A stretch of DNA of 57,195 nt from a virus: the IMG/VR virus record IMGVR_UViG_3300042544_000814, positions 1 through 57,195 of that record; one strand, 5' to 3'. The notes beneath the pieces are model-generated. The model was not told the origin of the DNA and ran no database searches. It saw nothing but the letters and a program-made list of their open reading frames with translations. Positions 1 to 57,195 of the stretch are shown here, one piece after another. The translations under genes were made by a program, and so were the position numbers. Each line of letters begins with the position of its first letter. Position 1 is the first letter of the stretch.

Positions 1-256
1 TCACATAAATATTGCTGAAAACTCTTCCATCAAAAGTAACGTCAACGGATAGTGGGATTTGATATGAAACATCGTCACCACCACAAGCATTGATTTCTGT
101 TACAACTGGGCTAGATGTTTGTGCCTGTTGAGCAGCAGCGACAGCTGCCTCTTGACCTGGATTTACACAGCTGGCTTTCGCCATATCGGATATGCCAAAT
201 ACTGGTAGGAACGCTAAAATTAGAGCAGCTGCAGCTCTACCTACTTTATTATTAAT
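1..256 (-). CDS. exported small protein, 3' end beyond window, non-canonical start
   Basis: The visible frame reads as a signal peptide: a short basic N-region (NNKVGR), a hydrophobic Ala/Leu/Ile core, then an AKA-S-C junction that looks like a signal peptidase I site. A Gln/Ala-rich stretch and a Cys-Gly-Gly segment follow. The frame runs off the left edge without a stop. There is no ATG, GTG or TTG in frame. An in-frame ATT (256-254) sits nine bases after AGGAG (270-266), so I place the start there. An out-of-frame ATG at 263-261 would give a classic MKINNK start if base 260 were absent, so a one-base insertion (real or an assembly error) is the main alternative. Function unknown. It is the second exported protein around the nrd genes and lies after their terminator. 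Confidence 0.5.
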   Translation of the reverse strand, partial: MNNKVGRAAAALILAFLPVFGISDMAKASCVNPGQEAAVAAAQQAQTSSPVVTEINACGGDDVSYQIPLSVDVTFDGRVFSNIYV

Positions 257-300
257 TTTGCATCACTCCTGTTGGGGTAGCTGGAATGTATTATGATACT

Positions 301-306
301 ATTATA
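301..306 (-). promoter_or_regulatory. -10-like TATAAT upstream of the exported small protein
   Basis: A perfect TATAAT lies between the terminator after nrdF and the exported small protein. The predicted transcript would start near 294 and carry a leader of about 38 bases containing AGGAG. No clear -35 box is visible. Confidence 0.4.
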
Positions 307-322
307 CTGGCTTATATAAGAT

Positions 323-350
323 AAAAGGGGCATGGCCGTAGCCACACCCC
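323..350 (-). terminator. rho-independent terminator after nrdF
   Basis: On the minus strand GGGG...CCCC arms close an inner GGC/GCC stem with a small internal mismatch and a four-base loop, followed by TTTTATCTTA. It sits 19 bases past the nrdF stop and closes the nrd operon. Confidence 0.65.
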
Positions 351-368
351 TCATACCAAGCTAAAGAA

Positions 369-3419
<3,051 letters not shown>

Positions 3420-3427
<8 letters not shown>

Positions 3428-3812
3428 ACAGTATTTCTAACCTCTCTTTTACTTTTTGTACATCGTGTTCTGTGCCAAATATTTCTACCCTGGCAACAAT
3501 GGGCACTCCAGTTTTAGCAGAGATCATATCTGCTGCTTTGCAAAAATGCTCTCCAAAATTTGTGTTGCCAAATCCAACAACCCCCTGGAGAAGGTCCCTG
3601 TTATTTGGAACATTTAAAAAAGCTCTCACCTGTTTAGGAATAGCAGACCTGTCAGAGCCACCGCCATAGGTTGGAACGAATAAGACAAATGGCCTGTCCA
3701 TCTCTACGGTGCCTGATTGAATTTCAATCCTGGTAGCTGGCATTCCTAATTTTTCTACAAATCTCTTAGTGTTTCCAGAATGATTTGAAAAATAGACAAT
3801 GTCTATGGACAT
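3420..3812 (-). CDS. nrdI: NrdI flavodoxin-like protein of class Ib RNR
   Basis: Flavodoxin-like protein that activates the dimanganese cofactor of NrdF. It begins with a beta strand and an FMN phosphate-binding loop ([10 protein letters not shown], residues 9-18), followed by the VPTYGGG and GNTNFGEHF loops that contact the flavin. Length of 130 residues is typical. A GAGGGAG ribosome-binding site lies eight bases before the ATG. It is the first gene of nrdI-nrdE-nrdF, and its stop overlaps the nrdE start. Confidence 0.95.
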
Positions 3813-3847
3813 CTATTTTACTCCCTCTTTTTTGATCTGGTGACAAT

Positions 3848-3874
3848 AAAGGGGAAGAACTTTTGTCCTTCCCC
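3848..3874 (-). terminator. hairpin between exported Ig-like gene and nrdI
   Basis: GGGGAAG and CTTCCCC arms, extended by an AC/GT pair with one mismatch, enclose an A-rich loop and are followed on the minus strand by TTTATTG. It lies 20 bases past the stop of the exported Ig-like gene and would isolate the nrd operon. A TGA-TAAAAT element (3881-3889) precedes the hairpin, but a transcript from it would run straight into the stem. Confidence 0.55.
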
Positions 3875-3893
3875 TCTATCATTTTATCACGAA

Positions 3894-4790
3894 CTACTTG
3901 ATGAACGCAAGCTTCTGAGCCTTTGGCTTTCCAACGTTGTACTTCTTTACAAGCACGTTGTACTGCCACTTTAGCTTACGAACAACCTTCTCTAGGTCTG
4001 CCTTAGCAGTGTTTGCTGTGGCTAGATCTGCAGTCAAGGTTGCTACAGCAGCTAGAGCAGCACCAAGCTCTGCCTCAATGTTGCGTGGCTGGTTAACTGC
4101 AATAGTCGCTACAGCAGAAGAGCTAGCAGCAAATGCAGTTACAGTTACGTTACCAGTTGCTGGCAAGGTTACTACGTGGCTTACAGTACCAGAAGTGGTA
4201 GTGGTAGCTGTTGCAGTAGTAATAACACCGTTGGTGTTGATTACTAGATTAACAGTACCGCCAGACTTTGCGTTGTTGTACTTGTCAAATGCAGATACAA
4301 CTACAGACTGAGTTGAGCCAGCTAGACCAGTTGCTGGTGCAGCTAGTGCAACCTTAGCAAGGTCACCCGCTGTTCCCTTTACATGGTAAGTTGTCTGAGT
4401 GTTACCAACAGTAACAACTACAGAACCTACAGCCGTGGTCTTCGTGAATACGAATAGCTCTACGCTTCCGCTAGTGCTTGCGTTTACGGTCAGAGTTGCT
4501 GAACCAGAAGCTGCAGTTGCACCAGTCAGAGTTGATAGTAGTAGTGCATTGGTAGCAGTTGCAGAAACGGTAGTGCCATTGGCAACTCCCGAAACAGAAA
4601 TGCTCAATGCGTTTGAAGATGATACGTTATCTGCTGGGACTGGCAATGCAATTGCAGTAGCAGAAGTAGTACCACCAGTTGCCGATACAGTGGCAACGGT
4701 TAGTGTCTGGGTGTTAGCAGATGCTGCAACACCAGCTAGGCCTAGGGTCAATGCTGCGACCAGGCCAATTGCTAGCTTATTAAGCTTCAT
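3894..4790 (-). CDS. exported Ala/Thr/Val-rich Ig-like protein with C-terminal coiled coil
   Basis: A 298-residue protein with a clear Sec signal peptide (MKLNKLAIG, hydrophobic core, likely cleavage after ASA near residue 25). The middle is a long Ala/Thr/Ser/Val-rich region with alternating small and beta-branched residues, a SAFDKYNN turn and repeated strand-like segments, suggesting two Ig-like beta-sandwich domains. From about residue 235 it becomes an alanine-rich helix or coiled coil (AALAAVATLTADLATANTAK), then a basic tail. GGAG precedes the ATG. I do not recognise a family. Such architecture is common in actinobacterial surface proteins, so it may act on or in the cell envelope of the infected cell, or be host-derived. 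It lies between terL and nrdI and is closed by a hairpin. Confidence 0.75.
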   Translation of the reverse strand: MKLNKLAIGLVAALTLGLAGVAASANTQTLTVATVSATGGTTSATAIALPVPADNVSSSNALSISVSGVANGTTVSATATNALLLSTLTGATAASGSATLTVNASTSGSVELFVFTKTTAVGSVVVTVGNTQTTYHVKGTAGDLAKVALAAPATGLAGSTQSVVVSAFDKYNNAKSGGTVNLVINTNGVITTATATTTTSGTVSHVVTLPATGNVTVTAFAASSSAVATIAVNQPRNIEAELGAALAAVATLTADLATANTAKADLEKVVRKLKWQYNVLVKKYNVGKPKAQKLAFIK

Positions 4791-4812
4791 TGGTTTTCTC
4801 CTTAGTTTGAAT

Positions 4813-6588
4813 CTAGATTAGATCGAATCTAGCCAAGTATTCTTTGACATCATTTGGCATAGGCTTATATTTTATCACACCGTTAGTATTTTCGTCAAGG
4901 CTTTCTTTTGGCCTATCTCTAAATGTGTGAATGTCAACTTCAAGGTTAAGGTCTCTTGGTGTGTGAGATATGGCACCAAAGACTGCACCACACACGGCAT
5001 CGGCAAGGTCCTTAGACTTTTTGCGAGGGTGGTCAACTTTATTGTTATTCATGATCTTAAGCTCTGTAAGTTCTTCGAACAAAAGATCAATCATTGGCAT
5101 GGCCAGACGCTCTTCATAAACTAGCATAGCCATATCTTCATAGTGTTTCTTGGCAACAGAAACAGTTTCAGTTCTCATGCCTACCTGCTTCAGCTCATTC
5201 TGAATATCAAATGATTGCCAGCGGTCAAACGACACCATTCCAATATTAAATCCTTGTCTGCGTAAGTTTTGAATCCACTGCTTCACTTCTGAAAGATTTA
5301 CTGGCCCTTCTGTTCTTGGTTCCCACCATGCAACGGCATCCACTACTACTACTGGAGCAATCTGCTGATAGTCCTTAAGTACCTGGATATTTACCCACTT
5401 GTCAACGTGAGCAATTGCGACTGCACACTTGTCATGCTTCTGTGCAAGGTCAGCGTGGACGTAGTAAATCTTATCTGGATCTGGTTTAAACGATTCGTCA
5501 AACCTCCTGATAGAATCTAAAGGATTACGAATTGTCATTGCAGCCTTGACCTTATCAGTCTGCTTAAAGAATCTATCAGACGAGAATGTTGGGATACACG
5601 CAAAGCGTTGCATGGCATCACCCATGTCTGTAAAGAACGCTAACTTAAAGTCATCAATCTTTCTTGTTGGGTTTACTACCCAGGTTGGTCTTTTTAGTGC
5701 AAACACACCAGGATACTTATAGCTTACGATAGTGTCTTCGTCCCATTCAATATCCAGGTAGTTCCCATCCTGAGTTTCTGGCAAGTCTGGATTCATAATA
5801 AATCTGTGAGTCTTTGCTACCACTTCTTTTTCTGCAATCGCAGCATCATACTTTGCAGAGATAAAGTCTCCAGGGAAACGTGGGAATGATAGGAGTGCAA
5901 CTTTCCCAAGGTCTGGGAAACGAGAGTCTACAGAAGCACGGAAGGCTTTGTAGATATTGTCTGCCGTCTTACCCTGATCATTACCAGTTCCAACCTCTGT
6001 AGCAAATCCAGAGATCTCGTCAAGTACCGCAAGAATAAGGTTGAGACCCTCGTGTGACTCTCTTTCGGAGTGTCCTGAATAAACAGTGATAGACTTGTCA
6101 AATTCAATGGATTCTGCTTTTGGATTATACTTTCCAGCAAACCAAGGCGACCTCTCAATCTTAGTCTTAAAGCCTTTAAAGAATACATTTTTCGCTTGCT
6201 GGGCGTTAATCGCAACGTTAATAATGTCAATGGCATCGCCAGCAGGTTTACCAAAATACCGTGCAGGATCCTTAAGGCAAAGAAGTTTATAGACGATATA
6301 GGCACACGCAACTGTAGACGTAAAGTCTTTACCAGACCCCTTGCCCAGCTGAAGAATAACTTCGTTCTTAGTATACTTTTTATAATACCTTCTCCCCTCT
6401 GTATCGCCTAGAAGCTCAATAACGTCTTCTAGCTTATAGATCTGACTCATGGCCTCTACAATGTCATACTGCACGTCTGACAGCGGAGGCTGCCCAAGAA
6501 AGTCTTCACCTTCGACAAAAGTCTTTGCATCTACTGGACGCTCCTCAAAATTGTCAGACTTGAGTGCTTCTAAAAAATCATCAAACAT
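4813..6588 (-). CDS. terL: terminase large subunit
   Basis: Packaging motor ATPase with nuclease. The N-terminal ATPase has a Walker A-like LGKGSGKD (residues 81-88) and Walker B LAVLDE (186-191). The C-terminal RNase H-like nuclease has candidate metal ligands at Asp380 (YVHADLA), Asp455 (VSFDRW) and Asp527/Asp530 (SKDLADA). Length of 591 residues is normal. The ATG overlaps the end of the small-subunit gene by 8 bases. It lies about 37 kb from the portal gene on this map, downstream of replication rather than directly beside the head genes. Confidence 0.95.
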   Translation of the reverse strand: MFDDFLEALKSDNFEERPVDAKTFVEGEDFLGQPPLSDVQYDIVEAMSQIYKLEDVIELLGDTEGRRYYKKYTKNEVILQLGKGSGKDFTSTVACAYIVYKLLCLKDPARYFGKPAGDAIDIINVAINAQQAKNVFFKGFKTKIERSPWFAGKYNPKAESIEFDKSITVYSGHSERESHEGLNLILAVLDEISGFATEVGTGNDQGKTADNIYKAFRASVDSRFPDLGKVALLSFPRFPGDFISAKYDAAIAEKEVVAKTHRFIMNPDLPETQDGNYLDIEWDEDTIVSYKYPGVFALKRPTWVVNPTRKIDDFKLAFFTDMGDAMQRFACIPTFSSDRFFKQTDKVKAAMTIRNPLDSIRRFDESFKPDPDKIYYVHADLAQKHDKCAVAIAHVDKWVNIQVLKDYQQIAPVVVVDAVAWWEPRTEGPVNLSEVKQWIQNLRRQGFNIGMVSFDRWQSFDIQNELKQVGMRTETVSVAKKHYEDMAMLVYEERLAMPMIDLLFEELTELKIMNNNKVDHPRKKSKDLADAVCGAVFGAISHTPRDLNLEVDIHTFRDRPKESLDENTNGVIKYKPMPNDVKEYLARFDLI

Positions 6589-7114
6589 TGTGGACTACCG
6601 TTATTACCTCTTTGTCTTTGGCTACGCTAGATAGCCTACGCATAATCTCATCTCTAATTTCTGGATGCTCGGCTGCAATGTCTTTAAGGATATTAACAAG
6701 AACCTCTTGCTTCCTTTCGATCTCAAGCATCTCTTCTGCTAGCTCTTTGTTTTCTAGTAGTCCAGCCTTCTGAAGCATGTCAATCCTGGTACGCTCTAGA
6801 TCCATTACTAGCTTAATTCCTGCAGTCTTTGCTGTAAGATTAGCAGTAGTGGTAGCTTCATCGATTACCTCATATGCTTTATTAATTAGTTTACTATAGT
6901 GGGTGTCTGCACCAACTAAGGCCTCCTTGGCACGTGCACGAATAGCAGCATTGTCTGCTGCCATTGTACGCCATTCATTGATATACCCAACTACCTTTTG
7001 TCTTGGGATAGCCAACTCTTTAGAAATCTGGGTCTCTGGGGTTCCAGCAAGATACTTTTCAACTACCTTGTTTACTGTATCAAGATGTTCTACTGTAAGG
7101 TCTTCAAACGACAC
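6581..7114 (-). CDS. putative terminase small subunit (HTH DNA-binding)
   Basis: A 177-residue protein immediately upstream of terL and overlapping its start. Residues 15-48 (NKVVEKYLAGTPETQISKEL and following) form a helix-turn-helix-like segment. The rest is predicted all-helical, with a long Glu-rich helix (ELAEEMLEIERKQE) suited to oligomerisation, as in small terminases that recognise the packaging site. The start is GTG at 7114 with GAGGG six bases upstream. It overlaps the preceding gene by 11 bases. The role is inferred from position and fold pattern, since no sequence family is certain. Confidence 0.7.
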   Translation of the reverse strand: MSFEDLTVEHLDTVNKVVEKYLAGTPETQISKELAIPRQKVVGYINEWRTMAADNAAIRARAKEALVGADTHYSKLINKAYEVIDEATTTANLTAKTAGIKLVMDLERTRIDMLQKAGLLENKELAEEMLEIERKQEVLVNILKDIAAEHPEIRDEIMRRLSSVAKDKEVITVVHNV

Positions 7115-7388
7115 GCTTTGCCCTCTTTCCTCGCTTTGGGATACGCTTTACTCTGTCTTGCTTAAAGGAACGGAATACTGATGATACCCCACCAATAATC
7201 TCAAAGCAATCAACCCAGGAAGCTCCTGTCAGGGTATTTGTGGTAATCCCCACAAACTTAAACTTGCTGCCCCACTCACCATTGATCTTGATGACTTCTC
7301 CAGCTTGGACAGGGAATCCGTTTATCTCCATGTATGGAACGGTCTCAAAGTAACTAGGTGCTACCTCAGCATTTTTACGTCTAGCCAA
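7104..7388 (-). CDS. small conserved phage protein, basic C-terminus
   Basis: A 94-residue protein of unknown function. A central beta-rich part (KINGEWGSKFKFVGITTNT) is followed by WVDCFEI and a strongly basic tail (KRIPKRGKRAKRVV) that could bind nucleic acid. The start is TTG at 7388, overlapping the stop of the upstream zinc-ribbon gene, with GGAG about eight bases before it. It is translationally coupled to the small terminase gene and may act in packaging, but this is guesswork. Confidence 0.65.
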   Translation of the reverse strand: MARRKNAEVAPSYFETVPYMEINGFPVQAGEVIKINGEWGSKFKFVGITTNTLTGASWVDCFEIIGGVSSVFRSFKQDRVKRIPKRGKRAKRVV

Positions 7389-7545
7389 CAGTCTTCTCCA
7401 CTTTCATTCTTTGTCCACATTTTGAACAGCTTGTATAAGTATACCCAGTAAACGGACAAGACGCAACCCTTGAGTCTGAATGCTTACAGGTTATTCTATT
7501 AATATGATATCTGATCACATTGGCAAAGTGCTTTATATATTTCAT
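7381..7545 (-). CDS. zinc-ribbon microprotein (54 aa)
   Basis: A 54-residue frame beginning with the ATG at 7545, whose first bases overlap the TGA of the upstream HTH microprotein. It has four cysteines (20, 30, 40, 43), the last two as CSKCG, and a Lys/His/Arg-rich N-terminal half, consistent with one small zinc-binding knuckle. The stop overlaps the TTG of the next gene, so it is embedded in a fully coupled gene chain, which supports it being real despite its size. Function unknown. Confidence 0.65.
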   Translation of the reverse strand: MKYIKHFANVIRYHINRITCKHSDSRVASCPFTGYTYTSCSKCGQRMKVEKTVG

Positions 7546-7703
7546 CGTCTAGACTTTCTTAATCCAAATTTTGCAAGATAGACATAAATAGTTTCTACGC
7601 TAGTCCCACATTCTTTTGCAATTTGCTCTGGCGTTTTCTTGTCTACATGAAATCGCTTCTTCAGCCATAGTTCATTTGTATATAGTTTAACAGATGGTGC
7701 CAT
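7542..7703 (-). CDS. helix-turn-helix microprotein (53 aa)
   Basis: A 53-residue protein starting MAPSVKLY. Residues 24-50 (TPEQIAKECGTSVETIYVYL and the next few) read as a homeodomain-like helix-turn-helix of the type in resolvases and small regulators. It starts five bases past the ruvC-like stop and overlaps the next gene as ATGA. Likely a small DNA-binding protein; its target is unknown. Confidence 0.7.
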   Translation of the reverse strand: MAPSVKLYTNELWLKKRFHVDKKTPEQIAKECGTSVETIYVYLAKFGLRKSRR

Positions 7704-7708
7704 TTTTG

Positions 7709-8284
7709 TCAATCCCCCAGCTTTTCCCAGTTACGCAATGAGTAGTGCCCAATGCCAATTGCATCGGCAATATCGTTGTCATCGATGGATAGATCATAGT
7801 TTATATTAACAAAGTTTATAGTTCTTTGTTTTCTAATGTCTCTTTCCATTGCCTTATAATAACTCTTTGACTTTCCTGGATACCTAGAAACTATATCTAG
7901 CTTTTCTACCTTTGTCAATACTTTGTTGCCAATGAAGCTCTGCCAGGCAACTGGGTTCGTACCCTTAAACACCTTTACCCCAGCTAGAGATGCACCAGCA
8001 ATTATTGCACCCTGCACCATGGACAACTCAGACATCGTCTTTGGGCTATTGATAAAGACTGCTCGTTCGATTACAAGAGCGTCCACGTTCATTTCTCTGA
8101 CCACTTCATGAACAATCTGTACGGCACTTGATATTTTTTTGAAAACATCTGTGCCAACAAACTGAGCCTTACCAGATCTAACCAACCTGTCTCCCTCAAA
8201 GATTGCATATGCGATATTGTTTGTGCTTGCATCAATAGAAACAATCCTATTTGGCTTATTCACAAAGTTACTCAGATTTACCAT
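7709..8284 (-). CDS. RuvC-like Holliday junction resolvase
   Basis: RNase H-fold endonuclease that resolves four-way DNA junctions, useful for debranching replicating DNA before packaging. From the ATG at 8284, metal ligands are Asp18 (VSIDAST), Glu73 (ALVIERA) and an Asp cluster near 168-174 (IDDNDIADAIGIGHY), matching the RuvC pattern. Length of 191 residues is near the family norm. An in-frame TTG at 8290 is too close to AGGA, while the ATG lies seven bases from it. It overlaps the preceding zinc-finger gene by 17 bases. Confidence 0.88.
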   Translation of the reverse strand: MVNLSNFVNKPNRIVSIDASTNNIAYAIFEGDRLVRSGKAQFVGTDVFKKISSAVQIVHEVVREMNVDALVIERAVFINSPKTMSELSMVQGAIIAGASLAGVKVFKGTNPVAWQSFIGNKVLTKVEKLDIVSRYPGKSKSYYKAMERDIRKQRTINFVNINYDLSIDDNDIADAIGIGHYSLRNWEKLGD

Positions 8285-8561
8285 TGGCAAATCCTTTTAG
8301 CTCTTTTAATGCTTTCTTTACTTCTGCTGGATTAACCAAGCATTCGCTACAGAGCTCTTGGTCATTATATGCAGAAAGAGGTATGCCACAGGACTTACAC
8401 TTACGATCTTTTCCAAGTCGCTTTGTGCGTCGTTTCTGAGCATACCTCTGTGCTATCTTCTCTCTAGTTGCAGATTCTCTACAATCTGAAGAGCAGTATA
8501 TCTGATAAGATACGTTGGTTTGGAATTGGCTATCGCACCAATCACAATGCTTGTGCTTCAT
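8268..8561 (-). CDS. double zinc-ribbon protein
   Basis: A 97-residue protein with two cysteine knuckle pairs: CDWC and CSSDC in the N-terminal half, then CKSCG and CSEC in the C-terminal half, separated by a very basic helix (KIAQRYAQKRRTKRLGK). This suggests two zinc-binding modules around a nucleic-acid-binding segment. The ATG at 8561 has GGAG seven bases upstream, and a TTG three bases further up is less well placed. It overlaps the Cas4-like gene by 20 bases and the ruvC gene by 17. No specific function recognised; neighbours suggest DNA recombination or transcription control. Confidence 0.7.
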   Translation of the reverse strand: MKHKHCDWCDSQFQTNVSYQIYCSSDCRESATREKIAQRYAQKRRTKRLGKDRKCKSCGIPLSAYNDQELCSECLVNPAEVKKALKELKGFANGKSE

Positions 8562-9339
8562 CAAGTGGCTCCAGGGACTTAATCTTAATTAGTCCCTCGC
8601 CAGCTGAGTCACAAGTTGCCCGAATTGGACATGTCTTGCAAATCTTTGAATTAGATCTGTAGTTCTTTGTAGGCAAAGTCTTATCTGTCCAAGCCTTACG
8701 AACCGTTCTCATCCATTCAAATGTCTGGTTTACCCACCTAACATAGTAATCATTAATCTGTACTGGTATAACCAGAAGATCGTGATTGTTCTTGTTCTCA
8801 TAAATCAAGACTGCTTCTGTCTTGTTTAAGATCTTCATGTAAATCAGCAGCTGAACTAGGTGGCCAAGCTTTGCTTTTCCGCTTGCCCTCCTATATTCAA
8901 AGCCTTCGGATGGCATCGTTTTGATTTCACCCAAGAGCTCTTTTCCTGCCCAGTCTAGTATAACATCTCCAAAGCCAAAGATTGGCGGATCGCTGTATGT
9001 TACCTTGAACTCAGAGTCAATTAGAATGCCCTCGTCTGCCATGGCTTGCTGAATACGCTCATGAGACTTTGTGCCAGCAGTCATGTTTGCACCGCCATAG
9101 GCATCTGCATTATCCTCAAACACTGCACCCTCAAATGCTAGATACCAGTATCGTGGACACTCGCCATGAGAATATGCAATCGTGCTTGGTGCAAAAGTTT
9201 TCTTCTGAGCAAACTTAGGCTCACGCTTAGCGATATATCCGTGCTGGATCCTATCGATGAGGTCCTGAGTATTTATAAAAGACTCTTTGCTGCTTTCGAT
9301 TTTCTTTAGCATTACCTGCTGTAAAAAGTTTTTAGCCAT
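8542..9339 (-). CDS. Cas4/RecB-like PD-(D/E)XK exonuclease with Fe-S cysteines
   Basis: Nuclease of the RecB/Cas4 family. Counting from ATG 9339: a first cysteine at 61 (HGECPRYW), His93 (GTKSHER), Asp125 (FGFGDVI), the Glu138-x-Lys140 pair (LGEIKT), the QLLIYM helix, and three C-terminal cysteines at 234, 237 and 243 (CKTCPIRATC). Four cysteines bracketing the nuclease core are typical of Cas4/AddB-type iron-sulfur clusters. An upstream in-frame ATG at 9384 lies inside the preceding gene, so I start just past that gene's stop, although no strong ribosome-binding site is visible. It sits among recombination genes with no cas1 or cas2, so a role in end resection is more likely than CRISPR adaptation. 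Confidence 0.88.
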   Translation of the reverse strand: MAKNFLQQVMLKKIESSKESFINTQDLIDRIQHGYIAKREPKFAQKKTFAPSTIAYSHGECPRYWYLAFEGAVFEDNADAYGGANMTAGTKSHERIQQAMADEGILIDSEFKVTYSDPPIFGFGDVILDWAGKELLGEIKTMPSEGFEYRRASGKAKLGHLVQLLIYMKILNKTEAVLIYENKNNHDLLVIPVQINDYYVRWVNQTFEWMRTVRKAWTDKTLPTKNYRSNSKICKTCPIRATCDSAGEGLIKIKSLEPLDEAQAL

Positions 9340-9346
9340 AATGACA

Positions 9347-9655
9347 CTAGCGAATAATGTATTTAAGAACAGCAACCAAACCATTAATGGCTTCTGCAGC
9401 TGTGTAATAAATATTCTTCTTCGCTCTATCTCCCTTGTCTACGTTAGTCAACCAGGTTGCACGGAATGCCATCTTAGCAGCAATGGCTTGCAACCTAACG
9501 ACCTCAAGAGTTGCTACTTGCAGTGGAATATCTGGCTTAACAATTACCTTTGAAATAAAGACAAGTGCTTGGGTCAATTCTTCGTCCTGCATGTAGTCTG
9601 CAATCTCTGCAAGACCGTTGATCATATCGATTGTATTTTTGTTTTCTGTTTCCAT
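9347..9655 (-). CDS. small helical protein of unknown function
   Basis: About 102 residues, predicted almost entirely helical (DMINGLAEIADYMQDEEL, then VATLEVVRLQAIAAKMAF and AAEAINGLVAVLKYI). No catalytic motif. Two ATGs compete (9661 and 9655). Neither has a ribosome-binding site, but GTGGTATAAT ends eight bases before 9655, so a leaderless start there is plausible. Its position between the exonuclease and the Cas4-like gene suggests an accessory role in DNA metabolism. Confidence 0.65.
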   Translation of the reverse strand: METENKNTIDMINGLAEIADYMQDEELTQALVFISKVIVKPDIPLQVATLEVVRLQAIAAKMAFRATWLTNVDKGDRAKKNIYYTAAEAINGLVAVLKYIIR

Positions 9656-9663
9656 TACCATTA

Positions 9664-9672
9664 ATTATACCA
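9664..9672 (-). promoter_or_regulatory. extended -10 (TGG-TATAAT), probable leaderless start
   Basis: TGG then TATAAT, overlapping the stop of the exonuclease gene. The predicted start of transcription (about 9657) is within two bases of ATG 9655, and no ribosome-binding site is present. Confidence 0.45.
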
Positions 9673-10282
9673 CGGACTCAGGTTCTGGGCTAGATGATAT
9701 AGCCTGCTTTTCTTTAGATGTAGCTCTGCCCCCAGCAACAAACCAAGGTAGCAGCTTGTCGTATAGATCCACAAGAAGGTTTACATCTTGAATCTGATAC
9801 TTTTTCATCTCTGCCCACGCCTTCTCGTCACCTTCCATACACCTAACCCAAAGACTAAATCCAGAGTGTTTTACCTTTGCACCCACTCCAAGCTTTTGTG
9901 CCACATAGTCTAGCTTGTTAGATGGGAATAGGAAGTTGGCCTTGGTAATGCTCATAAGGTCCAGGTCCTTTACTGGTGCAGGCGGTGTCATTCCATTCTC
10001 AAGGAACTCACGGTTGATATGCTTGTGGTCAAACGCTGCTGAGTTCCAGCCAACCAATAGGTCAGCCTCATTCATTAGCTTGTGCAGCTCTTCAAGCATT
10101 GCCTGCTTGCCATCGTGGTGCACAGATTTGAAGATAACCTTCTTCTCGCCTAACCAACGAGCACCAAAGCAAAGCATCTCACTGCTCTTAATGATCTGAT
10201 CAATGCTAATGTTCTGGTCCCACAGACCCCATGCATAAACTTGCATAGGAGTTGTTTCAATGTCTAGTAGTAATATTTTCAT
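9665..10282 (-). CDS. DEDDy 3'-5' exonuclease (PolB-exonuclease-like)
   Basis: A stand-alone RNase H-like proofreading-type exonuclease. Exo I is LLLDIETTP (Asp7, Glu9), Exo II is GWNSAAFDHKHI (Asp85), and Exo III is KYQIQDVNLL with Tyr162 and Asp166, the DEDDy arrangement. Length is 205 residues. GGAAG lies six bases before the ATG and the start overlaps the preceding gene by four bases. DnaE here is not obviously fused to a proofreading domain, so this protein could provide editing in trans; that role is inference. Confidence 0.88.
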   Translation of the reverse strand: MKILLLDIETTPMQVYAWGLWDQNISIDQIIKSSEMLCFGARWLGEKKVIFKSVHHDGKQAMLEELHKLMNEADLLVGWNSAAFDHKHINREFLENGMTPPAPVKDLDLMSITKANFLFPSNKLDYVAQKLGVGAKVKHSGFSLWVRCMEGDEKAWAEMKKYQIQDVNLLVDLYDKLLPWFVAGGRATSKEKQAISSSPEPESVV

Positions 10283-10569
10283 TCTTTGCTTCCTTCTATT
10301 AATTGTTCTAGCAAGCTCAGTTCGATGATTGCTAGTCTTGTTTTACGATTTTCTTCTCCCAATACCACCACAATGGCTGGGTCGTTCTTATTCTTCATGG
10401 CATCAGTTACTGCCTTAGCCCAGTTGTCCTGGTTTACAGTAAAGCCCTTTGGATACTCTTTGAAGTCAACGGTGAAGCTTTCAAAGATTGCATCTCCCTT
10501 GGTATTTCCACGACCACTATTCTTTATGCCCTTGGCACCAAGACGTTTGATCTCGCCACGTTCACTCAT
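10279..10569 (-). CDS. small PD-(D/E)XK-type nuclease, Holliday-resolvase-like
   Basis: A 96-residue protein with Glu6, Asp26 (KGDAIFE) and Asp35-x-Lys37 (TVDFKEY), the order and spacing expected of a minimal PD-(D/E)XK fold as in archaeal Hjc-like resolvases. The C-terminal part (PAIVVVLGEE, then LAIIELSLLEQLI) resembles the strand and helix that close that fold. It lies in a run of coupled genes after recA and a zinc-ribbon gene. Assignment is by motif and context. Confidence 0.65.
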   Translation of the reverse strand: MSERGEIKRLGAKGIKNSGRGNTKGDAIFESFTVDFKEYPKGFTVNQDNWAKAVTDAMKNKNDPAIVVVLGEENRKTRLAIIELSLLEQLIEGSKE

Positions 10570-10735
10570 AATCTTTCTTTGTTTTCTTTTTAGCTATAAG
10601 GCTAACTTTGCTCAAGTGTTTTTCTGGACAAACCCATGTTACCTCTTTGGTTTCAGAGTATAGCCTTAAGCTAGGAACTACGGCCTTGCAGGTATGACAT
10701 GGGAACTGCCCACTATAAACTGTGTACTTAGACAT
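10562..10735 (-). CDS. small zinc-ribbon protein
   Basis: From ATG 10735 this gives 57 residues with a CHTC knuckle and a later CPEKH, so three cysteines plus a histidine could bind one zinc. The C-terminus is lysine-rich (AKKKTKKDYE). AAAGG lies six bases before this ATG, which is better than an upstream ATG at 10750. It overlaps recA by eight bases and the following nuclease by eight. Function unknown. Confidence 0.65.
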   Translation of the reverse strand: MSKYTVYSGQFPCHTCKAVVPSLRLYSETKEVTWVCPEKHLSKVSLIAKKKTKKDYE

Positions 10736-11738
10736 TATTAACCTTTGCAACTAGTGATTCGTATAGGTCTTTGTCTTCTTTTACCTTGTTGATAAATGCA
10801 TCTCTTCCCTGAAGCTTTGTACCGTCTTCAAGTTGATACCAGGCACCAGTTCTATTTACAAAACCAAGCATCTCTGCAGTATCTACTAGATCTGCAATAG
10901 AGTCAATTCCAATTAGGTCACCCCTATAGTAAAAGTCATACTCAGCACTGTCTCCAGGTGCAGACGTTTTAGAGTTAAGCACTTCCCAACGCACCTTACG
11001 ACCAACCTTCTGCTCAATTAGTTTATCTCCAACAGGAATCTTAGCTTTAATGGCCTGAGAGTCTGAGCTTGATGAGAATAACTTAACAATTGTAGACGAC
11101 ATGAACTGCGTTGTCAACCCACCAGTTGGTGCTGCTTGGGTATATGTAGCCTGAATGTTATTACGTGCCTGAGAGATAGCAACTACTAGTGCAGGCTTTT
11201 CACGATTGTTTGCATAGTTAAGCATTAGCCATGCATGCTTTAGATCCTTAGACTCTGCACCAATCTGCTTAGTCTGGTCTAGTGCCTTTAGTTCATCAGA
11301 GTCTTTCTCGAAGTATACTGCTGGCAATAGCGAGCTAATGCTGTCAATAACAATGATGTCTACGCCAGCCTGAAGTAGGGCAACGCCAACATCTACCATG
11401 TCATTGATGCTTCTTGCCTCTGAGTAGATGAGCTGACTAGTATCGACACCAAGCTTCTTTGCCCACTCTTCGTCATAAGACATCTCAGCATCTACCCAGG
11501 CACAAAGCTTACCTTCCTTCTGTGCCATACCAATCATTTGCAGACATAGCGATGACTTAGCACTAGACTTACTACCCCAAAGTAGTACCTGACGACCATA
11601 TGGAAAACCACCGCCTAGTGCCCTATTAAGACCAGCACTTGGTGTTGGCTGTAGCTCAGTTGTGATACCCTCTCCATTGCTCAGCCTCTTCCTAATCTTA
11701 GGGTCAAGCTGTGCCATTGCTTCTTCAATTGTTGTCAA
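10728..11738 (-). CDS. recA: RecA-like recombinase with variant P-loop
   Basis: Strand-exchange ATPase. It has a Walker A-like GSKSSAKS (residues 55-62), the WVDAE segment with the activating Glu85, Walker B IIVIDSISSL (Asp132), and L2-like sequence around QAAPTGGLTTQF. Length of 336 residues is close to bacterial RecA. The second P-loop glycine (GPESSGKT in bacterial RecA) is alanine here, which is unusual. The start is TTG at 11738 with GGAGG six bases upstream, overlapping the end of dnaE by 14 bases. Likely used for recombination-dependent replication and repair. Confidence 0.92.
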   Translation of the reverse strand: MTTIEEAMAQLDPKIRKRLSNGEGITTELQPTPSAGLNRALGGGFPYGRQVLLWGSKSSAKSSLCLQMIGMAQKEGKLCAWVDAEMSYDEEWAKKLGVDTSQLIYSEARSINDMVDVGVALLQAGVDIIVIDSISSLLPAVYFEKDSDELKALDQTKQIGAESKDLKHAWLMLNYANNREKPALVVAISQARNNIQATYTQAAPTGGLTTQFMSSTIVKLFSSSSDSQAIKAKIPVGDKLIEQKVGRKVRWEVLNSKTSAPGDSAEYDFYYRGDLIGIDSIADLVDTAEMLGFVNRTGAWYQLEDGTKLQGRDAFINKVKEDKDLYESLVAKVNNV

Positions 11739-14700
11739 TTACATCCTCCATTATGATTGTTCCATCTTTTGTTTTACCAAATTCAAATTTGTATGGCTGT
11801 CCTTCTTTGATTTTCATGTAAGCTTTAGGAAAAGCCGTAGGGAATACCGTAACAGAGTGAAGCTCCCTAGTTGCATCTGCCAAAGTTAGCGATGCCATCT
11901 TTTTGCCAGCCTTGGTAATGCGTGGCTTGAATGCCACCACATACATCTCTTCTTCTTTATAGGGCAACTGCTTATAGTTTAAGAACTTTACCAGTGCGGA
12001 GTCATTCCCCTTTATCTCATCAGCTGGGATAGCAGAAATAATCCTGTTATCACTAGCCAATAGAAGGTACGTACGGCCTGGCTCAATTGCAGTTTGCTCT
12101 TCATCAAAGATACCCACGCTTCCCGTCTTGTCTAGAATCTCAATACGTGACCAACCAGAGCCACGCTTAATTGCCTTAACCATACCCATAAGGATGAAGG
12201 ACCCCTTCTCCTCAAACTCTTCTACATCATTGATAAATGCGTAGTAGTGAGAAGGAATGTTAATATTAAACTCTGGAAGGTTTAGGTATTCGTAAAGATT
12301 CTCCCTGACCTCTTGATCATTCCTAGGATTATCATCAAAGGTTGCAGCACCGATTAGCCTTAGAGCCTGTAGTGCACGACTGTTTACTCCATTACCCTTG
12401 CCAAAAGAGAACTCCTCTAGCTCCTTGTAAGAGCGGAATGGTCTATGTGCAATATACTTCTGTGCAATATTATCACTAATAAACTTAATAGACGACAGAC
12501 CAAACCTAATTCCCTTACCTTCAATCTTAAAGTCCATGTCGGACTCATTGATGTGTGGAAGACGAATGGGAATGTTCATACGCTTGGCCTCGATCAAGTA
12601 CTCTGTGCGAGCATCCTTATCCTTTTCATTCTTAAGAATGGAGTACATAAACTCAATTGGGTAATACTTCTTTAGCCATGCGGTCCAGTATGAAAGGGTG
12701 CTGTAAGCCACAGCATGAGACTTGTTAAAAGAGTATCCAGCATGTGCCTCAAAGTCCGTCCAGAGCTCTTCTGCGACCTCTGGGCGTACATATTCTGATG
12801 CTCCCTTTACGAACCTATCCCTAAACTGGTCGAACTCCTTGGCATCTTTCTTCTTACCAATGATCTTACGAACCTTGTCAGCCTCAGCCATTGACATACC
12901 GCCAAGTTCTGTACAAGCCTGCATAACTTGTTCCTGATACAAGATACAGCCATAGGTCTCAGCAGTGAACTGCTTCATCTTGACGTGGTGATACGCAATG
13001 TTCTGCTTACCGTGCTTACGAAGAATGTAGTCTTTACCAATGGTATTCATAGCACCTGGACGAACCAAAGCGTTAGAGGCTGCAAGCTCTGCAAAGTTCT
13101 TGACACCCATCTTGACCAGCAAATTAGTATACGGTGTAGCTTCACATTGGAATACGCCCTTGGTATAACCAGAAGAAAGCATATCATAAACGCTTGAATC
13201 TTCCATGTCTAGCTCAAGCAGATTGATCTCTCTGCCAGACCTATCCTTAATAATATCAAGAGTGTCACGTAATACTGATAATGTCTTTAGCCCTAGTGCG
13301 TCAATCTTAATTAGACCAATACGCTCTGCCTCTTGCATGTCTACAGCTACCACTGGGATTCTTCCACCACTACCTGGAGACTGACGAGTTTCCATTGGGG
13401 CAAACTTAAAGATTGGAGACTTGGAGGTTACAACACCAGCAGCATGAATACCAGTGCCACGAATACGACCACGGAGCTGATCTCCATACTGCTCAATCTC
13501 TGGATACTTCTCACGGAACCATGCAGCCTGCTTAGAGGTGCAGTAGTCATCCCAGGTATCAACAACCTTCATAACTTTATTAACGTCTGTTAGTGGAATG
13601 TGTAGCACACGTGCAATGTCTCGCACAACACCCTTGTCTTTGAACTCAAGGAAGGTAGCAATAGATGCAACATGTCGATACTGTCTGACAAGATAGTCTT
13701 TAACCTCTTCACGACGTGAATCCTGGATGTCTGTATCAATATCTGGAAAGTCGTTACGCTCTGGATTAATAAAACGGAAGAACAATAAGCCATGTGGGAT
13801 TGGGTCAATGTCTGTAATCTCTAGGGCATAGCATAGCAAGGACCCTGCAGCAGAACCACGACCTGGTCCTACCATAATGCCTTCCTTCTTTGCCCATGAA
13901 ATCATATTACGAACAACCAAAAAGTATGGTCCAAAGTTCTTGTCCTCAATAACCTTAAGCTCTTCATCTAGCCTAGCAAGATACTCGTCAGATAGAACTC
14001 CACGCTTCTCTAGACCTGCTACAGCAAGCTCTCTAAGCTCTTTGTTCGGGTTCTGATACTGTACTGGGAGTAGGTCAAGGTAATCCTTGATGTCGTAGTC
14101 CTGAATCTTGTTAGCAATTTCCTGTGTGTGCTTATACATATCCTCACGATCAATACCCTGCGACTTCATCGCATTGTGCATCTCTTCATCTGATAGGAGG
14201 TGGATGTCGTATTCGCTAAAGCTAATGTCACGGTCTCCATAAAGATACTGAAGTCTATCTACAAGATTGTCGAACTTGGTTGACTTCTCATAGGTTGAAT
14301 CCTTTTGGACCTTGTTTGAGTATGTGTTTAGTACTAGCTTAAGTTCCTGGATCTCTTTCTGTCCAGTGTGTGCGTGGTGGCAGTCTGGAGTTACAACAGC
14401 CTTTACTCCAAACTCATCTGCCAAGGCAAGCAACTGCTTGTTAACCTCTGCAGGGTTATGTGGCATAACCTCAATGTAGTAATCATCTTTGAATACACGC
14501 TTGTGCCACTCAATAATTCTCTTTGCTTCCGCAAACTCCTCAGCCTCAATGGCTTTGGCTAGGGCACCAGAGAGGCACCCAGAAAGAACAATAAGTCCCT
14601 CTGAGTACTTCTCTAGTACCTCGTAGTCGATACGTGGCTTCTTGTAATAACCTTCAGTCCACGCAATCTCGTTGAGCTTGTTTAGATTCTCAAGCCCAGC

Positions 14701-15000
14701 TTCATCCTTGGCAAGAACGATAATGTGATTGTAGACAAGATCAAGCAGACCCTCACGCTCTTGCTTGTCTCTCTGATCGAACCTGTCTGCAGTAATGTAT
14801 CCTTCTACACCAAGGATTGGTCTAATGCCCTGCTCCTTTGCAGCACGATAGAACTCCCTGTGCCCAGACAACGAACCGTGGTCTGTGATAGCAAGAGAGG
14901 TCATGCCTAGCTCCTTAGCACGTTCAACGTACTCTAGAGGCGTAGCAATTCCATCAAATAGGCTGTAATGGGTGTGAACATGTAGACCAATGTAGCTCAT
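11725..15000 (-). CDS. dnaE: DNA polymerase III alpha subunit (DnaE-type)
   Basis: Replicative C-family polymerase of 1091 residues. The N-terminal PHP domain shows its metal-site motifs: HVHTHYS (7-13), TDHGSL (near 40), and PDCHHA (near 207). The palm contains GPGRGSAAGS (about residue 377) and the catalytic FPDIDTD (about 418-424), with a third carboxylate region near IKIDALGL. Helix-hairpin-helix-like and OB-fold regions follow at the C-terminus. No beta clamp or loader is visible here, so host clamp proteins probably serve. It starts nine bases after the SSB-like gene and is followed by recA. Confidence 0.96.
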   Translation of the reverse strand: MSYIGLHVHTHYSLFDGIATPLEYVERAKELGMTSLAITDHGSLSGHREFYRAAKEQGIRPILGVEGYITADRFDQRDKQEREGLLDLVYNHIIVLAKDEAGLENLNKLNEIAWTEGYYKKPRIDYEVLEKYSEGLIVLSGCLSGALAKAIEAEEFAEAKRIIEWHKRVFKDDYYIEVMPHNPAEVNKQLLALADEFGVKAVVTPDCHHAHTGQKEIQELKLVLNTYSNKVQKDSTYEKSTKFDNLVDRLQYLYGDRDISFSEYDIHLLSDEEMHNAMKSQGIDREDMYKHTQEIANKIQDYDIKDYLDLLPVQYQNPNKELRELAVAGLEKRGVLSDEYLARLDEELKVIEDKNFGPYFLVVRNMISWAKKEGIMVGPGRGSAAGSLLCYALEITDIDPIPHGLLFFRFINPERNDFPDIDTDIQDSRREEVKDYLVRQYRHVASIATFLEFKDKGVVRDIARVLHIPLTDVNKVMKVVDTWDDYCTSKQAAWFREKYPEIEQYGDQLRGRIRGTGIHAAGVVTSKSPIFKFAPMETRQSPGSGGRIPVVAVDMQEAERIGLIKIDALGLKTLSVLRDTLDIIKDRSGREINLLELDMEDSSVYDMLSSGYTKGVFQCEATPYTNLLVKMGVKNFAELAASNALVRPGAMNTIGKDYILRKHGKQNIAYHHVKMKQFTAETYGCILYQEQVMQACTELGGMSMAEADKVRKIIGKKKDAKEFDQFRDRFVKGASEYVRPEVAEELWTDFEAHAGYSFNKSHAVAYSTLSYWTAWLKKYYPIEFMYSILKNEKDKDARTEYLIEAKRMNIPIRLPHINESDMDFKIEGKGIRFGLSSIKFISDNIAQKYIAHRPFRSYKELEEFSFGKGNGVNSRALQALRLIGAATFDDNPRNDQEVRENLYEYLNLPEFNINIPSHYYAFINDVEEFEEKGSFILMGMVKAIKRGSGWSRIEILDKTGSVGIFDEEQTAIEPGRTYLLLASDNRIISAIPADEIKGNDSALVKFLNYKQLPYKEEEMYVVAFKPRITKAGKKMASLTLADATRELHSVTVFPTAFPKAYMKIKEGQPYKFEFGKTKDGTIIMEDVIDNN

Positions 15001-15009
15001 AGACTATTC

Positions 15010-15666
15010 TTACCAATCCATGTTGGTAGCTGATCCAGCACTTGGTCCATCAAAACCAAGGTAGAAAGCTTCCTGCTCTGCATACGGAATCTTGTTCAGT
15101 GCAGACTCTAGTGGAAATGGTCGAACATCCTTCCAGTCGAAAGGCTCGCTGTCTGGAGTAGAAGGTAGAAGAGTGTAGCTGGTCTCAGTTCCCTGACCGT
15201 TACGCTTTACCTTCCAGGTTAGGTTTGAGATGCTACCAGTGTCAATAGCATACTCACGAATGTTGTTGAATGCTGACTGCTTGGATACTCCCATAGACCA
15301 GATTGCAACATATGGGTCCTCTAGACCATCGTCAACTAGTACGTTGCAGTAAAAACGCATACGTGCTCGCCAACCAGCCTTTGGATCCTTGCGGTGCATC
15401 TCTTCTGCCCAGTCACGACCCTCGTCGTCCATGGTGTCTACAGCCTTACGCTTGTAGTCCTTTGGGTTAGTGTGCTCCTTAACAACCAGGGCAAGGCCTC
15501 GCTCCTCAGAGTAGTTTGGGCTATCCTCATCCAACTCTTCAATAAAACGAATCTTTACTGCCTGGCCATCAGCCAGCTTTAGCCAACGAACCTTGGCCTT
15601 GCTCTCATCATACTTTGGCTTATCAAGTAGTGCATTGATATTCTTTAGCCCTTTTACTACGCTCAT
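15010..15666 (-). CDS. putative single-stranded DNA-binding protein
   Basis: A 218-residue protein between primase and polymerase. It has a basic, aromatic-containing N-terminal segment (KAKVRWLKLADGQAVKIRF), a mixed OB-like beta region with WRARMRFYCNVLV, and an acidic-aromatic C-terminus ending NMDW, a feature often used by SSBs to recruit partners. It lacks a canonical bacterial SSB signature, so the gp32-like role is inferred from layout and position. AAGGAG precedes the ATG by four bases. Confidence 0.6.
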   Translation of the reverse strand: MSVVKGLKNINALLDKPKYDESKAKVRWLKLADGQAVKIRFIEELDEDSPNYSEERGLALVVKEHTNPKDYKRKAVDTMDDEGRDWAEEMHRKDPKAGWRARMRFYCNVLVDDGLEDPYVAIWSMGVSKQSAFNNIREYAIDTGSISNLTWKVKRNGQGTETSYTLLPSTPDSEPFDWKDVRPFPLESALNKIPYAEQEAFYLGFDGPSAGSATNMDW

Positions 15667-15689
15667 TTTTCTCCTTGTATTTTGGTGTT

Positions 15690-16634
15690 TTAGTTTAGCA
15701 TGGCAGCAATAGATTTGTCAAACGATTCGTCTAAAGACTTTATCGCATCATCATCCATATCGCCAATATCTTTATATTGTTTATCTAGTTTGATAACAGT
15801 AACACGAGGTCCAAGCCTTTCAGCTATTCTGTCTTTCATGTTACCGCCTGCTTCATCATTGTCTGCAATAACAATTACGCTATTGAAGTATTTTTGTAGT
15901 AGGTCTGTTTGGTAGTTGGATACGTTTGCTCCTAGAGTTGCTACCGCTGCGAATCCGCATTGGTCTAGTCTTATGGCATCAAACGATGACTCAACTACAT
16001 AAACTTTATTTGATGACTTAACCCTATGAAGGTTAAATAGGACTTTGCTCTTGGGCATGCCTGGAGTATTCTTAAAATCTTTGCCTTCAACAGATCTGCC
16101 GACAAAGCCAATTTCCATGCCGTCTGGAGAGTGTACAGGTATAGTCACCATGTCTTGCTTCTCAGAATAGCCCAGAGCGAACTTCTTAATCGAATCTTCT
16201 GTAATGGATCTGCCAGAGTAATACCTCATGGCTCTTGGTGAATCCAGTGCTTGCTGATTTAGTCTCTTGATCAGAACCTGGTCGTACTGAGTATACATAG
16301 GCTTTTCAACTAGATTCTTGGATACCGCATCTAGGATAGAGGACTCTTGCTCTTTGCTCTTAATAAACCTAGCAGACTCAAAGTATGTTCTGCCAGAGGT
16401 GTGCATAACTAGCTGGATAAGATCTGTGACGTGCTGACATGAGAAGCAGAAGAACACACCACTGTGTTTGTCTACCTCACCAGCAGGAGTTCTGCTGTTG
16501 CCGTGAAATGGGCAAAATATAATATAGTCAGAATCTACTTCTGACTCAATGTCTAGGCCTGCTCCCGTGAGAACTCTTTTAATTTGTTCTGGGCTATATA
16601 AATTGCCTTTGTTTCGTCTATTCCCGTTATCCAT
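15690..16634 (-). CDS. DnaG-type primase (CHC2 zinc finger plus TOPRIM)
   Basis: Primase that makes RNA primers for the replication fork. The zinc finger is visible as Cys41, His44, Cys63 and Cys66 (FCPFHG and FFCFSC). The TOPRIM core has Glu215 (VVESSFDA) and Asp258/Asp260 (IADNDEAGG). At 314 residues it lacks the C-terminal helicase-binding domain of bacterial DnaG. The only usable start, ATG 16634, lies 82 bases inside the upstream gene; residues 14-30 (SPEQIKRVLTGAGLDIE) look like a normal primase N-terminus, so the overlap seems real. Confidence 0.92.
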   Translation of the reverse strand: MDNGNRRNKGNLYSPEQIKRVLTGAGLDIESEVDSDYIIFCPFHGNSRTPAGEVDKHSGVFFCFSCQHVTDLIQLVMHTSGRTYFESARFIKSKEQESSILDAVSKNLVEKPMYTQYDQVLIKRLNQQALDSPRAMRYYSGRSITEDSIKKFALGYSEKQDMVTIPVHSPDGMEIGFVGRSVEGKDFKNTPGMPKSKVLFNLHRVKSSNKVYVVESSFDAIRLDQCGFAAVATLGANVSNYQTDLLQKYFNSVIVIADNDEAGGNMKDRIAERLGPRVTVIKLDKQYKDIGDMDDDAIKSLDESFDKSIAAMLN

Positions 16635-16879
16635 TCGCTCTTTTTCTTTCCTACGTATACTCCATAAATACTTAATTCAAATTCAAAATACTGTTTCTGT
16701 TGATTATAGTTTAGCGTAAAGTCTGGATTTATGTCAACCCTTGGCACGTATCCAGACAATTTCATTTCAGTTATTAATAGCTGTTGATACTCAAATCTAA
16801 GACGTGCTATAGCTGAATCATCATGAATGTTGCCATCCAGATGAAACCTCCTAATAGGTTTGTGGTGCAAATTGTCCAT
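16553..16879 (-). CDS. conserved phage protein between helicase and primase
   Basis: A 108-residue protein with a long helix (IARLRFEYQQLLITEMKLSG) followed by beta strands (FTLNYN, YFEFELSIYGVYVGKKKSEW). No catalytic motif. The pattern is one I associate with actinophage replication regions, but its function is unknown. The ATG is preceded by TATAAT five bases upstream and no ribosome-binding site, suggesting leaderless expression. Its 3' end overlaps the primase gene by 82 bases in another frame. Confidence 0.7.
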   Translation of the reverse strand: MDNLHHKPIRRFHLDGNIHDDSAIARLRFEYQQLLITEMKLSGYVPRVDINPDFTLNYNQQKQYFEFELSIYGVYVGKKKSEWITGIDETKAIYIAQNKLKEFSREQA

Positions 16880-16884
16880 ACACC

Positions 16885-16890
16885 ATTATA
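16885..16890 (-). promoter_or_regulatory. -10-like TATAAT, probable leaderless start
   Basis: TATAAT lies in the 12-base gap between dnaB and the next gene, with five bases (GGTGT) to the ATG at 16879. No ribosome-binding site is seen. Confidence 0.45.
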
Positions 16891-16891
16891 C

Positions 16892-18112
16892 CTACTTATC
16901 TTCAAAGTCCTTGTAGCGATACCAGCCTTTATCGAAGTCTACCTGAACCAGGAAGTCTCCCATAAATCCGTTACGGTTCTTTCTAAAGACACACTCAATA
17001 ATGTCTGAATTGGTTCCACGACCTAGTGCAAGGACCCAGTCAGCATCGTAAGCAATCTGACGTGACCAGGCAGTCTGTCCTAGAGTAGGAACAGTGTCAA
17101 GTTTAGTAACGTCGTCTGGCGTTGCCGATGAGATTGCAATGATTGGGACTTCTTCTCCAATTGCCATTAGCTTTAGCTCACGTGACAAGTTCTTCATTCG
17201 TACCGTCTCATTATCTGACTTCTGATTTGGGCTCATTAGCTGTAGGTAGTCTACGATAACAAAGTCTGGTCTATACTGATCAATCTTACCACGCAAGACA
17301 GATGGAGTAATTTCTCCACCAGTGTCATTAGAGATAATGTGAAACTCTGGCTTGCCTTCAAGTGCCTTAGAGTGCCAACGCTTCAGATCCTCAATCTCAA
17401 TATCTCCATTAGCAAGCTTTCTGTGTGACCACAGCCCCTCTCCCATAATTGCAAAGACACGGTTACGAACCTCAGTCTCACTCATCTCAAGGCTGATAAC
17501 CATAGGAGACTTGCCCTGCTTCCATGCCTGTACTGCAAAGTATAATGATAGCCAAGACTTACCAATACCAGGGTAAGCAAGCATAACTCCAAGCTGTCCT
17601 GGCATAATTCCAGATGGCAGATAGTTGTCAAAACCTGGAAGGCCAGTCTTAATTCCAAGCACACCAAGCTCTTGCTGCTTCTGTACGTTTTCATAGTATG
17701 CAACTGCAGACTGAAGATCTGTAGCATCAATGTCACGGATTACTGAGGTATTTTTCTTTAGCTCTGATGTTTTGGCAATTAGCGATTCGAGGACCTGTAC
17801 GCCCCTTCCGTCCTGAACATCTGTTGCTGCAGATACCAGAATTTGCTTGAGGCTGGTCTGAAGATACTCTGCCTGTAGCTCTTCTAGGTGGTGCTTGGTT
17901 GCACCAACTCCGTCTACTGGCGAGAAGTCTCTAAACTTTTCAACCACCAATGTCTTTGGTGGAACTGACCCATTCGTCTCAGTATACTTACGAATGAACT
18001 CCCAGATGTCAGTGTGAGTACGCAAGATTGACTCAACGTTTGCCTGCAATAGGACATGTACCTGCTTGTCCTCAAGGACTGCTGATATCAGTCTATCTTC
18101 TGTATTACTCAC
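16892..18112 (-). CDS. DnaB-like replicative helicase
   Basis: Hexameric RecA-fold helicase of 406 residues. The N-terminal domain is short. The linker GIKTGLPGFDNYLPSG leads to Walker A AYPGIGKS (179-186), a SLEM motif (near 207-210), Walker B FVIVDYLQL (Asp288), and a late motif with TAWSRQIAYDADWVL. The start is GTG at 18112, overlapping the upstream gene by eight bases. It works with the primase and DnaE encoded just downstream. Confidence 0.94.
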   Translation of the reverse strand: MSNTEDRLISAVLEDKQVHVLLQANVESILRTHTDIWEFIRKYTETNGSVPPKTLVVEKFRDFSPVDGVGATKHHLEELQAEYLQTSLKQILVSAATDVQDGRGVQVLESLIAKTSELKKNTSVIRDIDATDLQSAVAYYENVQKQQELGVLGIKTGLPGFDNYLPSGIMPGQLGVMLAYPGIGKSWLSLYFAVQAWKQGKSPMVISLEMSETEVRNRVFAIMGEGLWSHRKLANGDIEIEDLKRWHSKALEGKPEFHIISNDTGGEITPSVLRGKIDQYRPDFVIVDYLQLMSPNQKSDNETVRMKNLSRELKLMAIGEEVPIIAISSATPDDVTKLDTVPTLGQTAWSRQIAYDADWVLALGRGTNSDIIECVFRKNRNGFMGDFLVQVDFDKGWYRYKDFEDK

Positions 18113-18413
18113 TTAGCCACTCTTTCGCCCTACGTCGTCTCTCAATACGTTCTTCGCTATCCTGATCTATACGAGACTTGGCATCTATCAGGTTGTTAAT
18201 TTGCCCTGCAAAATTTTTCCAGGTTGGTGCTGAATGCACATCGAAATAATATTCTAACATCTCATAGCACTTTTGTAAACCATAAGAGTCTATAATTGCA
18301 TCGGCTGCCCAGGCTTCCGCCCATCGATTTAAATTTGGCTTTGCATCATACTTGAATTGATAATGCTTTTCAAACTTGCTGAGCAAAGCCATTTGGTCTT
18401 TGCGATCAGCCAT
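18105..18413 (-). CDS. small helical protein, possible helicase loader
   Basis: A 102-residue all-helical, Trp- and Tyr-rich protein (NRWAEAWAADAI, YEMLEYYFDVHSAPTWKNFAG) with a very basic C-terminus (ERIERRRRAKEWL). It overlaps the helicase gene by eight bases. Small helical proteins directly upstream of phage DnaB-type helicases often act as loaders or replication-initiation partners; here the role is inferred only from position. GAGG precedes the ATG. Confidence 0.6.
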   Translation of the reverse strand: MADRKDQMALLSKFEKHYQFKYDAKPNLNRWAEAWAADAIIDSYGLQKCYEMLEYYFDVHSAPTWKNFAGQINNLIDAKSRIDQDSEERIERRRRAKEWLSE

Positions 18414-18674
18414 TTACTTTGCCTCTACCTCAGCAGATGCTTCCTTGACCTTGCTTGATAGCTTTTCTTCAACAAATGAGTAGACTCTCTCAAAAGCATC
18501 ATTGATGTTTTCTCCGTCTCGCTTGTTGTCGCTAACGCTTAGATCAATTCTAAGCGACTGAAAATTTCCTAGGTTTAGTGTATAGCCCAAACCAACTGTT
18601 ACCTTTGTCTCTTCGTTATTCATACCCATCTCTTTCTTAGATTGATTCTGCCCAGACTGGGATAAATCTTCCAT
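18414..18674 (-). CDS. conserved phage protein of unknown function
   Basis: An 86-residue protein. A polar N-terminal extension precedes a compact beta-rich core (KVTVGLGYTLNLGNF, then SLRIDLSVSDNKR) and a helix (NDAFERVYSFVEEKL) with an acidic end. ATG 18674 has GAGGA six bases upstream and overlaps the previous gene by 38 bases. A start at ATG 18623, with AAAGAG six bases upstream and no overlap, is an alternative that removes the polar extension. It stops one base before the next gene. No function recognised. Confidence 0.65.
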   Translation of the reverse strand: MEDLSQSGQNQSKKEMGMNNEETKVTVGLGYTLNLGNFQSLRIDLSVSDNKRDGENINDAFERVYSFVEEKLSSKVKEASAEVEAK

Positions 18675-19167
18675 CGTCAGTCCTCGTATAAGTCAGTATA
18701 CCATCGCCCATTCTCCGTGTCAACTCTTGTGATGAAGGAGTTATATCGTTAGTAATCAACTTATCTTTTCTTGGCCTACCCATATGGTAGGAAGCAAGTA
18801 TATCACGAATATCTCTTACTTGTGATTCAGAGTAATAACTTCTTACCTGCCATCCAGTTGCCCCACCCTTTTGAGATCCTGTTGGATGTGGAATTATGCC
18901 ACGCTTCATTAAGTTTGGCAAGTACTTCTTGTGCCTATTTACTAGCTGTGCCGTCTCACCAACAGTGTAGGCACGTTCCCTGTTTTTCTTAAAGTCTGAT
19001 ATTAGGCAGCTTTCTATTTGATCTTTTGTAATATTGTAAACAGACATAATTCCGTTTGACTTATTCAAGTGATGTATCCTGACTAGGCTACCGTTTAAAA
19101 ACCATACCTTTTTACTTCCAGGAATTACTGGTGCATTGTTATATGCTTCCATGTCTATTAATGCCAT
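18637..19167 (-). CDS. MerR-like / winged-helix DNA-binding protein
   Basis: A 176-residue protein. Residues about 66-125 (AYTVGETAQLVNRHKKYL, then KRGIIPHPTG, then YYSESQVRDIRDIL) follow the MerR/excisionase pattern of helix-turn-helix, wing, then helix. The N-terminus contains a WFLNGSLVRIHHLNKSNG segment of unknown fold, and the C-terminus has GRPRKDKL, an AT-hook-like element. As first gene of the replication block it may be a regulator or origin-binding protein. GGAAAG lies six bases before the ATG. Confidence 0.72.
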   Translation of the reverse strand: MALIDMEAYNNAPVIPGSKKVWFLNGSLVRIHHLNKSNGIMSVYNITKDQIESCLISDFKKNRERAYTVGETAQLVNRHKKYLPNLMKRGIIPHPTGSQKGGATGWQVRSYYSESQVRDIRDILASYHMGRPRKDKLITNDITPSSQELTRRMGDGILTYTRTDDGRFIPVWAESI

Positions 19168-19178
19168 GGCAAACTTTC

Positions 19179-19631
19179 CTACTCAGGCACTCCGATAGCG
19201 ATTAGGGATACGCCAACTGTTGAAACACCAGAGGTCCCAAATCGAACTACACCATCAACCCTAGAGGAGCTGATTGAGGTTAGGACTACTGACACGTCTC
19301 TTCCAGCTTCGGTTCCAGAAACGTTAACTGGAGTAGCTGTAACAATTGGTGGATACTTAAACCCAGCACCCTCAAAGTTGTGAAAGAATGTTGCTTCAGA
19401 TCCTTGCAAGTTTGATGCAGAGTTTGAAACTTCTTCATAGGCTCCAACAACACGACTCTCAGTAATCTTTAAGTCCTGTCTTCCAACACCTGCTCCAGGT
19501 GTATCAACAGACAGAAACTTGTTTGCCGAGTAAACTGCATTTTGGCTAAGACGATTTACAGCTTCTGCAATCGCATAGATATATGTTAGGTCTACTGGTT
19601 GACCACGTTCTGGTAGAGGGATGTTTGCCAT
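19179..19631 (-). CDS. putative distal tail / receptor-binding protein
   Basis: A 150-residue protein at the end of the tail block. The C-terminal half (KYPPIVTATPVNVSGTEAGR, then SSSRVDGVVRFG, then VGVSLIAIGVPE) resembles a small beta-sandwich of the kind that forms trimeric tail-tip or lectin-like domains. The ATG lies six bases after TGG-TATAAT with no ribosome-binding site. Function is inferred from location. Confidence 0.6.
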   Translation of the reverse strand: MANIPLPERGQPVDLTYIYAIAEAVNRLSQNAVYSANKFLSVDTPGAGVGRQDLKITESRVVGAYEEVSNSASNLQGSEATFFHNFEGAGFKYPPIVTATPVNVSGTEAGRDVSVVLTSISSSRVDGVVRFGTSGVSTVGVSLIAIGVPE

Positions 19632-19637
19632 ATTGCT

Positions 19638-19646
19638 ATTATACCA
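19638..19646 (-). promoter_or_regulatory. extended -10 (TGG-TATAAT), leaderless promoter
   Basis: TGG-TATAAT then AGCAAT then ATG. The predicted transcription start coincides with the A of the start codon of the last tail gene. The element overlaps the end of the preceding gene. Confidence 0.55.
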
Positions 19647-20061
19647 CGTCGATCAGTTCAGACTCAAATATTTGCAAAAACTCATCATAGGTTTTTGATA
19701 TTGATGATACCTGAATCGCAAACCTATAGTTTTCTTCGGCAGAACTAATGAATAGGTACTTGCTCTCTGACGTAGTGCCATGATATGAAGGCTGATCCCC
19801 ATCATATCCAACGAATATGTCGAATTCTGATCCAGCTGGTAAGCCTTCCCAAACAATATTAACAACAGAACCAACCATAAAGGATGCCACCCTTGCTTCT
19901 GACAAGACTGGCACTCCAGCTCCAGCAATAGAAAAAATTGGAGACCATTCTGAAAACCTATTTCTGTCATCAGATAGGACTCTAAATCTTACTAAATATT
20001 GATTGTTGGCATCTACTGGTATTAGCTCTGAGTTAGGAATAATAACCCTTTTTGTTGCCAT
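19639..20061 (-). CDS. tail protein with fibronectin-III-like domain
   Basis: A 140-residue protein. After a short N-terminus (QYLVRFRVLSDDRNRFSEWSP) comes a compact beta-sandwich with a VNIVWEGLPAGSEFDIFVGY core and YRFAIQVSS, the pattern of a fibronectin type III domain. Such domains decorate tails and may bind surface glycans. It abuts the preceding gene (stop and start share bases). Confidence 0.65.
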   Translation of the reverse strand: MATKRVIIPNSELIPVDANNQYLVRFRVLSDDRNRFSEWSPIFSIAGAGVPVLSEARVASFMVGSVVNIVWEGLPAGSEFDIFVGYDGDQPSYHGTTSESKYLFISSAEENYRFAIQVSSISKTYDEFLQIFESELIDVV

Positions 20062-21230
20062 TACTCAACACCCACAGACAGTCTAAACTCTATAAAGTTT
20101 GATGTATTTGGAGCCTTTACAATTGGTAGCGAGTCGTTATTCTTAATCACAGAGTATCCAGTCAAGCCGTACAGTGGATTATTAGAAGAAAGATTTTCTA
20201 GTCTAAGGCCATCTAGACATACATAATAGTCTGATGATGTTTCTTCATCCTTAGATACAGAGACATAGACCTTTATAACATTTACGGACTCCCAGTTAAA
20301 TGCAGAAGTATAAGATAGCTCCTGTAGCTGTCTTGCTACAACAAAATACCTGTTCGAAGAAAAGTCTTTTGAGTCGTTAGCTTCGCCGTCAAAGGAATCA
20401 TTGTCAATATTAATCAATAGCCTTGCATGCTCCCCAGACTCTGTTGTGTCTGATGACGAGAACTCTACAAGTATTTTAACATTATCTGGATCTTCATCTA
20501 GGCTTCCATCTTTATTGATTAGTGAGAAGGCAAGCCTAAGCTCATCTGATGGAGCATTCTTGTTTAGGTTAATGCTAGCATCTGTTAGGTGTATGTGATT
20601 TCCAGATGTTGTTATCGCACCGCTCTGCTCATTTAGCTGTATTGCTGAGCTGTCTCCAGCTATAGCAACTAGCTCGTTTAGAAACCTACACCTTTCATTT
20701 TTAACAAGCCTACTCTCATTAGTAAAAATTCTATTGTCAGCATTTGTATAGAATGCTGATGCCACGTTGTCCGAGATTATGTTATCATTTTCATCTTCAT
20801 CTAATGGCCCTCCATTAAAAGCATACTGAATTTCTGTTACTCCACTATTAGTGTGATATTCCCAGCCTTCTCCACTACCAAATGTATAGAGAGTCCTACT
20901 ATCAAAAGCTCCTACTGCTGGGTTAGCTCCAGCAGAGAATATTCCAATTTCTGTAATCTCATATCTTTCTTCGGTTGGTAGCTCTGCAGTTAGTACTAGC
21001 TTAACAACGTTATTTTCGTTTACATACCCTCTAGATATAATCGGAACACGGAACATCTCAAAATCTAGAGAATTTTTTGCAAAGTATTCTTCTTTTTGCT
21101 CTGGCGTAAATCCAGACCCTTCGCTTGAAAGTGCCTGTGGTCCACATCCTACTGCAATGTAAGACGCATAGGCTGGTGCCTGTCCTAGCAGGTACTTAGC
21201 AAGAATTCCTTTTCCAGTATTAGTTATCAT
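20061..21230 (-). CDS. minor tail / baseplate-like protein
   Basis: A 389-residue protein. The N-terminal part (MITNTGKGILAKYLLGQA, then YASYIAVGCG, then YEITEIGIFSAG) resembles the tail-fibre collar or baseplate-wedge domain of many phages. The rest is acidic and beta-rich with carbohydrate-binding-like strands (LRLAFSLINKDGSL, then YYVCLDGLRLEN). GAGGA precedes the ATG. It overlaps its upstream neighbour by four bases. Confidence 0.7.
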   Translation of the reverse strand: MITNTGKGILAKYLLGQAPAYASYIAVGCGPQALSSEGSGFTPEQKEEYFAKNSLDFEMFRVPIISRGYVNENNVVKLVLTAELPTEERYEITEIGIFSAGANPAVGAFDSRTLYTFGSGEGWEYHTNSGVTEIQYAFNGGPLDEDENDNIISDNVASAFYTNADNRIFTNESRLVKNERCRFLNELVAIAGDSSAIQLNEQSGAITTSGNHIHLTDASINLNKNAPSDELRLAFSLINKDGSLDEDPDNVKILVEFSSSDTTESGEHARLLINIDNDSFDGEANDSKDFSSNRYFVVARQLQELSYTSAFNWESVNVIKVYVSVSKDEETSSDYYVCLDGLRLENLSSNNPLYGLTGYSVIKNNDSLPIVKAPNTSNFIEFRLSVGVE

Positions 21231-21700
21231 ATTGTTTCCTCACTATATATTGTATCATCTAGAACAGTTACATTAGATACAGTTTGAACTTCAATGGATT
21301 CTGACGGTAGCATATTATCTACTTCAATCACCAAATCCCCATTATCTAGTACATAGATATATGGCCATTCTGGCAGCTTGTCCTTTAGGCTAATAGCAAA
21401 GTTCTTAAAGTAATCTCTATCAGTTCTTTGTAATGAAAGAATATTCTGTGGATTATATTGAGAAAACAAGCTGGTAATATTTTTTATTGGCTGATAGATA
21501 ACATTCTGACCATTTATCATGTCGTTTCTGGCGATGTTAATTATCTCCTGGCCCCCAATATCTTGGAAGATTAAATCAGTCATAATTTGGGCAGCTATAG
21601 CCTCGTCTTTTATCAAGATAATATCTGGTGTTGCAATCTTTACAGAATCATTAGATGTATTAATTGTCTGTGTGGTTGGATAGTCTGGTCTAGTTTCCAT
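21227..21700 (-). CDS. minor tail protein
   Basis: A 157-residue acidic protein with an N-terminal Thr/Asn-rich segment, a helical middle (DEAIAAQIMTDLIFQDIGGQ), and a beta-rich C-terminus (WPYIYVLDNGDLVIEVDN). No recognised family. It sits between the large tail-tip protein and the baseplate-like protein, overlapping both by a few bases, so a structural or connector role at the tail tip is likely. Confidence 0.6.
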   Translation of the reverse strand: METRPDYPTTQTINTSNDSVKIATPDIILIKDEAIAAQIMTDLIFQDIGGQEIINIARNDMINGQNVIYQPIKNITSLFSQYNPQNILSLQRTDRDYFKNFAISLKDKLPEWPYIYVLDNGDLVIEVDNMLPSESIEVQTVSNVTVLDDTIYSEETI

Positions 21701-24700
21701 TATTTTACCTCGCTCAAGAATACTTGCATGTCTGGTCCACTTACAGAGTTTGAGTAATCAATTTGATATACCACAAATCTAGAATTATCTTCCGCAGCTT
21801 GATTAACACCATCGACTGAATAGGACACCTTTACAACATCTCCTAACTGAAGAACTGGCATTCCAAATACACGCAGTCCAAGACTTCTTCTTGGCTTCAT
21901 TATTTTAGAAACCATCCAAGACATCAAGTTATCGGCATCGTCATGGCTTTGTATATATGGAGCTTCTAGGACAAACTCATTCTTTCCTTGGCTTAGCCTA
22001 CTAGCCTTAATATCTTGATAATCCTTTTTAGATTTTATTGGATAAGACACTAGCTGAGATCCTTCAAACTCTGGCTTTGAAAAGTCACTCTTTTTTGAGA
22101 AGTATTCATCTACGGTAAGCTCATGCTGAGATTCTTGTGTAAAGGTCACGCCCTGAATTCTTAGATAGTTTCCGCTAGTCTCATCTAGGTTAAGGATAGT
22201 ATCTGTGGCATTAAATACCAGGAACTCTGCACCATAAGCACTTGCAACAAATCCAGAAACGGTGTACCCCTTAATGCCATTAAATGTTGGAGACATTTTT
22301 GCATGTAGTGCAGGGTATGCCTTGTCATATCTAATGTTAAAGTATGCTGCCTCCCTCATGATTGTTCCAAACTCCTCAAAGTACATGTTATACTTTGGTG
22401 GCTCGCTAGGATTAATGCCAGTAAGATAGCTAGCTTGAACCACACCACTCATAGCATACTTTCTAAAGGACTGATTTACGTTTATTTCCTCTTCTGCAAA
22501 TACTGCGTTTACTGGTGTGTCTAAGGCATATGCAGTGTTCTGAGAATAGTTATTTGAAATTGCATAAATATTTTCAAACATCAATCGTGAGCCACCTCGC
22601 ACAAACATTGCCATACTGTTATAGACTGGCAAAGGGCTATTATCATCAACTGTTGCCACCTGCTTATTGTTGACGTATAGGTAGAATCTTCTTGTAGATC
22701 CAATGTCTCGATACTCTACAGCAATATCGTATACCGTTGGGTATTGCTCGGATGTCATCCTATACTGTCCAGTAAACTTTCCATCATCTACAAGAATCTG
22801 AGAAAGTCCTTGCCATAAAGTGACAGGCACTGCTTTTTCAGATGAGTTTCCGCCACTACTCATTATCTTATAAAACATCATGTTGTAGATTGTGTCTGCA
22901 TTGTTGTATGACTCTACATTGTTCTCGCTAAGTGCAACTAGTTCAAAGTAGTATCCATTGTTTGTTTGTGGATTAAGTAATACAGCTAAACCACCGCTAG
23001 CACCAGATATAATAACATTTTGGCTTGCCTTCTTTGGCTCTCCAACATATGCTGTATATGCTCCAAGCGGTGACTGCGTCTTGTCATCACTATTTTCAAG
23101 CTTTCCCACAATCCTCATTCTTGTACCAAAGTGAGTAAACTTAGATGGTAGTGGCTTGTGAACATAAGAAATAAAGTCTATCGGCTTTTCTGTTGTGCTA
23201 AATGCTGGTCCAGTCATAACAAAGGCAGATGACTGAATAGTTCCTGGAGCAATGGCAGCCTGGTTTGCTGACCCTTCCTTTTGCGGGTCGTACGTTAGGA
23301 AATTCTTAATTACTCCAGTCCTTACTGACTCGGTAGCAATTGAGTTGCTTACACCAGCAGGTCCCCTAGAAACTACCAGACTATCCGACTGCATTCCGAA
23401 TAGCTCAGAGGATATCATGTTACATCCACGGACATTTTCATTATTAGTCCAGTAAGGGTTTAGTCCTGCCTCATGAGCCACAACCTTAGTTCCAAACTGT
23501 CCACGACCATGCTTGGCTACTGTGCCGTCAGAGAGCCTCTCAGTGCCGTTTACAACCACATAGTTTGGCTCTGAATAGATCCTTACACGTCCAGTCGGAT
23601 ACATCTTTCCATTAAATGGTATTTGAGAGAAGTACCTCTGATACTCTCGTATTCCTGTAATCCAAACTCTGCCAATTCCTCCAGAAGAAACTGATTCTGC
23701 TGATAGCTGACCATTAGTATTTGTTTGCAGAACAGTAGTCTGAACTCCTGGGATCTCAAACTCTACCGCATCATACTTGATGACTTCGCCATTTGCATAG
23801 AAATATCCATTGTATCGTGTAAGCCAATAAGCACCTTCACCAAAATCCATAATGTTATCTACGACAACCCCATTTCTTACTGAAGGAACTGTACTAGACA
23901 GAGTAGTCTGTAGTGGAATGGCAGCTAGAGCATATGCAGACTGATTACCGACTTCGTCATTTACAGACCTAGTATTCTCTGTTCCAGATACTTCCCAAAG
24001 CAATGCTGGCTTATATATCCAAGTCTTGTCCTGATCTATCATAGAGGCTTGTCTAATTGTTCCATATGATCTTTGAACATACCTAGTAGTGTATGATATA
24101 TATCCGTCATTAAATACATCGTCTTGCTGAGAGCTTATCTCGATAATATTTGCAAGCTTTTGACTAGTAGCCTTATTGCTAATTGCACCATCCACCTCAA
24201 AGTCTTTTGTTCCGTATAGCGTTACATCTATACCACGAACCTCTTCTGACGGCATCATATATTCCTTGCTCATCAGAACTAGATTATTATATTCATCAAG
24301 GAACATTGCTGTCTGTGTGGATACCGCAATATCTTGTAGAACTTCTGCAACTGTCACCCCTGGTGCCACAAAGAAGAATGGAATAATTGCTTCAGACTCT
24401 CCTGGTGCTCTCTTGAAAACATAATTACTAAATCCAATTGAGTCTAACAATAGAGATACCGCATAGCTAAGAGAAGCATCCTGGATTAGTATCTGTGGTG
24501 CGGACTGGGATTCAAAGTAAAAGAATAGATCTCTTAACGTCAGGGACACTGATCTGTCTGAGCTGGATAGCTCTGGGATGCCCTCAGAATACATGGTCTT
24601 AATTGGAACAAAGTAGTCATACCCGTCTACATCAAGAATGGCTTCAAAGAGCTTTATCTGAATGTTTCTAGTTAGGTGATTCTTAATTATGCTGTTGTCG

Positions 24701-26076
24701 TTTATAGAACTAAATGCTAGATCGTAATCAAAAAGTGTTATTGATCCTGTACCAGCAAGGAGTTGGCCAACTGGCATACCACTGCTGCCCAAATCTGATG
24801 CAGCCTTGGTTACGTTAAAAGACTCTACTTTATCTGTTAGGTTAACTGCCAATCTAGGGGATAGCTCTATGAGGTCAAATATTGAATCTACCTTATTCAT
24901 AGTTTCTACTACTATTCTAATTCCAGAAATTTCTTGGAACTCCCTATAATAAGTCTGTCCAGTAGAAGGATCGGTAAAGGTGCTTGGCTCAGTTAGGTTT
25001 GTAACGAAGTTGGTAAGCCTATCTATAGAACCCTCTTCTAAGTACCAGCCATAACTTGGAACAAATGTTTCATAGTCTCCAGTTCCTTGGATCCAAATGT
25101 GATATGTTCCAATATCGGATTCACTATCTTTAACCAGATATGCATATCCATTTAAAGACTGTTCTGGCAACAAGCTTTCAGAGCGGTACTCCTCCATCTT
25201 AATAAAGATGTCTCTATATCTTTCTGGAACCTTTAGTCCATAAGATAGTTCTACATAGCCATCAGACCCTATGATTGGCGATCCGTCTCTTCTTGCAGAA
25301 TTGGGATTAAAAGAAGCAATGTCTATCCAGCTATTATCGCTTAGGCTTTGTACCTTCCATTTTACTGGTGTAGTTTTATTTCTATCTCCAAAAAACGGAT
25401 CTGCGAAAGAGCCAACCTGATTTCTAAATGGACCAAGATCTATCTCTCCAACGTTGGTCTGCATCTTGACTACAATTCTATTTGTTGGAACTACGTTCTT
25501 ATAAACAATAAATGGAGCTACGTCATCAATGTAGTGCTGTCCGTTTCTTAGTTTATTTGCAATACCACGCTCGTGCGATACATCATTGTCATCTACTTCT
25601 GTTCTGTACGAAGACCAATACTTAAAGCTATCATCCTTATGGGCCATATAGTACCTAGGCCTACGAATCATATTAATGTTTGTATGATGTGTATATTTAT
25701 CTTGGAAGTACCTTAGCTTGTTGATTCCTGAACGTGGTCGGAATTTGCCAAAACATTGTTCTAAAGAGTATAGCTGTGCCTCTTTTTCTTTTTTAGATTT
25801 AAACACCGCTGGGGTATCGTTATCCTTAAGACCTCCATCGATAACAATGTCAGCATCTGTTGCACCTGTATAAAAATTACCACTGTCATTTGGATCAAAA
25901 GAGTTTAATGGCAACCCAAACTTTGAACCAGGCGTATCTGTTGGCCTATACCTATAATTACCTATGAGGGCAATATTTTCTGCAATGTTCATATTCCACT
26001 CAGCAAACGCTGCCAACTGAGTTCTTATTGTAGAGCTAGTTTCTAAATGATTTTGTAGGTCTGAATCTTGAAACAT
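21700..26076 (-). CDS. large minor tail protein with LamG-like domain
   Basis: A 1458-residue tail-tip protein. The N-terminal two-fifths contain beta-rich segments and a middle region resembling tail-hub proteins (the SVSLTLRDLFFYF area). Around residues 1000-1180 lies a concanavalin A/LamG-like jellyroll (YYFELVALSENN, then YRMTSEQYPTVYDIAVEY, then RRFYLYVNNKQVATVDD), a sugar-binding candidate. The C-terminus (LQLGDVVKVSY, then NSRFVVYQIDYS) resembles the end of hub-type minor tail proteins. It is one base from the upstream gene. Likely host recognition or the hub; the exact role is inferred. Confidence 0.75.
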   Translation of the reverse strand: MFQDSDLQNHLETSSTIRTQLAAFAEWNMNIAENIALIGNYRYRPTDTPGSKFGLPLNSFDPNDSGNFYTGATDADIVIDGGLKDNDTPAVFKSKKEKEAQLYSLEQCFGKFRPRSGINKLRYFQDKYTHHTNINMIRRPRYYMAHKDDSFKYWSSYRTEVDDNDVSHERGIANKLRNGQHYIDDVAPFIVYKNVVPTNRIVVKMQTNVGEIDLGPFRNQVGSFADPFFGDRNKTTPVKWKVQSLSDNSWIDIASFNPNSARRDGSPIIGSDGYVELSYGLKVPERYRDIFIKMEEYRSESLLPEQSLNGYAYLVKDSESDIGTYHIWIQGTGDYETFVPSYGWYLEEGSIDRLTNFVTNLTEPSTFTDPSTGQTYYREFQEISGIRIVVETMNKVDSIFDLIELSPRLAVNLTDKVESFNVTKAASDLGSSGMPVGQLLAGTGSITLFDYDLAFSSINDNSIIKNHLTRNIQIKLFEAILDVDGYDYFVPIKTMYSEGIPELSSSDRSVSLTLRDLFFYFESQSAPQILIQDASLSYAVSLLLDSIGFSNYVFKRAPGESEAIIPFFFVAPGVTVAEVLQDIAVSTQTAMFLDEYNNLVLMSKEYMMPSEEVRGIDVTLYGTKDFEVDGAISNKATSQKLANIIEISSQQDDVFNDGYISYTTRYVQRSYGTIRQASMIDQDKTWIYKPALLWEVSGTENTRSVNDEVGNQSAYALAAIPLQTTLSSTVPSVRNGVVVDNIMDFGEGAYWLTRYNGYFYANGEVIKYDAVEFEIPGVQTTVLQTNTNGQLSAESVSSGGIGRVWITGIREYQRYFSQIPFNGKMYPTGRVRIYSEPNYVVVNGTERLSDGTVAKHGRGQFGTKVVAHEAGLNPYWTNNENVRGCNMISSELFGMQSDSLVVSRGPAGVSNSIATESVRTGVIKNFLTYDPQKEGSANQAAIAPGTIQSSAFVMTGPAFSTTEKPIDFISYVHKPLPSKFTHFGTRMRIVGKLENSDDKTQSPLGAYTAYVGEPKKASQNVIISGASGGLAVLLNPQTNNGYYFELVALSENNVESYNNADTIYNMMFYKIMSSGGNSSEKAVPVTLWQGLSQILVDDGKFTGQYRMTSEQYPTVYDIAVEYRDIGSTRRFYLYVNNKQVATVDDNSPLPVYNSMAMFVRGGSRLMFENIYAISNNYSQNTAYALDTPVNAVFAEEEINVNQSFRKYAMSGVVQASYLTGINPSEPPKYNMYFEEFGTIMREAAYFNIRYDKAYPALHAKMSPTFNGIKGYTVSGFVASAYGAEFLVFNATDTILNLDETSGNYLRIQGVTFTQESQHELTVDEYFSKKSDFSKPEFEGSQLVSYPIKSKKDYQDIKASRLSQGKNEFVLEAPYIQSHDDADNLMSWMVSKIMKPRRSLGLRVFGMPVLQLGDVVKVSYSVDGVNQAAEDNSRFVVYQIDYSNSVSGPDMQVFLSEVK

Positions 26077-26718
26077 TTAGACCTCTTCCAGCGTTACGCT
26101 TATATTCCAAAAGTCATAGTTAGAACCACCACGCCTTACAACAGAGTAGTTAAAGTCAGAAATAAACATTTCTATAAGCTGGTTATACTGTGGCAGCTTT
26201 TCATACGCTTCATCATTTTCACCAAAGGATGAGAACTTGTCATATGCTAGGTATACCCAGAATGACCCCTTGTGGTTTTCATACCACTTTAAAATATCTA
26301 CACCGCCAGCACCGCCATCAGTGGTGTACTCTAGTGTGTTATTATTTGCATATGGGGACTTTCCGTCCTCTAGGCTATAGTTTGGCCTAAGTGCGTATGA
26401 CCTAGATGGAAGCATTTCCCACGAAGTAGATAGCGTCATCTTGTCTGCAATGTGGTATGAACGCATTCTGCCGTTAGCCATTCTCTTTCTACTCTCTATT
26501 CTCTGAGGCTTAAAGTCTAATGGTGATCTATTGTCATCCGAAAGAATCATAAATTGATCAAGCAGTGTTTGGTCTTCTTCCCCGTCTGGATCTGCATTTA
26601 CCTCAAGACCATTTGGAATGTATAGCCCATTGACAACCGTTCCAGAGTTGTCAGACCAAAGCATGCCTTGCGGTCTTTGATACTTTTTGCGTCCTAGTAG
26701 GTATGCTTCACTAGTCAT
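26077..26718 (-). CDS. distal tail-like protein
   Basis: A 213-residue protein immediately after the tape measure gene, the usual place of distal tail proteins. It has a FKPQRIESRKRMANGRMRSY segment, a stretch with many aromatic residues (TLSTSWEMLPSRSY, then GSFWVYLAYDKF), and a C-terminal strand (YDFWNISVTLEEV) typical of the hexameric tail-ring fold. TAATG links it to the tape measure stop. Confidence 0.7.
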   Translation of the reverse strand: MTSEAYLLGRKKYQRPQGMLWSDNSGTVVNGLYIPNGLEVNADPDGEEDQTLLDQFMILSDDNRSPLDFKPQRIESRKRMANGRMRSYHIADKMTLSTSWEMLPSRSYALRPNYSLEDGKSPYANNNTLEYTTDGGAGGVDILKWYENHKGSFWVYLAYDKFSSFGENDEAYEKLPQYNQLIEMFISDFNYSVVRRGGSNYDFWNISVTLEEV

Positions 26719-29700
26719 TAGAACTTATTTCCCCTAATTCTCTGAGAGTCAATGTGCTTAATCTGGTTCATAACTGCCCTGGCAATTTGGTCAGGATTTG
26801 AGTCAGTCTGAACATTAACGTTTACCTCATAATTATACATGGAATCGCCATTGTATGTTCCATTATTTACAGCCTTTAGCTTATCTGCACCAAAGTTTTC
26901 AACACCATACTTGCTCATTACAAACTCTCCAGGTGTTAGCATAGCTGGGATAGTGTCTGACCCCTTTGATACAAACCTTGTAGCCATAAGCCCACCAGAA
27001 CTAAATCCGATGGAGTCTGCAGGAAATGTCTTATAGTGATCTTTGTGAATTCCTTGTGGCGATTCCACCCTCAAGATATTGTCTAGAGCCTGCTTTACAT
27101 TTCCGAATGCCCCACCTGGCTTGCTTGTACTCCAGGCTCCTGTTTTTCCATTAGAGTATACGATGCTTCCTGGCTTTTTTCCATACTTCAAAACGTAACT
27201 TGCTCCAAACCTTTTAACGGAATAGACAGTAGAACCAACTGGCACCTTAAAGAAGCTGTTTGCTGGAACCTTAAGGGTCTGCGGAGAAGTTTCTGAAGAT
27301 CCTGCTGTTAGGGCTGCAGCAATAATTGGGTTATTCTTTGTTTTTCCAAGAGAGTTCTTTAAGATATCTTCTCTTTTTGCCTGTGCTGCTGCTGCTGCTG
27401 CATCTGCTCCAGAAGGCTGGAAGTTGTCTCTCTTAACTGCGTCCCCACCGTAAAGAGTTGCGTTTCTTGCGGCATCTGCACCAGAAGTTGGAAAGTTCAT
27501 TGATGATGCAGCTAAAATTCCAGCTAGAGTTGTTGTGTCTACTCCGCTAGGGACATTGACATTCTTTGTGGTGTCGGGGACTGAGTCTTCGTCTTGGCCA
27601 TCTCCGTTGTCGCTGTCACTTCCACCACCAGAGCTTGGACCACCAGTAGCTACTGCAACTGGCTTTTGGTTAAACTTGGCATTTGTGGCAGCGTTCTGCT
27701 CATTGGTGAATAGCGTCTGAACATTAGACTGCCTATCTGATGGCTTAGTGTTGTAATAATCTTCTATGTCCTTTACGACTGTCAATCCGCCATTGATAGC
27801 TTTTGTATATTCTTCGCTGCTAGTTCTCGCTAGCTCAATTCCGTTAGAAATTTGATCCCACTCTAGCCTTGTCTTGCCAGCAACCTTTAGGTCTTGCTTT
27901 GCTAAACTAGCAGCAGCTTCTGCCTTTCTGATGTTTTCCTGTGCTGGCTCAAGACGGCTTTCCTCAATTTCAAAAATCTTTTTCTGATTTACAAGGATCT
28001 TGTCATCAAGCTGTTGCCTTGTCATACCAGACTTGGACAGGAGTGCATCTGTCTGAAGCTTTTGTGCCCTCTCTAGAGCATCCCTCTGAGAGCTAAGTGC
28101 GTCACGAGCTGACTGATCTCTCATCTCTTGTGCTGCTCTAGCAGCTGCTGCAATGTCACCTCGTGAAAGAGCATCTGCAAGACCTAGCTGCTTTTGTTGC
28201 TGAGCAGTGATTCTTTGGTTTACCTCTTCGATTCTGTCTAGAGCCTCATACTTCTTTTCATAGGACTTGCTAATTTCCTCTTCTTTCCAAGCAATTTCCT
28301 GAAGTCCTGCTTGATAGTCATCAATCTGATACTGCAGTAATGCAATATCATTCTGAGCAACTTCAGCAATTTTTCTATCCCCTACAATAGACAGCTCTGC
28401 TTTAATGTCAATAGCTCGCTCTTCAGCAGCAAACTTATCCATGGCCTTGTTTAGACCGTCAGTAAATAGGCCTTCTTTAAATTCAAGGCTATTTACAACC
28501 TGCTCAAGTCTAGTTTTAAATTCTTGCGGAAGCGTATTAATCTCTCCAGCCAAGTACTGTCCATAAATTTCACGAAGGTTGCTGTCTTCTAGGATGGCCT
28601 GCTGCTGTGCGAAGTCAAACTTAGTAGCACCTTGTGCAAATCTTTCAGTTACTCTTAGATCCCTATTTTCATTTGTAACGTCTTCCCTTAGTGTTCTTAC
28701 GGCTTCGAACTGGCGAAGTGCTTTTTCTGCTCGCTTAGCCTCTTCAGTTATCTTCTTTAGCTCTTCGTTACTCAAATCCTTGGTAGCTACAGCTGCTGCA
28801 AATGCAGTATCCTCTACTGCTGCATAGGCTTCACTTACAGACATTCCAGAGGCTACTAGTCTCTGAAGTGCTACGTTTTGGTTATTGACATCTACTGTGA
28901 CTCTTGCCATTCCATTTTGGAATTCACCAAGTGCAATTTCATTAAAGGCTTTTTTAGTTGCTGTACCCTGGTCAGTAAGAGTGATTGCACCTGTCTTCTT
29001 GTTTGTCTTAAAGAATTTCTTTTGGTCAGCCTCGTCTAGCCCCATCAGGTAATCTACAAACTCAGAGCTTCCGCCCTTTTGTGTTAGAAGCTGCTCCATT
29101 CCAGTGAATCTAGTAATGTCCTTATTTCCACCAAGAAGTCTCATAAGCTCTTTCTTTCCGCCCTTGGCATTAATTCTAGAGTCTCTAATTTCTTTTAGTC
29201 TTGATAGTGGATCATCAAGTGGCTCATTTCTGCCTCCGCCACCGCCACCGCCACCACCGCCTGGAGTCTTTGGTGCTGCTGCTGCTGAGCCCTGGGTTGC
29301 CTTAAAAGCTTCATGAGCTCTATAGTATCCAACCTTTACAGAGTCAGACATGCCTGCATACTGCTTGCCACCGTACTTATATCCGTCAATAGTTACGTCT
29401 TCTGTTAGCCACTTCTGGTAGTCTTCTGATGCAATAATATCAGCTTCTGGGACATACAGCTGTGAGACTAGAGTCTTTGTATATACAACCTTATCATCTT
29501 CAGACAGAGTATTGAAGTATGCCTCATCCTCTTTACTGATCTTACCCTTTAGCTCAGGTGCGATTTCAAGAACAGCCTTTATTGTCTTTGGCTTCTTTTC
29601 ATTGATTGTATCCATTAACTTATTAAACTTATTATATGCAGCTGAATTTGCTAGGTAGAAGTCTACGGCTACCTTAGCTGGAATTACCTGGCCAAGCCTG

Positions 29701-32700
29701 GTTAATTCAGAAATGTTATTTAGAAGATCCTGGGCATCTCCGTCAGACTCCTGTGCATCTACCTCTAGCGTTAGCTTTCTTGCCAGATCCTTGTCTCCTA
29801 GCATAGCTCCTAGCTCTGCAGTTCTTCCTGCTACGTCTCCAGAAAACTTTGTAATGATGTTTAGTACTGCTGCCTGCGACTTTGCATCTCCCATTGCCAT
29901 ATCCATCAGCTTACGCATAGTCGCTGGAGGAATTTCTCCAGAAGACATCTTGAGTTCAATTAGGTATTGCTGGTCTTCTCCAAGCTTAAGCTGATCTGCC
30001 TGAGCACGTACAACATCAACATATGCTAACTGATCTGCATCATCCTTGTACTTTGCATCAGTTGCCTTTACAGCACCGCTCATTAGTGATTCTTGAAGTG
30101 CTGGGCTTTCATTAAATCCATTTAGGATTTCCTGATTCATAGCTGCCATCTGGTCTGTAAGAATCTTACGCTCATCCATATATCTAGTTTGCATGGCGTT
30201 AGCTTCGTTAATTTTTCCCTGTATCTTTAGCTCTTTAATTTTCTTTTCATAGAACATATCCATAGAGTCTAGAAGTTCTTTATTTTGCTCTAATGCTATC
30301 TTTGCATCTACCGCTACTGCAGCACCAAGCTTTCCATAGTTTGCTACACCCTCTTCATATGCTGCAAAGCCAGCAATTGCACCACCAATAGTTCCAATGA
30401 TTCCACCAATTGCAGCTCCAAGCGGGGCAGCTACACCAGCAGTTAGAGCTCCTGCAATAAGGGCACCGATTCCTGCACCAGCGGCACCAGCACCCAAAGC
30501 AGTTCCTATAACTCCAGTATTTCTATCTACAGATGAACCACTTGCAGAACCAAAGTACCCTGGTCCTACGTTTGCATTAGCAGTAGCCAAGCTTTGTGTC
30601 ATTGCATCTTGGTTTGCCTGCAAAGCATTAATTCTAACCTGGAGTGGATCTTTCAAAAGATCTGTTCCGTTTGGACCTAGTAGCTCTTCCATATTTGCAA
30701 TTACGTCAATTGCAATAGAGGCATCTCCAGATTCTTTTGCAAGATTACCTGCCATTGATGTGGCTTGCGAAAAAGTCATTGCATTAGATAGGACTGCAGA
30801 TGTTAGCTGAGATGTAAGATCCTTGACGCTACCCTCTCTATCTCCAGAGGCAAGCTGTTTGGCTAATGCCTCTGTCTGCTTCTTACCAGCCTCAGTCTGA
30901 ACGAATGCTTCTCCATAAGTTGTCTTACCAGCTACAGCACCTAGCTCACGGTCTCTTTCTGCACGTCTTCTGTCCATTGCTTCAGATGCAGTAACGTTAC
31001 CGCCAAACTCAGCAATAGTCTGCATAGCCTCACGGCTGGCCTTCATGGTTTCTGAGTACTCTAGAACCTTTTTCTGTGCGTCATCGAACTTTGCATTTAG
31101 AAGCATAATGCTTCCAATAACAGCACCAACTGCTACAGCTATTGCTCCAGCGAAAGACCCCATAAGTGGAATTGCTATTGAGGCAACCATTAGAGCTGGC
31201 ATTAAGTCATTTGCCATCTTAGCCATTGGGCTATCGCTCATACCGACCATCATGGCACCCATCATGGCAGCTCCTGCTGCACCACCAGCTGCTCCAGTTG
31301 TCCTGCCCATGGCATTGCCATAACGCTGCCTTAGCGTTTGCTTAGGTATTGGCTTTCCGTCTTTGTCTACATCTTGATTTGCTGCATTTCTGCCATATGC
31401 TGCTGGAGCTAAGAATTGTTGCTTTGCTTCTGCAGTGGCAGGTCTTGCCTTTCCCTTTTCGTCAAACGTGAATACCTTGTTTCCACTACCAGAAGGAACC
31501 ATATAAGATGTTCCAGGAACCCTTGCGTTTTTAATATTTGTGTTACGCTCATTATCCCGCACCATCTCATCTTTATTTGCGTAAACCTTTCCGCTGTTAT
31601 TATCTCTAACGCTACCATTGGCAAGGTCTGTATAAGTGTTAAGTGGTGCTGCAGTGTGTGGCAACAACAACTGTCCCCTAGTTGCAACATCTAAAGCAGC
31701 CTTCTTGGCTACTGATACAAAACCAGTTCCAAGGTTCTTTGCACCTTCTGCAACAGTCTTAGGAGAAAAAGCACGAAGACCAAATCTCTTTCCAGACTTG
31801 TCTATTTGATCATCAGTTGGCAAGAAAGGTGATTTTCCTGGTCTTGCCCCCACAGTACCTTGAGAATTTCCAAGTGGATCTAGCGGTAGCGGTCTTCCGC
31901 TAGTGTCAAATCCTGGTATCTTAGGAACATTGCTATCAAAGTAGCCTGGGATCTTTCCATGTACCATTTGCTGAATTAGTGGTGCATACTTTTCAGATTG
32001 CTTTGCAGGAATTACAGCTTCTCCTGGTGACAGCATAGCGGGAACTACGTCGCCAGCTCCCTTTGGTCCTGGAACAGATACTACACCATTTGCATATCTC
32101 TTACCCAATAGCTGTGCCATGCTGATAGCTGCCTGCTGCCTTGAAGCTCTCCCTGGCTTTGGAGAAGGTTTTTCTGACTTAGCAGGCTTTGGAGAGACAG
32201 GTTTTCCTATTTTTGGAGCTACTTGTTTGGCAGCATGTCTCTCCATAACTTCTTCATGCTTTCTTCTTGCCTGGGCATTTACCTGGCTGAGGTATTTTTC
32301 ATCGGCGGCATCTCTAGGGCTTATCCTCATGGAGGCTAGTCTGCCTAGGTATGAGTTTCCTGGTGACTTCTTGTATTCTACCAAACGCTCGTCTATGAAC
32401 TCAGATAGCATACCTGCTTCTTTAGTGGCAACCATAGCTCTTGTAGAGCCTGCATTTGCAGTATAGAAGTCTTTAGAAATTCTTCCTAAAAGCTTATAGG
32501 CTTCTATGGTTGTTGGGTGTGCTCCGCCCTTAAGTCTATTAAACTCTCTTCTTGCTACAGCACTATCGATGCCCAAAGATTTTGCAATTTTGTCAATATT
32601 CTTTTCAGAGTCATTCATCAAAACCTTAAAGGATGATGTCTTTGACATATCATCAAGAGCCTTATTAACCATTGCATGATCAGCCTGAAGGTTCTGGTAT

Positions 32701-35700
32701 ATCCAATTCTTTTTCTGAAATGTCTTTCCGAATGCCTGCCTGCTTTCGTAATCCTTTTCGATATGCGACAGGTGAGCACCACGTAAGCTGCCCAATACCT
32801 TTTCGTCTAATCCATACTTAGCTCCAAGCTTTGTTACGAATTCATTCTCTCTTATAAGTATTTCATTTATTGGTAACTGAGTTTTTGGGTCGATCTTATT
32901 ATAATAATCTACTCTAGACTGAAACTCTTTTGCTAATGGAGCGGGGGCACTTCTTAGCACCTTTGTTAGCTGCTTAAAAGCTTTTGATTGTGTTGGTGCA
33001 CCAGTAGTTCCATCTTCAAATCTTGTGCCAAACATATTTGCCAAAATCTTTACAACTGTAGGTGCGTTTTGTGGGGTAACACGAATTCTGAGTCCAGCCT
33101 TGTTAACAACTTTCTGGAGAGCTCTTGCAGTTGATCTATCCTTAGTTATAATCTTAGAGATTTCTTTAACGCTAAATCCACCAGGAGTGTATGTCTCTAC
33201 ATATGGTGGCTTAGGGTTAGAGGTATAACTGTTTGGACCAGTCTTATTGCTTCCGAATGGACTACTTAGTCTGTAAAACTTTGCATCATTCTCAAAATTA
33301 CCTTTTCCACCTCGCATAGATACTGGAGACAGCCTGAAGCCAGGATATTCACCCATTTTATTAAAGTCCATCAAAGCATCTGTTACAGCTGCGGAAGATC
33401 TTCTGGCAACACTTCTCTTGGTTACTAGATCAATGTCTCCATACCTTTCTAGAGTGTCTGACTTAAAGTTTGGGGTAGGGCCAAACATTCCAGTCTTTGG
33501 ATCTTTATATCCATATTGCTTTCCACGATCACCAATAGGGAAATCTGTGGTTACAGCGTTATACTGCTTGCCCTTAAATCCAAATAGCTTATTTATTAAT
33601 GCCTGAACAGGAGAAGTTCTTGCATAGCCATATGTTGGTCTGGCAGAACCTGGAGTGTCTGGACCAAGACCAAACACTTTTTGCTCCATTCTCTTACGAA
33701 GGAATTCTTGTGCTATGTTTTTATTTTTAGCAATGTCAAGGAAGTCTGCACCAGTGCCAGTTTCGAATGCACTCTTGTATCTTCCGCCCTTGCCAGCCTG
33801 TAGCATAGCTTCTAGATCTGTTTTCTTGGTTCTAACGGCTACACGAGAACGTCCCAACATTGATGCAAACGGGTTACGCCCAATAGAGTATCCAGGAATG
33901 CTATCAGTCATCATTCCCTGAATGATGCCAGCATACTTCTTGCTTTGCTTGGCTGGAATTACAGCTTCTCCAGGAGAAAGCATTGCTGGGACTATATCTC
34001 CAGCACCCTTTGGACCTGGAACTGATAAAATTCCAGAGTTAAGCTTCATTGGCTTTTGTCCAGCAGGATTCTTTGGTCCTATAGGTACGTTAAGAAGTCT
34101 GGATTGTGCTACTACAGCCCTAGCATATGCGGAAGCTAGCTTGTCTACAGATGCTGCCTCAACATTGAACGTCTGGATAAGCTTGGCGTGTGTCTGGTCA
34201 AGTGATGCTGCTACAGCTGATGCCTCTAGCTGTTGCTGGGTCATGTACTCTGTAGATGTGGCTAGATCCTTTGAAGATGTTCCTGCCCCCTGGAACACCT
34301 TTGATATAAAACCAAACATCTTAATAAGGTTTGCAACACCGTTAGCTATCAAACCAAAAGTCATGAGGAGGACTGGACCAATACCAGCAAAAATTGTAGT
34401 AAGGACTACAATAAAGTTTTTTGCCCCATCGCTCATGTTGTTAAATCTATCTAGTAAATTCTTGGCAAACTCAACTACTGGGGTAATTGCCTTTAGGAAT
34501 GCCTCTCCCAACGGAACCAAAGAAACCTTAAGGTCTTCGACTGCCTTCTTGAACTTGTACATTGGAGAATCTTCAACACGCTTCATTTCTCGTTCAGAAA
34601 GGATGGCTAATTCTTCTGCAGTCTGTTGCGAAATCTTTGCAACTCTCTGTGCCTGGGTTCCTTCCTTAATGACGTTCTGGAATAGTGTAGATAGACGTGC
34701 GAACTGGAACTTTCCGAATAGCTGCTCAATTGCACGGGCACGATTTAATGGGTCTAGAGTATCTAGTGCACTAGCAAAGTCGATGACCAGTCCTCTAACA
34801 TCACCTTTATTAGCATCTACAATACCTTTAAGATTGATTCCCATCTGTAGCAAGAATTCGTTTGCTTTTCCAGATGGGTTAATTAGAGATGCTAGACCAG
34901 ACTTGAGTGCGTTAGCACCCTCAGAGGCATTAATTCCACCTTCCTTCATGGCAGTCATGAAGAATGCTAGATCTTCCATGTCTCCACCAAGCTGCTTGAT
35001 TACTGGAGCAGCCTTTGGAATAGCAATTGTCAGGTCTTCAATGGCAGTGACTGTTTGGTTTTCAACTGCGTTTAGAAAGTCAATTTCGCCAGCCAGGTCT
35101 TTGGCAGAGGTTCCAAATGCATTCATTAGGGAGATAGTAGTGTCCAATGCCTGCTGCTGCTCTACCCCACCAAGAACAGATAGCCTGGTAGCTTGATTAA
35201 TTTGAGCAAGAAGATCTGCATTTGTTAGACCCATTGCTGCTGCGGATGCAGCCATCTCCATGGTCTTTTCTACAGCAACACCATACTTTGTAAATTCAGA
35301 GGCAAGCTTCTGAACCTGCTTAATCATCTTGTCTGTTTCTTCTGTAGCAGTAAACGTATCTCCATAGACACGCTTAAACTTGATTGCCTGCTCTTCCATT
35401 TGCATAAAGGTCTTTGCTGCAACTGACCCCAGCATAGCAAGCGGAATTGTAAAACCAACCATGAGCTGACGACCAGCCCACTGGGTATTCTTACCAAAGT
35501 TTAGAAGATTTGTGGATCCCTGCTTCAGTAGCTGATTAAATAGCTGTTGCTTTTGAGCAGCAATTGCTGTTTTTGTAGCTAGGTTATCCATGTCTAAAGC
35601 TAAAGGCCGAACAGAAATGGCCTTCATAGCACCACTACCGTCACGGCCTAGCTTTATAAACTGTGTTTGAAGAGTCTTAACTCTCTCTGTTGCAACCTTT

Positions 35701-36044
35701 TCTATTGTAGCGAATTCGCTCTTAAAGAATCTACCAAAACTTTTGGTGGCTGCACCAGCATATCTGAAAGTCTCACCAAACCCTAGCTTATTTCTCTCTA
35801 GGGCTGTGGTGAAAGACTCTGCAGTTGTAGAAATGGTCCTAACATTTGCTGCAAACTTACCAGTTGCATTGATGTTATTAATCAGGTTGCGTTGGATGTT
35901 TTGGGCAGCTTTTGCCTGCTGGGTACCACTCTGAAGGAGCTGAGCATTTAGCTGAGATATTTGCCTTTGTAGGTTTTTAATTTCTGCAATACCCACAGAC
36001 GTATCGACATTAATTATAATGTCGGATCTGATATCATCAGCCAT
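26718..36044 (-). CDS. tape measure protein (3108 aa)
   Basis: Sets tail length and forms the tail core. Residues 1-200 form long helices (DTSVGIAEIKNLQRQISQLN). Residues about 220-510 match the TP901-type tape measure domain (MEMAASAAAMGLTNADLL, then AFFMTAMKEGGINASEGANA). Hydrophobic segments occur near 560-600, 1590-1640 and 1860-1910. A ten-glycine run lies near residue 2260, followed by coiled coils to about 2800. A GEAVIPA-type module occurs at 675, 1324 and, in variant form, 3030. At about 0.15 nm per residue the tail would be near 460 nm if all residues count, which is exceptionally long. Residues about 720-1320 form an unrecognised insert. AGGAGGT lies eight bases before the ATG. Confidence 0.95.
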   Translation of the reverse strand: MADDIRSDIIINVDTSVGIAEIKNLQRQISQLNAQLLQSGTQQAKAAQNIQRNLINNINATGKFAANVRTISTTAESFTTALERNKLGFGETFRYAGAATKSFGRFFKSEFATIEKVATERVKTLQTQFIKLGRDGSGAMKAISVRPLALDMDNLATKTAIAAQKQQLFNQLLKQGSTNLLNFGKNTQWAGRQLMVGFTIPLAMLGSVAAKTFMQMEEQAIKFKRVYGDTFTATEETDKMIKQVQKLASEFTKYGVAVEKTMEMAASAAAMGLTNADLLAQINQATRLSVLGGVEQQQALDTTISLMNAFGTSAKDLAGEIDFLNAVENQTVTAIEDLTIAIPKAAPVIKQLGGDMEDLAFFMTAMKEGGINASEGANALKSGLASLINPSGKANEFLLQMGINLKGIVDANKGDVRGLVIDFASALDTLDPLNRARAIEQLFGKFQFARLSTLFQNVIKEGTQAQRVAKISQQTAEELAILSEREMKRVEDSPMYKFKKAVEDLKVSLVPLGEAFLKAITPVVEFAKNLLDRFNNMSDGAKNFIVVLTTIFAGIGPVLLMTFGLIANGVANLIKMFGFISKVFQGAGTSSKDLATSTEYMTQQQLEASAVAASLDQTHAKLIQTFNVEAASVDKLASAYARAVVAQSRLLNVPIGPKNPAGQKPMKLNSGILSVPGPKGAGDIVPAMLSPGEAVIPAKQSKKYAGIIQGMMTDSIPGYSIGRNPFASMLGRSRVAVRTKKTDLEAMLQAGKGGRYKSAFETGTGADFLDIAKNKNIAQEFLRKRMEQKVFGLGPDTPGSARPTYGYARTSPVQALINKLFGFKGKQYNAVTTDFPIGDRGKQYGYKDPKTGMFGPTPNFKSDTLERYGDIDLVTKRSVARRSSAAVTDALMDFNKMGEYPGFRLSPVSMRGGKGNFENDAKFYRLSSPFGSNKTGPNSYTSNPKPPYVETYTPGGFSVKEISKIITKDRSTARALQKVVNKAGLRIRVTPQNAPTVVKILANMFGTRFEDGTTGAPTQSKAFKQLTKVLRSAPAPLAKEFQSRVDYYNKIDPKTQLPINEILIRENEFVTKLGAKYGLDEKVLGSLRGAHLSHIEKDYESRQAFGKTFQKKNWIYQNLQADHAMVNKALDDMSKTSSFKVLMNDSEKNIDKIAKSLGIDSAVARREFNRLKGGAHPTTIEAYKLLGRISKDFYTANAGSTRAMVATKEAGMLSEFIDERLVEYKKSPGNSYLGRLASMRISPRDAADEKYLSQVNAQARRKHEEVMERHAAKQVAPKIGKPVSPKPAKSEKPSPKPGRASRQQAAISMAQLLGKRYANGVVSVPGPKGAGDVVPAMLSPGEAVIPAKQSEKYAPLIQQMVHGKIPGYFDSNVPKIPGFDTSGRPLPLDPLGNSQGTVGARPGKSPFLPTDDQIDKSGKRFGLRAFSPKTVAEGAKNLGTGFVSVAKKAALDVATRGQLLLPHTAAPLNTYTDLANGSVRDNNSGKVYANKDEMVRDNERNTNIKNARVPGTSYMVPSGSGNKVFTFDEKGKARPATAEAKQQFLAPAAYGRNAANQDVDKDGKPIPKQTLRQRYGNAMGRTTGAAGGAAGAAMMGAMMVGMSDSPMAKMANDLMPALMVASIAIPLMGSFAGAIAVAVGAVIGSIMLLNAKFDDAQKKVLEYSETMKASREAMQTIAEFGGNVTASEAMDRRRAERDRELGAVAGKTTYGEAFVQTEAGKKQTEALAKQLASGDREGSVKDLTSQLTSAVLSNAMTFSQATSMAGNLAKESGDASIAIDVIANMEELLGPNGTDLLKDPLQVRINALQANQDAMTQSLATANANVGPGYFGSASGSSVDRNTGVIGTALGAGAAGAGIGALIAGALTAGVAAPLGAAIGGIIGTIGGAIAGFAAYEEGVANYGKLGAAVAVDAKIALEQNKELLDSMDMFYEKKIKELKIQGKINEANAMQTRYMDERKILTDQMAAMNQEILNGFNESPALQESLMSGAVKATDAKYKDDADQLAYVDVVRAQADQLKLGEDQQYLIELKMSSGEIPPATMRKLMDMAMGDAKSQAAVLNIITKFSGDVAGRTAELGAMLGDKDLARKLTLEVDAQESDGDAQDLLNNISELTRLGQVIPAKVAVDFYLANSAAYNKFNKLMDTINEKKPKTIKAVLEIAPELKGKISKEDEAYFNTLSEDDKVVYTKTLVSQLYVPEADIIASEDYQKWLTEDVTIDGYKYGGKQYAGMSDSVKVGYYRAHEAFKATQGSAAAAPKTPGGGGGGGGGGRNEPLDDPLSRLKEIRDSRINAKGGKKELMRLLGGNKDITRFTGMEQLLTQKGGSSEFVDYLMGLDEADQKKFFKTNKKTGAITLTDQGTATKKAFNEIALGEFQNGMARVTVDVNNQNVALQRLVASGMSVSEAYAAVEDTAFAAAVATKDLSNEELKKITEEAKRAEKALRQFEAVRTLREDVTNENRDLRVTERFAQGATKFDFAQQQAILEDSNLREIYGQYLAGEINTLPQEFKTRLEQVVNSLEFKEGLFTDGLNKAMDKFAAEERAIDIKAELSIVGDRKIAEVAQNDIALLQYQIDDYQAGLQEIAWKEEEISKSYEKKYEALDRIEEVNQRITAQQQKQLGLADALSRGDIAAAARAAQEMRDQSARDALSSQRDALERAQKLQTDALLSKSGMTRQQLDDKILVNQKKIFEIEESRLEPAQENIRKAEAAASLAKQDLKVAGKTRLEWDQISNGIELARTSSEEYTKAINGGLTVVKDIEDYYNTKPSDRQSNVQTLFTNEQNAATNAKFNQKPVAVATGGPSSGGGSDSDNGDGQDEDSVPDTTKNVNVPSGVDTTTLAGILAASSMNFPTSGADAARNATLYGGDAVKRDNFQPSGADAAAAAAQAKREDILKNSLGKTKNNPIIAAALTAGSSETSPQTLKVPANSFFKVPVGSTVYSVKRFGASYVLKYGKKPGSIVYSNGKTGAWSTSKPGGAFGNVKQALDNILRVESPQGIHKDHYKTFPADSIGFSSGGLMATRFVSKGSDTIPAMLTPGEFVMSKYGVENFGADKLKAVNNGTYNGDSMYNYEVNVNVQTDSNPDQIARAVMNQIKHIDSQRIRGNKF
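31980..32075 (-). repeat. tape measure GEAVIPA module, copy 2
   Basis: Encodes residues 1324-1355, beginning VPGPKGAGD and containing AMLSPGEAVIPAKQS. It repeats copy 1 at 33927-34022 almost exactly at protein level, while the DNA differs at many third codon positions, so the duplication is old and under selection. Confidence 0.85.
33927..34022 (-). repeat. tape measure GEAVIPA module, copy 1
   Basis: Encodes residues 675-706, beginning VPGPKGAGD and containing AMLSPGEAVIPAKQS. With copy 2 it brackets a segment of about 620 residues that does not resemble tape measure sequence. Confidence 0.85.
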
Positions 36045-36085
36045 TCATCAGCACCTCCTTTTATATACTATTTTAAATTATTAAA

Positions 36086-36397
36086 TTATCGAGCTGGTCC
36101 GCCGAATAGCGAACTATTTCCCGATGCCTCTTCAACAATCTTGTAGACTGTTGGTAGGTCAAGCAGGTCTTCCAGGACAGAGATATCCTCTGCCAACTCT
36201 GGCTTAAACTGCTTCATAGCAATCTGGACACACTCAAGCAAAAGGTTCATCGACTTGTCGTTGTCTTCTGCTACTTCCTGAATTGCCTGGAACTTTGCCA
36301 AAAACGGCCTAAGAAGAGAAATCTTCAAAGGACGGATTTCGATTTTTTGACCATCTAGTAGTGTAACTACCTTGTCTTCATTTACTGTAACTGCCAT
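36086..36397 (-). CDS. tail assembly chaperone, short G-type paralogue
   Basis: A 103-residue protein between the fused chaperone gene and the tape measure. It aligns along its length with the first 95 residues of the upstream 227-residue chaperone (shared LxDG, PLKI, LR-F, LxEC-IAM-Q, LEDxxDL and YxI motifs). I start at ATG 36397 because GGAAA precedes it and because the earlier in-frame ATG at 36436 overlaps a TGC-TATAAT element. It ends in FGGPAR. The usual arrangement is a G/GT frameshift pair; here the short form is a separate gene. Confidence 0.75.
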   Translation of the reverse strand: MAVTVNEDKVVTLLDGQKIEIRPLKISLLRPFLAKFQAIQEVAEDNDKSMNLLLECVQIAMKQFKPELAEDISVLEDLLDLPTVYKIVEEASGNSSLFGGPAR

Positions 36398-36434
36398 TGT
36401 TTTTTGGTTTCCTTTCCCATATTGGGGCTTAACC

Positions 36435-36443
36435 ATTATAGCA
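36435..36443 (-). promoter_or_regulatory. extended -10 (TGC-TATAAT) before the short chaperone and tape measure
   Basis: TGC-TATAAT in the gap between the two chaperone genes. The predicted transcript would start near 36428, leaving a leader of about 31 bases before ATG 36397. It would give extra expression of the short chaperone, the tape measure and the tail-tip genes. Confidence 0.5.
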
Positions 36444-36459
36444 CAGAGATACCTTATTT

Positions 36460-37143
36460 TTACTCAACTTTTTCGTAGCTTAGCCCCATGCCAATTCCAA
36501 AACCAGCCTTTTGGGCATTAGCACCCTGCAGGGCAACCACATCGTTAGAATCCTTTGCCTGACCGCCACTAAACACTCTGGCCTTCATCTCTTCCCAGGC
36601 ATTAGCTTTATCTCTTCCAGACTCCTTGTCAAGATCAACGCCTTGGATGGCTGCATGAAACTTTTTATTGTCATAATCCATCTCTCGTTTTACTTCAAGA
36701 GCAGCCATGAGCTCTGGCATTGATAGACTTATTTCGAGCTCTTCGTAGTCTCTCCAAATACCCAGCAAGAATAGTTCCGACTCTAGCTTGGCTAGATCTA
36801 GCTTTTCCCACTCCGATCCACTTTCCACAGCATCCTTCTTTACGTCAGGGCTGTCCTTCTTTACTTTTACTCCTGCAGCAACATCTATGATTTCGTAAAT
36901 TGTTTTTAAATCTACCATATCTTCTAGATCAAATATTGTTTGAATCGATGGGTGGTATTGCTGCATTGCAATCCTTGCACATTCTGATAAAAAGAATATT
37001 GCCTCTTCGTCATTCTTTGCAGTCTTGACAAACTCAAAGGCATCCATAAACTCTCTTAAATACTTTATCTTAAGTGGAGTAAGGTACACCAAAGTACCGT
37101 CTATAAGCCTTATAGTTTTTGAATCATATACCCTGGTAGCCAT
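36460..37143 (-). CDS. tail assembly chaperone, in-frame G-T fusion
   Basis: A 227-residue protein just before the tape measure region. Residues 1-95 match the short chaperone encoded downstream. A charged linker (VKVKKDSPDVKKDAVESG, about 96-113) joins a T-like C-terminal part (LDLAKLESELFLLGIWRDY, then MPELMAALEVKREMDYDNKKFHAA) that in other siphophages is reached only by a ribosomal frameshift. Here both halves share one frame. The ATG lies six bases after TGA-TACAAT, consistent with leaderless expression, and a strong terminator precedes it. Confidence 0.78.
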   Translation of the reverse strand: MATRVYDSKTIRLIDGTLVYLTPLKIKYLREFMDAFEFVKTAKNDEEAIFFLSECARIAMQQYHPSIQTIFDLEDMVDLKTIYEIIDVAAGVKVKKDSPDVKKDAVESGSEWEKLDLAKLESELFLLGIWRDYEELEISLSMPELMAALEVKREMDYDNKKFHAAIQGVDLDKESGRDKANAWEEMKARVFSGGQAKDSNDVVALQGANAQKAGFGIGMGLSYEKVE

Positions 37144-37149
37144 CCTACT

Positions 37150-37158
37150 ATTGTATCA
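37150..37158 (-). promoter_or_regulatory. extended -10 (TGA-TACAAT), leaderless promoter for the fused chaperone
   Basis: TGA-TACAAT then AGTAGG then ATG. The predicted transcript starts at the start codon of the fused chaperone. It directly follows the T-run of the terminator after the tail tube gene, so a new transcription unit begins here. Confidence 0.55.
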
Positions 37159-37194
37159 AAAAGAAACCGCCCTAGCAGTTAAACTAGGGCGGTT
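37158..37194 (-). terminator. strong rho-independent terminator after the tail tube gene
   Basis: A perfect 11-base-pair stem (AACCGCCCTAG with its complement CTAGGGCGGTT) with an eight-base loop, followed on the minus strand by TTCTTTTT. It lies 20 bases past the tail tube stop and would stop or attenuate transcription of the abundant head/tail-tube message before the tail-assembly genes. Confidence 0.85.
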
Positions 37195-37213
37195 CTCAGT
37201 ATTAAGTTATGAT

Positions 37214-37840
37214 TTAGGACTCTGGAGTCACTGTGCGGTCTACGATCTTACCGTAAGAAGCACTGTCGTTTGGAAGCAAGCGGAAGCTTACCTCAAACAT
37301 TGTTGCCTCGTCACGCTTTGCAGATACTGTAACGCTCTCGATAGAGAGGGCACGGTATGCAACGTAGATACGCTCTAGCTCAGAACCAATAGCACAGTCA
37401 CCTGTACCAGGACCAACTGCAACTAGACCACGCTCAACTGGGCACTCACCGATGTCACCTGCGGACAGGTTCATGGTTGGGTTACCAGCTACTGTGGATA
37501 GGTCAGCGTCCTTACCAGCTAGCGAGAACAGCAAGTTCTCTAGGGTTGACTCAGCAAAAGCAGTATTCAGGTTAACCTGCATACCCTGCTTGTAAAGCTT
37601 AGCCACGTCTAGAACCTGGTCAACCTGTACTTCACCGAAGTCAGGCTGGAACTGGATCTCTAGACCGTTCATTGTGTAACCAACGTTACGGAAGCTAACG
37701 TCGTCAGATAGAGTTTCCACATATCTTTCGCCACTTACGTACGCTGGCAAATCAGCGTCGGTAAGGTTACCGTCTTCGAAAGTGAAGAGAGCTGCTGCAC
37801 CAACAATAATGTTGGAGCTTGAACCACGTGTATATGCCAT
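37214..37840 (-). CDS. major tail (tube) protein
   Basis: A 208-residue protein between the tail terminator gene and the chaperones, the normal position for the tube subunit. It is beta-rich with the N-terminal GAAALFTFEDG strand and a central region around GLEIQFQPDFGEVQVDQV followed by ALSIESVTVSAKRDEATMFEVSF, which fits the tube fold. The ATG at 37840 has AGAGGTG at good distance; an ATG three codons upstream lacks it. A strong terminator follows, as expected for a highly expressed gene. Confidence 0.85.
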   Translation of the reverse strand: MAYTRGSSSNIIVGAAALFTFEDGNLTDADLPAYVSGERYVETLSDDVSFRNVGYTMNGLEIQFQPDFGEVQVDQVLDVAKLYKQGMQVNLNTAFAESTLENLLFSLAGKDADLSTVAGNPTMNLSAGDIGECPVERGLVAVGPGTGDCAIGSELERIYVAYRALSIESVTVSAKRDEATMFEVSFRLLPNDSASYGKIVDRTVTPES

Positions 37841-37900
37841 AATTTTCACCTCTTTTTTTAGTTTTATGGATTAAAAAAAGGCGTTTGTTTCCTCATGCCA

Positions 37901-37909
37901 ATTATAGCA
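37901..37909 (-). promoter_or_regulatory. extended -10 (TGC-TATAAT) for the tail tube gene
   Basis: TGC-TATAAT just past the tail terminator stop. The predicted start near 37894 gives a leader of about 54 bases that ends in AGAGGTG before the tail tube ATG. With the terminator at 37158-37194 the tube gene forms its own small transcription unit. Confidence 0.55.
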
Positions 37910-37914
37910 CGGTT

Positions 37915-38478
37915 TTATATAGTTGTATTATTGTAGGTAGTATTTCCATTAGAATACCCCTTAGTATGATAGCAGTAATCAATAATTATTTTATTACCAG
38001 CATATGTCCTAGCCGTGCCAAAATCAACGATGTCTCTTGTCTCTTCTAGCTGATAAATCTTGATATCGTGAAAGTATACTGGCAAGAATTCTTTAGTAGT
38101 GTTACCATCCTGTTTGACATAAACACCATTTACAAGCTTACCCTTGATCCATTCATTTAGGTCTTGAGCAGACTCATCCCCACGGTCAAGTAGGTCAGCT
38201 ATGTATTGAGTAGCATCTATCATTGCAACAATGTCTAGCGAATAGAAATAGTACAATAGCTGTTCGTCCTTAATGTGTGGGAAAGCCTTTCTACGCATTT
38301 TAAACATTCTGTCATATACCGCAAACAAGTTGCCTGTATTATTTATGGTTGCCGTTTGTGTTAACTGCTCTATTGTAGATGGGCTAGTTGGAAAGAATGG
38401 AACATCCGTGTTTGCAATTGCAAGAATCTTTTCTTTCAAATAGTCATTAATAAAGATAGGTGGGTACGATATTGCCAT
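37915..38478 (-). CDS. putative tail terminator protein
   Basis: A 187-residue protein placed after the neck protein and before the tube gene, where siphophages encode the protein that caps the tail tube. The sequence (AISYPPIFINDYLKEKI, then DRMFKMRRKAFPHIKDEQLLYYF, then VDFGTARTYAGNKIIIDYC) is mixed alpha/beta. Assignment is by synteny only. It abuts the gene upstream by one base. Confidence 0.65.
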   Translation of the reverse strand: MAISYPPIFINDYLKEKILAIANTDVPFFPTSPSTIEQLTQTATINNTGNLFAVYDRMFKMRRKAFPHIKDEQLLYYFYSLDIVAMIDATQYIADLLDRGDESAQDLNEWIKGKLVNGVYVKQDGNTTKEFLPVYFHDIKIYQLEETRDIVDFGTARTYAGNKIIIDYCYHTKGYSNGNTTYNNTTI

Positions 38479-39146
38479 TAGATAAGACCTGCCTTTGCTA
38501 TCCAGGATTGTCCGACTGTTACGCCTAGAGTTCTACCGCCACGTTTTCCAGAGCTAAAGTTTTTCTTAAAGTCAACTGGACTACGAAGGTATGAAGCAAT
38601 CCCAGAGCTTTCAAGAAATGACTGAGTAAAGTATCTATTAAAAAATGAATTAAACACCCTCTCATACTCTCCTTGGACCTGGCCTCCTGGATTGCTCACC
38701 CTAACTGGCTTGGTGGTAAAAACTGTTTCTCCGTCTTGCTCAAATGCAAGCACTCGCTGCTTTGGAACGATTGTAACTGGTATTCCATTTTCCATAATCC
38801 TAGCTTTATCATAGAATGGTACACGTGATCCATTCTTAATAGATGACGACTGTCTAAATGTTGAATTGAAGGATAGGCCTACTCCAGTAGAGACATACTT
38901 GATGTCGTATAGCCTAGCATCTGGGGAACCTGTCTTATCCCATTCGTAGACGTGGTGTAGGACTTGTGGATTTACCCTGGCATTTGCATCTATGTATGCC
39001 TTCAAAGCCTCTGACATCGTCGCTCCGAGCTGCTGGAGGAATGATGGGTAGCCCTGCTTAACCCCATCCAAAAATCCTAAAGCATAGTTTACGATATTGT
39101 CCATATCCTTTGCAAACTGCTTGTTCTTAACCGTTACCCTATACAT
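38478..39146 (-). CDS. HK97 gp10-like neck protein
   Basis: A 222-residue protein in the neck block. The N-terminal helix (FAKDMDNIVNYALGFLDGVKQG) and basic middle and C-terminal parts (VDFKKNFSSGKRGGRTLGVTVG) resemble minor head-tail proteins of the HK97 gp10 type that bridge the connector and tail. One-base overlaps on both sides indicate coupled translation. Confidence 0.65.
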   Translation of the reverse strand: MYRVTVKNKQFAKDMDNIVNYALGFLDGVKQGYPSFLQQLGATMSEALKAYIDANARVNPQVLHHVYEWDKTGSPDARLYDIKYVSTGVGLSFNSTFRQSSSIKNGSRVPFYDKARIMENGIPVTIVPKQRVLAFEQDGETVFTTKPVRVSNPGGQVQGEYERVFNSFFNRYFTQSFLESSGIASYLRSPVDFKKNFSSGKRGGRTLGVTVGQSWIAKAGLI

Positions 39147-39595
39147 TAAACATCAGCCGCCTGATTTTCTGATCTACGAACAACTAACTTGTAATACTCA
39201 ACATTTCCAAATGGACCAGCAAATGGCTCATTCGTGGCTACCTCAAAAATAGTAGACTTGCCAGCTCTTGGTCCAGATGTTTCAACATATAGAGGATTAC
39301 AATTCTTATCCCGAATGTTTGTTATGATTACATTTGTAATGGCGTTACCTGCGTCACGACTAGAGAATCTAATATCATCTTTTACTCTTCCCATTAGAAT
39401 GCCATCTTGGGTAATATTTATATTTGGCTTGACTTCTTCTTTCCACGCTGTCCCAGCTGGAGCCAAACTACAGGCAATTGTTCTGTCTAGAACCCAGGTC
39501 TTTATAACGTTTCCAAGAGCACCTTGTTCAACTATTGGGTGATAAACATCTGCTTCCATTGGGAATATGAAATCTGTCTTGTCCCCACACGCCAT
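39146..39595 (-). CDS. head-tail connector/stopper protein
   Basis: A 149-residue beta-rich protein. Features include an N-terminal MEADVYHPIVEQGALGNVIK segment and a central IRFSSRDAGNAITNVIITNI, the layout of connector stopper proteins (HK97 gp7-like) that close the portal channel until the tail joins. The call rests on position between the adaptor-like and neck proteins. Confidence 0.6.
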   Translation of the reverse strand: MACGDKTDFIFPMEADVYHPIVEQGALGNVIKTWVLDRTIACSLAPAGTAWKEEVKPNINITQDGILMGRVKDDIRFSSRDAGNAITNVIITNIRDKNCNPLYVETSGPRAGKSTIFEVATNEPFAGPFGNVEYYKLVVRRSENQAADV

Positions 39596-40476
39596 TATAA
39601 GACTCCTATTGTCCGAATCGGCCTCATGTATTTGGACAGAATCTTATCTACAATGATGTTTCCAGTGCCATCAAAGACACCAGAATCAAACTTAATCTTA
39701 AACTGATCGGTATTGTAGTCTGCAATATAACGCTTGTAGTAATCAAGCTTTCCGCATGAAATATCGTCAACCAGCATTTCGGTCGCACGAACCACATCTG
39801 ATGGTATTTTCTTATACCCTATTTCTAGTACGGCAGAGTAGTCGAAGCCTCTGGGAAATCCACGATATACGAAATTTAGATCTAGCATATCTGATCCAGC
39901 AGCTGGCAAAAGGATCGGTGCACCTTCATTTCTGTTAAAGGTGTCTGAGTAAAGTTCTTTAATTGCAAACTTGTCTTTGGTTAGTCCATACTGAATGGTG
40001 TATAGCTCTGGCTCTGAGATATCAAAAACTAATGTGTTGTTCTCATAAAGCTTTAGTAGCTTGTTTGCATTTGTCCAAATTGGAAGGTAGTCAGCACCTA
40101 GTCCAGTTGTGGAGTAATACTTCTTCTTGTAATAAAAACCGTCATTTACGATAGAGTCAATAATTGCTCTAGCAATTTCTTCATTTTTCCTATATTCCGC
40201 AATCTCTGTGGCGGTGGTTCCCTTAGTGGTTGGATCTACATATGGCCTAACCACGGAAACATTTTCTGTAGAATCATCTACAGTTATTTCATAATCTCCG
40301 TCAACAGTGCTAGGAAGATCTATGTATGCTGTCTGTCCAGCTGAAGTTATCTCAACAACTCCAGTGGATACTGAGTGGTCCGCCAAGTCTAGGATAGAAT
40401 ACTCATACTCTACCCCAACGTCCAATCCAGTAACTGGATAGGTAACACTACTTGACGGAACCCTCAATATTTCCAT
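39595..40476 (-). CDS. head-tail adaptor-like protein
   Basis: About 293 residues from ATG 40476, two bases before the preceding gene's stop is complete on the map; an in-frame TTG at 40500 would add eight residues. The N-terminal part is beta-rich and Ig-like (GVEYEYSILDLADHSVSTG). The central and C-terminal parts contain helices and strands (TATEIAEYRKNEEIARAIID, then DVVRATEMLVDDISCGKLDYY) similar to connector adaptors of the HK97 gp6 type. Role inferred from order: capsid, this gene, stopper, neck. Confidence 0.6.
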   Translation of the reverse strand: MEILRVPSSSVTYPVTGLDVGVEYEYSILDLADHSVSTGVVEITSAGQTAYIDLPSTVDGDYEITVDDSTENVSVVRPYVDPTTKGTTATEIAEYRKNEEIARAIIDSIVNDGFYYKKKYYSTTGLGADYLPIWTNANKLLKLYENNTLVFDISEPELYTIQYGLTKDKFAIKELYSDTFNRNEGAPILLPAAGSDMLDLNFVYRGFPRGFDYSAVLEIGYKKIPSDVVRATEMLVDDISCGKLDYYKRYIADYNTDQFKIKFDSGVFDGTGNIIVDKILSKYMRPIRTIGVL

Positions 40477-40477
40477 T

Positions 40478-41002
40478 TTACTTGCCAAACTCCTGAGCAA
40501 CCTCTTCTGGTGTTGCTAGTCGAATGTGACCCCTTGTAAGCCACTGGTCAGCCTGTTCCTTGGTTACGATGTTGTAGCCACGGTATACCTTGCCAACTCC
40601 AGGCCAAGAAACATTCTTGCTTGAGTGGACGGCAACCTTTTCAGGCTTTGCCTCTTCATTCTGCGTCTTAACAGATGGCTTACGCTTAACGGTTCCAGTG
40701 CCAATAACACCGTTAGCAACTCCAGTTAGGCCTGATGCAAGATCGGAAGGCTTTGCCTTATTTTGTGATGCAGAAGAGATGACCTTTGTGTCCTCTACTT
40801 CTTCAACAACAGAAACCTTTGCAGCTAGGTTAAATTTTTCAACAACCTCTTCAACCTTTGTCTCTGGTACTTCTTCTACTACAGATTCTGTAGCAATCTC
40901 TTCTACAAGTGCCTTAAATTCCTCAACTTTTTCTGCTGGGATTACAGCCTCACCATCAGCCAATACTGCTGGGATGACATCATTTGCATTTTCTTCTGAC
41001 AT
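40478..41002 (-). CDS. capsid-proximal conserved protein with GEAVIPA motif
   Basis: A 174-residue protein after the major capsid gene. Residues 8-22 (DVIPAVLADGEAVIP) copy the module found in the tape measure. A long acidic Val/Glu-rich middle follows. The C-terminal 45 residues (NVSWPGVGKVYRGYNIVTKE, then QADQWLTRGHIRLATPEEVA) form a compact domain that I associate with actinophage head genes. AGGAGG precedes the ATG. Possibly a head decoration or head-completion protein. Confidence 0.65.
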   Translation of the reverse strand: MSEENANDVIPAVLADGEAVIPAEKVEEFKALVEEIATESVVEEVPETKVEEVVEKFNLAAKVSVVEEVEDTKVISSASQNKAKPSDLASGLTGVANGVIGTGTVKRKPSVKTQNEEAKPEKVAVHSSKNVSWPGVGKVYRGYNIVTKEQADQWLTRGHIRLATPEEVAQEFGK

Positions 41003-41027
41003 AATTCCTCCTGTCGTTATTCAATTA

Positions 41028-41036
41028 ATTATAACA
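41028..41036 (-). promoter_or_regulatory. extended -10 (TGT-TATAAT) after the capsid gene
   Basis: TGT-TATAAT between the hairpin after the capsid gene and the next start codon. The predicted leader is about 19 bases and contains AGGAGG, so this promoter would restart transcription of the connector genes. Confidence 0.5.
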
Positions 41037-41049
41037 GATTAAATGGTAA

Positions 41050-41080
41050 GAGGGCAGGAGCTAGATGCCCCTGCCCCCTC
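41050..41080 (-). terminator. hairpin after the major capsid gene
   Basis: GC-rich arms (GAGGGCAGG pairing with CCTGC-CC-CCTC, with a two-base bulge) around an 11-base loop, 20 bases past the capsid stop. On the minus strand only a weak T-rich stretch (TTACCATTT) follows, so it may stabilise the capsid mRNA end or terminate partially. Confidence 0.5.
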
Positions 41081-41099
41081 AAAGGTTTGCTACAGATTT

Positions 41100-42230
41100 T
41101 TAGCTATCTGAAGCAGCGTCAGCGAACGCAATAGCGTCCTCTTCCTCCCACTGTACACCAAAGCGTACGAATACAGTATATTCTACTGTGTCCTTCTTTG
41201 GCTTGTACTCACGGTTTACGGTGATGTCCCTCTGGAATCCCCATACACGGTTCTGTGGGAATGTGAGGTCAACGTAGCCATCTGGGTAGTAAGGAACTTC
41301 CTGTACGTCGATGCCTAGAACACGGGTAGTGCGAGCACCACCGAATGTCTGACCAGCTCCGTCTAGGTAAGCCTGGGTGTTAGCCTGGGTGTTACCGTTC
41401 TTGCCAAGAGCCTCGGCAATTGCATCGGATAGTGTACCGTTGTTCTTAACGATACCCTGGAATGCGTCAGTACCTGCGTAGAACTTCAAGTTAGACTTGA
41501 TTGCACGGTACTTACGTGGCATTGCCAAGATGATCTGCTGCATTACTTCTGGAGTCCATGCGTTGTCAGCTACTGTTACTAGTGCCTCGTGTGCATCTCC
41601 ATTGGTCGTTACACGGTTAACAAAACCTTCCATAATGTTAAGGAATGCGTTGCTACCAGTGCCAGTACCATTGATTGCTAGGTCTTCGATGTCATTTGCA
41701 AAAGCGTTTGTCATCAAACGAACTAGGTGGTCCTCAAGAGCAGCACCTTCGATGCCATCTTCTAGAGCCTCAGCTGAGACCTCCCAGTCAAGACGGATCT
41801 TCTTGGTTGTTAGCTCTACCTTTGAGAACTGAGCACCAGTGTTTTCGTAGTTACCGATTGCCTGTGCAGCAGCACGGATAACCCTCTCTCCAACATTGAC
41901 CTTCTCGAGTTCCATTGTGTTGGCTCGCATAGTTACACGACGACCATCCTTGGCGAGTACAGTTGCATCCCATACGTAGTCAATAAAACGACGTGCCTGT
42001 TCAGGGCGTAGAATACCACTGCCTGCATCACCCGAAGGATTTACAGCATTTGGTCCAGTTGTTAGACCATATTCAGCGTTTGGAATGTTACCTAGTGTGT
42101 TTAGACCTGGGTCTGATACACCACCAATGCCACCAGATGCGAAAGCACCCTGACCTTGATATAGACCAGGAGCAGTGCCACCTAGTTCACCAGATTCTCC
42201 TGGCTGATTTTTAATAATCTCTTCCGACAT
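41100..42230 (-). CDS. major capsid protein (HK97 fold)
   Basis: A 376-residue protein following the protease/scaffold gene and preceding the connectors. The sequence has a Gly-rich N-terminal arm (GGTAPGLYQGQGAFASGG), a spine-helix-like region (RFIDYVWDATVLAKDGRR), the long E-loop region, and a C-terminal P- and A-domain pattern (VLGIDVQEVPYYPDGYVDLTF, where Gly-rich turns separate strands). AGGAGGT precedes the ATG, the strongest ribosome-binding site in the region, as expected for the most abundant structural protein. Confidence 0.9.
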   Translation of the reverse strand: MSEEIIKNQPGESGELGGTAPGLYQGQGAFASGGIGGVSDPGLNTLGNIPNAEYGLTTGPNAVNPSGDAGSGILRPEQARRFIDYVWDATVLAKDGRRVTMRANTMELEKVNVGERVIRAAAQAIGNYENTGAQFSKVELTTKKIRLDWEVSAEALEDGIEGAALEDHLVRLMTNAFANDIEDLAINGTGTGSNAFLNIMEGFVNRVTTNGDAHEALVTVADNAWTPEVMQQIILAMPRKYRAIKSNLKFYAGTDAFQGIVKNNGTLSDAIAEALGKNGNTQANTQAYLDGAGQTFGGARTTRVLGIDVQEVPYYPDGYVDLTFPQNRVWGFQRDITVNREYKPKKDTVEYTVFVRFGVQWEEEDAIAFADAASDS

Positions 42231-42256
42231 ATTGTCACCTCCTAAGTGATTGTTAC

Positions 42257-43609
42257 TTAATTAAATAAGTCGGCAGTTTTGAGGAAACGTCCGCCCCATA
42301 GGGATTTTTCAACCTTTTCTGGTTGTTCCTGTACAATCTCTCCGAGATCGCCAGACTTACGGAAAGCGGTGTCAGCCTCTACAGCGTCTACCCTCTTTCC
42401 AAAATTATCAAACTCTGATGCTGCCTGTGCTAGCTCACCCTTTACAGATGTAAGCTCGCCCTTTACAACACCTAGAGACTTGTTTAGCTCAGATACCTGC
42501 TCGTGTAGAGACTTTACGGTATCTGCTAGATCGCTAAAGGCTGATGTTAGAGTATTCTTGATGTCAGCTACTGCGTCAACAATAACATCATCTGACTTCG
42601 ATACCTCTTCTTCAGCAGACTTGTCCACGTCTTCAGACTTCATTGCTTCGTCTTTATCCATGTCATCAGACTTCTTCTCTTCATCCATAGACTTCTCGTC
42701 CATAGACTTTTCCTCGTCCATGGACTTTTCGTCCATAGTCTTGTCTTCGGAATAGCCCTTCTCTACTGCTTCGGCATCTGCCTCTGGAGCGACCTGTGTT
42801 TCTTCAACTACGTCGTCGTTTTTTACGACATCTTCAGTTGCTTCGTTCATAGGACTTGCCTCCTTCGTCATCTTAGAAAGATTAATGCCTTTAGCACTAT
42901 CAACTAAGAACTTTATCATTTCTGTTTTTTCGTCATCATTCTTTTCAACGAAACCTATGTTCTTCATCTGGCTGCCATTAATTGGACTTACCTCTGCGTC
43001 TAAGTCAGATACCTTTACGATACCGCTTTCGCTATCCCAGAAGACATTTTCGAATTCTACATCTAGGTTGTCACCCTTGATCATATCTACACCGTCTACT
43101 TTCTCTACAGACAAAATATTTGCAAACTGGTTGGCTGGATTATCTACAAGAGATAGCTCTACCAAGTCATAATCTTTGATAATCCTGATTGACTTATCCA
43201 TCTTCTCGTCATAAGCGTCATCCCACTTATTCATTCGGCCACCGATAGAAAAACCAGAAAGGGTTCCATCTAGAACCTTCTCCCAGGTATCCTGAGCACC
43301 CTTTGAAACATAGGCAGAAACGTAAACACCAGAGAAGAATTTCTTCGACTCTGGATCAAAATACTTGTCTTCCTTAAAGGAAACCATTTTGCCAACAGAT
43401 AGTGGCTGGTGCATTTCACGAATGTTGCCACGGAACTTTGCGAATGCCTTTAGAGATGCATCGGTAGTAACGATATCTGACTGCTTGTCAACGTTATCAA
43501 GTGTGGCAAATCCTGAGACAATACGTCTCTCTGAATCGACCTTGCTAAAAGGCATCGAGAGTCGAACATTCTCACCCTCGGTGTCCCAGTGAACCTTTGA
43601 TATAGTCAT
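42257..43609 (-). CDS. prohead protease fused to scaffold
   Basis: A 450-residue protein. Residues 1-165 form a head-maturation protease of the XkdF/HK97 type: beta-rich core, candidate catalytic His67 (REMHQPL) and Ser118 or Ser121 (LSGFSIGG). The remainder is scaffold-like: an acidic repeat region with MDEKS/MDEEK units (292-313) and a coiled coil (340-400, SLHEQVSELNKSLG). Fusion of protease and scaffold allows the scaffold to be cut out during maturation. Two promoter-like elements precede it. Confidence 0.88.
   Translation of the reverse strand: MTISKVHWDTEGENVRLSMPFSKVDSERRIVSGFATLDNVDKQSDIVTTDASLKAFAKFRGNIREMHQPLSVGKMVSFKEDKYFDPESKKFFSGVYVSAYVSKGAQDTWEKVLDGTLSGFSIGGRMNKWDDAYDEKMDKSIRIIKDYDLVELSLVDNPANQFANILSVEKVDGVDMIKGDNLDVEFENVFWDSESGIVKVSDLDAEVSPINGSQMKNIGFVEKNDDEKTEMIKFLVDSAKGINLSKMTKEASPMNEATEDVVKNDDVVEETQVAPEADAEAVEKGYSEDKTMDEKSMDEEKSMDEKSMDEEKKSDDMDKDEAMKSEDVDKSAEEEVSKSDDVIVDAVADIKNTLTSAFSDLADTVKSLHEQVSELNKSLGVVKGELTSVKGELAQAASEFDNFGKRVDAVEADTAFRKSGDLGEIVQEQPEKVEKSLWGGRFLKTADLFN
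42671..42736 (-). repeat. tandem acidic repeat in the scaffold (MDEKS/MDEEK units)
   Basis: Short in-frame tandem repeats encode alternating MDEKS and MDEEK(S) units, residues 292-313 of the protease/scaffold. The repeat number is likely to vary among relatives. Confidence 0.75.
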
Positions 43610-43618
43610 ACTACCTTA

Positions 43619-43624
43619 ATTATA
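43619..43624 (-). promoter_or_regulatory. -10-like TATAAT close to the protease/scaffold start
   Basis: TATAAT nine bases before ATG 43609, with a short AAGG between. The predicted transcript would begin about three bases upstream of the start codon, giving an almost leaderless message. Confidence 0.4.
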
Positions 43625-43642
43625 ATACACGTTTTATGAAAT

Positions 43643-43672
43643 TGTTATAATTGCCAATAAACAATTATAACA
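43643..43672. repeat. inverted repeat with -10-like elements on both strands
   Basis: Perfect 11-base arms (TGTTATAATTG at 43643-43653 and its complement at 43662-43672) separated by eight bases, in the intergenic gap after the portal stop. Each arm contains TGT-TATAAT, so the two elements face one another. The minus-strand copy would drive the protease/scaffold and capsid genes. The palindrome may also bind a dimeric regulator, or simply fold in RNA. Confidence 0.5.
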
Positions 43673-43674
43673 CA

Positions 43675-45303
43675 TTATTCTGAAGAACTACCCTCGCCCT
43701 GGGCATTTCGTCCAGAAACTGTTGATGGACTGTCAGAATTATTATTAGTTCTTTCAGTATCACGCTGCCTGCTCTGTGCCGTATTGGCTCTAGTATCCGC
43801 TGCCTGACGAGACGACATTTCAAAAGGCTCGTCGCCGTCTGATCTTTGTGGTAGTCCAAGAACCTCACGTGCCTCGTTAGGGACCATAATCTGAGTCTTA
43901 ACGTAACGCTCTAGAATCTGAGACTGAGTAATCTCATCAGTTAGAGTTAGCTCATTAAACTTAAGCTCTAGGATGTCTGTCTTTTCCTTGATAATTCTGC
44001 TGATAAGCTTCTCAATGTTTCTCTGCATTGGTCTAGCTACCTGCTCCTTAAAGGTACGATCCTGAGATAGCGAAGCTGCAATATTTGACGCATCGCTACC
44101 ACCTATCTTAGATAGCGGTACCTGGTGAGCAATCAGGATGTCATCACGGTTACGTAGTCGATACTCATTAAACGATGCCTCTTGAACTCCATTCTCAATT
44201 GGCTTCATCTCGAACTCTACCTTGTTTGTGTCAGAGTCTCCTGGCAAAGGAATGTATAGGGTTCTGTGCGACTGCCCCTTCAGGTTAGTCTGAAGGAATC
44301 TAAACAGCTTGTCCTCTGCATCAGAAGATAGTTTTGCACCCTTAAGTGTTACAACGTAGCGTGGCACAGCCTTATTGCTAAAGTAGTCAATGTTGTACTG
44401 TGATGCTAGCTGATCTCCATGTAGGGAGGATACTGCAGACATGATATCTGGAATACCGTAATAAGTGTTTAATGGAGAGTACTGCTTAAAGTGAATAATC
44501 TCATTTGGTCTTGGATCTCCAGTTATGGGGTTTGCATTCTTTGCCCCAAAGTTTCTAAAGTAAACAACCTTTTGACCAATAATCTGAACAAAGCCATCTT
44601 TAAGTCTACGAACACGCATAGTTGTAGCTGGAATGTGACCAACGTAACCAATCTCACCACGAATAGTTCTACCAATTTCAAGGTAGCCATTTCCAGTTGC
44701 CTCGTAATCAGTTAGCACTTTCATCATTACATTGGTAAAAGACTCTTCGTCATTGAGGTTTTCAATCCAGTCACGCATCTCAATCTTCATGCGTTCGATT
44801 CTCTTACGTGCCTTGTCCCTGGCTGAATCGTTATCATTAGACTCAAGGGCCATCATTGTTCTGTCAGAAACATGGAAGTCGTAGCCAAGACCAACGATGT
44901 TCTCTACCTTAGCATCAATGGCTGCGTGGTTTGCAAAAGAGGTGTCATAGAAGTTGGCTAGCTCATACAGATTCCAAGGAGGAGTAATTACATCAAACAT
45001 GCCGTAGCCGTTACGATAAACTGTACCTGGATTTATTTCCTTAGAGGTGGCACCGTCAACACCACGATTTACCGCCAAGGCACTATCTAGGTATACCGCT
45101 GAGTCTGTTCTTACATCATTTGGAATTGCCATATCATAGGCTTTTGCCATTCTGTCAGTACGACGCTTAAAGTTTTTATCCATTCCAGCTAGTGACTTTA
45201 GATCATCCCAGCTCTTGTTAAATGGATCCTGTGCCTTAAAGATATCTTCTTGCTTTTCCAAATCTGGTAAGCCAATATCTCTGATGTAGTAGTCTTCGGC
45301 CAT
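43675..45303 (-). CDS. portal protein
   Basis: A 542-residue portal of the HK97/PBSX-like group, forming the dodecameric DNA channel at one capsid vertex. The sequence contains ELANFYDTSFANHAAIDAKV in the N-terminal wing, the YEATGNGYLEIGR and VGHIPATTMRVRR segments, EIIHFKQYSP followed by YYGIPDIMSAVSSLHGDQLA, and a late helical stem region (EKLISRIIKEKTDILELKF), all typical of portals. The C-terminus is low-complexity and Ser/Asn/Gln-rich. The start overlaps the preceding stop as TAATG. Confidence 0.94.
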   Translation of the reverse strand: MAEDYYIRDIGLPDLEKQEDIFKAQDPFNKSWDDLKSLAGMDKNFKRRTDRMAKAYDMAIPNDVRTDSAVYLDSALAVNRGVDGATSKEINPGTVYRNGYGMFDVITPPWNLYELANFYDTSFANHAAIDAKVENIVGLGYDFHVSDRTMMALESNDNDSARDKARKRIERMKIEMRDWIENLNDEESFTNVMMKVLTDYEATGNGYLEIGRTIRGEIGYVGHIPATTMRVRRLKDGFVQIIGQKVVYFRNFGAKNANPITGDPRPNEIIHFKQYSPLNTYYGIPDIMSAVSSLHGDQLASQYNIDYFSNKAVPRYVVTLKGAKLSSDAEDKLFRFLQTNLKGQSHRTLYIPLPGDSDTNKVEFEMKPIENGVQEASFNEYRLRNRDDILIAHQVPLSKIGGSDASNIAASLSQDRTFKEQVARPMQRNIEKLISRIIKEKTDILELKFNELTLTDEITQSQILERYVKTQIMVPNEAREVLGLPQRSDGDEPFEMSSRQAADTRANTAQSRQRDTERTNNNSDSPSTVSGRNAQGEGSSSE

Positions 45304-45671
45304 TAGCCTTCATCTCCATATAGTTCTAGTGTCTTTTTAGCAGCAGCAACAGCACCAAGATCATTAAGGTTAGGGATTAGACCATTCTTCATTCTGTCTA
45401 CTTGCTCCGCATACTCATCATCTGATACCCTGCTCACTCCTGGCATAAACTCATAAGAGCCGTCCCCCTGGCCCAAGTTTGTAGCTTCGTTAACAAGTTT
45501 TTGAATTTGTATTGCATCTCCACGATGCGAAGGAATATTTAAAACACTTCCGTTGCCATCTGTAAATGGCTTTCCGTTAGCCTTTTTCCAAAAATAAATC
45601 CCCCAGTCGTACTGCTTATCTAAAACAGTTATCTTGGAATTACCAATTTCATTAGGATTTTGTAGTTTCAT
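45303..45671 (-). CDS. conserved protein upstream of portal
   Basis: A 122-residue protein of unknown function. It contains QYDWGIYFWKKANGKPF, GSVLNIPSHRGDAIQIQKL and a C-terminal helix (LGAVAAAKKTLELYGDE). From its position before the portal, separate from the terminase, it might be a portal- or packaging-associated factor. ATG 45671 lies seven bases after TGG-TATACT; a GTG at 45677 is less likely. Confidence 0.6.
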   Translation of the reverse strand: MKLQNPNEIGNSKITVLDKQYDWGIYFWKKANGKPFTDGNGSVLNIPSHRGDAIQIQKLVNEATNLGQGDGSYEFMPGVSRVSDDEYAEQVDRMKNGLIPNLNDLGAVAAAKKTLELYGDEG

Positions 45672-45678
45672 AACCACC

Positions 45679-45687
45679 AGTATACCA
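45679..45687 (-). promoter_or_regulatory. extended -10-like TGG-TATACT before the portal block
   Basis: TGG-TATACT with seven bases to ATG 45671, so the message would be essentially leaderless. It lies in the 18-base gap after the LamG-like tail gene and would start the head operon. Confidence 0.45.
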
Positions 45688-45689
45688 TA

Positions 45690-48600
45690 CTATACTGGTT
45701 TTTGAATATTGGATATCCACGATACATTAGTATAAGCAGTATAAGAGTAGTCACCAAAAATTAAGTCTTCTCCGTCATCAACAATAATCTTGTTTGTTCC
45801 AGTGTATGCCTTATATACATCAGATGGGTCTACTCCGTAATAGCTGGTTGAGCTTACTACCAATACGCTGTTGTTTCCGCCCCACAAATATGGAATGATG
45901 TTCCAGTAGTTCCAATCCAATATTAGAGAGCCTGCCTTTTTAACCTTAAACCATGGTCTAAAAATTCTTGTCTGTACCTCTTGAAGGTTTGTAGACTTAT
46001 AGTATGAGATATTGTTTACGGTTAATGGTCCAGTAATTCTGAATGCACCACTATAGTTATTAAAGTCTTGAGTATTTGCAAAACCAATACCTAGCATAGC
46101 CCACTCTTTTATGGTTATGTATGGATCTTTGACGATCTTGCCATTAACGTAAAATGCAATTCCGCTTTCGAGCTTACCCTTTTCATTTATCGCATATATT
46201 CTAGCTCTTTTGCCAGATGGGTGAGCTGCAACCATATATACTCTAATATAAGAGTTTTTGCTTTGAATCTCAAATATTTGAGTTGGTGCAAATGGGAATA
46301 GGTCTTGATCAAATCTCATAGATAGCTGCATAGCTATAACCTTGTAGTTATCGGAAGATTCTGGATTGATTGGCACAGATATACCACGATTAACTATTGG
46401 GTCATACTCTCCCTTTATTGTAATTCCGCTATCACGAGTCAGATATAAATACGGGGTACTCTTCTTGTATATTGAAAATGGATTTCTTGTCTTATAGGTG
46501 AAGTAGAATCCATCTTTTCTGTACGGAAATATGTCATTTCCAAACCTAGTTCCAATTGGGGTTGGGCCTGTGTCTGAAAGAGATAGGGACGCATACTCTA
46601 AAGTTTTAATTTGGATTGGTGCATCAGATACGCTTGACGAAGACATCTCTATGTGGGTAACAAGAGCTAAATTTTCAAAGCTTACTGATTGTGGAGGATA
46701 GATAACCACTCCATCCACTACCTCATAAGCTGTGGTTAGCCAGCTATCTCCTGGTGATACGATGCCGCTTTTTGGAGCCAACTCAAACTGAGAGTATGAC
46801 GATAAAGGAGTGTTAGCCCCGTCTGAGAGTAGCTGAAAGGTAATATACGTCTTTACTACTGAGTTCGATGTGTCGTACTTGTAGGTATCTACTGCCCTAT
46901 TTTTTAAATCGTCATAATTGTTAAAACCAGTAAATAAACTATTGTCTAACGAGGTGTACTCTCTTTGTATAGGAACAGAGTACTCTTCCTTAAGCTCTTC
47001 ATAGGACCAGCTTCCTGTGGTTTCCTCTTGTATAAACTTTGATGGTGCTGGATAGTTAATGTTAAACTGAATAAAGTCTAGGTCTAGACGTTCGTCTCCC
47101 CTTGAGTCTAGTGAGTTTTTTGCAAACACCGATAGAGGAATGTAATCTTCCCAGTAAGAATCAGCACCAACAACCACCTTAAACCCAGAAAGAGTGTCTT
47201 GTGCAGAAATATAGTAGCTTGCCATGTGACCATTAATTATAGACTGAGCGTATGATCCAAAAGTACCTCCGTCATAAACAAAGTCAAATATTGCACTGGA
47301 TGTAACGTCTTCTCCAGCATCTATAAGCTGTTGAATATAGTTTGCATCGATAAATTCATCCCAGACTATAGTTCCGTCAAAATAAAATGCAGAAGATATC
47401 TTTGAAGCATTTTTGCTTGAGCTAAACCCTACACCATAGAAGTTTCCAGAGAAGGTACTAGTGAAATCTTTTCTGCCACCTACATATATAGATGAAGATG
47501 AGAGCTTTCCAAAAAATTGAGCCGCTTCTCCTCCATAATAGTCAGAGAATTTAGAGATATCTACACCAACAATGAACTTTTCACCAACGCCGTCAAACTC
47601 TTTGGTCTTAGATGCTATTACAGTTTGACCAGTTGGAGAACCTACAATATAATCAATAGTGCTTGGGGTTATAACTACCTCAAAGTATGACTGAGTGGCA
47701 GCATCCTCTATCATAAAAATTGTCTGGTTCTGGCTTGATGAAGCCTTCTCTTTACAAATTGCATAAAACATTTTTGGAATAGTGGCATCAATTGTTAGGT
47801 TATCTATAATCAAATACCCCTGGGAGTTTTGCCATTCTGATGATGGCCTAAGAGATATAAAGGACTCTTGCTCATTCTGACTGGATTCTAAGCCTTCGTT
47901 CCATTCTGACTCTGTTTTATTATTAAATACTGCTCTTGGCTTTTGGTATTCTGGAAAGCCAATAGAGTTTCCGCTAACAAGTATATTGTCGTATGTTGCC
48001 CTATTCCACTTGCCTATCCTTGGGTATGAATAATTCTTTGAATATTTAGAGAACGGATAATCAATAAATACTGAACTACCACTATAGGCATTATTGATAT
48101 TTTCTGGGAATTCGACACCCTGGCCATAAACAAATCGTCTTTTTGCTACTTGGTTAGGAACCTTGTATCCGTATATTGCAATAGCGTCTATCTCAAATGG
48201 GTATACGTCGTCATGTGGGTAAAATCCAATCCAGTCATTATCTAGTTGGGTATCTGAGTATCTGTCTGGAAATACAAGATTTTCTGAATCGATGAATGCC
48301 TGGCCAACCTGCTCTCCATTGATCAGTAGACTTATCTCTGAAGATGAATATCTTACATGCACTAGCATTGGCCTGTACCACTCACCAACGAAATGCCTTA
48401 TTACGTTATCTCCTATTTTTAAAGATAGAAATGGGCCATTCACATATAGGCCGTCTTGTCCACGAATATTGCCGACAATTCTTTTTTCTTCATTAGTATC
48501 GGATGCTACTCTCATCCAAAATTCTAAGCTATACTCTTTGTGCTTTCCAGACTCATTCAAAAACCCTAGGGATGGAACTATCAGAGATGGGATATTTCCA

Positions 48601-49388
48601 GACCTTTGAAGAATTGTTAGGTTTGATCCTCCAAATACCATTGGGATACTGGAGTTTTTTGCAGCTAGAGTATTTTTCCTAACAAGGTAGTATCCATCTA
48701 AAGACTGTAGTCCATAAGATTTTGCAGGAATACCCTTGATTCCAGATGCACCGAATATGTCTGTGTCTATAGACTCTGGCATGACTCCTAGAGACGACGC
48801 ATTAAATTCTTCAGACCACTGACCCAAAGTTATTCCATTCACTAAGAAGTCGTATTCGGTCTCTGGTGGGGCAGCAAAAAATCTAGCACCAATGACTATC
48901 CTAATATTAGTGTCTTGTGGTCTAGGATTAAATGTATCTGATAGAAATATCCAGCTCTTATAAATTTCAGTAGAAAAAAACTTTACGTCCCTAATGGTTT
49001 CTCCACTTACAGTGTCAAAGTATTCATACCCTAGATCAAAACCGCTTATGTACTCTGTGTCTGCATATACGAATGCCCCAATAGAAAAACTTGATAGATT
49101 TTTATCCAGATCATCAAGTGATACGATATCTGGACTAATGCATTCTACAGAAAAGTCTTGCTCTGATAATGTACCAGAAATCCTGGAGGTAGTGCTTTCT
49201 GGAAATGGCTCATCTATAACAAAGAGTTCTGCTGACGCTGTTGCGTTGGTTATATCCCAGCCATCGGAGATGTCTCTTTGCTCTTCTGATATTAAGGATA
49301 TATAGTCTGACACATCATCCAGTGCCCAAAAGGCTATTGGATGCTCTGAAAATACTTTTTCAGCATAAAGATTAGAAGGAATAGACAT
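45690..49388 (-). CDS. large tail protein with LamG/concanavalin-like domains
   Basis: A 1232-residue, beta-rich, Ser/Tyr/Asp-rich protein. The N-terminal motif (HPIAFWALDDVSDYISLI) resembles the start of LamG-type tail proteins. A clear jellyroll segment occurs at about residues 280-400 (YSLEFWMRVAS, then LVHVRYSSSEISLLINGEQV, then FEIDAIAIYGY). Similar strands recur later. It probably binds surface glycans as a tail or side-fibre component. It sits between the oxygenase cassette and the portal gene, away from the other tail genes. No enzymatic motif seen. Confidence 0.7.
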   Translation of the reverse strand: MSIPSNLYAEKVFSEHPIAFWALDDVSDYISLISEEQRDISDGWDITNATASAELFVIDEPFPESTTSRISGTLSEQDFSVECISPDIVSLDDLDKNLSSFSIGAFVYADTEYISGFDLGYEYFDTVSGETIRDVKFFSTEIYKSWIFLSDTFNPRPQDTNIRIVIGARFFAAPPETEYDFLVNGITLGQWSEEFNASSLGVMPESIDTDIFGASGIKGIPAKSYGLQSLDGYYLVRKNTLAAKNSSIPMVFGGSNLTILQRSGNIPSLIVPSLGFLNESGKHKEYSLEFWMRVASDTNEEKRIVGNIRGQDGLYVNGPFLSLKIGDNVIRHFVGEWYRPMLVHVRYSSSEISLLINGEQVGQAFIDSENLVFPDRYSDTQLDNDWIGFYPHDDVYPFEIDAIAIYGYKVPNQVAKRRFVYGQGVEFPENINNAYSGSSVFIDYPFSKYSKNYSYPRIGKWNRATYDNILVSGNSIGFPEYQKPRAVFNNKTESEWNEGLESSQNEQESFISLRPSSEWQNSQGYLIIDNLTIDATIPKMFYAICKEKASSSQNQTIFMIEDAATQSYFEVVITPSTIDYIVGSPTGQTVIASKTKEFDGVGEKFIVGVDISKFSDYYGGEAAQFFGKLSSSSIYVGGRKDFTSTFSGNFYGVGFSSSKNASKISSAFYFDGTIVWDEFIDANYIQQLIDAGEDVTSSAIFDFVYDGGTFGSYAQSIINGHMASYYISAQDTLSGFKVVVGADSYWEDYIPLSVFAKNSLDSRGDERLDLDFIQFNINYPAPSKFIQEETTGSWSYEELKEEYSVPIQREYTSLDNSLFTGFNNYDDLKNRAVDTYKYDTSNSVVKTYITFQLLSDGANTPLSSYSQFELAPKSGIVSPGDSWLTTAYEVVDGVVIYPPQSVSFENLALVTHIEMSSSSVSDAPIQIKTLEYASLSLSDTGPTPIGTRFGNDIFPYRKDGFYFTYKTRNPFSIYKKSTPYLYLTRDSGITIKGEYDPIVNRGISVPINPESSDNYKVIAMQLSMRFDQDLFPFAPTQIFEIQSKNSYIRVYMVAAHPSGKRARIYAINEKGKLESGIAFYVNGKIVKDPYITIKEWAMLGIGFANTQDFNNYSGAFRITGPLTVNNISYYKSTNLQEVQTRIFRPWFKVKKAGSLILDWNYWNIIPYLWGGNNSVLVVSSTSYYGVDPSDVYKAYTGTNKIIVDDGEDLIFGDYSYTAYTNVSWISNIQKPV

Positions 49389-49415
49389 GATTCACCATGT
49401 ATAGTTTACCACACA

Positions 49416-50009
49416 CTATTTTTCTAAATGCCAAAAAGCTGGTGACATATACTTGATTCCACTAGCTATTGGCATGGACTCATGATAGAAAGGTGGCACG
49501 GATGGAAAGATTATCAAACTTCCAGCTTTTGGCTTTATTTTTACCCCTTGCTCTGAAAAGCTAATCTCTCCCCCAGAGTAGTTATCATTTAGGTAAAGAA
49601 CAGCAGATATATTTTCTGTAGTTGGCTCTGGGCCTGAATCTGTGTGAGGTCCCATAGATGCCCCAGTAAAGTATTTGCTTATGCTAATTGGCATCTGAAC
49701 CCCCAGATCAACGTTTAGCTTTTCTGCATAGTCCTTGCCGTATACGGACAGAGTCCTTGTTAATACATCATACGCATCACGAATTTTACCGCTAGCAGAG
49801 TCATAAAATGAGACATCTGTTGTTTTTCTTTTTCCAAAGACATAGGAGTCTCCACTTGACATCCAGGTATGCCACTTAGAGATAAGAGATTCTTCTGATA
49901 TATAGGAGTCTGTGCTTTCTATAAGATACACAAGCTCTTCTGGGTTTGGTATTACGGACTCATAATAAAATATTTTTTCCGCAAAAACTTTAGGACTTTT
50001 TAGTCTCAT
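49416..50009 (-). CDS. 2-oxoglutarate/Fe(II) oxygenase A (P4H-like)
   Basis: A 197-residue oxygenase of the prolyl-4-hydroxylase-like jellyroll group. The iron triad is His122-x-Asp124 (GPHTDSG) and His176 (FYHESMP), with Lys186 (SGIKYMSP) in the place of the 2-oxoglutarate-binding basic residue. The core strands are present (SAVLYLNDNYSGGEISF, then PKAGSLIIFPS). It overlaps the next oxygenase gene by 20 bases. Substrate unknown. It is the last gene of the cassette and the shortest, lacking much of the N-terminal extension seen in the others. Confidence 0.88.
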   Translation of the reverse strand: MRLKSPKVFAEKIFYYESVIPNPEELVYLIESTDSYISEESLISKWHTWMSSGDSYVFGKRKTTDVSFYDSASGKIRDAYDVLTRTLSVYGKDYAEKLNVDLGVQMPISISKYFTGASMGPHTDSGPEPTTENISAVLYLNDNYSGGEISFSEQGVKIKPKAGSLIIFPSVPPFYHESMPIASGIKYMSPAFWHLEK

Positions 50010-50655
50010 TTCCCCACTCTTCCTTTTGCTTGTCTTGCTTAGGCTGCTCTGAACGCTTTAGCATTTCTAACTCCTCAAGGAATCCTTCTGGATATTCAAT
50101 ATCTGCGTAGTCCCACGATAATAGCATGGTATATCTTTCTCCAGAGGTAACCTCAGTTACTGCATGAACATTATCGATACCAACATCAAACACAATTGCG
50201 GTTCCAGCCTTTGGGGCAATAGAGATTTCGTGATCCCTAAACTTTAGGTTTCCACCTTCATAGTTGTCATTAAGATAAATAATTGTGACAAGCTTATTGT
50301 CTTGCCAAGCATTTGGAGTACCGTCTAGCTCTGCATTATCGGCATGGTATCCTGCGTAGGCACCTGGAAGCCATTTATGTGCACTTAGGGTGAGGTTTCG
50401 GACTGGTCTGCCCATAACATCTTCAGCGACTTCTTTTAGGGAATGTCTTAGTTCATGGAAAAAGTTTGGATTAAACAGTTCAATGTCAAGCTCGTTTTTA
50501 GGTCCGTTTGGATCCATTACACGAGCATTAAAAAAACAAGTTTTTTGCCACAAAGAGTCTCCAGCATCATAATAATCTATAAGCTTTTCACACTCTTCGC
50601 TTGATAAAAAGTTAGGTATTTCTACTACATCCTGCTTATGAACAATTTTTTCCAT
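49990..50655 (-). CDS. 2-oxoglutarate/Fe(II) oxygenase B (P4H-like)
   Basis: A 221-residue oxygenase. It has the iron triad His104-x-Asp106 (GYHADNAE) and His164 (DNVHAVTE), with Arg174 (SGERYTM) for 2-oxoglutarate. The strand motifs are VTIIYLNDNYEGGNLKF and APKAGTAIVFDV. The N-terminus (VVEIPNFLSSEECEKLIDYY) is the helix pair common to P4H-like enzymes. A lysine/glutamate-rich C-terminal tail extends past the core. No clear ribosome-binding site, so it may depend on coupling to the gene five bases upstream. Confidence 0.9.
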   Translation of the reverse strand: MEKIVHKQDVVEIPNFLSSEECEKLIDYYDAGDSLWQKTCFFNARVMDPNGPKNELDIELFNPNFFHELRHSLKEVAEDVMGRPVRNLTLSAHKWLPGAYAGYHADNAELDGTPNAWQDNKLVTIIYLNDNYEGGNLKFRDHEISIAPKAGTAIVFDVGIDNVHAVTEVTSGERYTMLLSWDYADIEYPEGFLEELEMLKRSEQPKQDKQKEEWGNETKKS

Positions 50656-50660
50656 AATGA

Positions 50661-51386
50661 TTAGGCAAGCTTATTGCCCTTTTTCCACTCCTCTTTCTGT
50701 CTAGCTTGTTGCTCACGAACCTTCTTTGTTTCTTCTTCCCACCAATTTTTCTTTTCCTCTGAGTATTCTGCATCTGCAAAATCCCAGAAGGATACCATAG
50801 TATACCTAGTACCTTCAGTAATTTCTGATACACCATGTATATTTTCTACGCCACCAGGAAAAACAATTAGTGCATACGGTGTTGGCTTAAACGAGATATC
50901 GTGATCTGGGAAATATAGGTCCCCTCCCTCATAATTACCATTAAGGTATAGAATTGCCACATACTTATTAATTTCAAATGCATTAGGCTCGCCATGGTTG
51001 TCGGAGTTATCGGAGTGAGGGTTTGCAAAACCACCTACATCCCACTTTTGGGCATGTGATGTGTTTGCCTTTACTTCTCTACCAAAAACAGCCTCTACAT
51101 AGGTCTTAAACTGCTCACGCAAGTTATCGAAAAAATCTCCAGGCAAGCTATAGTCTGCGAGCATTGGGTCGTTTGGCTGCAAGCCCATGCCAGAAGAGCC
51201 GTAGAAAGCAATGTCTCCCCACATCTCAGCCTTTGCCTCAAAGTAATTAATCATATTTTTAGCATCTTCTGGAGTCACAAAGTTTGGAATTTCTACAATT
51301 CTATTATCTTTAATTCCTAGAATACTATTCTCTATTGGCTCATCTTTATAATATATAAAGCTATCAATATTTACATTATTATGCAT
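50661..51386 (-). CDS. 2-oxoglutarate/Fe(II) oxygenase C (P4H-like)
   Basis: A 241-residue oxygenase with His124-x-Asp126 (NPHSDNSD), His184 (ENIHGVSE) and Arg194 (EGTRYTM). Core strands YVAILYLNGNYEGGDLYF and ALIVFPGG are present. It is closest to oxygenase B within the cassette: both share IVEIPNF-like starts, a W-D-ADAEY-type segment after the core, and charged C-terminal tails. GGAGG precedes the ATG. Substrate unknown. Confidence 0.9.
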   Translation of the reverse strand: MHNNVNIDSFIYYKDEPIENSILGIKDNRIVEIPNFVTPEDAKNMINYFEAKAEMWGDIAFYGSSGMGLQPNDPMLADYSLPGDFFDNLREQFKTYVEAVFGREVKANTSHAQKWDVGGFANPHSDNSDNHGEPNAFEINKYVAILYLNGNYEGGDLYFPDHDISFKPTPYALIVFPGGVENIHGVSEITEGTRYTMVSFWDFADAEYSEEKKNWWEEETKKVREQQARQKEEWKKGNKLA

Positions 51387-52062
51387 TGTCTACCTCCGAG
51401 TTACCGTGGGCAACTATCGTCCAAAAGAATGGGCAAGTGTATCTAATTCCAGATTCTATTGTAGTTATGCCATGAATATAGTTCATGTCTCCTGGGAAGA
51501 AATATGCTGCCCCAGCCTTTGGCTTAAATTGAATATCTTGGTTAGGGAAGTACAGCTCTCCACCCTCGTAATCATCATTTAGATAAATAATAGTTGCGAT
51601 ATCATACCAAGGAAAGTCGTTGGGCTTTCCTGCGTTTTCACCTTCGTGAAGTTCTTTATCTGCGTGTGGCATTTGAAGGTTTCCTGGAAGCCAGCGAACA
51701 AGAGCTGGAGATGTTGGATATGCCGTTACGTTAAAGAAATTGTCAATCTCAACCTTAAGTCTCTTAACGATTGATCTAATGGTCTGTACGGTTTCAGGGC
51801 TCGTCTGATTAATAGTTGGATAAGTCGCTACACGGCCATCCCAATATCCAGAGTCATAGATTACGGTTCCGTCTTCATTGTAGTGGGTTTGGGTAATATC
51901 CCAGCTTTCATTATTACGGATAAAGCCATTGAGTGCCTGAAGTTCTTCTTCAGTTAAGAAGTTCTCAAGTGTGCCGATCATTTCTGGACCATCTCCAAAA
52001 AATCCTGATGGCGTAATTGATACGGGGTTTTGATTATGATTATTAGTATATTGATTTTCCAT
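51379..52062 (-). CDS. 2-oxoglutarate/Fe(II) oxygenase D (P4H-like), leaderless
   Basis: A 227-residue oxygenase with His133-x-Asp135 (MPHADKEL), His197 (NYIHGITT) and Arg207 (SGIRYTC). The core has ATIIYLNDDYEGGELYF and PKAGAAYFFPG. An Asn-rich start and an insert near residues 136-150 (KELHEGENAGKPND) distinguish it. Its ATG lies six bases after TGA-TATAAT with no ribosome-binding site, so it begins the second transcription unit of the cassette. Confidence 0.9.
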   Translation of the reverse strand: MENQYTNNHNQNPVSITPSGFFGDGPEMIGTLENFLTEEELQALNGFIRNNESWDITQTHYNEDGTVIYDSGYWDGRVATYPTINQTSPETVQTIRSIVKRLKVEIDNFFNVTAYPTSPALVRWLPGNLQMPHADKELHEGENAGKPNDFPWYDIATIIYLNDDYEGGELYFPNQDIQFKPKAGAAYFFPGDMNYIHGITTIESGIRYTCPFFWTIVAHGNSEVDNA

Positions 52063-52068
52063 AAACCA

Positions 52069-52077
52069 ATTATATCA
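52069..52077 (-). promoter_or_regulatory. extended -10 (TGA-TATAAT), leaderless promoter in the oxygenase cassette
   Basis: TGA-TATAAT then TGGTTT then ATG of oxygenase D, in the 17-base gap after the DUF6065-like gene. The predicted transcription start coincides with the start codon. It would drive oxygenases D, C, B and A. Confidence 0.55.
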
Positions 52078-52079
52078 CG

Positions 52080-52808
52080 TCAATCGTACTTTCGTCTTTC
52101 CCAAACATCACGCTGATAAATCCCTCCGCTTGGCTTTCTATACTTAAAGCTATTTGCCATATTCTTTGTGTATAACTCTGCAGGGTTTTCTATTACTATC
52201 TCAGTTTTCCAGTCCTCACGCTTGAAAGGAATTATTTGGGCATACGGAGTTCCTGCTGGTATTACACCAGTAAACCCCTTTGCTATAAAAAATGGCATTG
52301 TTCCTGGAAGACTTACCTTATCGTTATCAATTATTCCGCTAGTTGTCAGGAATGGCAGATCAAACCTGTTAAATGGTTGGGAGTATATTGCACTATATCC
52401 AGATGGTAGCTCTACTGCCCAATCTGCCCACCAAGCAAAGTGATGCTCATAATATCCCCATGGAACCTCAAACTGTGGCATGGGATCTCTAACATTAACA
52501 AAATCTTTATACTGATCATCTAGAATTTTTACTGATATTACTCCAGCATCATTCACGTAGAATTCAATATCACAAGGTGTCCTATAGACATATCCAGTTG
52601 TCATAATATCATAAAGTGCTGGGCAAGCTTTCCATGTAACTACCCTGCCACCATCGGGGGCAGTCCATGGCTCACCGTCAGGTCTCATGGCATATCTGTC
52701 AGCATCTTTATACCAAACTGGAATAGCCCTAGCTGTTGGGGTTGGCTTTGATATGCTGTCTTCGTTTAGCCAAGACCTATTTGAAATAAATTTAATAGAC
52801 TTAGCCAT
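52080..52808 (-). CDS. DUF6065-like protein, first paralogue
   Basis: A 242-residue protein within the oxygenase cassette. It contains ARAIPVWYKDADRY, a TWKACPALYDIMTTGYVY segment and a C-terminal region (NRFDLPFLTTSGIIDND, then FTGVIPAGTPYAQIIPFKRE) that resembles the end of the adjacent DUF6065 protein, so the two are probably distant paralogues. Family function is unknown; the beta-rich composition suggests a cupin-like or jellyroll fold. It overlaps its neighbour by eight bases. Confidence 0.65.
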   Translation of the reverse strand: MAKSIKFISNRSWLNEDSISKPTPTARAIPVWYKDADRYAMRPDGEPWTAPDGGRVVTWKACPALYDIMTTGYVYRTPCDIEFYVNDAGVISVKILDDQYKDFVNVRDPMPQFEVPWGYYEHHFAWWADWAVELPSGYSAIYSQPFNRFDLPFLTTSGIIDNDKVSLPGTMPFFIAKGFTGVIPAGTPYAQIIPFKREDWKTEIVIENPAELYTKNMANSFKYRKPSGGIYQRDVWERRKYD

Positions 52809-53511
52809 TTGTAACTTTCATTACGATCTTCTTGACCTCGTGCTCACCAACAGATTCCCCAGTATGATCAACAGCATCACGATAGTAGTGTGTCCAGTGT
52901 CCTGCGGAATTCTTTTCCTGAGATGCTTCTGCTCTATTCTGCATTCTTTCTGACCACTCAGCAGTTTCCCACAATTCTGGTGTACCGCTTACAACATTAA
53001 GGCTATAAGCCTGTACGTCTTTTAATGATATTGGCAAAATTGCTGCAATTGGAGTATTTGCTGGAATGGTAATTACTTCATTTGCCTTGTTAACTATCCA
53101 GGCAAGCGGAAAATCATTTTCTAATACTGATGTGCTTAATAAAGTAGTAAAGCACTGTGTCCCCTCTATAAATTGATTTGGAACTGGCATTGTTAGCAAC
53201 GATACATTTTTTTTAGAAGAAAAATATATTCCAGTATTAAAGCTTATGGTTCTATTTCCTCTATGAGGATGAACGTACCTCTCTCCAGAAAGGATGGATA
53301 TATGGCTAGAAGTTGAGTCATTTATTCCGTCCCAAATAAATGATATATCTTCTGGAAACGAAAGATACCAACCTAAACGGTTTGCTAAAGAAACTGGAAA
53401 GCACTGATATGCGTGTCTATCAAAGGTTGCATCCATCCAATCTCTTTTCAGTGGAAGCTGATCTATGTTTGCAGAATGGCTACCAAGTTTGTAGACTGTT
53501 ATGTCTTTCAC
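52801..53511 (-). CDS. DUF6065 family protein
   Basis: A 236-residue protein with the signature of DUF6065: RDWMDAT, followed by RHAYQCFPVSLANRLGW, then IWDG, FNTGI, LLTMPVPNQFIEG, and the late AWIVNKANEVITIPANTPIA and ILPIS segment. The family is widespread in phages and bacteria with no proven activity. The GTG start at 53511 overlaps the stop of oxygenase E. Co-occurrence with six oxygenases suggests it delivers or presents the substrate, but that is only a guess. Confidence 0.72.
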   Translation of the reverse strand: MKDITVYKLGSHSANIDQLPLKRDWMDATFDRHAYQCFPVSLANRLGWYLSFPEDISFIWDGINDSTSSHISILSGERYVHPHRGNRTISFNTGIYFSSKKNVSLLTMPVPNQFIEGTQCFTTLLSTSVLENDFPLAWIVNKANEVITIPANTPIAAILPISLKDVQAYSLNVVSGTPELWETAEWSERMQNRAEASQEKNSAGHWTHYYRDAVDHTGESVGEHEVKKIVMKVTNG

Positions 53512-54215
53512 TAATTACCTGTCTCTGTGTAAAATTCTGGCTTATGGAACTTCTCTGAGTAATCAAGCATTGTAACTATTGAGAATTTTGTTCCAGAGTG
53601 TACGGGCATAGCACGGTGTGGGTACATAAAGTTAGATGGGAAAAGGTATAGGTCTCCCGCCTTAGCCTTGATGTTTAAATTTTGAAGCCTAAAGAAAAGC
53701 TCTCCACCTTCGTAGTCATCATTTGGATATGACACTGCAGAAAGAACACAGTTATAAGAATATCCGTTATCGTGATGTTCTTGGAAGTGTTGACCTGGAC
53801 CATACTTGATAAAGTTCATAGCTTCCCAATATCTAAGCTCTCCAATATTATGCATCTTGCAGTAATGCTTTACAGCCTGAAGCTGTCTAAAGTAGACCTC
53901 ATCCCAAAGCTTACGTAGCTTATCTGCTGCCTCGCCCTGGTGCTCAGCAATATCTGTTTTCTTATATTTAAAATCTTTGCAGTCACGGTATTCTGGAATT
54001 TTCATGCCGTAGCCAACCATGGCCTCCTGATATTCATAATGATTGTTTGGGTCGTCTAAGACCTCTTCTAGTCGATTAATTATATCCATATCTTTTGGAA
54101 GTACGTCACGGTAAACAAGAATACCACTACCAAGATCTTCAACAGAAGACCACGTAATTTCATCTATTTTATAAAAATCTTGAATTCTTTTATTTAAATC
54201 TTCTTGATCAGACAC
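53511..54215 (-). CDS. 2-oxoglutarate/Fe(II) oxygenase E (P4H-like)
   Basis: A 234-residue oxygenase with His147-x-Asp149 (QEHHDNG), His200 (MYPHRAM) and Lys210 (SGTKFSI). Core strands are CVLSAVSYPNDDYEGGELFF and AKAGDLYLFPSN. The start is GTG at 54215 with AAGGAG upstream. A long N-terminal helical domain (about 130 residues) precedes the core, and it is most like oxygenase F. Substrate unknown. Confidence 0.9.
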   Translation of the reverse strand: MSDQEDLNKRIQDFYKIDEITWSSVEDLGSGILVYRDVLPKDMDIINRLEEVLDDPNNHYEYQEAMVGYGMKIPEYRDCKDFKYKKTDIAEHQGEAADKLRKLWDEVYFRQLQAVKHYCKMHNIGELRYWEAMNFIKYGPGQHFQEHHDNGYSYNCVLSAVSYPNDDYEGGELFFRLQNLNIKAKAGDLYLFPSNFMYPHRAMPVHSGTKFSIVTMLDYSEKFHKPEFYTETGN

Positions 54216-54224
54216 TATGTCTCC

Positions 54225-54959
54225 TTAGTAAGTTAGTCTATTCATATCTTCTTGACGATAGTTGAAGTTTCTTAATCCTCCACGATCATTATAATCAGTC
54301 ATAATTACGATTGAATACTTTGTTCCAGAAATCATGTCGTTTGATGCATGCTCATAAATATACGTAGATGGGAAGACAACCACATCACCCTTCTTTGGCT
54401 TTAGGGTCAGATTAAATCTAGGAAAGTATAGCTCTCCTCCCTCATATCCTTCATTTGGAAATGCAACTACAGAGATTGTTGTAACATATGCTGGACCATG
54501 ATCAGCATGGATCTTAAAGTGAGTTCCTGCCCCGTCGTACTTAACAAAGTTAAATGCCTCAAAGAAGTTTACTCCAACACCCCAGTACCTGCCGTAATCA
54601 TCTACGTTTGGACTGATAGACCTAAAAGCCATCTCATGCATTTCGTATAGCTTAGAGTTGTGTTCGTCTTTTGGGCCAAGGTTGCTAGTGCTAACCTTAA
54701 AGTCTAGGCACTTCCTAGCCTCTTCTAGTACATCATCAGCCTCTGTTACCCTAGCACCCTGCCAGGAATACCTTGTCTGACCATTAAGGTTTCCTTCAAG
54801 CGTGTCAATAATATAATCGCAGAGGTCACCGCTCATAGCATTATTATAAACATTAATGCCAAGTGCTGGATTACTTACTAAGACTCCTGCAGGAGTTACT
54901 CTAGATGGCATTCTATTTGAGTCTGTTTCTGATCTATCTTTTGTTAGCCAAGTATTCAT
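54225..54959 (-). CDS. 2-oxoglutarate/Fe(II) oxygenase F (P4H-like)
   Basis: A 244-residue oxygenase, first gene of the cassette. Iron ligands are His151-x-Asp153 (IHADHGP) and His204 (YEHASND), with Lys214 (SGTKYSI). The core has TISVVAFPNEGYEGGELYF and PKKGDVVVFPS. The ATG lies seven bases after TGC-TATAAT and directly after a hairpin that separates it from the tail gene upstream. It resembles oxygenase E in core and basic residue. Confidence 0.9.
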   Translation of the reverse strand: MNTWLTKDRSETDSNRMPSRVTPAGVLVSNPALGINVYNNAMSGDLCDYIIDTLEGNLNGQTRYSWQGARVTEADDVLEEARKCLDFKVSTSNLGPKDEHNSKLYEMHEMAFRSISPNVDDYGRYWGVGVNFFEAFNFVKYDGAGTHFKIHADHGPAYVTTISVVAFPNEGYEGGELYFPRFNLTLKPKKGDVVVFPSTYIYEHASNDMISGTKYSIVIMTDYNDRGGLRNFNYRQEDMNRLTY

Positions 54960-54966
54960 ATCCTCA

Positions 54967-54975
54967 ATTATAGCA
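54967..54975 (-). promoter_or_regulatory. extended -10 (TGC-TATAAT) opening the oxygenase cassette
   Basis: TGC-TATAAT, then TGAGGAT, then ATG of oxygenase F. The predicted transcription start is one base before the start codon. It lies immediately after the hairpin at 54978-55005. Confidence 0.55.
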
Positions 54976-54977
54976 TA

Positions 54978-55005
54978 AGAGCCTAGGATGTTTCACCTAG
55001 GCTCT
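54978..55005 (-). terminator. hairpin between Pro/Phe-rich tail gene and oxygenase cassette
   Basis: A perfect 10-base-pair stem (AGAGCCTAGG with CCTAGGCTCT) and an eight-base loop, 15 bases past the tail gene's stop. No T-run follows on the minus strand, so it may be a transcript-end or processing hairpin rather than a strong intrinsic terminator. Confidence 0.5.
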
Positions 55006-55019
55006 CTGCTTTATTTAGG

Positions 55020-55778
55020 CTAGAACGGTCCACCAACGCCACCAAGGAAGTATGGTGGGAAGTAAGGTGGGAAGTATGGTCCAAACGCTGGGAAGAATGG
55101 GAAGAACGGTGGGAAGTACGGGAAGCTTGGTGGGAAAAACGGTGGGAAGAATGGTGGGAAGAACGGAGAAATAGTTGTTACGCTATTAGAATTAGCAGAG
55201 TATTCACCAACGCCATTTGAATTTTCAGCACGGATCTGGTATGTCTGAGCTGTGCCACCTTCCTGGGTAATGTTAGTTGTGCTAGCAGGAGCATTTACTG
55301 TACCAGTCTTGCTGTCAGATGATGTCCAGCGATATAGCGTAATTGCCTTACCACCAGTTGCTGGAGCAGTCCAGTCAAGCTTGTCTTGATTAGTCTGAGC
55401 AGTAGCTGTTGGAGCTGACATGGTTGCAGGAACTGTTGTAGCTGTAACAGTAGTGGTAGACGATGCTGGAGATGTTCCAGCTGAATTTGTAGCAGTTACG
55501 CTAATTGTGTAAGTAACATTAGAAGCAAGGCTTTCTACAACAATAGGAGACGACGATCCCGTTGCAGTTCTAGTTGTCTGACCAGCTGCTGTAGCTGTAA
55601 CGGTAAAGGATGTGGCTGCTGGTGATAGTGCTGGGAGTTCAAAAGCTACGCTAGCTGCTCCGTTATTAAATGCTCTATTTGTACCTACGTCAGTAGCAAC
55701 TACGTTAATAGGTGCTAGAGGCTCTAGAAAGTCATTTGATGCTTGAGACTTTCTACCTGTTCTTTTTCCAGCTGCCAT
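55020..55778 (-). CDS. fibronectin-III-like tail protein with Pro/Phe/Tyr-rich C-terminus
   Basis: A 252-residue protein. After a basic N-terminus (AAGKRTGRKSQ), two fibronectin type III-like domains span about residues 25-200 (TSFTVTATAAGQTTRTATGS, then SNVTYTISVTATNSAGTSP, then GGKAITLYRWTSSDSKTG). The last 48 residues consist almost only of Pro, Phe and Tyr (PFFPPFFPPFFPP and similar). In residues 205-244, 17 of 40 are Pro and 20 are Phe or Tyr. It sits next to the tail-fibre-like gene and just upstream of six P4H-like oxygenases. Probably a virion surface protein and a candidate oxygenase substrate. AAGGAAGG precedes the ATG. Confidence 0.75.
   Translation of the reverse strand: MAAGKRTGRKSQASNDFLEPLAPINVVATDVGTNRAFNNGAASVAFELPALSPAATSFTVTATAAGQTTRTATGSSSPIVVESLASNVTYTISVTATNSAGTSPASSTTTVTATTVPATMSAPTATAQTNQDKLDWTAPATGGKAITLYRWTSSDSKTGTVNAPASTTNITQEGGTAQTYQIRAENSNGVGEYSANSNSVTTISPFFPPFFPPFFPPSFPYFPPFFPFFPAFGPYFPPYFPPYFLGGVGGPF
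55047..55166 (-). repeat. tandem 12-base-type repeat encoding FFPP/YFPP units
   Basis: Degenerate tandem repeats (plus strand GGTGGGAAGAAC-like) code for alternating PP and FF or YF pairs in the tail protein. The near-regular nucleotide repeat suggests the unit number can change by slippage or recombination. Confidence 0.8.
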
Positions 55779-55797
55779 GTTATGTGCCTTCCTTTAA

Positions 55798-57195
55798 TTA
55801 TGCCGTTAGGTCGCCGTAGACCAACCAAGTGTTTTCTGCTCGCTTTAGAAGTGTTGCAGAAGACCACTGGGTCCTTAGCTTAAGTCCTGGAGTTGCATTG
55901 ACTGTAACTCCACCTGCACCTGCAATTGTAACCTGACCAGTTCCAGTCTGAATAATATCAATAGTTGTTCCTACTGGGTAGGCTACTGAAGAATTTGTTG
56001 GAATAGTCAAGGTGGTTGCAGAAGACTTGCTAATCTCAACAATTGTATCACGTTCATTTAGATTAGAAAGTGTGTATGAGTCTGTCTTTTCAGCTATAGT
56101 AGTAATCGATGGAACACCCTGCTTTGTTTGAGTGCCGTCTGAGAATACGACACCAGTTGCCTCTAGGTTTCCAACAACAAGTGTTTCTCTTGTGGCGTTT
56201 GTGACATCTACTACGTTTGAAACTGGGTGTGGGACATTAGAAATAAGCTTCCACTTCTTTCCATCGCTTACGTCACGGAAGAATCCAGAGTGAAGGTGGC
56301 TTCCCTCAGTTCCTCCAACTACTCCAGTTGCTGCCAAGAAACCTACGTCTAGAACATCTTCATCGTATTGTCCAGATGCTAGGTAAATTAGTGGGTCTGA
56401 CACAGATAGATCTGTTACATCTATGGTAGTAGTTGTTCCAGAGACCGTAAGGTTTCCTTCGACTATTAAGTTTGTCTCTACAGTTACATCACCAGTAAAT
56501 GTTGCACCAGCAAGCGATGCCTTTGCATCCAGTGCAGTCTGAGTTGCTGCAGAAACTGGCTTGTTAGCGTCAGAGGTATTGTCAACGTTACCAAGACCTA
56601 CGTGTGACTTAGTTACACCAGCAACGGTACCTGTAAAGGTAGGGTCAGCCGTAGGTGCCTTAGCATCTAGCTGAGTCTGAATAGCAGAAGTGACACCATT
56701 TACATATCCAAGCTCAGTAGACGAGACATCTCCGACAGAGGTAGTGCTTGGAAGAACTACGGTTCCTGTAAAGGTTGGTCCACTTAGTGGTGCATATGTA
56801 GATGATGCAGTAGCAGATGCAAGCTTGGCATCTAGCTGACCTTGAATTCCAGAAGTTACGCCATTCACATATCCAAGTTCTGTAGAAGAAACATCACCAA
56901 TTGATGTACTTGTTGGCAATACTACGGTTCCAGTAAAAGTAGGATTAGAGGTTGGAGCCTTGTCATCTAGCTCGCTTTGAATGCTTACGTCAGCTGCAGC
57001 TAGGTCATCTAGTTGCCCCTGGATAGATGCTGTAGCACCAGACAGGTACTCGGCTTCTGTTACCGTAAGGCTTCCAATTCTAGCTGTAATGCCTGATGAA
57101 ATAGAAGAGTTCATTTCCGAGGCATTGACTAGATAGGATGTGCTGCTCCATGCGTCAGTGCCATTTCCAATCTTAAACTTTCCTGTGGTTGTGTC
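55798..57195 (-). CDS. tail fibre-like protein, 5' end beyond window
   Basis: The frame is open to the right edge: upstream of an internal ATG at 57114 the translation continues through TGKFKIGNGTDAWSS and SYLVNASE, sequence typical of tail-fibre head-binding regions, so the true start is outside. The middle contains two to three tandem repeats with TFTGTVVLP and SSTELGYVNGV. A DVTVETNLIVEGNLTVSG stretch resembles trimeric fibre shafts. The C-terminus ends in a beta-rich domain. Likely a fibre or adhesin component. It is followed 19 bases later by the fibronectin-like gene. Confidence 0.8.
   Translation of the reverse strand, partial: DTTTGKFKIGNGTDAWSSTSYLVNASEMNSSISSGITARIGSLTVTEAEYLSGATASIQGQLDDLAAADVSIQSELDDKAPTSNPTFTGTVVLPTSTSIGDVSSTELGYVNGVTSGIQGQLDAKLASATASSTYAPLSGPTFTGTVVLPSTTSVGDVSSTELGYVNGVTSAIQTQLDAKAPTADPTFTGTVAGVTKSHVGLGNVDNTSDANKPVSAATQTALDAKASLAGATFTGDVTVETNLIVEGNLTVSGTTTTIDVTDLSVSDPLIYLASGQYDEDVLDVGFLAATGVVGGTEGSHLHSGFFRDVSDGKKWKLISNVPHPVSNVVDVTNATRETLVVGNLEATGVVFSDGTQTKQGVPSITTIAEKTDSYTLSNLNERDTIVEISKSSATTLTIPTNSSVAYPVGTTIDIIQTGTGQVTIAGAGGVTVNATPGLKLRTQWSSATLLKRAENTWLVYGDLTA
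56626..56958 (-). repeat. imperfect tandem repeats of about 45-55 residues in the tail fibre gene
   Basis: Two full copies and a partial third (counting from ATG 57114: residues 53-107, 108-152 and 153-163), each starting AP-x4-TFTGTV and running through SSTELGYVNGV to QLDAK. Visible at both DNA and protein level. Typical of triple-helical or beta-helical fibre shafts and prone to copy-number change. Confidence 0.8.

Follow-up and report, generated by a model that had tools for sequence, protein, structure and literature searches.

What would a phage do with six adjacent 2OG-Fe(II) oxygenase genes, and on which substrate would the enzymes act? The question is raised by an uncultivated aquatic phage, IMG/VR virus record IMGVR_UViG_3300042544_000814, positions 1 to 57,195, the whole stretch of DNA analysed here and called the window below. 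Six adjacent minus-strand ORFs for such oxygenases occupy 49416-54959, the extent given by the first-pass annotation, and two DUF6065-type genes (DB and DA) sit between OG5 and OG4. The cassette is placed in the virion module, distant from the replication genes, and is composed and bounded as follows (orthologues were counted in 28 loci).

55798..57195, minus strand: tail-fibre-like protein that bounds the block upstream and is cut off by the end of the record (PHROG tail families)
54225..54959, minus strand: OG6, 2OG-Fe(II) oxygenase, core (PF13640 38.1 bits; orthologue in 24/28 loci)
53511..54215, minus strand: OG5, 2OG-Fe(II) oxygenase, core, predicted prolyl-hydroxylase fold (PF13640 51.6 bits; 28/28 loci, single copy in each)
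52801..53511, minus strand: DB, DUF6065 protein (PF19541 4e-30)
52080..52808, minus strand: DA, DUF6065-like, predicted dUTPase-like fold (phrog_7084; AF2 pLDDT 93; Foldseek dUTPase/dCTP deaminase)
51379..52062, minus strand: OG4, 2OG-Fe(II) oxygenase, core (PF13640 31.3 bits; 28/28 loci)
50661..51386, minus strand: OG3, 2OG-Fe(II) oxygenase, variable part (PF13640 33.8 bits; clade in 14/28 loci, poorly supported at 0.31)
49990..50655, minus strand: OG2, 2OG-Fe(II) oxygenase, variable part (PF13640 48.8 bits; 6/28 loci)
49416..50009, minus strand: OG1, 2OG-Fe(II) oxygenase, expanding clade (PF13640 46.1 bits; clade in 26/28 loci, 1-6 copies per locus)
45690..49388, minus strand: large virion-like protein, downstream boundary (weak laminin-G-like domain, Laminin_G_3 E 0.0046, below cut-off)

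The six products all exceed the curated cut-off of Pfam PF13640 (2OG-FeII_Oxy_3), with 31-52 bits against 27, and they are the only PF13640 genes in the 57,195-base record. By sequence, each retains HxD, a distal H and a K/R exactly 10 residues after this H, a pattern kept in 569 of 600 distinct relatives; the HxD/H/K residues are invariant in OG5. The profile search that the first-pass annotation had asked for, together with the motif, confirms its reading of six oxygenases with an iron triad and a basic 2-oxoglutarate anchor. The copies are 22-42% identical, and the dN/dS values that could be estimated, about 0.02-0.16, indicate strong purifying selection. Assignment to the PKHD-type hydroxylases (PRK05467/YbiX) was rejected, the scores being at most 33 bits against an NCBIfam equivalog cut-off of at least 143.

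The AF2 model of OG5 (pLDDT 90.5) was compared with known structures using Foldseek. The top matches were almost all P4H/PHD enzymes, with E values from 4e-11 and TM scores of 0.5-0.6, the best being the P. putida P4H, the Chlamydomonas P4H with (Ser-Pro)5, PHD2 and PBCV-1 vCPH. The solved proteins nearest to OG5 in sequence are P4H and LH3, weakly. The predicted P4H/PHD-type fold concerns OG5 alone, which has it in common with bacterial P4H, Chlamydomonas P4H-1, PHD2 and PBCV-1 vCPH; the cassette enzymes share with prolyl 4-hydroxylases the HxD...H...K arrangement with +10 spacing, at a sequence identity of about 21% or less; for both, a proline-rich repeat is a plausible substrate. Unlike prolyl 4-hydroxylases, the cassette comprises several paralogues per operon, with DUF6065-type partners.

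Regarding these partners, DB is a true DUF6065 protein (PF19541, 105 bits against a cut-off of 26.6). DA has no Pfam match and is recognised only by phrog_7084, so that the first-pass description of two DUF6065-like genes stands by Pfam for one and by PHROG 7084 for the other. DA and DB are judged homologous from PHROG 7084, which recognises the two genes at 1e-31 and 1e-5. A tblastn search with DB detected no relative among cultured phages. All the top Foldseek matches listed for the DA model belong to the dUTPase/dCTP deaminase superfamily (best E 6e-4, TM to target 0.4-0.6), and inspection of the alignment by eye revealed a GIIDxD stretch resembling motif 3 of these enzymes, with no RSG motif in the conserved columns. 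The DUF6065/PHROG 7084 proteins of Hafunaviridae HSTV-2 (gp40) and S-RIM4 form one family with DA. Unlike DA, these homologues lie outside any oxygenase cassette, that of HSTV-2 adjoining thymidylate synthase and that of S-RIM4 being near RNR.

The predicted fold of DA and the thymidylate synthase beside its HSTV-2 homologue could indicate that DB and DA, with a putative dUTPase fold, act together with TET/JBP-like oxygenases to alter nucleotides or DNA. OG2 and OG3 do match the TET/JBP DNA oxygenase profile (PF12851) weakly, but their 16.6 and 18.2 bits fall far below the cut-off of 34.9, and this assignment was rejected. Since the top matches of the OG5 model are prolyl hydroxylases and the cassette is distant from the replication genes, we consider nucleotide modification improbable.

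Two promoter-like sites and a hairpin accompany the block.

54978..55005, minus strand: hairpin between the repeat gene (described below) and the oxygenase operon (10-pair stem; compensatory changes in the related loci L012, L013, L014 and L019)
54967..54975, minus strand: extended -10 promoter-like site TGCTATAAT before OG6 (TGnTATAAT copy)
52069..52077, minus strand: extended -10 promoter-like site TGATATAAT before OG4 (TGnTATAAT copy)

TGnTATAAT occurs nine times in the window versus 3.0 +/- 1.6 in shuffles, eight of the nine copies being on the coding strand; a looser σ70 scan of the window gave no excess over shuffles. The promoter-like sites and upstream hairpin proposed from the first reading are thus borne out, the former by this excess and the latter by its conservation in relatives with compensatory changes.

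Of about 90 related IMG/VR loci, nearly all repeat the order OG6-OG5-DB-DA-OG4, after which comes a variable series of oxygenases, giving 3-12 per fetched stretch. The block is therefore a widespread conserved cassette made of a fixed core (OG6, OG5, DB, DA and OG4) and an expanding tail. Its clustering in related genomes, the absence of which was to have told against the first-pass reading, is present, whereas the view that six oxygenases in one block are unusual has to be reversed: many are the rule in this phage group. A DNA-level search of cultured phages returned no match to the cassette, and no description of such a cassette was found in the papers searched on DUF6065, phage prolyl hydroxylases and bacteriophage virion hydroxyproline.

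Directly upstream of the OG6 end lies a gene whose product terminates in PFFPPFFPPFFPPSFPYFPPFF...

55020..55778, minus strand: candidate substrate, a virion-like FN3 protein of 252 aa (fn3 domain passing the Pfam threshold; equivalent repeat gene upstream of the cassette in 67/68 relatives)
55047..55166, minus strand: Pro/Phe/Tyr repeat tail PFFPPFFPPFFPPSFPYFPPFFPFFPAFGPYFPPYFPPYF (sequence; repeat-pattern matches versus 0 in 100 shuffles)

The repeat unit is XFPP, where X is F, Y, H, S, R or G, and proline makes up about 45% of the repeat residues; the repeat of the window contains neither K nor R. Among relatives with DNA upstream of the cassette, the sole exception to the presence of this gene is truncated. 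Conversely, 42 of 43 contigs of at least 24 kb coding for PFFPPFFPP carry PF13640 oxygenases, mostly 5-9 each, versus 2 of 31 random contigs (Fisher p 4e-17, related contigs being treated as independent). The coupling also has a direction: 41 oxygenase genes lie within 1.5 kb on the downstream side of the repeat gene in 49 loci, versus 1 on the upstream side in 37. About one fifth of the repeat genes have no adjoining oxygenase, the laminin-G-like gene coming next instead in the loci L123 and L137, and most of their longer records carry oxygenases elsewhere; one 36.8-kb repeat record has no oxygenase anywhere. In about 85,000 cellular genomes, extended repeats were found in only four contigs, two of which belong to a single MAG; oxygenase and/or DUF6065-type genes are present in each of the four. 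No cultured relative was detected by tblastn with the repeat protein, which is weak evidence because the low-complexity filter masks the repeat. Repeat length rises with oxygenase number (Spearman 0.36, p 0.014, with related phages treated as independent), a trend that we set aside as evidence; the Tyr content of the repeat showed no correlation with oxygenase number.

That the cassette is almost always found beside the repeat protein suggests that these phages modify their own attachment proteins, in a manner comparable to animal collagen. We consider it probable that the block serves protein maturation, as an operon whose enzymes hydroxylate the XFPP-repeat tail of the neighbouring FN3/adsorption-module protein, with proline as the most likely target. 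Modification of phage structural proteins, one of the readings proposed by the first-pass annotation, is thus the best supported, the candidate substrate next door having been missed; its host-surface, sugar and nucleotide alternatives received no positive support here. Against this explanation count the repeat genes that lack an adjoining oxygenase, the scarcity of PF11397 glycosyltransferases (see below) and the PBCV-1 prolyl hydroxylase, as no hydroxyproline was detected in the virions of that virus (PMC7019647).

Could repeat and oxygenases simply have been inherited together by descent in a few aquatic phage lineages, with no functional link? The association tests, which count related contigs as independent, leave room for this. 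The coupling holds, however, across different gene orders and across capsids whose identity to the capsid protein of the window is about 75-95%, about 40% or too low to detect; there are contigs binned with Chitinophagaceae, Verrucomicrobiales and Gammaproteobacteria, and the oxygenases keep to the downstream side of the repeat gene. Shared descent alone thus appears a poor explanation.

The repeat gene might instead be a mere neighbour in the adsorption module, the oxygenases acting on another virion protein (tail fibre or laminin-G-like) or on a host protein such as EF-Tu. Two other adsorption-type genes flank the cassette, and the nearest structural match of OG5 is a bacterial P4H solved with EF-Tu. 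Yet the coupling to the repeat persists across gene orders, capsid types and at the genome level, and a proline-dense repeat suits P4H-type enzymes; we regard a different protein substrate as unlikely, though worth keeping in mind.

Cyanophages offer another precedent. Several 2OG oxygenase genes per phage are found in Syn9 and in S-SCSM1 (24 genes), some adjoining tail-fibre genes as in the cassette phages, and the cyanophage enzymes are about 28-38% identical to OG5. Their putative function was assigned to metabolism (PMC3037559, PMC9602691), and the cassette enzymes could by analogy lower host 2-oxoglutarate or alter nitrogen or energy metabolism. Such a role would leave unexplained both the fixed order of distinct orthologues and the tie to the repeat gene, and seems very improbable; unlike the cassette phages, cyanophages have no XFPP repeat in the three stretches examined. 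Stanwilliamsviridae Streptomyces phages (BillNye) share with the window phage the order portal, protease, capsid, tape measure, and the BillNye DnaE-like polymerase is 57% identical to its counterpart. Unlike the window phage, however, BillNye has neither an XFPP-repeat protein nor an oxygenase match in the region examined.

Relatives of PF11397 glycosyltransferases lie near the cassette in eight fetched loci. None is present in the window record, and only 3 of the 43 repeat contigs carry one, in one case about 10 kb from the cluster; because only a minority of loci have it, PF11397 was rejected as a general partner of the cassette. The combination recalls the Skp1 pathway of Dictyostelium, in which a 2OG prolyl hydroxylase acts first and a GlcNAc-transferase then modifies the hydroxyproline. 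A PF11397 relative is present in some relatives of the window phage, which itself has no PF11397 gene; furthermore, Skp1 is a regulatory protein whereas the candidate substrate of the cassette is a structural repeat.

Gene content, conservation and the coupling of enzymes and repeat, both physical and across genomes, are observed and the folds of OG5 and DA are predicted, whereas hydroxylation, the residue modified, the roles of the enzymes, the virion location and the benefit are inferred. Under the hydroxylation model, P4H-type 2OG-Fe(II) dioxygenases would hydroxylate the XFPP repeats at the C-terminus, proline being the likeliest residue. The conserved OG4, OG5 and OG6 would install basic marks, and the variable, expanding OG1-OG3 would adapt the choice of positions or residues to the repeat of the individual phage. 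DB and DA would probably have an assisting role, perhaps that of a scaffold with a dUTPase-like fold which holds the substrate, and in some relatives the PF11397 glycosyltransferase may then glycosylate hydroxyproline. The modified tail could be a stiff polyproline rod or an adhesive helping adsorption to the host, which is probably actinobacterial. It is conceivable, though we hold it only tentatively, that these phages write a phage-specific hydroxylation pattern (Pro, perhaps Phe/Tyr), sometimes followed by sugar, on a repetitive XFPP virion rod, a bacterial-virus analogue of collagen or plant extensin in which the variable set of oxygenases would co-evolve with the sequence of the repeat.

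Aquatic phage genomes recurrently carry multiple 2OG oxygenases for which there is no explanation, and the question becomes directly testable with a candidate substrate that is conserved, physically linked and dense in proline. If the proposed reading is true, dedicated hydroxylation would be a means by which phages mature the proteins they use for adsorption, DUF6065 would gain a biological setting, and the cassettes could yield hydroxylases with sequence specificity for repeat peptides of a new class.

The six 2OG-Fe(II) oxygenase genes proposed in the first-pass annotation (OG1 to OG6, below) are real ORFs, each above the PF13640 cut-off, and a search of the whole 57,195-base IMG/VR virus record returned these six and no seventh PF13640 oxygenase. 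The two interrupting genes described as DUF6065-like also held up: DB matches DUF6065 (4e-30), and both DA and DB match phrog_7084.

Oxygenase cassette and the gene directly upstream of it
49416-50009, minus: OG1, PF13640 oxygenase ORF
49990-50655, minus: OG2, PF13640 oxygenase ORF
50661-51386, minus: OG3, PF13640 oxygenase ORF
51379-52062, minus: OG4, PF13640 oxygenase ORF
52080-52808: DA, between OG5 and OG4
52801-53511: DB, between OG5 and OG4
53511-54215, minus: OG5, PF13640 oxygenase ORF
54225-54959, minus: OG6, PF13640 oxygenase ORF
55020-55778: FN3 protein with repeat tail, C-terminus PFFPPFFPPFFPPSFPYFPPFFPFFPAFGPYFPPYFPPYF

Between adjacent cassette genes there is either an overlap of up to 20 bases or a gap of at most 17 bases, and the eight genes are therefore read as one operon. 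OG1 to OG6 share 22-42% pairwise identity. The promoter-like sites noted at 54967 and 52069 both belong to a TGnTATAAT set found nine times in the window versus 3.0 expected, eight of them on the coding strand (the others at 9664, 19638, 36435, 37901, 41028 and 43664), apparently a phage-wide promoter type. The upstream hairpin (54978-55005) is likewise retained in relatives with compensatory changes (GAGCCTAGG, GGGCCTAGG, AGACCCAGG and others), and a similar -10 site follows it in every relative compared except locus L040. The portal, protease, capsid and tape measure genes are ordered as in Streptomyces phage BillNye, the DnaE-like polymerase shares up to 57% identity with its counterparts in such phages, and 16/47 related records carry WhiB genes, so that an actinobacterial host is likely.

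Searches with the OG6 and DA proteins gave 19 loci and the best 80 of more than 450 loci, respectively. The check for conserved clustering was borne out, as the order OG6-OG5-DB-DA-OG4 recurs in nearly all of them, followed by a variable oxygenase series (3 to 12 oxygenases per fetched stretch). In a tree of 223 oxygenases drawn from 28 loci, orthologues of OG5 and OG4 were each present in 28/28 loci, OG6 in 24/28, the OG1 clade in 26/28 (up to 6 copies) and OG2 in 6/28; the OG3 clade was poorly supported. This spread of OG5, OG4 and OG6 indicates that the core paralogues, at least, predate the divergence of these phages and have been retained as distinct enzymes. Oxygenase dN/dS, where estimable, is about 0.02-0.16. 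An additional OG4-like oxygenase in reverse orientation closes the cluster in L049, L050, L051, L064, L080, L083, L090 and L091.

The first-pass annotation missed the neighbouring repeat gene, a candidate substrate. It lies upstream in 67 of the 68 clusters having upstream DNA, the sole exception (L056) being cut. In relatives the tail is almost wholly P, F and Y, mostly [FYHSRG]FPP or FFP units over about 20-140 residues. Conversely, an IMG/VR scan for DNA coding PFFPPFFPP gave at least 120 stretches; those initially missed by the ORF rule also had the proline frame open. Among the matches listed, 42 of the 43 carrier contigs of at least 24 kb contain PF13640 genes, mostly 5-9 each, versus 2 of 31 random contigs of that size picked by an arbitrary 14-mer, with a single gene in each (Fisher p 4e-17, kinship between contigs ignored). 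Oxygenase genes within 1.5 kb of the repeat gene lie downstream in 41 cases (49 loci) versus 1 upstream (37 loci), kinship again ignored. Gene orders beside the repeat vary (OG-DB-DA; OG-DA-OG-DB; DA-DA with OG farther away), and by capsid protein identity the contigs form groups at 75-95%, at about 40% and with no detectable identity. A set of about 85,000 cellular genomes yielded 51 contigs with a repeat match; extended repeats occur only in L365, L374, L390 and L393, each of which has oxygenase and/or DUF6065-type genes nearby (L374 and L390 come from one MAG). A conserved oxygenase cassette is thus linked to the FPP-repeat protein.

In many relatives the repeat protein runs on into an intein/Hint-like domain ending, for example, in FAGxxLxHNK (L137:3-785, L046:24-1352, L054, L066, L078, L100; Intein_splicing below cut-off), which suggests that the repeat C-terminus may undergo self-cleavage or attachment. 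A sub-threshold PASTA match (E 9e-4) in the repeat protein L112:1894-2658 hints at possible peptidoglycan binding. The repeat frame of L101, L176, L173 and L125 lacks a usual start codon, and a short ORF in another frame upstream (e.g. ...RKKPAPTVTGRKS) seemingly continues into it through a +1 frameshift, located in L101 within a PASTA-like stretch; L101 and L176 are identical sequences from different assemblies.

Regarding enzyme type, an AlphaFold2 model was made for OG5 only among the six oxygenases (pLDDT 90.5). Its best structure matches (E from 4e-11) were P. putida P4H, the (Ser-Pro)5-bound Chlamydomonas P4H, PHD2, Dictyostelium PHD and the prolyl hydroxylase of PBCV-1, so that the structural check gave a P4H/PHD-like fold for OG5. 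Sequence searches of solved structures pointed weakly to P4H and LH3 (E about 0.007). OG5 orthologues show no variation at H147, D149, H200 and K210. Tet_JBP gave only sub-threshold matches, in OG2 and OG3.

The DA model (pLDDT 93) is similar in structure to dUTPase and dCTP deaminase (best E 6e-4), and in Hafunaviridae archaeal viruses a DA homologue (HSTV-2 gp40, L007:11893-12762) adjoins thymidylate synthase, which suggests an ancestry of DUF6065 in nucleotide enzymes. A family member in S-RIM4 lies near ribonucleotide reductase. Since DA-type genes follow the repeat gene in L116 and L129, where the sole oxygenase is farther off, this family is also tied to the repeat; a holding or scaffolding role is our guess. 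In Syn9 (L403, 5921-9798) a pair of tryptophan halogenase genes near tail genes is immediately followed by a DA-family gene; an annotated 2OG oxygenase is also close, and this may be another protein-modification cluster.

T4-like cyanophages carry 1-5 such oxygenases each (PMC3037559) and S-SCSM1 carries 24 (PMC9602691); the roles assigned to them were in 2OG/nitrogen metabolism or in DNA repair. Some cyanophage 2OG oxygenase genes adjoin tail fibres; in S-SCSM1 two groups of oxygenase genes flank a short tail fibre (L405:5093-6358) that contains a low-complexity stretch rich in Arg, Pro and Gln, which may be another substrate-enzyme pairing. The PBCV-1 prolyl hydroxylase is active, and hydroxyproline was undetected in virions (PMC7019647). 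In isolated Nanopelagicales phages, collagen-like proteins are encoded in a variable island (PMC10202952).

Loci L049, L056, L064, L080, L083 and L084 carry a PF11397 glycosyltransferase relative, placed 1.0-1.6 kb ahead of their first oxygenase; none was found in the window record or in the random contigs. Gnt1 belongs to the PF11397 family. In Dictyostelium, a 2OG prolyl hydroxylase modifies a proline of Skp1, and the resulting hydroxylated protein is the target of Gnt1 (PMC3515798). By analogy, glycosylation could follow hydroxylation as a second step in loci carrying such a gene.

In the literature searched, oxygenase cassettes coupled to an FPP repeat are not described, and this setting is, as far as searched, new. 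The best explanation, to which we give reasonable credence, is that the cassette oxygenases would hydroxylate the repeat of the FPP-repeat protein, most likely on proline, as a variant of known P4H/structural-protein systems.

Follow-up and report, generated by a model that had tools for sequence, protein, structure and literature searches.

Aromatic-proline tract of a phage tail protein as a candidate substrate of the prolyl-hydroxylase-like enzymes encoded beside it

The closest precedent for the locus analysed here is the prolyl 4-hydroxylase of PBCV-1 (vCPH, 5c5t), a viral prolyl hydroxylase for which viral proteins are the likely substrates; the enzyme and its viral substrates were reportedly described by Eriksson in 1999. 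However, PBCV-1 is a eukaryotic algal virus, whereas phages of the type studied here carry 5-10 paralogs in one operon beside an aromatic-Pro-Pro tract of a tail protein. Cyanophages encode 2OG-Fe(II) oxygenases of PHROG 61, the same PHROG to which the enzymes of this cassette belong. A tblastn search with g2, the second oxygenase of the cassette, gave matches in 92 named records, all with cyanophage or marine-phage names, but the identity was below 60% in 92/92, and no match to the tract protein was found in named phages. Bacterial prolyl 4-hydroxylases (P4Hs) resemble the cassette enzymes in fold (Z 18.6 for the predicted g2 model against 4iw3, the P. putida enzyme with EF-Tu) and in sequence (E 0.007 for 3itq; we take 3itq/5hv0 to be a B. 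anthracis-type P4H), although they are single genes with cellular substrates, as exemplified by 4iw3 bound to EF-Tu. Like the tract, collagen-like phage fibres have Pro-rich repeats within a tail protein and a possible function as a stalk. Unlike these fibres, the tract is half aromatic, and the collagen-like Gly-X-Y triplet repeat that was looked for in it was absent, a single Gly being present in 40 residues.

According to a 2022 paper the viral use of prolyl 4-hydroxylase 'remains cryptic' (PMC9301287), and a 2026 survey describes phage oxygenases as widely like EGLN3 (PMC12774648). Searches of the open-access PMC literature listed no pairing of prolyl hydroxylases with a tract in a phage tail protein. 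Prolyl-hydroxylase-like enzymes are common in aquatic phages, and for those of the present cassette one protein segment can be named as the probable substrate.

The window, i.e., the whole stretch of DNA that was analysed, is an IMG/VR virus record of 57,195 nt with a G+C content of 42%. The tract protein is encoded on its minus strand at 55020..55778 (252 aa, ATG start) and combines an FN3-like N-terminal part, in which residues 42-111 form an FN3-like domain (55446..55655, minus strand; Pfam fn3, E 1e-7), with a C-terminal aromatic-proline tract at residues 205-244 (PFFPPFFPPFFPPSFPYFPPFFPFFPAFGPYFPPYFPPYF; 55047..55166, minus strand, as derived from the residue numbers). Just upstream of this gene lies that of a tail-fibre-like protein (55798..57114, minus strand; PHROG minor tail protein, 6.3e-24), which is open at the window edge. 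The window also encodes a portal protein (43675..45303, minus strand; phrog_12, 1.8e-55), which served as the backbone marker, a head protease, RNR, DNA polymerase and DnaB. An earlier note on this DNA had counted 17 prolines and 20 aromatics in 40 residues, and the composition of residues 205-244 (17 Pro and 20 Phe/Tyr) proved this to be exact; in the 204 residues ahead of the tract, Pro and aromatic residues number 10 each. Neither Lys nor Arg occurs in the tract. It had also spoken of a repeated FFPP/YFPP segment. Such units are indeed present, but the repeat is not uniform, since FFP and SFP/FGP units are mixed in. The Pro/aromatic score, defined as the smaller of the Pro count and the aromatic count in 30 residues, was 13 for the tract gene and at most 5 for all other ORFs of the window. 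The possibility that the tract is a chance or low-complexity artefact was rejected, as it belongs to a real conserved gene with 297 relatives.

Six 2OG-Fe(II) oxygenases are encoded at 49416-54959 on the same strand as the tract gene and follow it in the order of transcription. The earlier placement of the tract gene directly upstream of six P4H-like enzymes was thus correct in the direction of transcription, and all six are intact and exceed the curated cut-off of PF13640. Starting from the tract gene and all on the minus strand, the cassette comprises g1 (54225..54959; PF13640, 3e-9), g2 (53511..54215; 2e-13), a DUF6065 protein (52801..53511; PF19541, 4e-30), a phrog_7084 protein (52080..52808; 1.3e-31) which by alignment is distantly related to the DUF6065 gene, g3 (51379..52062; PF13640, 4.1e-7), g4 (50661..51386; 6.7e-8), g5 (49990..50655; 1.5e-12) and g6 (49416..50009; 9.7e-12). 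The DUF6065 and phrog_7084 genes therefore separate the second oxygenase from the third. Across loci the order was g1, g2, g3, (extra), g4, (g5 or extra), g6, with g1, g2, g3, g4 and g6 as the stable members. The DUF6065 and phrog_7084 proteins, both of predicted dUTPase-like fold (from a model of DUF6065), are constant in the cassette and are present in cassette-free phages too (L536, L538).

A scan of viral contigs with the tract protein yielded 297 relatives, and the best 80 of 297 were retained. Most of these have a long FFPP/FFP/YFPP array in the C-terminal part; the protein then stops or continues into a Cys-rich end or a Hint/intein-like domain. Pentapeptide FxFTP-type tails were found in 6/80 of these best relatives (L022, L023, L024, L044, L052, L064). 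Within the sequence available, the six had 0-1 oxygenases downstream, and FFP-type loci with enough flank mostly had 5-10. In GTDB genomes we found 18 stretches; four MAG loci had long tracts, and most of the others were three-unit, chance-like ORFs. Three of the four long-tract MAG loci had oxygenases in the stretch and the fourth lay at the stretch end. The same FN3 protein also occurs with another large class of aromatic tails, made of single-Pro repeats such as FxFTP and FGAFGFSP (L200-L319; L539, L540, L639, L641); the phages with these tails are without the oxygenase cassette.

The tract-bearing ORFs were grouped according to the part that precedes the tract, and both Pro-Pro and single-Pro tails were present in the largest group (234 ORFs). 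For this FN3 family, at least 6 kb of downstream sequence was required, identical copies were removed and oxygenases were counted within 8 kb. Proteins with aromatic-Pro-Pro tails (n=73) had a median of 7 oxygenases, and 68/73 had at least 4 within 8 kb downstream, whereas those with single-Pro (FxFTP) tails (n=27) had a median of 1, with at most 2 in 27/27. The FN3 proteins with single-Pro tails occupy the same place in phages that lack the cassette. Four of the five low-count Pro-Pro rows of the family are extra tract genes in cassette records (L016, L188, L497, L512). The fifth is L010, which has a partial cassette of g1 and g2 only and a tract of almost all single-Pro units (FFPP 1, FFP 6). 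The idea that g1 and g2 read FFP and g3-g6 read FFPP is unsupported: L010 is its one case, and L014 and L046, without FFP units, still keep g1 and g2. In a second, smaller ORF group the difference between Pro-Pro and single-Pro tails was not significant (7 vs 7, p 0.09), and the sign test on the FN3 tree, which retained 86/100 rows after those with fewer than 150 residues ahead of the tract had been dropped, yielded 2 contrasts, a number too small for significance.

The pairing was also evaluated on common portal backbones. For the first portal lineage 222 relatives were found, the best 80 of 222 (75-100% identical) were kept, and the 36 records that were long enough were searched whole. Both the tract and at least 5 PF13640 matches were present in 12 records, neither in 20, and one only in four, three of which are cut contigs (Fisher 5.6e-6). 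Among these four, G131 and G135 had the cassette only, both contigs being cut inside it, and the tract only was present in G136/L010, with 2 enzymes, and in G155, whose contig is cut at the tract. The strict FxFTP pattern was found in 0/36 records; cassette-negative portal relatives retain an orthologous FN3 protein with FGFSP/FGFAP-type tails (L539, L540, L639, L641). The portal tree had 29 informative rows, among them the 13 of the 20 'neither' records that cover 10 kb or more upstream of the portal gene. On the best tree the state of the tract switched 9 times, and supported branches had at least 4 switches; in the supported contrasts the cassette changed in the same direction as the tract (mean 3.6 of 4) and never in the opposite one, although four contrasts are too few for significance in a sign test (p 0.125). 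In a distant second portal lineage (599 relatives, best 80 of 599 kept, 40 records searched), 30/40 records had at least 5 enzymes upstream of the portal gene. An aromatic-Pro-Pro tract was present in 29/29 cassette records in which the tract place was covered; the contig of the thirtieth, G179, is cut. With two patterns, the tract was found in 0/10 of the other records. G059, which belongs to these ten, has an FGFTP tail and, over the whole record, 5 PF13640 matches, of which 2 lie upstream of the portal gene. Tract and cassette were thus gained or lost together among the related phages examined.

At the level of whole records, the pattern sets were samples and the counts refer to the matches listed. 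Among these, 38/41 records of at least 30 kb with the FFPP pattern (three FFPP-type units) had PF13640 and 33/41 had at least 5 copies, vs 35/50 (34 over the cut-off) and 5/50, respectively, for records with FxFTP repeats (Fisher 3.7e-12, with related records kept in). The five FxFTP records carry 5 oxygenases each, counter to the pairing. Among records chosen by an oxygenase motif, 9/25 had at least 6 PF13640 copies, and an aromatic-Pro-Pro tract was present in 8/9 of these (G096, G098, G107, G116, G101, G114, G100, G104). In the ninth, G095 (L528), the 7 oxygenases lie in groups scattered along the record, and the pattern searches of this record detected no aromatic-Pro tract. G100 and G104 carry the cassette without the FFPP pattern, but FFSPP/FFAPPG tracts are present in them; the looser FFP pattern matches in G101 and G114, and the contigs of G155 and G179 break off at the tract or Hint end. 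A back-to-front control pattern gave 0 matches beside every FFP/FFPP match except one in G116. For the looser FFxPP pattern, 7/21 records with a match had 1-7 control matches, probably owing to repeat codons that look similar when reversed.

Tracts without oxygenases were infrequent. Among the matches listed, 3/41 tract records (G005, G033, G036) had no PF13640 match and 2/41 (G010, G011) had one, i.e., 5/41 had 0-1 oxygenases. The tracts of G005, G033 and G010 are linkers inside another protein, and that of G036 lies at the contig end, where our own profile finds one oxygenase. The earlier note had predicted that phages with the oxygenases would carry the tract and that phages lacking the tract would lack them. 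The data bear this co-occurrence out strongly for two portal lineages and one FN3-protein family, and the substrate reading built on it is partly supported as a whole; outside these lineages, the half of the prediction by which the absence of the tract means the absence of the cassette is weaker.

The repeat units, here called the repeat dialect, vary by genome (FFPP/FFP, FFSPP/FFAPPG, HFPP, FFGPPN). At least two tract ORFs were present in 13/28 stretches read, and in these 13 genomes the main and the second tract of one genome were more alike than in shuffled pairings (0/5000 shuffles). The dialect is shared between the tracts in L645 and L629 (HFPP), L647 and L655 (FFAPP) and L652 (FFAPPFFPPS), and it differs between the first and second tract in L651, L625 and L626. 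Gene conversion between the repeats could be an alternative source of a shared dialect. We then correlated pairwise tract similarity with gene similarity in 35/38 cassette loci. The correlation was 0.58 for g3, 0.56 for g2, 0.45 for g4 and 0.41 for g6, vs 0.25 for the portal protein, 0.14 (n=27) for MCP and 0.26 (n=30) for the FN3 domain of the same polypeptide. The partial correlation of the all-enzyme average, given FN3, portal and DUF6065, was 0.49 (0/2000), with permutations that leave some relatedness in. Non-oxygenase cassette genes also tracked the dialect (DUF6065, 0.40; phrog_7084, 0.77, n=26), and g1 (n=13) had no dialect signal beyond portal (0.03). This implies that the dialect follows the whole cassette and not the oxygenases alone.

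Taken with the family of the enzymes, these data make the tract a strong, though unproven, candidate substrate of the hydroxylase-like enzymes. The reading that we favour, and hold to be probable, is that the cassette is a dedicated modification machine which hydroxylates prolines of the C-terminal aromatic-Pro-Pro tract of a tail-tip/adhesion protein. Its main rival, which we consider unlikely, is that the tract and the cassette are mere neighbours in an exchangeable tail-tip module and are moved jointly by recombination, the enzymes modifying some other target, e.g., another tail protein. The adjacency of the tract gene to the cassette, the gain or loss of the pair as a block in the portal tree and the tracking of the dialect by DUF6065 and phrog_7084, which lie in the same block, would all be expected of such neighbours. 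However, the FN3 domain tracks the dialect poorly (0.26) in spite of being part of the same polypeptide, whereas g3, kilobases away, tracks it well (0.58). Moreover, additional tracts, often of the same dialect, occur in cassette genomes on the far side of the FN3 gene, 6-10 kb away, and in phages without a cassette the same position is occupied by FN3 proteins with single-Pro tails. Joint transfer thus accounts for the co-gain, but less easily for the weak tracking by FN3 and for the extra tracts beyond the FN3 gene.

The nature of the enzymes was assessed from their motifs and from a structural model, which was made for g2 only. On inspection by eye, the HxD...H iron triad and the 2OG-binding R/K were visible in 6/6 window enzymes; the triad pattern was present in 591/626 g1-g6 domains and in 225/331 domains outside these groups, and an alignment of 57 oxygenase sequences had seven invariant columns, among them H147, D149 and H200. 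The best structural neighbours of the predicted g2 model (pLDDT 93.4) were prolyl hydroxylases (VIA Z 19.5-16.2). Apart from 4iw3, these include 6f0w, a Trichoplax PHD (Z 19.5, 196 residues, 3.1 A), 3gze, an algal P4H with (Ser-Pro)5 (Z 19.4, 175 residues, 2.2 A), and 5c5t, the PBCV-1 vCPH (Z 17.0, 158 residues, 20% identity). By family and triad the cassette enzymes, and g2 also by its predicted fold, are of the prolyl 4-hydroxylase type of 2OG-Fe(II) oxygenases, although a fold is no proof of substrate.

According to another explanation, the oxygenases modify DNA bases or nucleotides in the manner of TET/JBP, with the dUTPase-fold DUF6065 proteins as partners and the tract unrelated to them. 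Two of the six oxygenases had weak Tet_JBP (PF12851) matches (18.2 and 16.6 bits vs a cut-off of 34.9; E 0.0015 and 0.0049), and the predicted model of DUF6065 is dUTPase-like (VIA Z 10.6, 118 residues, 2.7 A; Foldseek 6ky8, E 9.5e-4). However, no PF12851 match exceeded the cut-off in any of the six window oxygenases, the listed fold neighbours of g2 are prolyl hydroxylases with the exception of one putative oxygenase, and the presence of the cassette follows the type of tail repeat, all of which makes this explanation very improbable. Hydroxylation of non-proline residues of the tract (Phe, Tyr, His), or of both kinds, is hardly to be expected either: 2OG oxygenases of this superfamily have varied substrates, and the aromatic residues and the prolines of the tract are equally constant, but the FxFTP tails are strongly aromatic and yet without a cassette, the difference being Pro-Pro, and the nearest solved folds are prolyl hydroxylases.

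In the favoured reading, the tract would form the C-terminal stalk or tail of the tail-tip/adhesion protein, and the 5-10 paralogous phage prolyl hydroxylases would hydroxylate the prolines of its aromatic-Pro-Pro repeats before virion assembly. Where a second tract-bearing tail protein is present, it would also be hydroxylated. Candidate repeat-peptide substrates would be FFPPFFPPFFPP, FFAPPGFFAPPG and HFPPFFPPHFPP. Hydroxylation may increase the solubility, stiffness or stickiness of this polyproline-like and very hydrophobic segment, and through it the repeat dialect would stay matched to the enzymes. That the enzymes act on proline, that the tract is their substrate and that the virion is affected is in each case what we infer. 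If this is true, phages encode the means to hydroxylate tail proteins of the virion in a patterned way, and their loci would provide naturally paired variants of enzyme and substrate for studies of prolyl-hydroxylase specificity. A wider picture, which we offer tentatively and judge to have a little less than an even chance, is that many uncultured water phages have a virion stalk which is aromatic and rich in hydroxyproline, and for which 5-10 hydroxylases and two dUTPase-fold partners read a phage-specific, co-evolving dialect (e.g., FFPP, FFAPPG, HFPP) carried by one or several tail proteins, as host-range or stability armour; the FxFTP tails would be an enzyme-free alternative on the same protein.

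In addition, the tract of many relatives is succeeded by a Hint/intein-like domain (Hint_2, 1.6e-4; Intein_splicing, 1.2e-3) that ends in HNK or similar. Examples are L013:6101-7477, L529:14948-16273, L023, L025 and L058, and such domains occur both with and without the cassette. Their possible role is self-cleavage or ligation of the tail protein. Some of the second tract-bearing tail proteins have PASTA-like domains (L543:5482-6666, 8.8e-6; L655:9653-12043, 6.3e-5), which hints at peptidoglycan or the cell wall as the target of these proteins.
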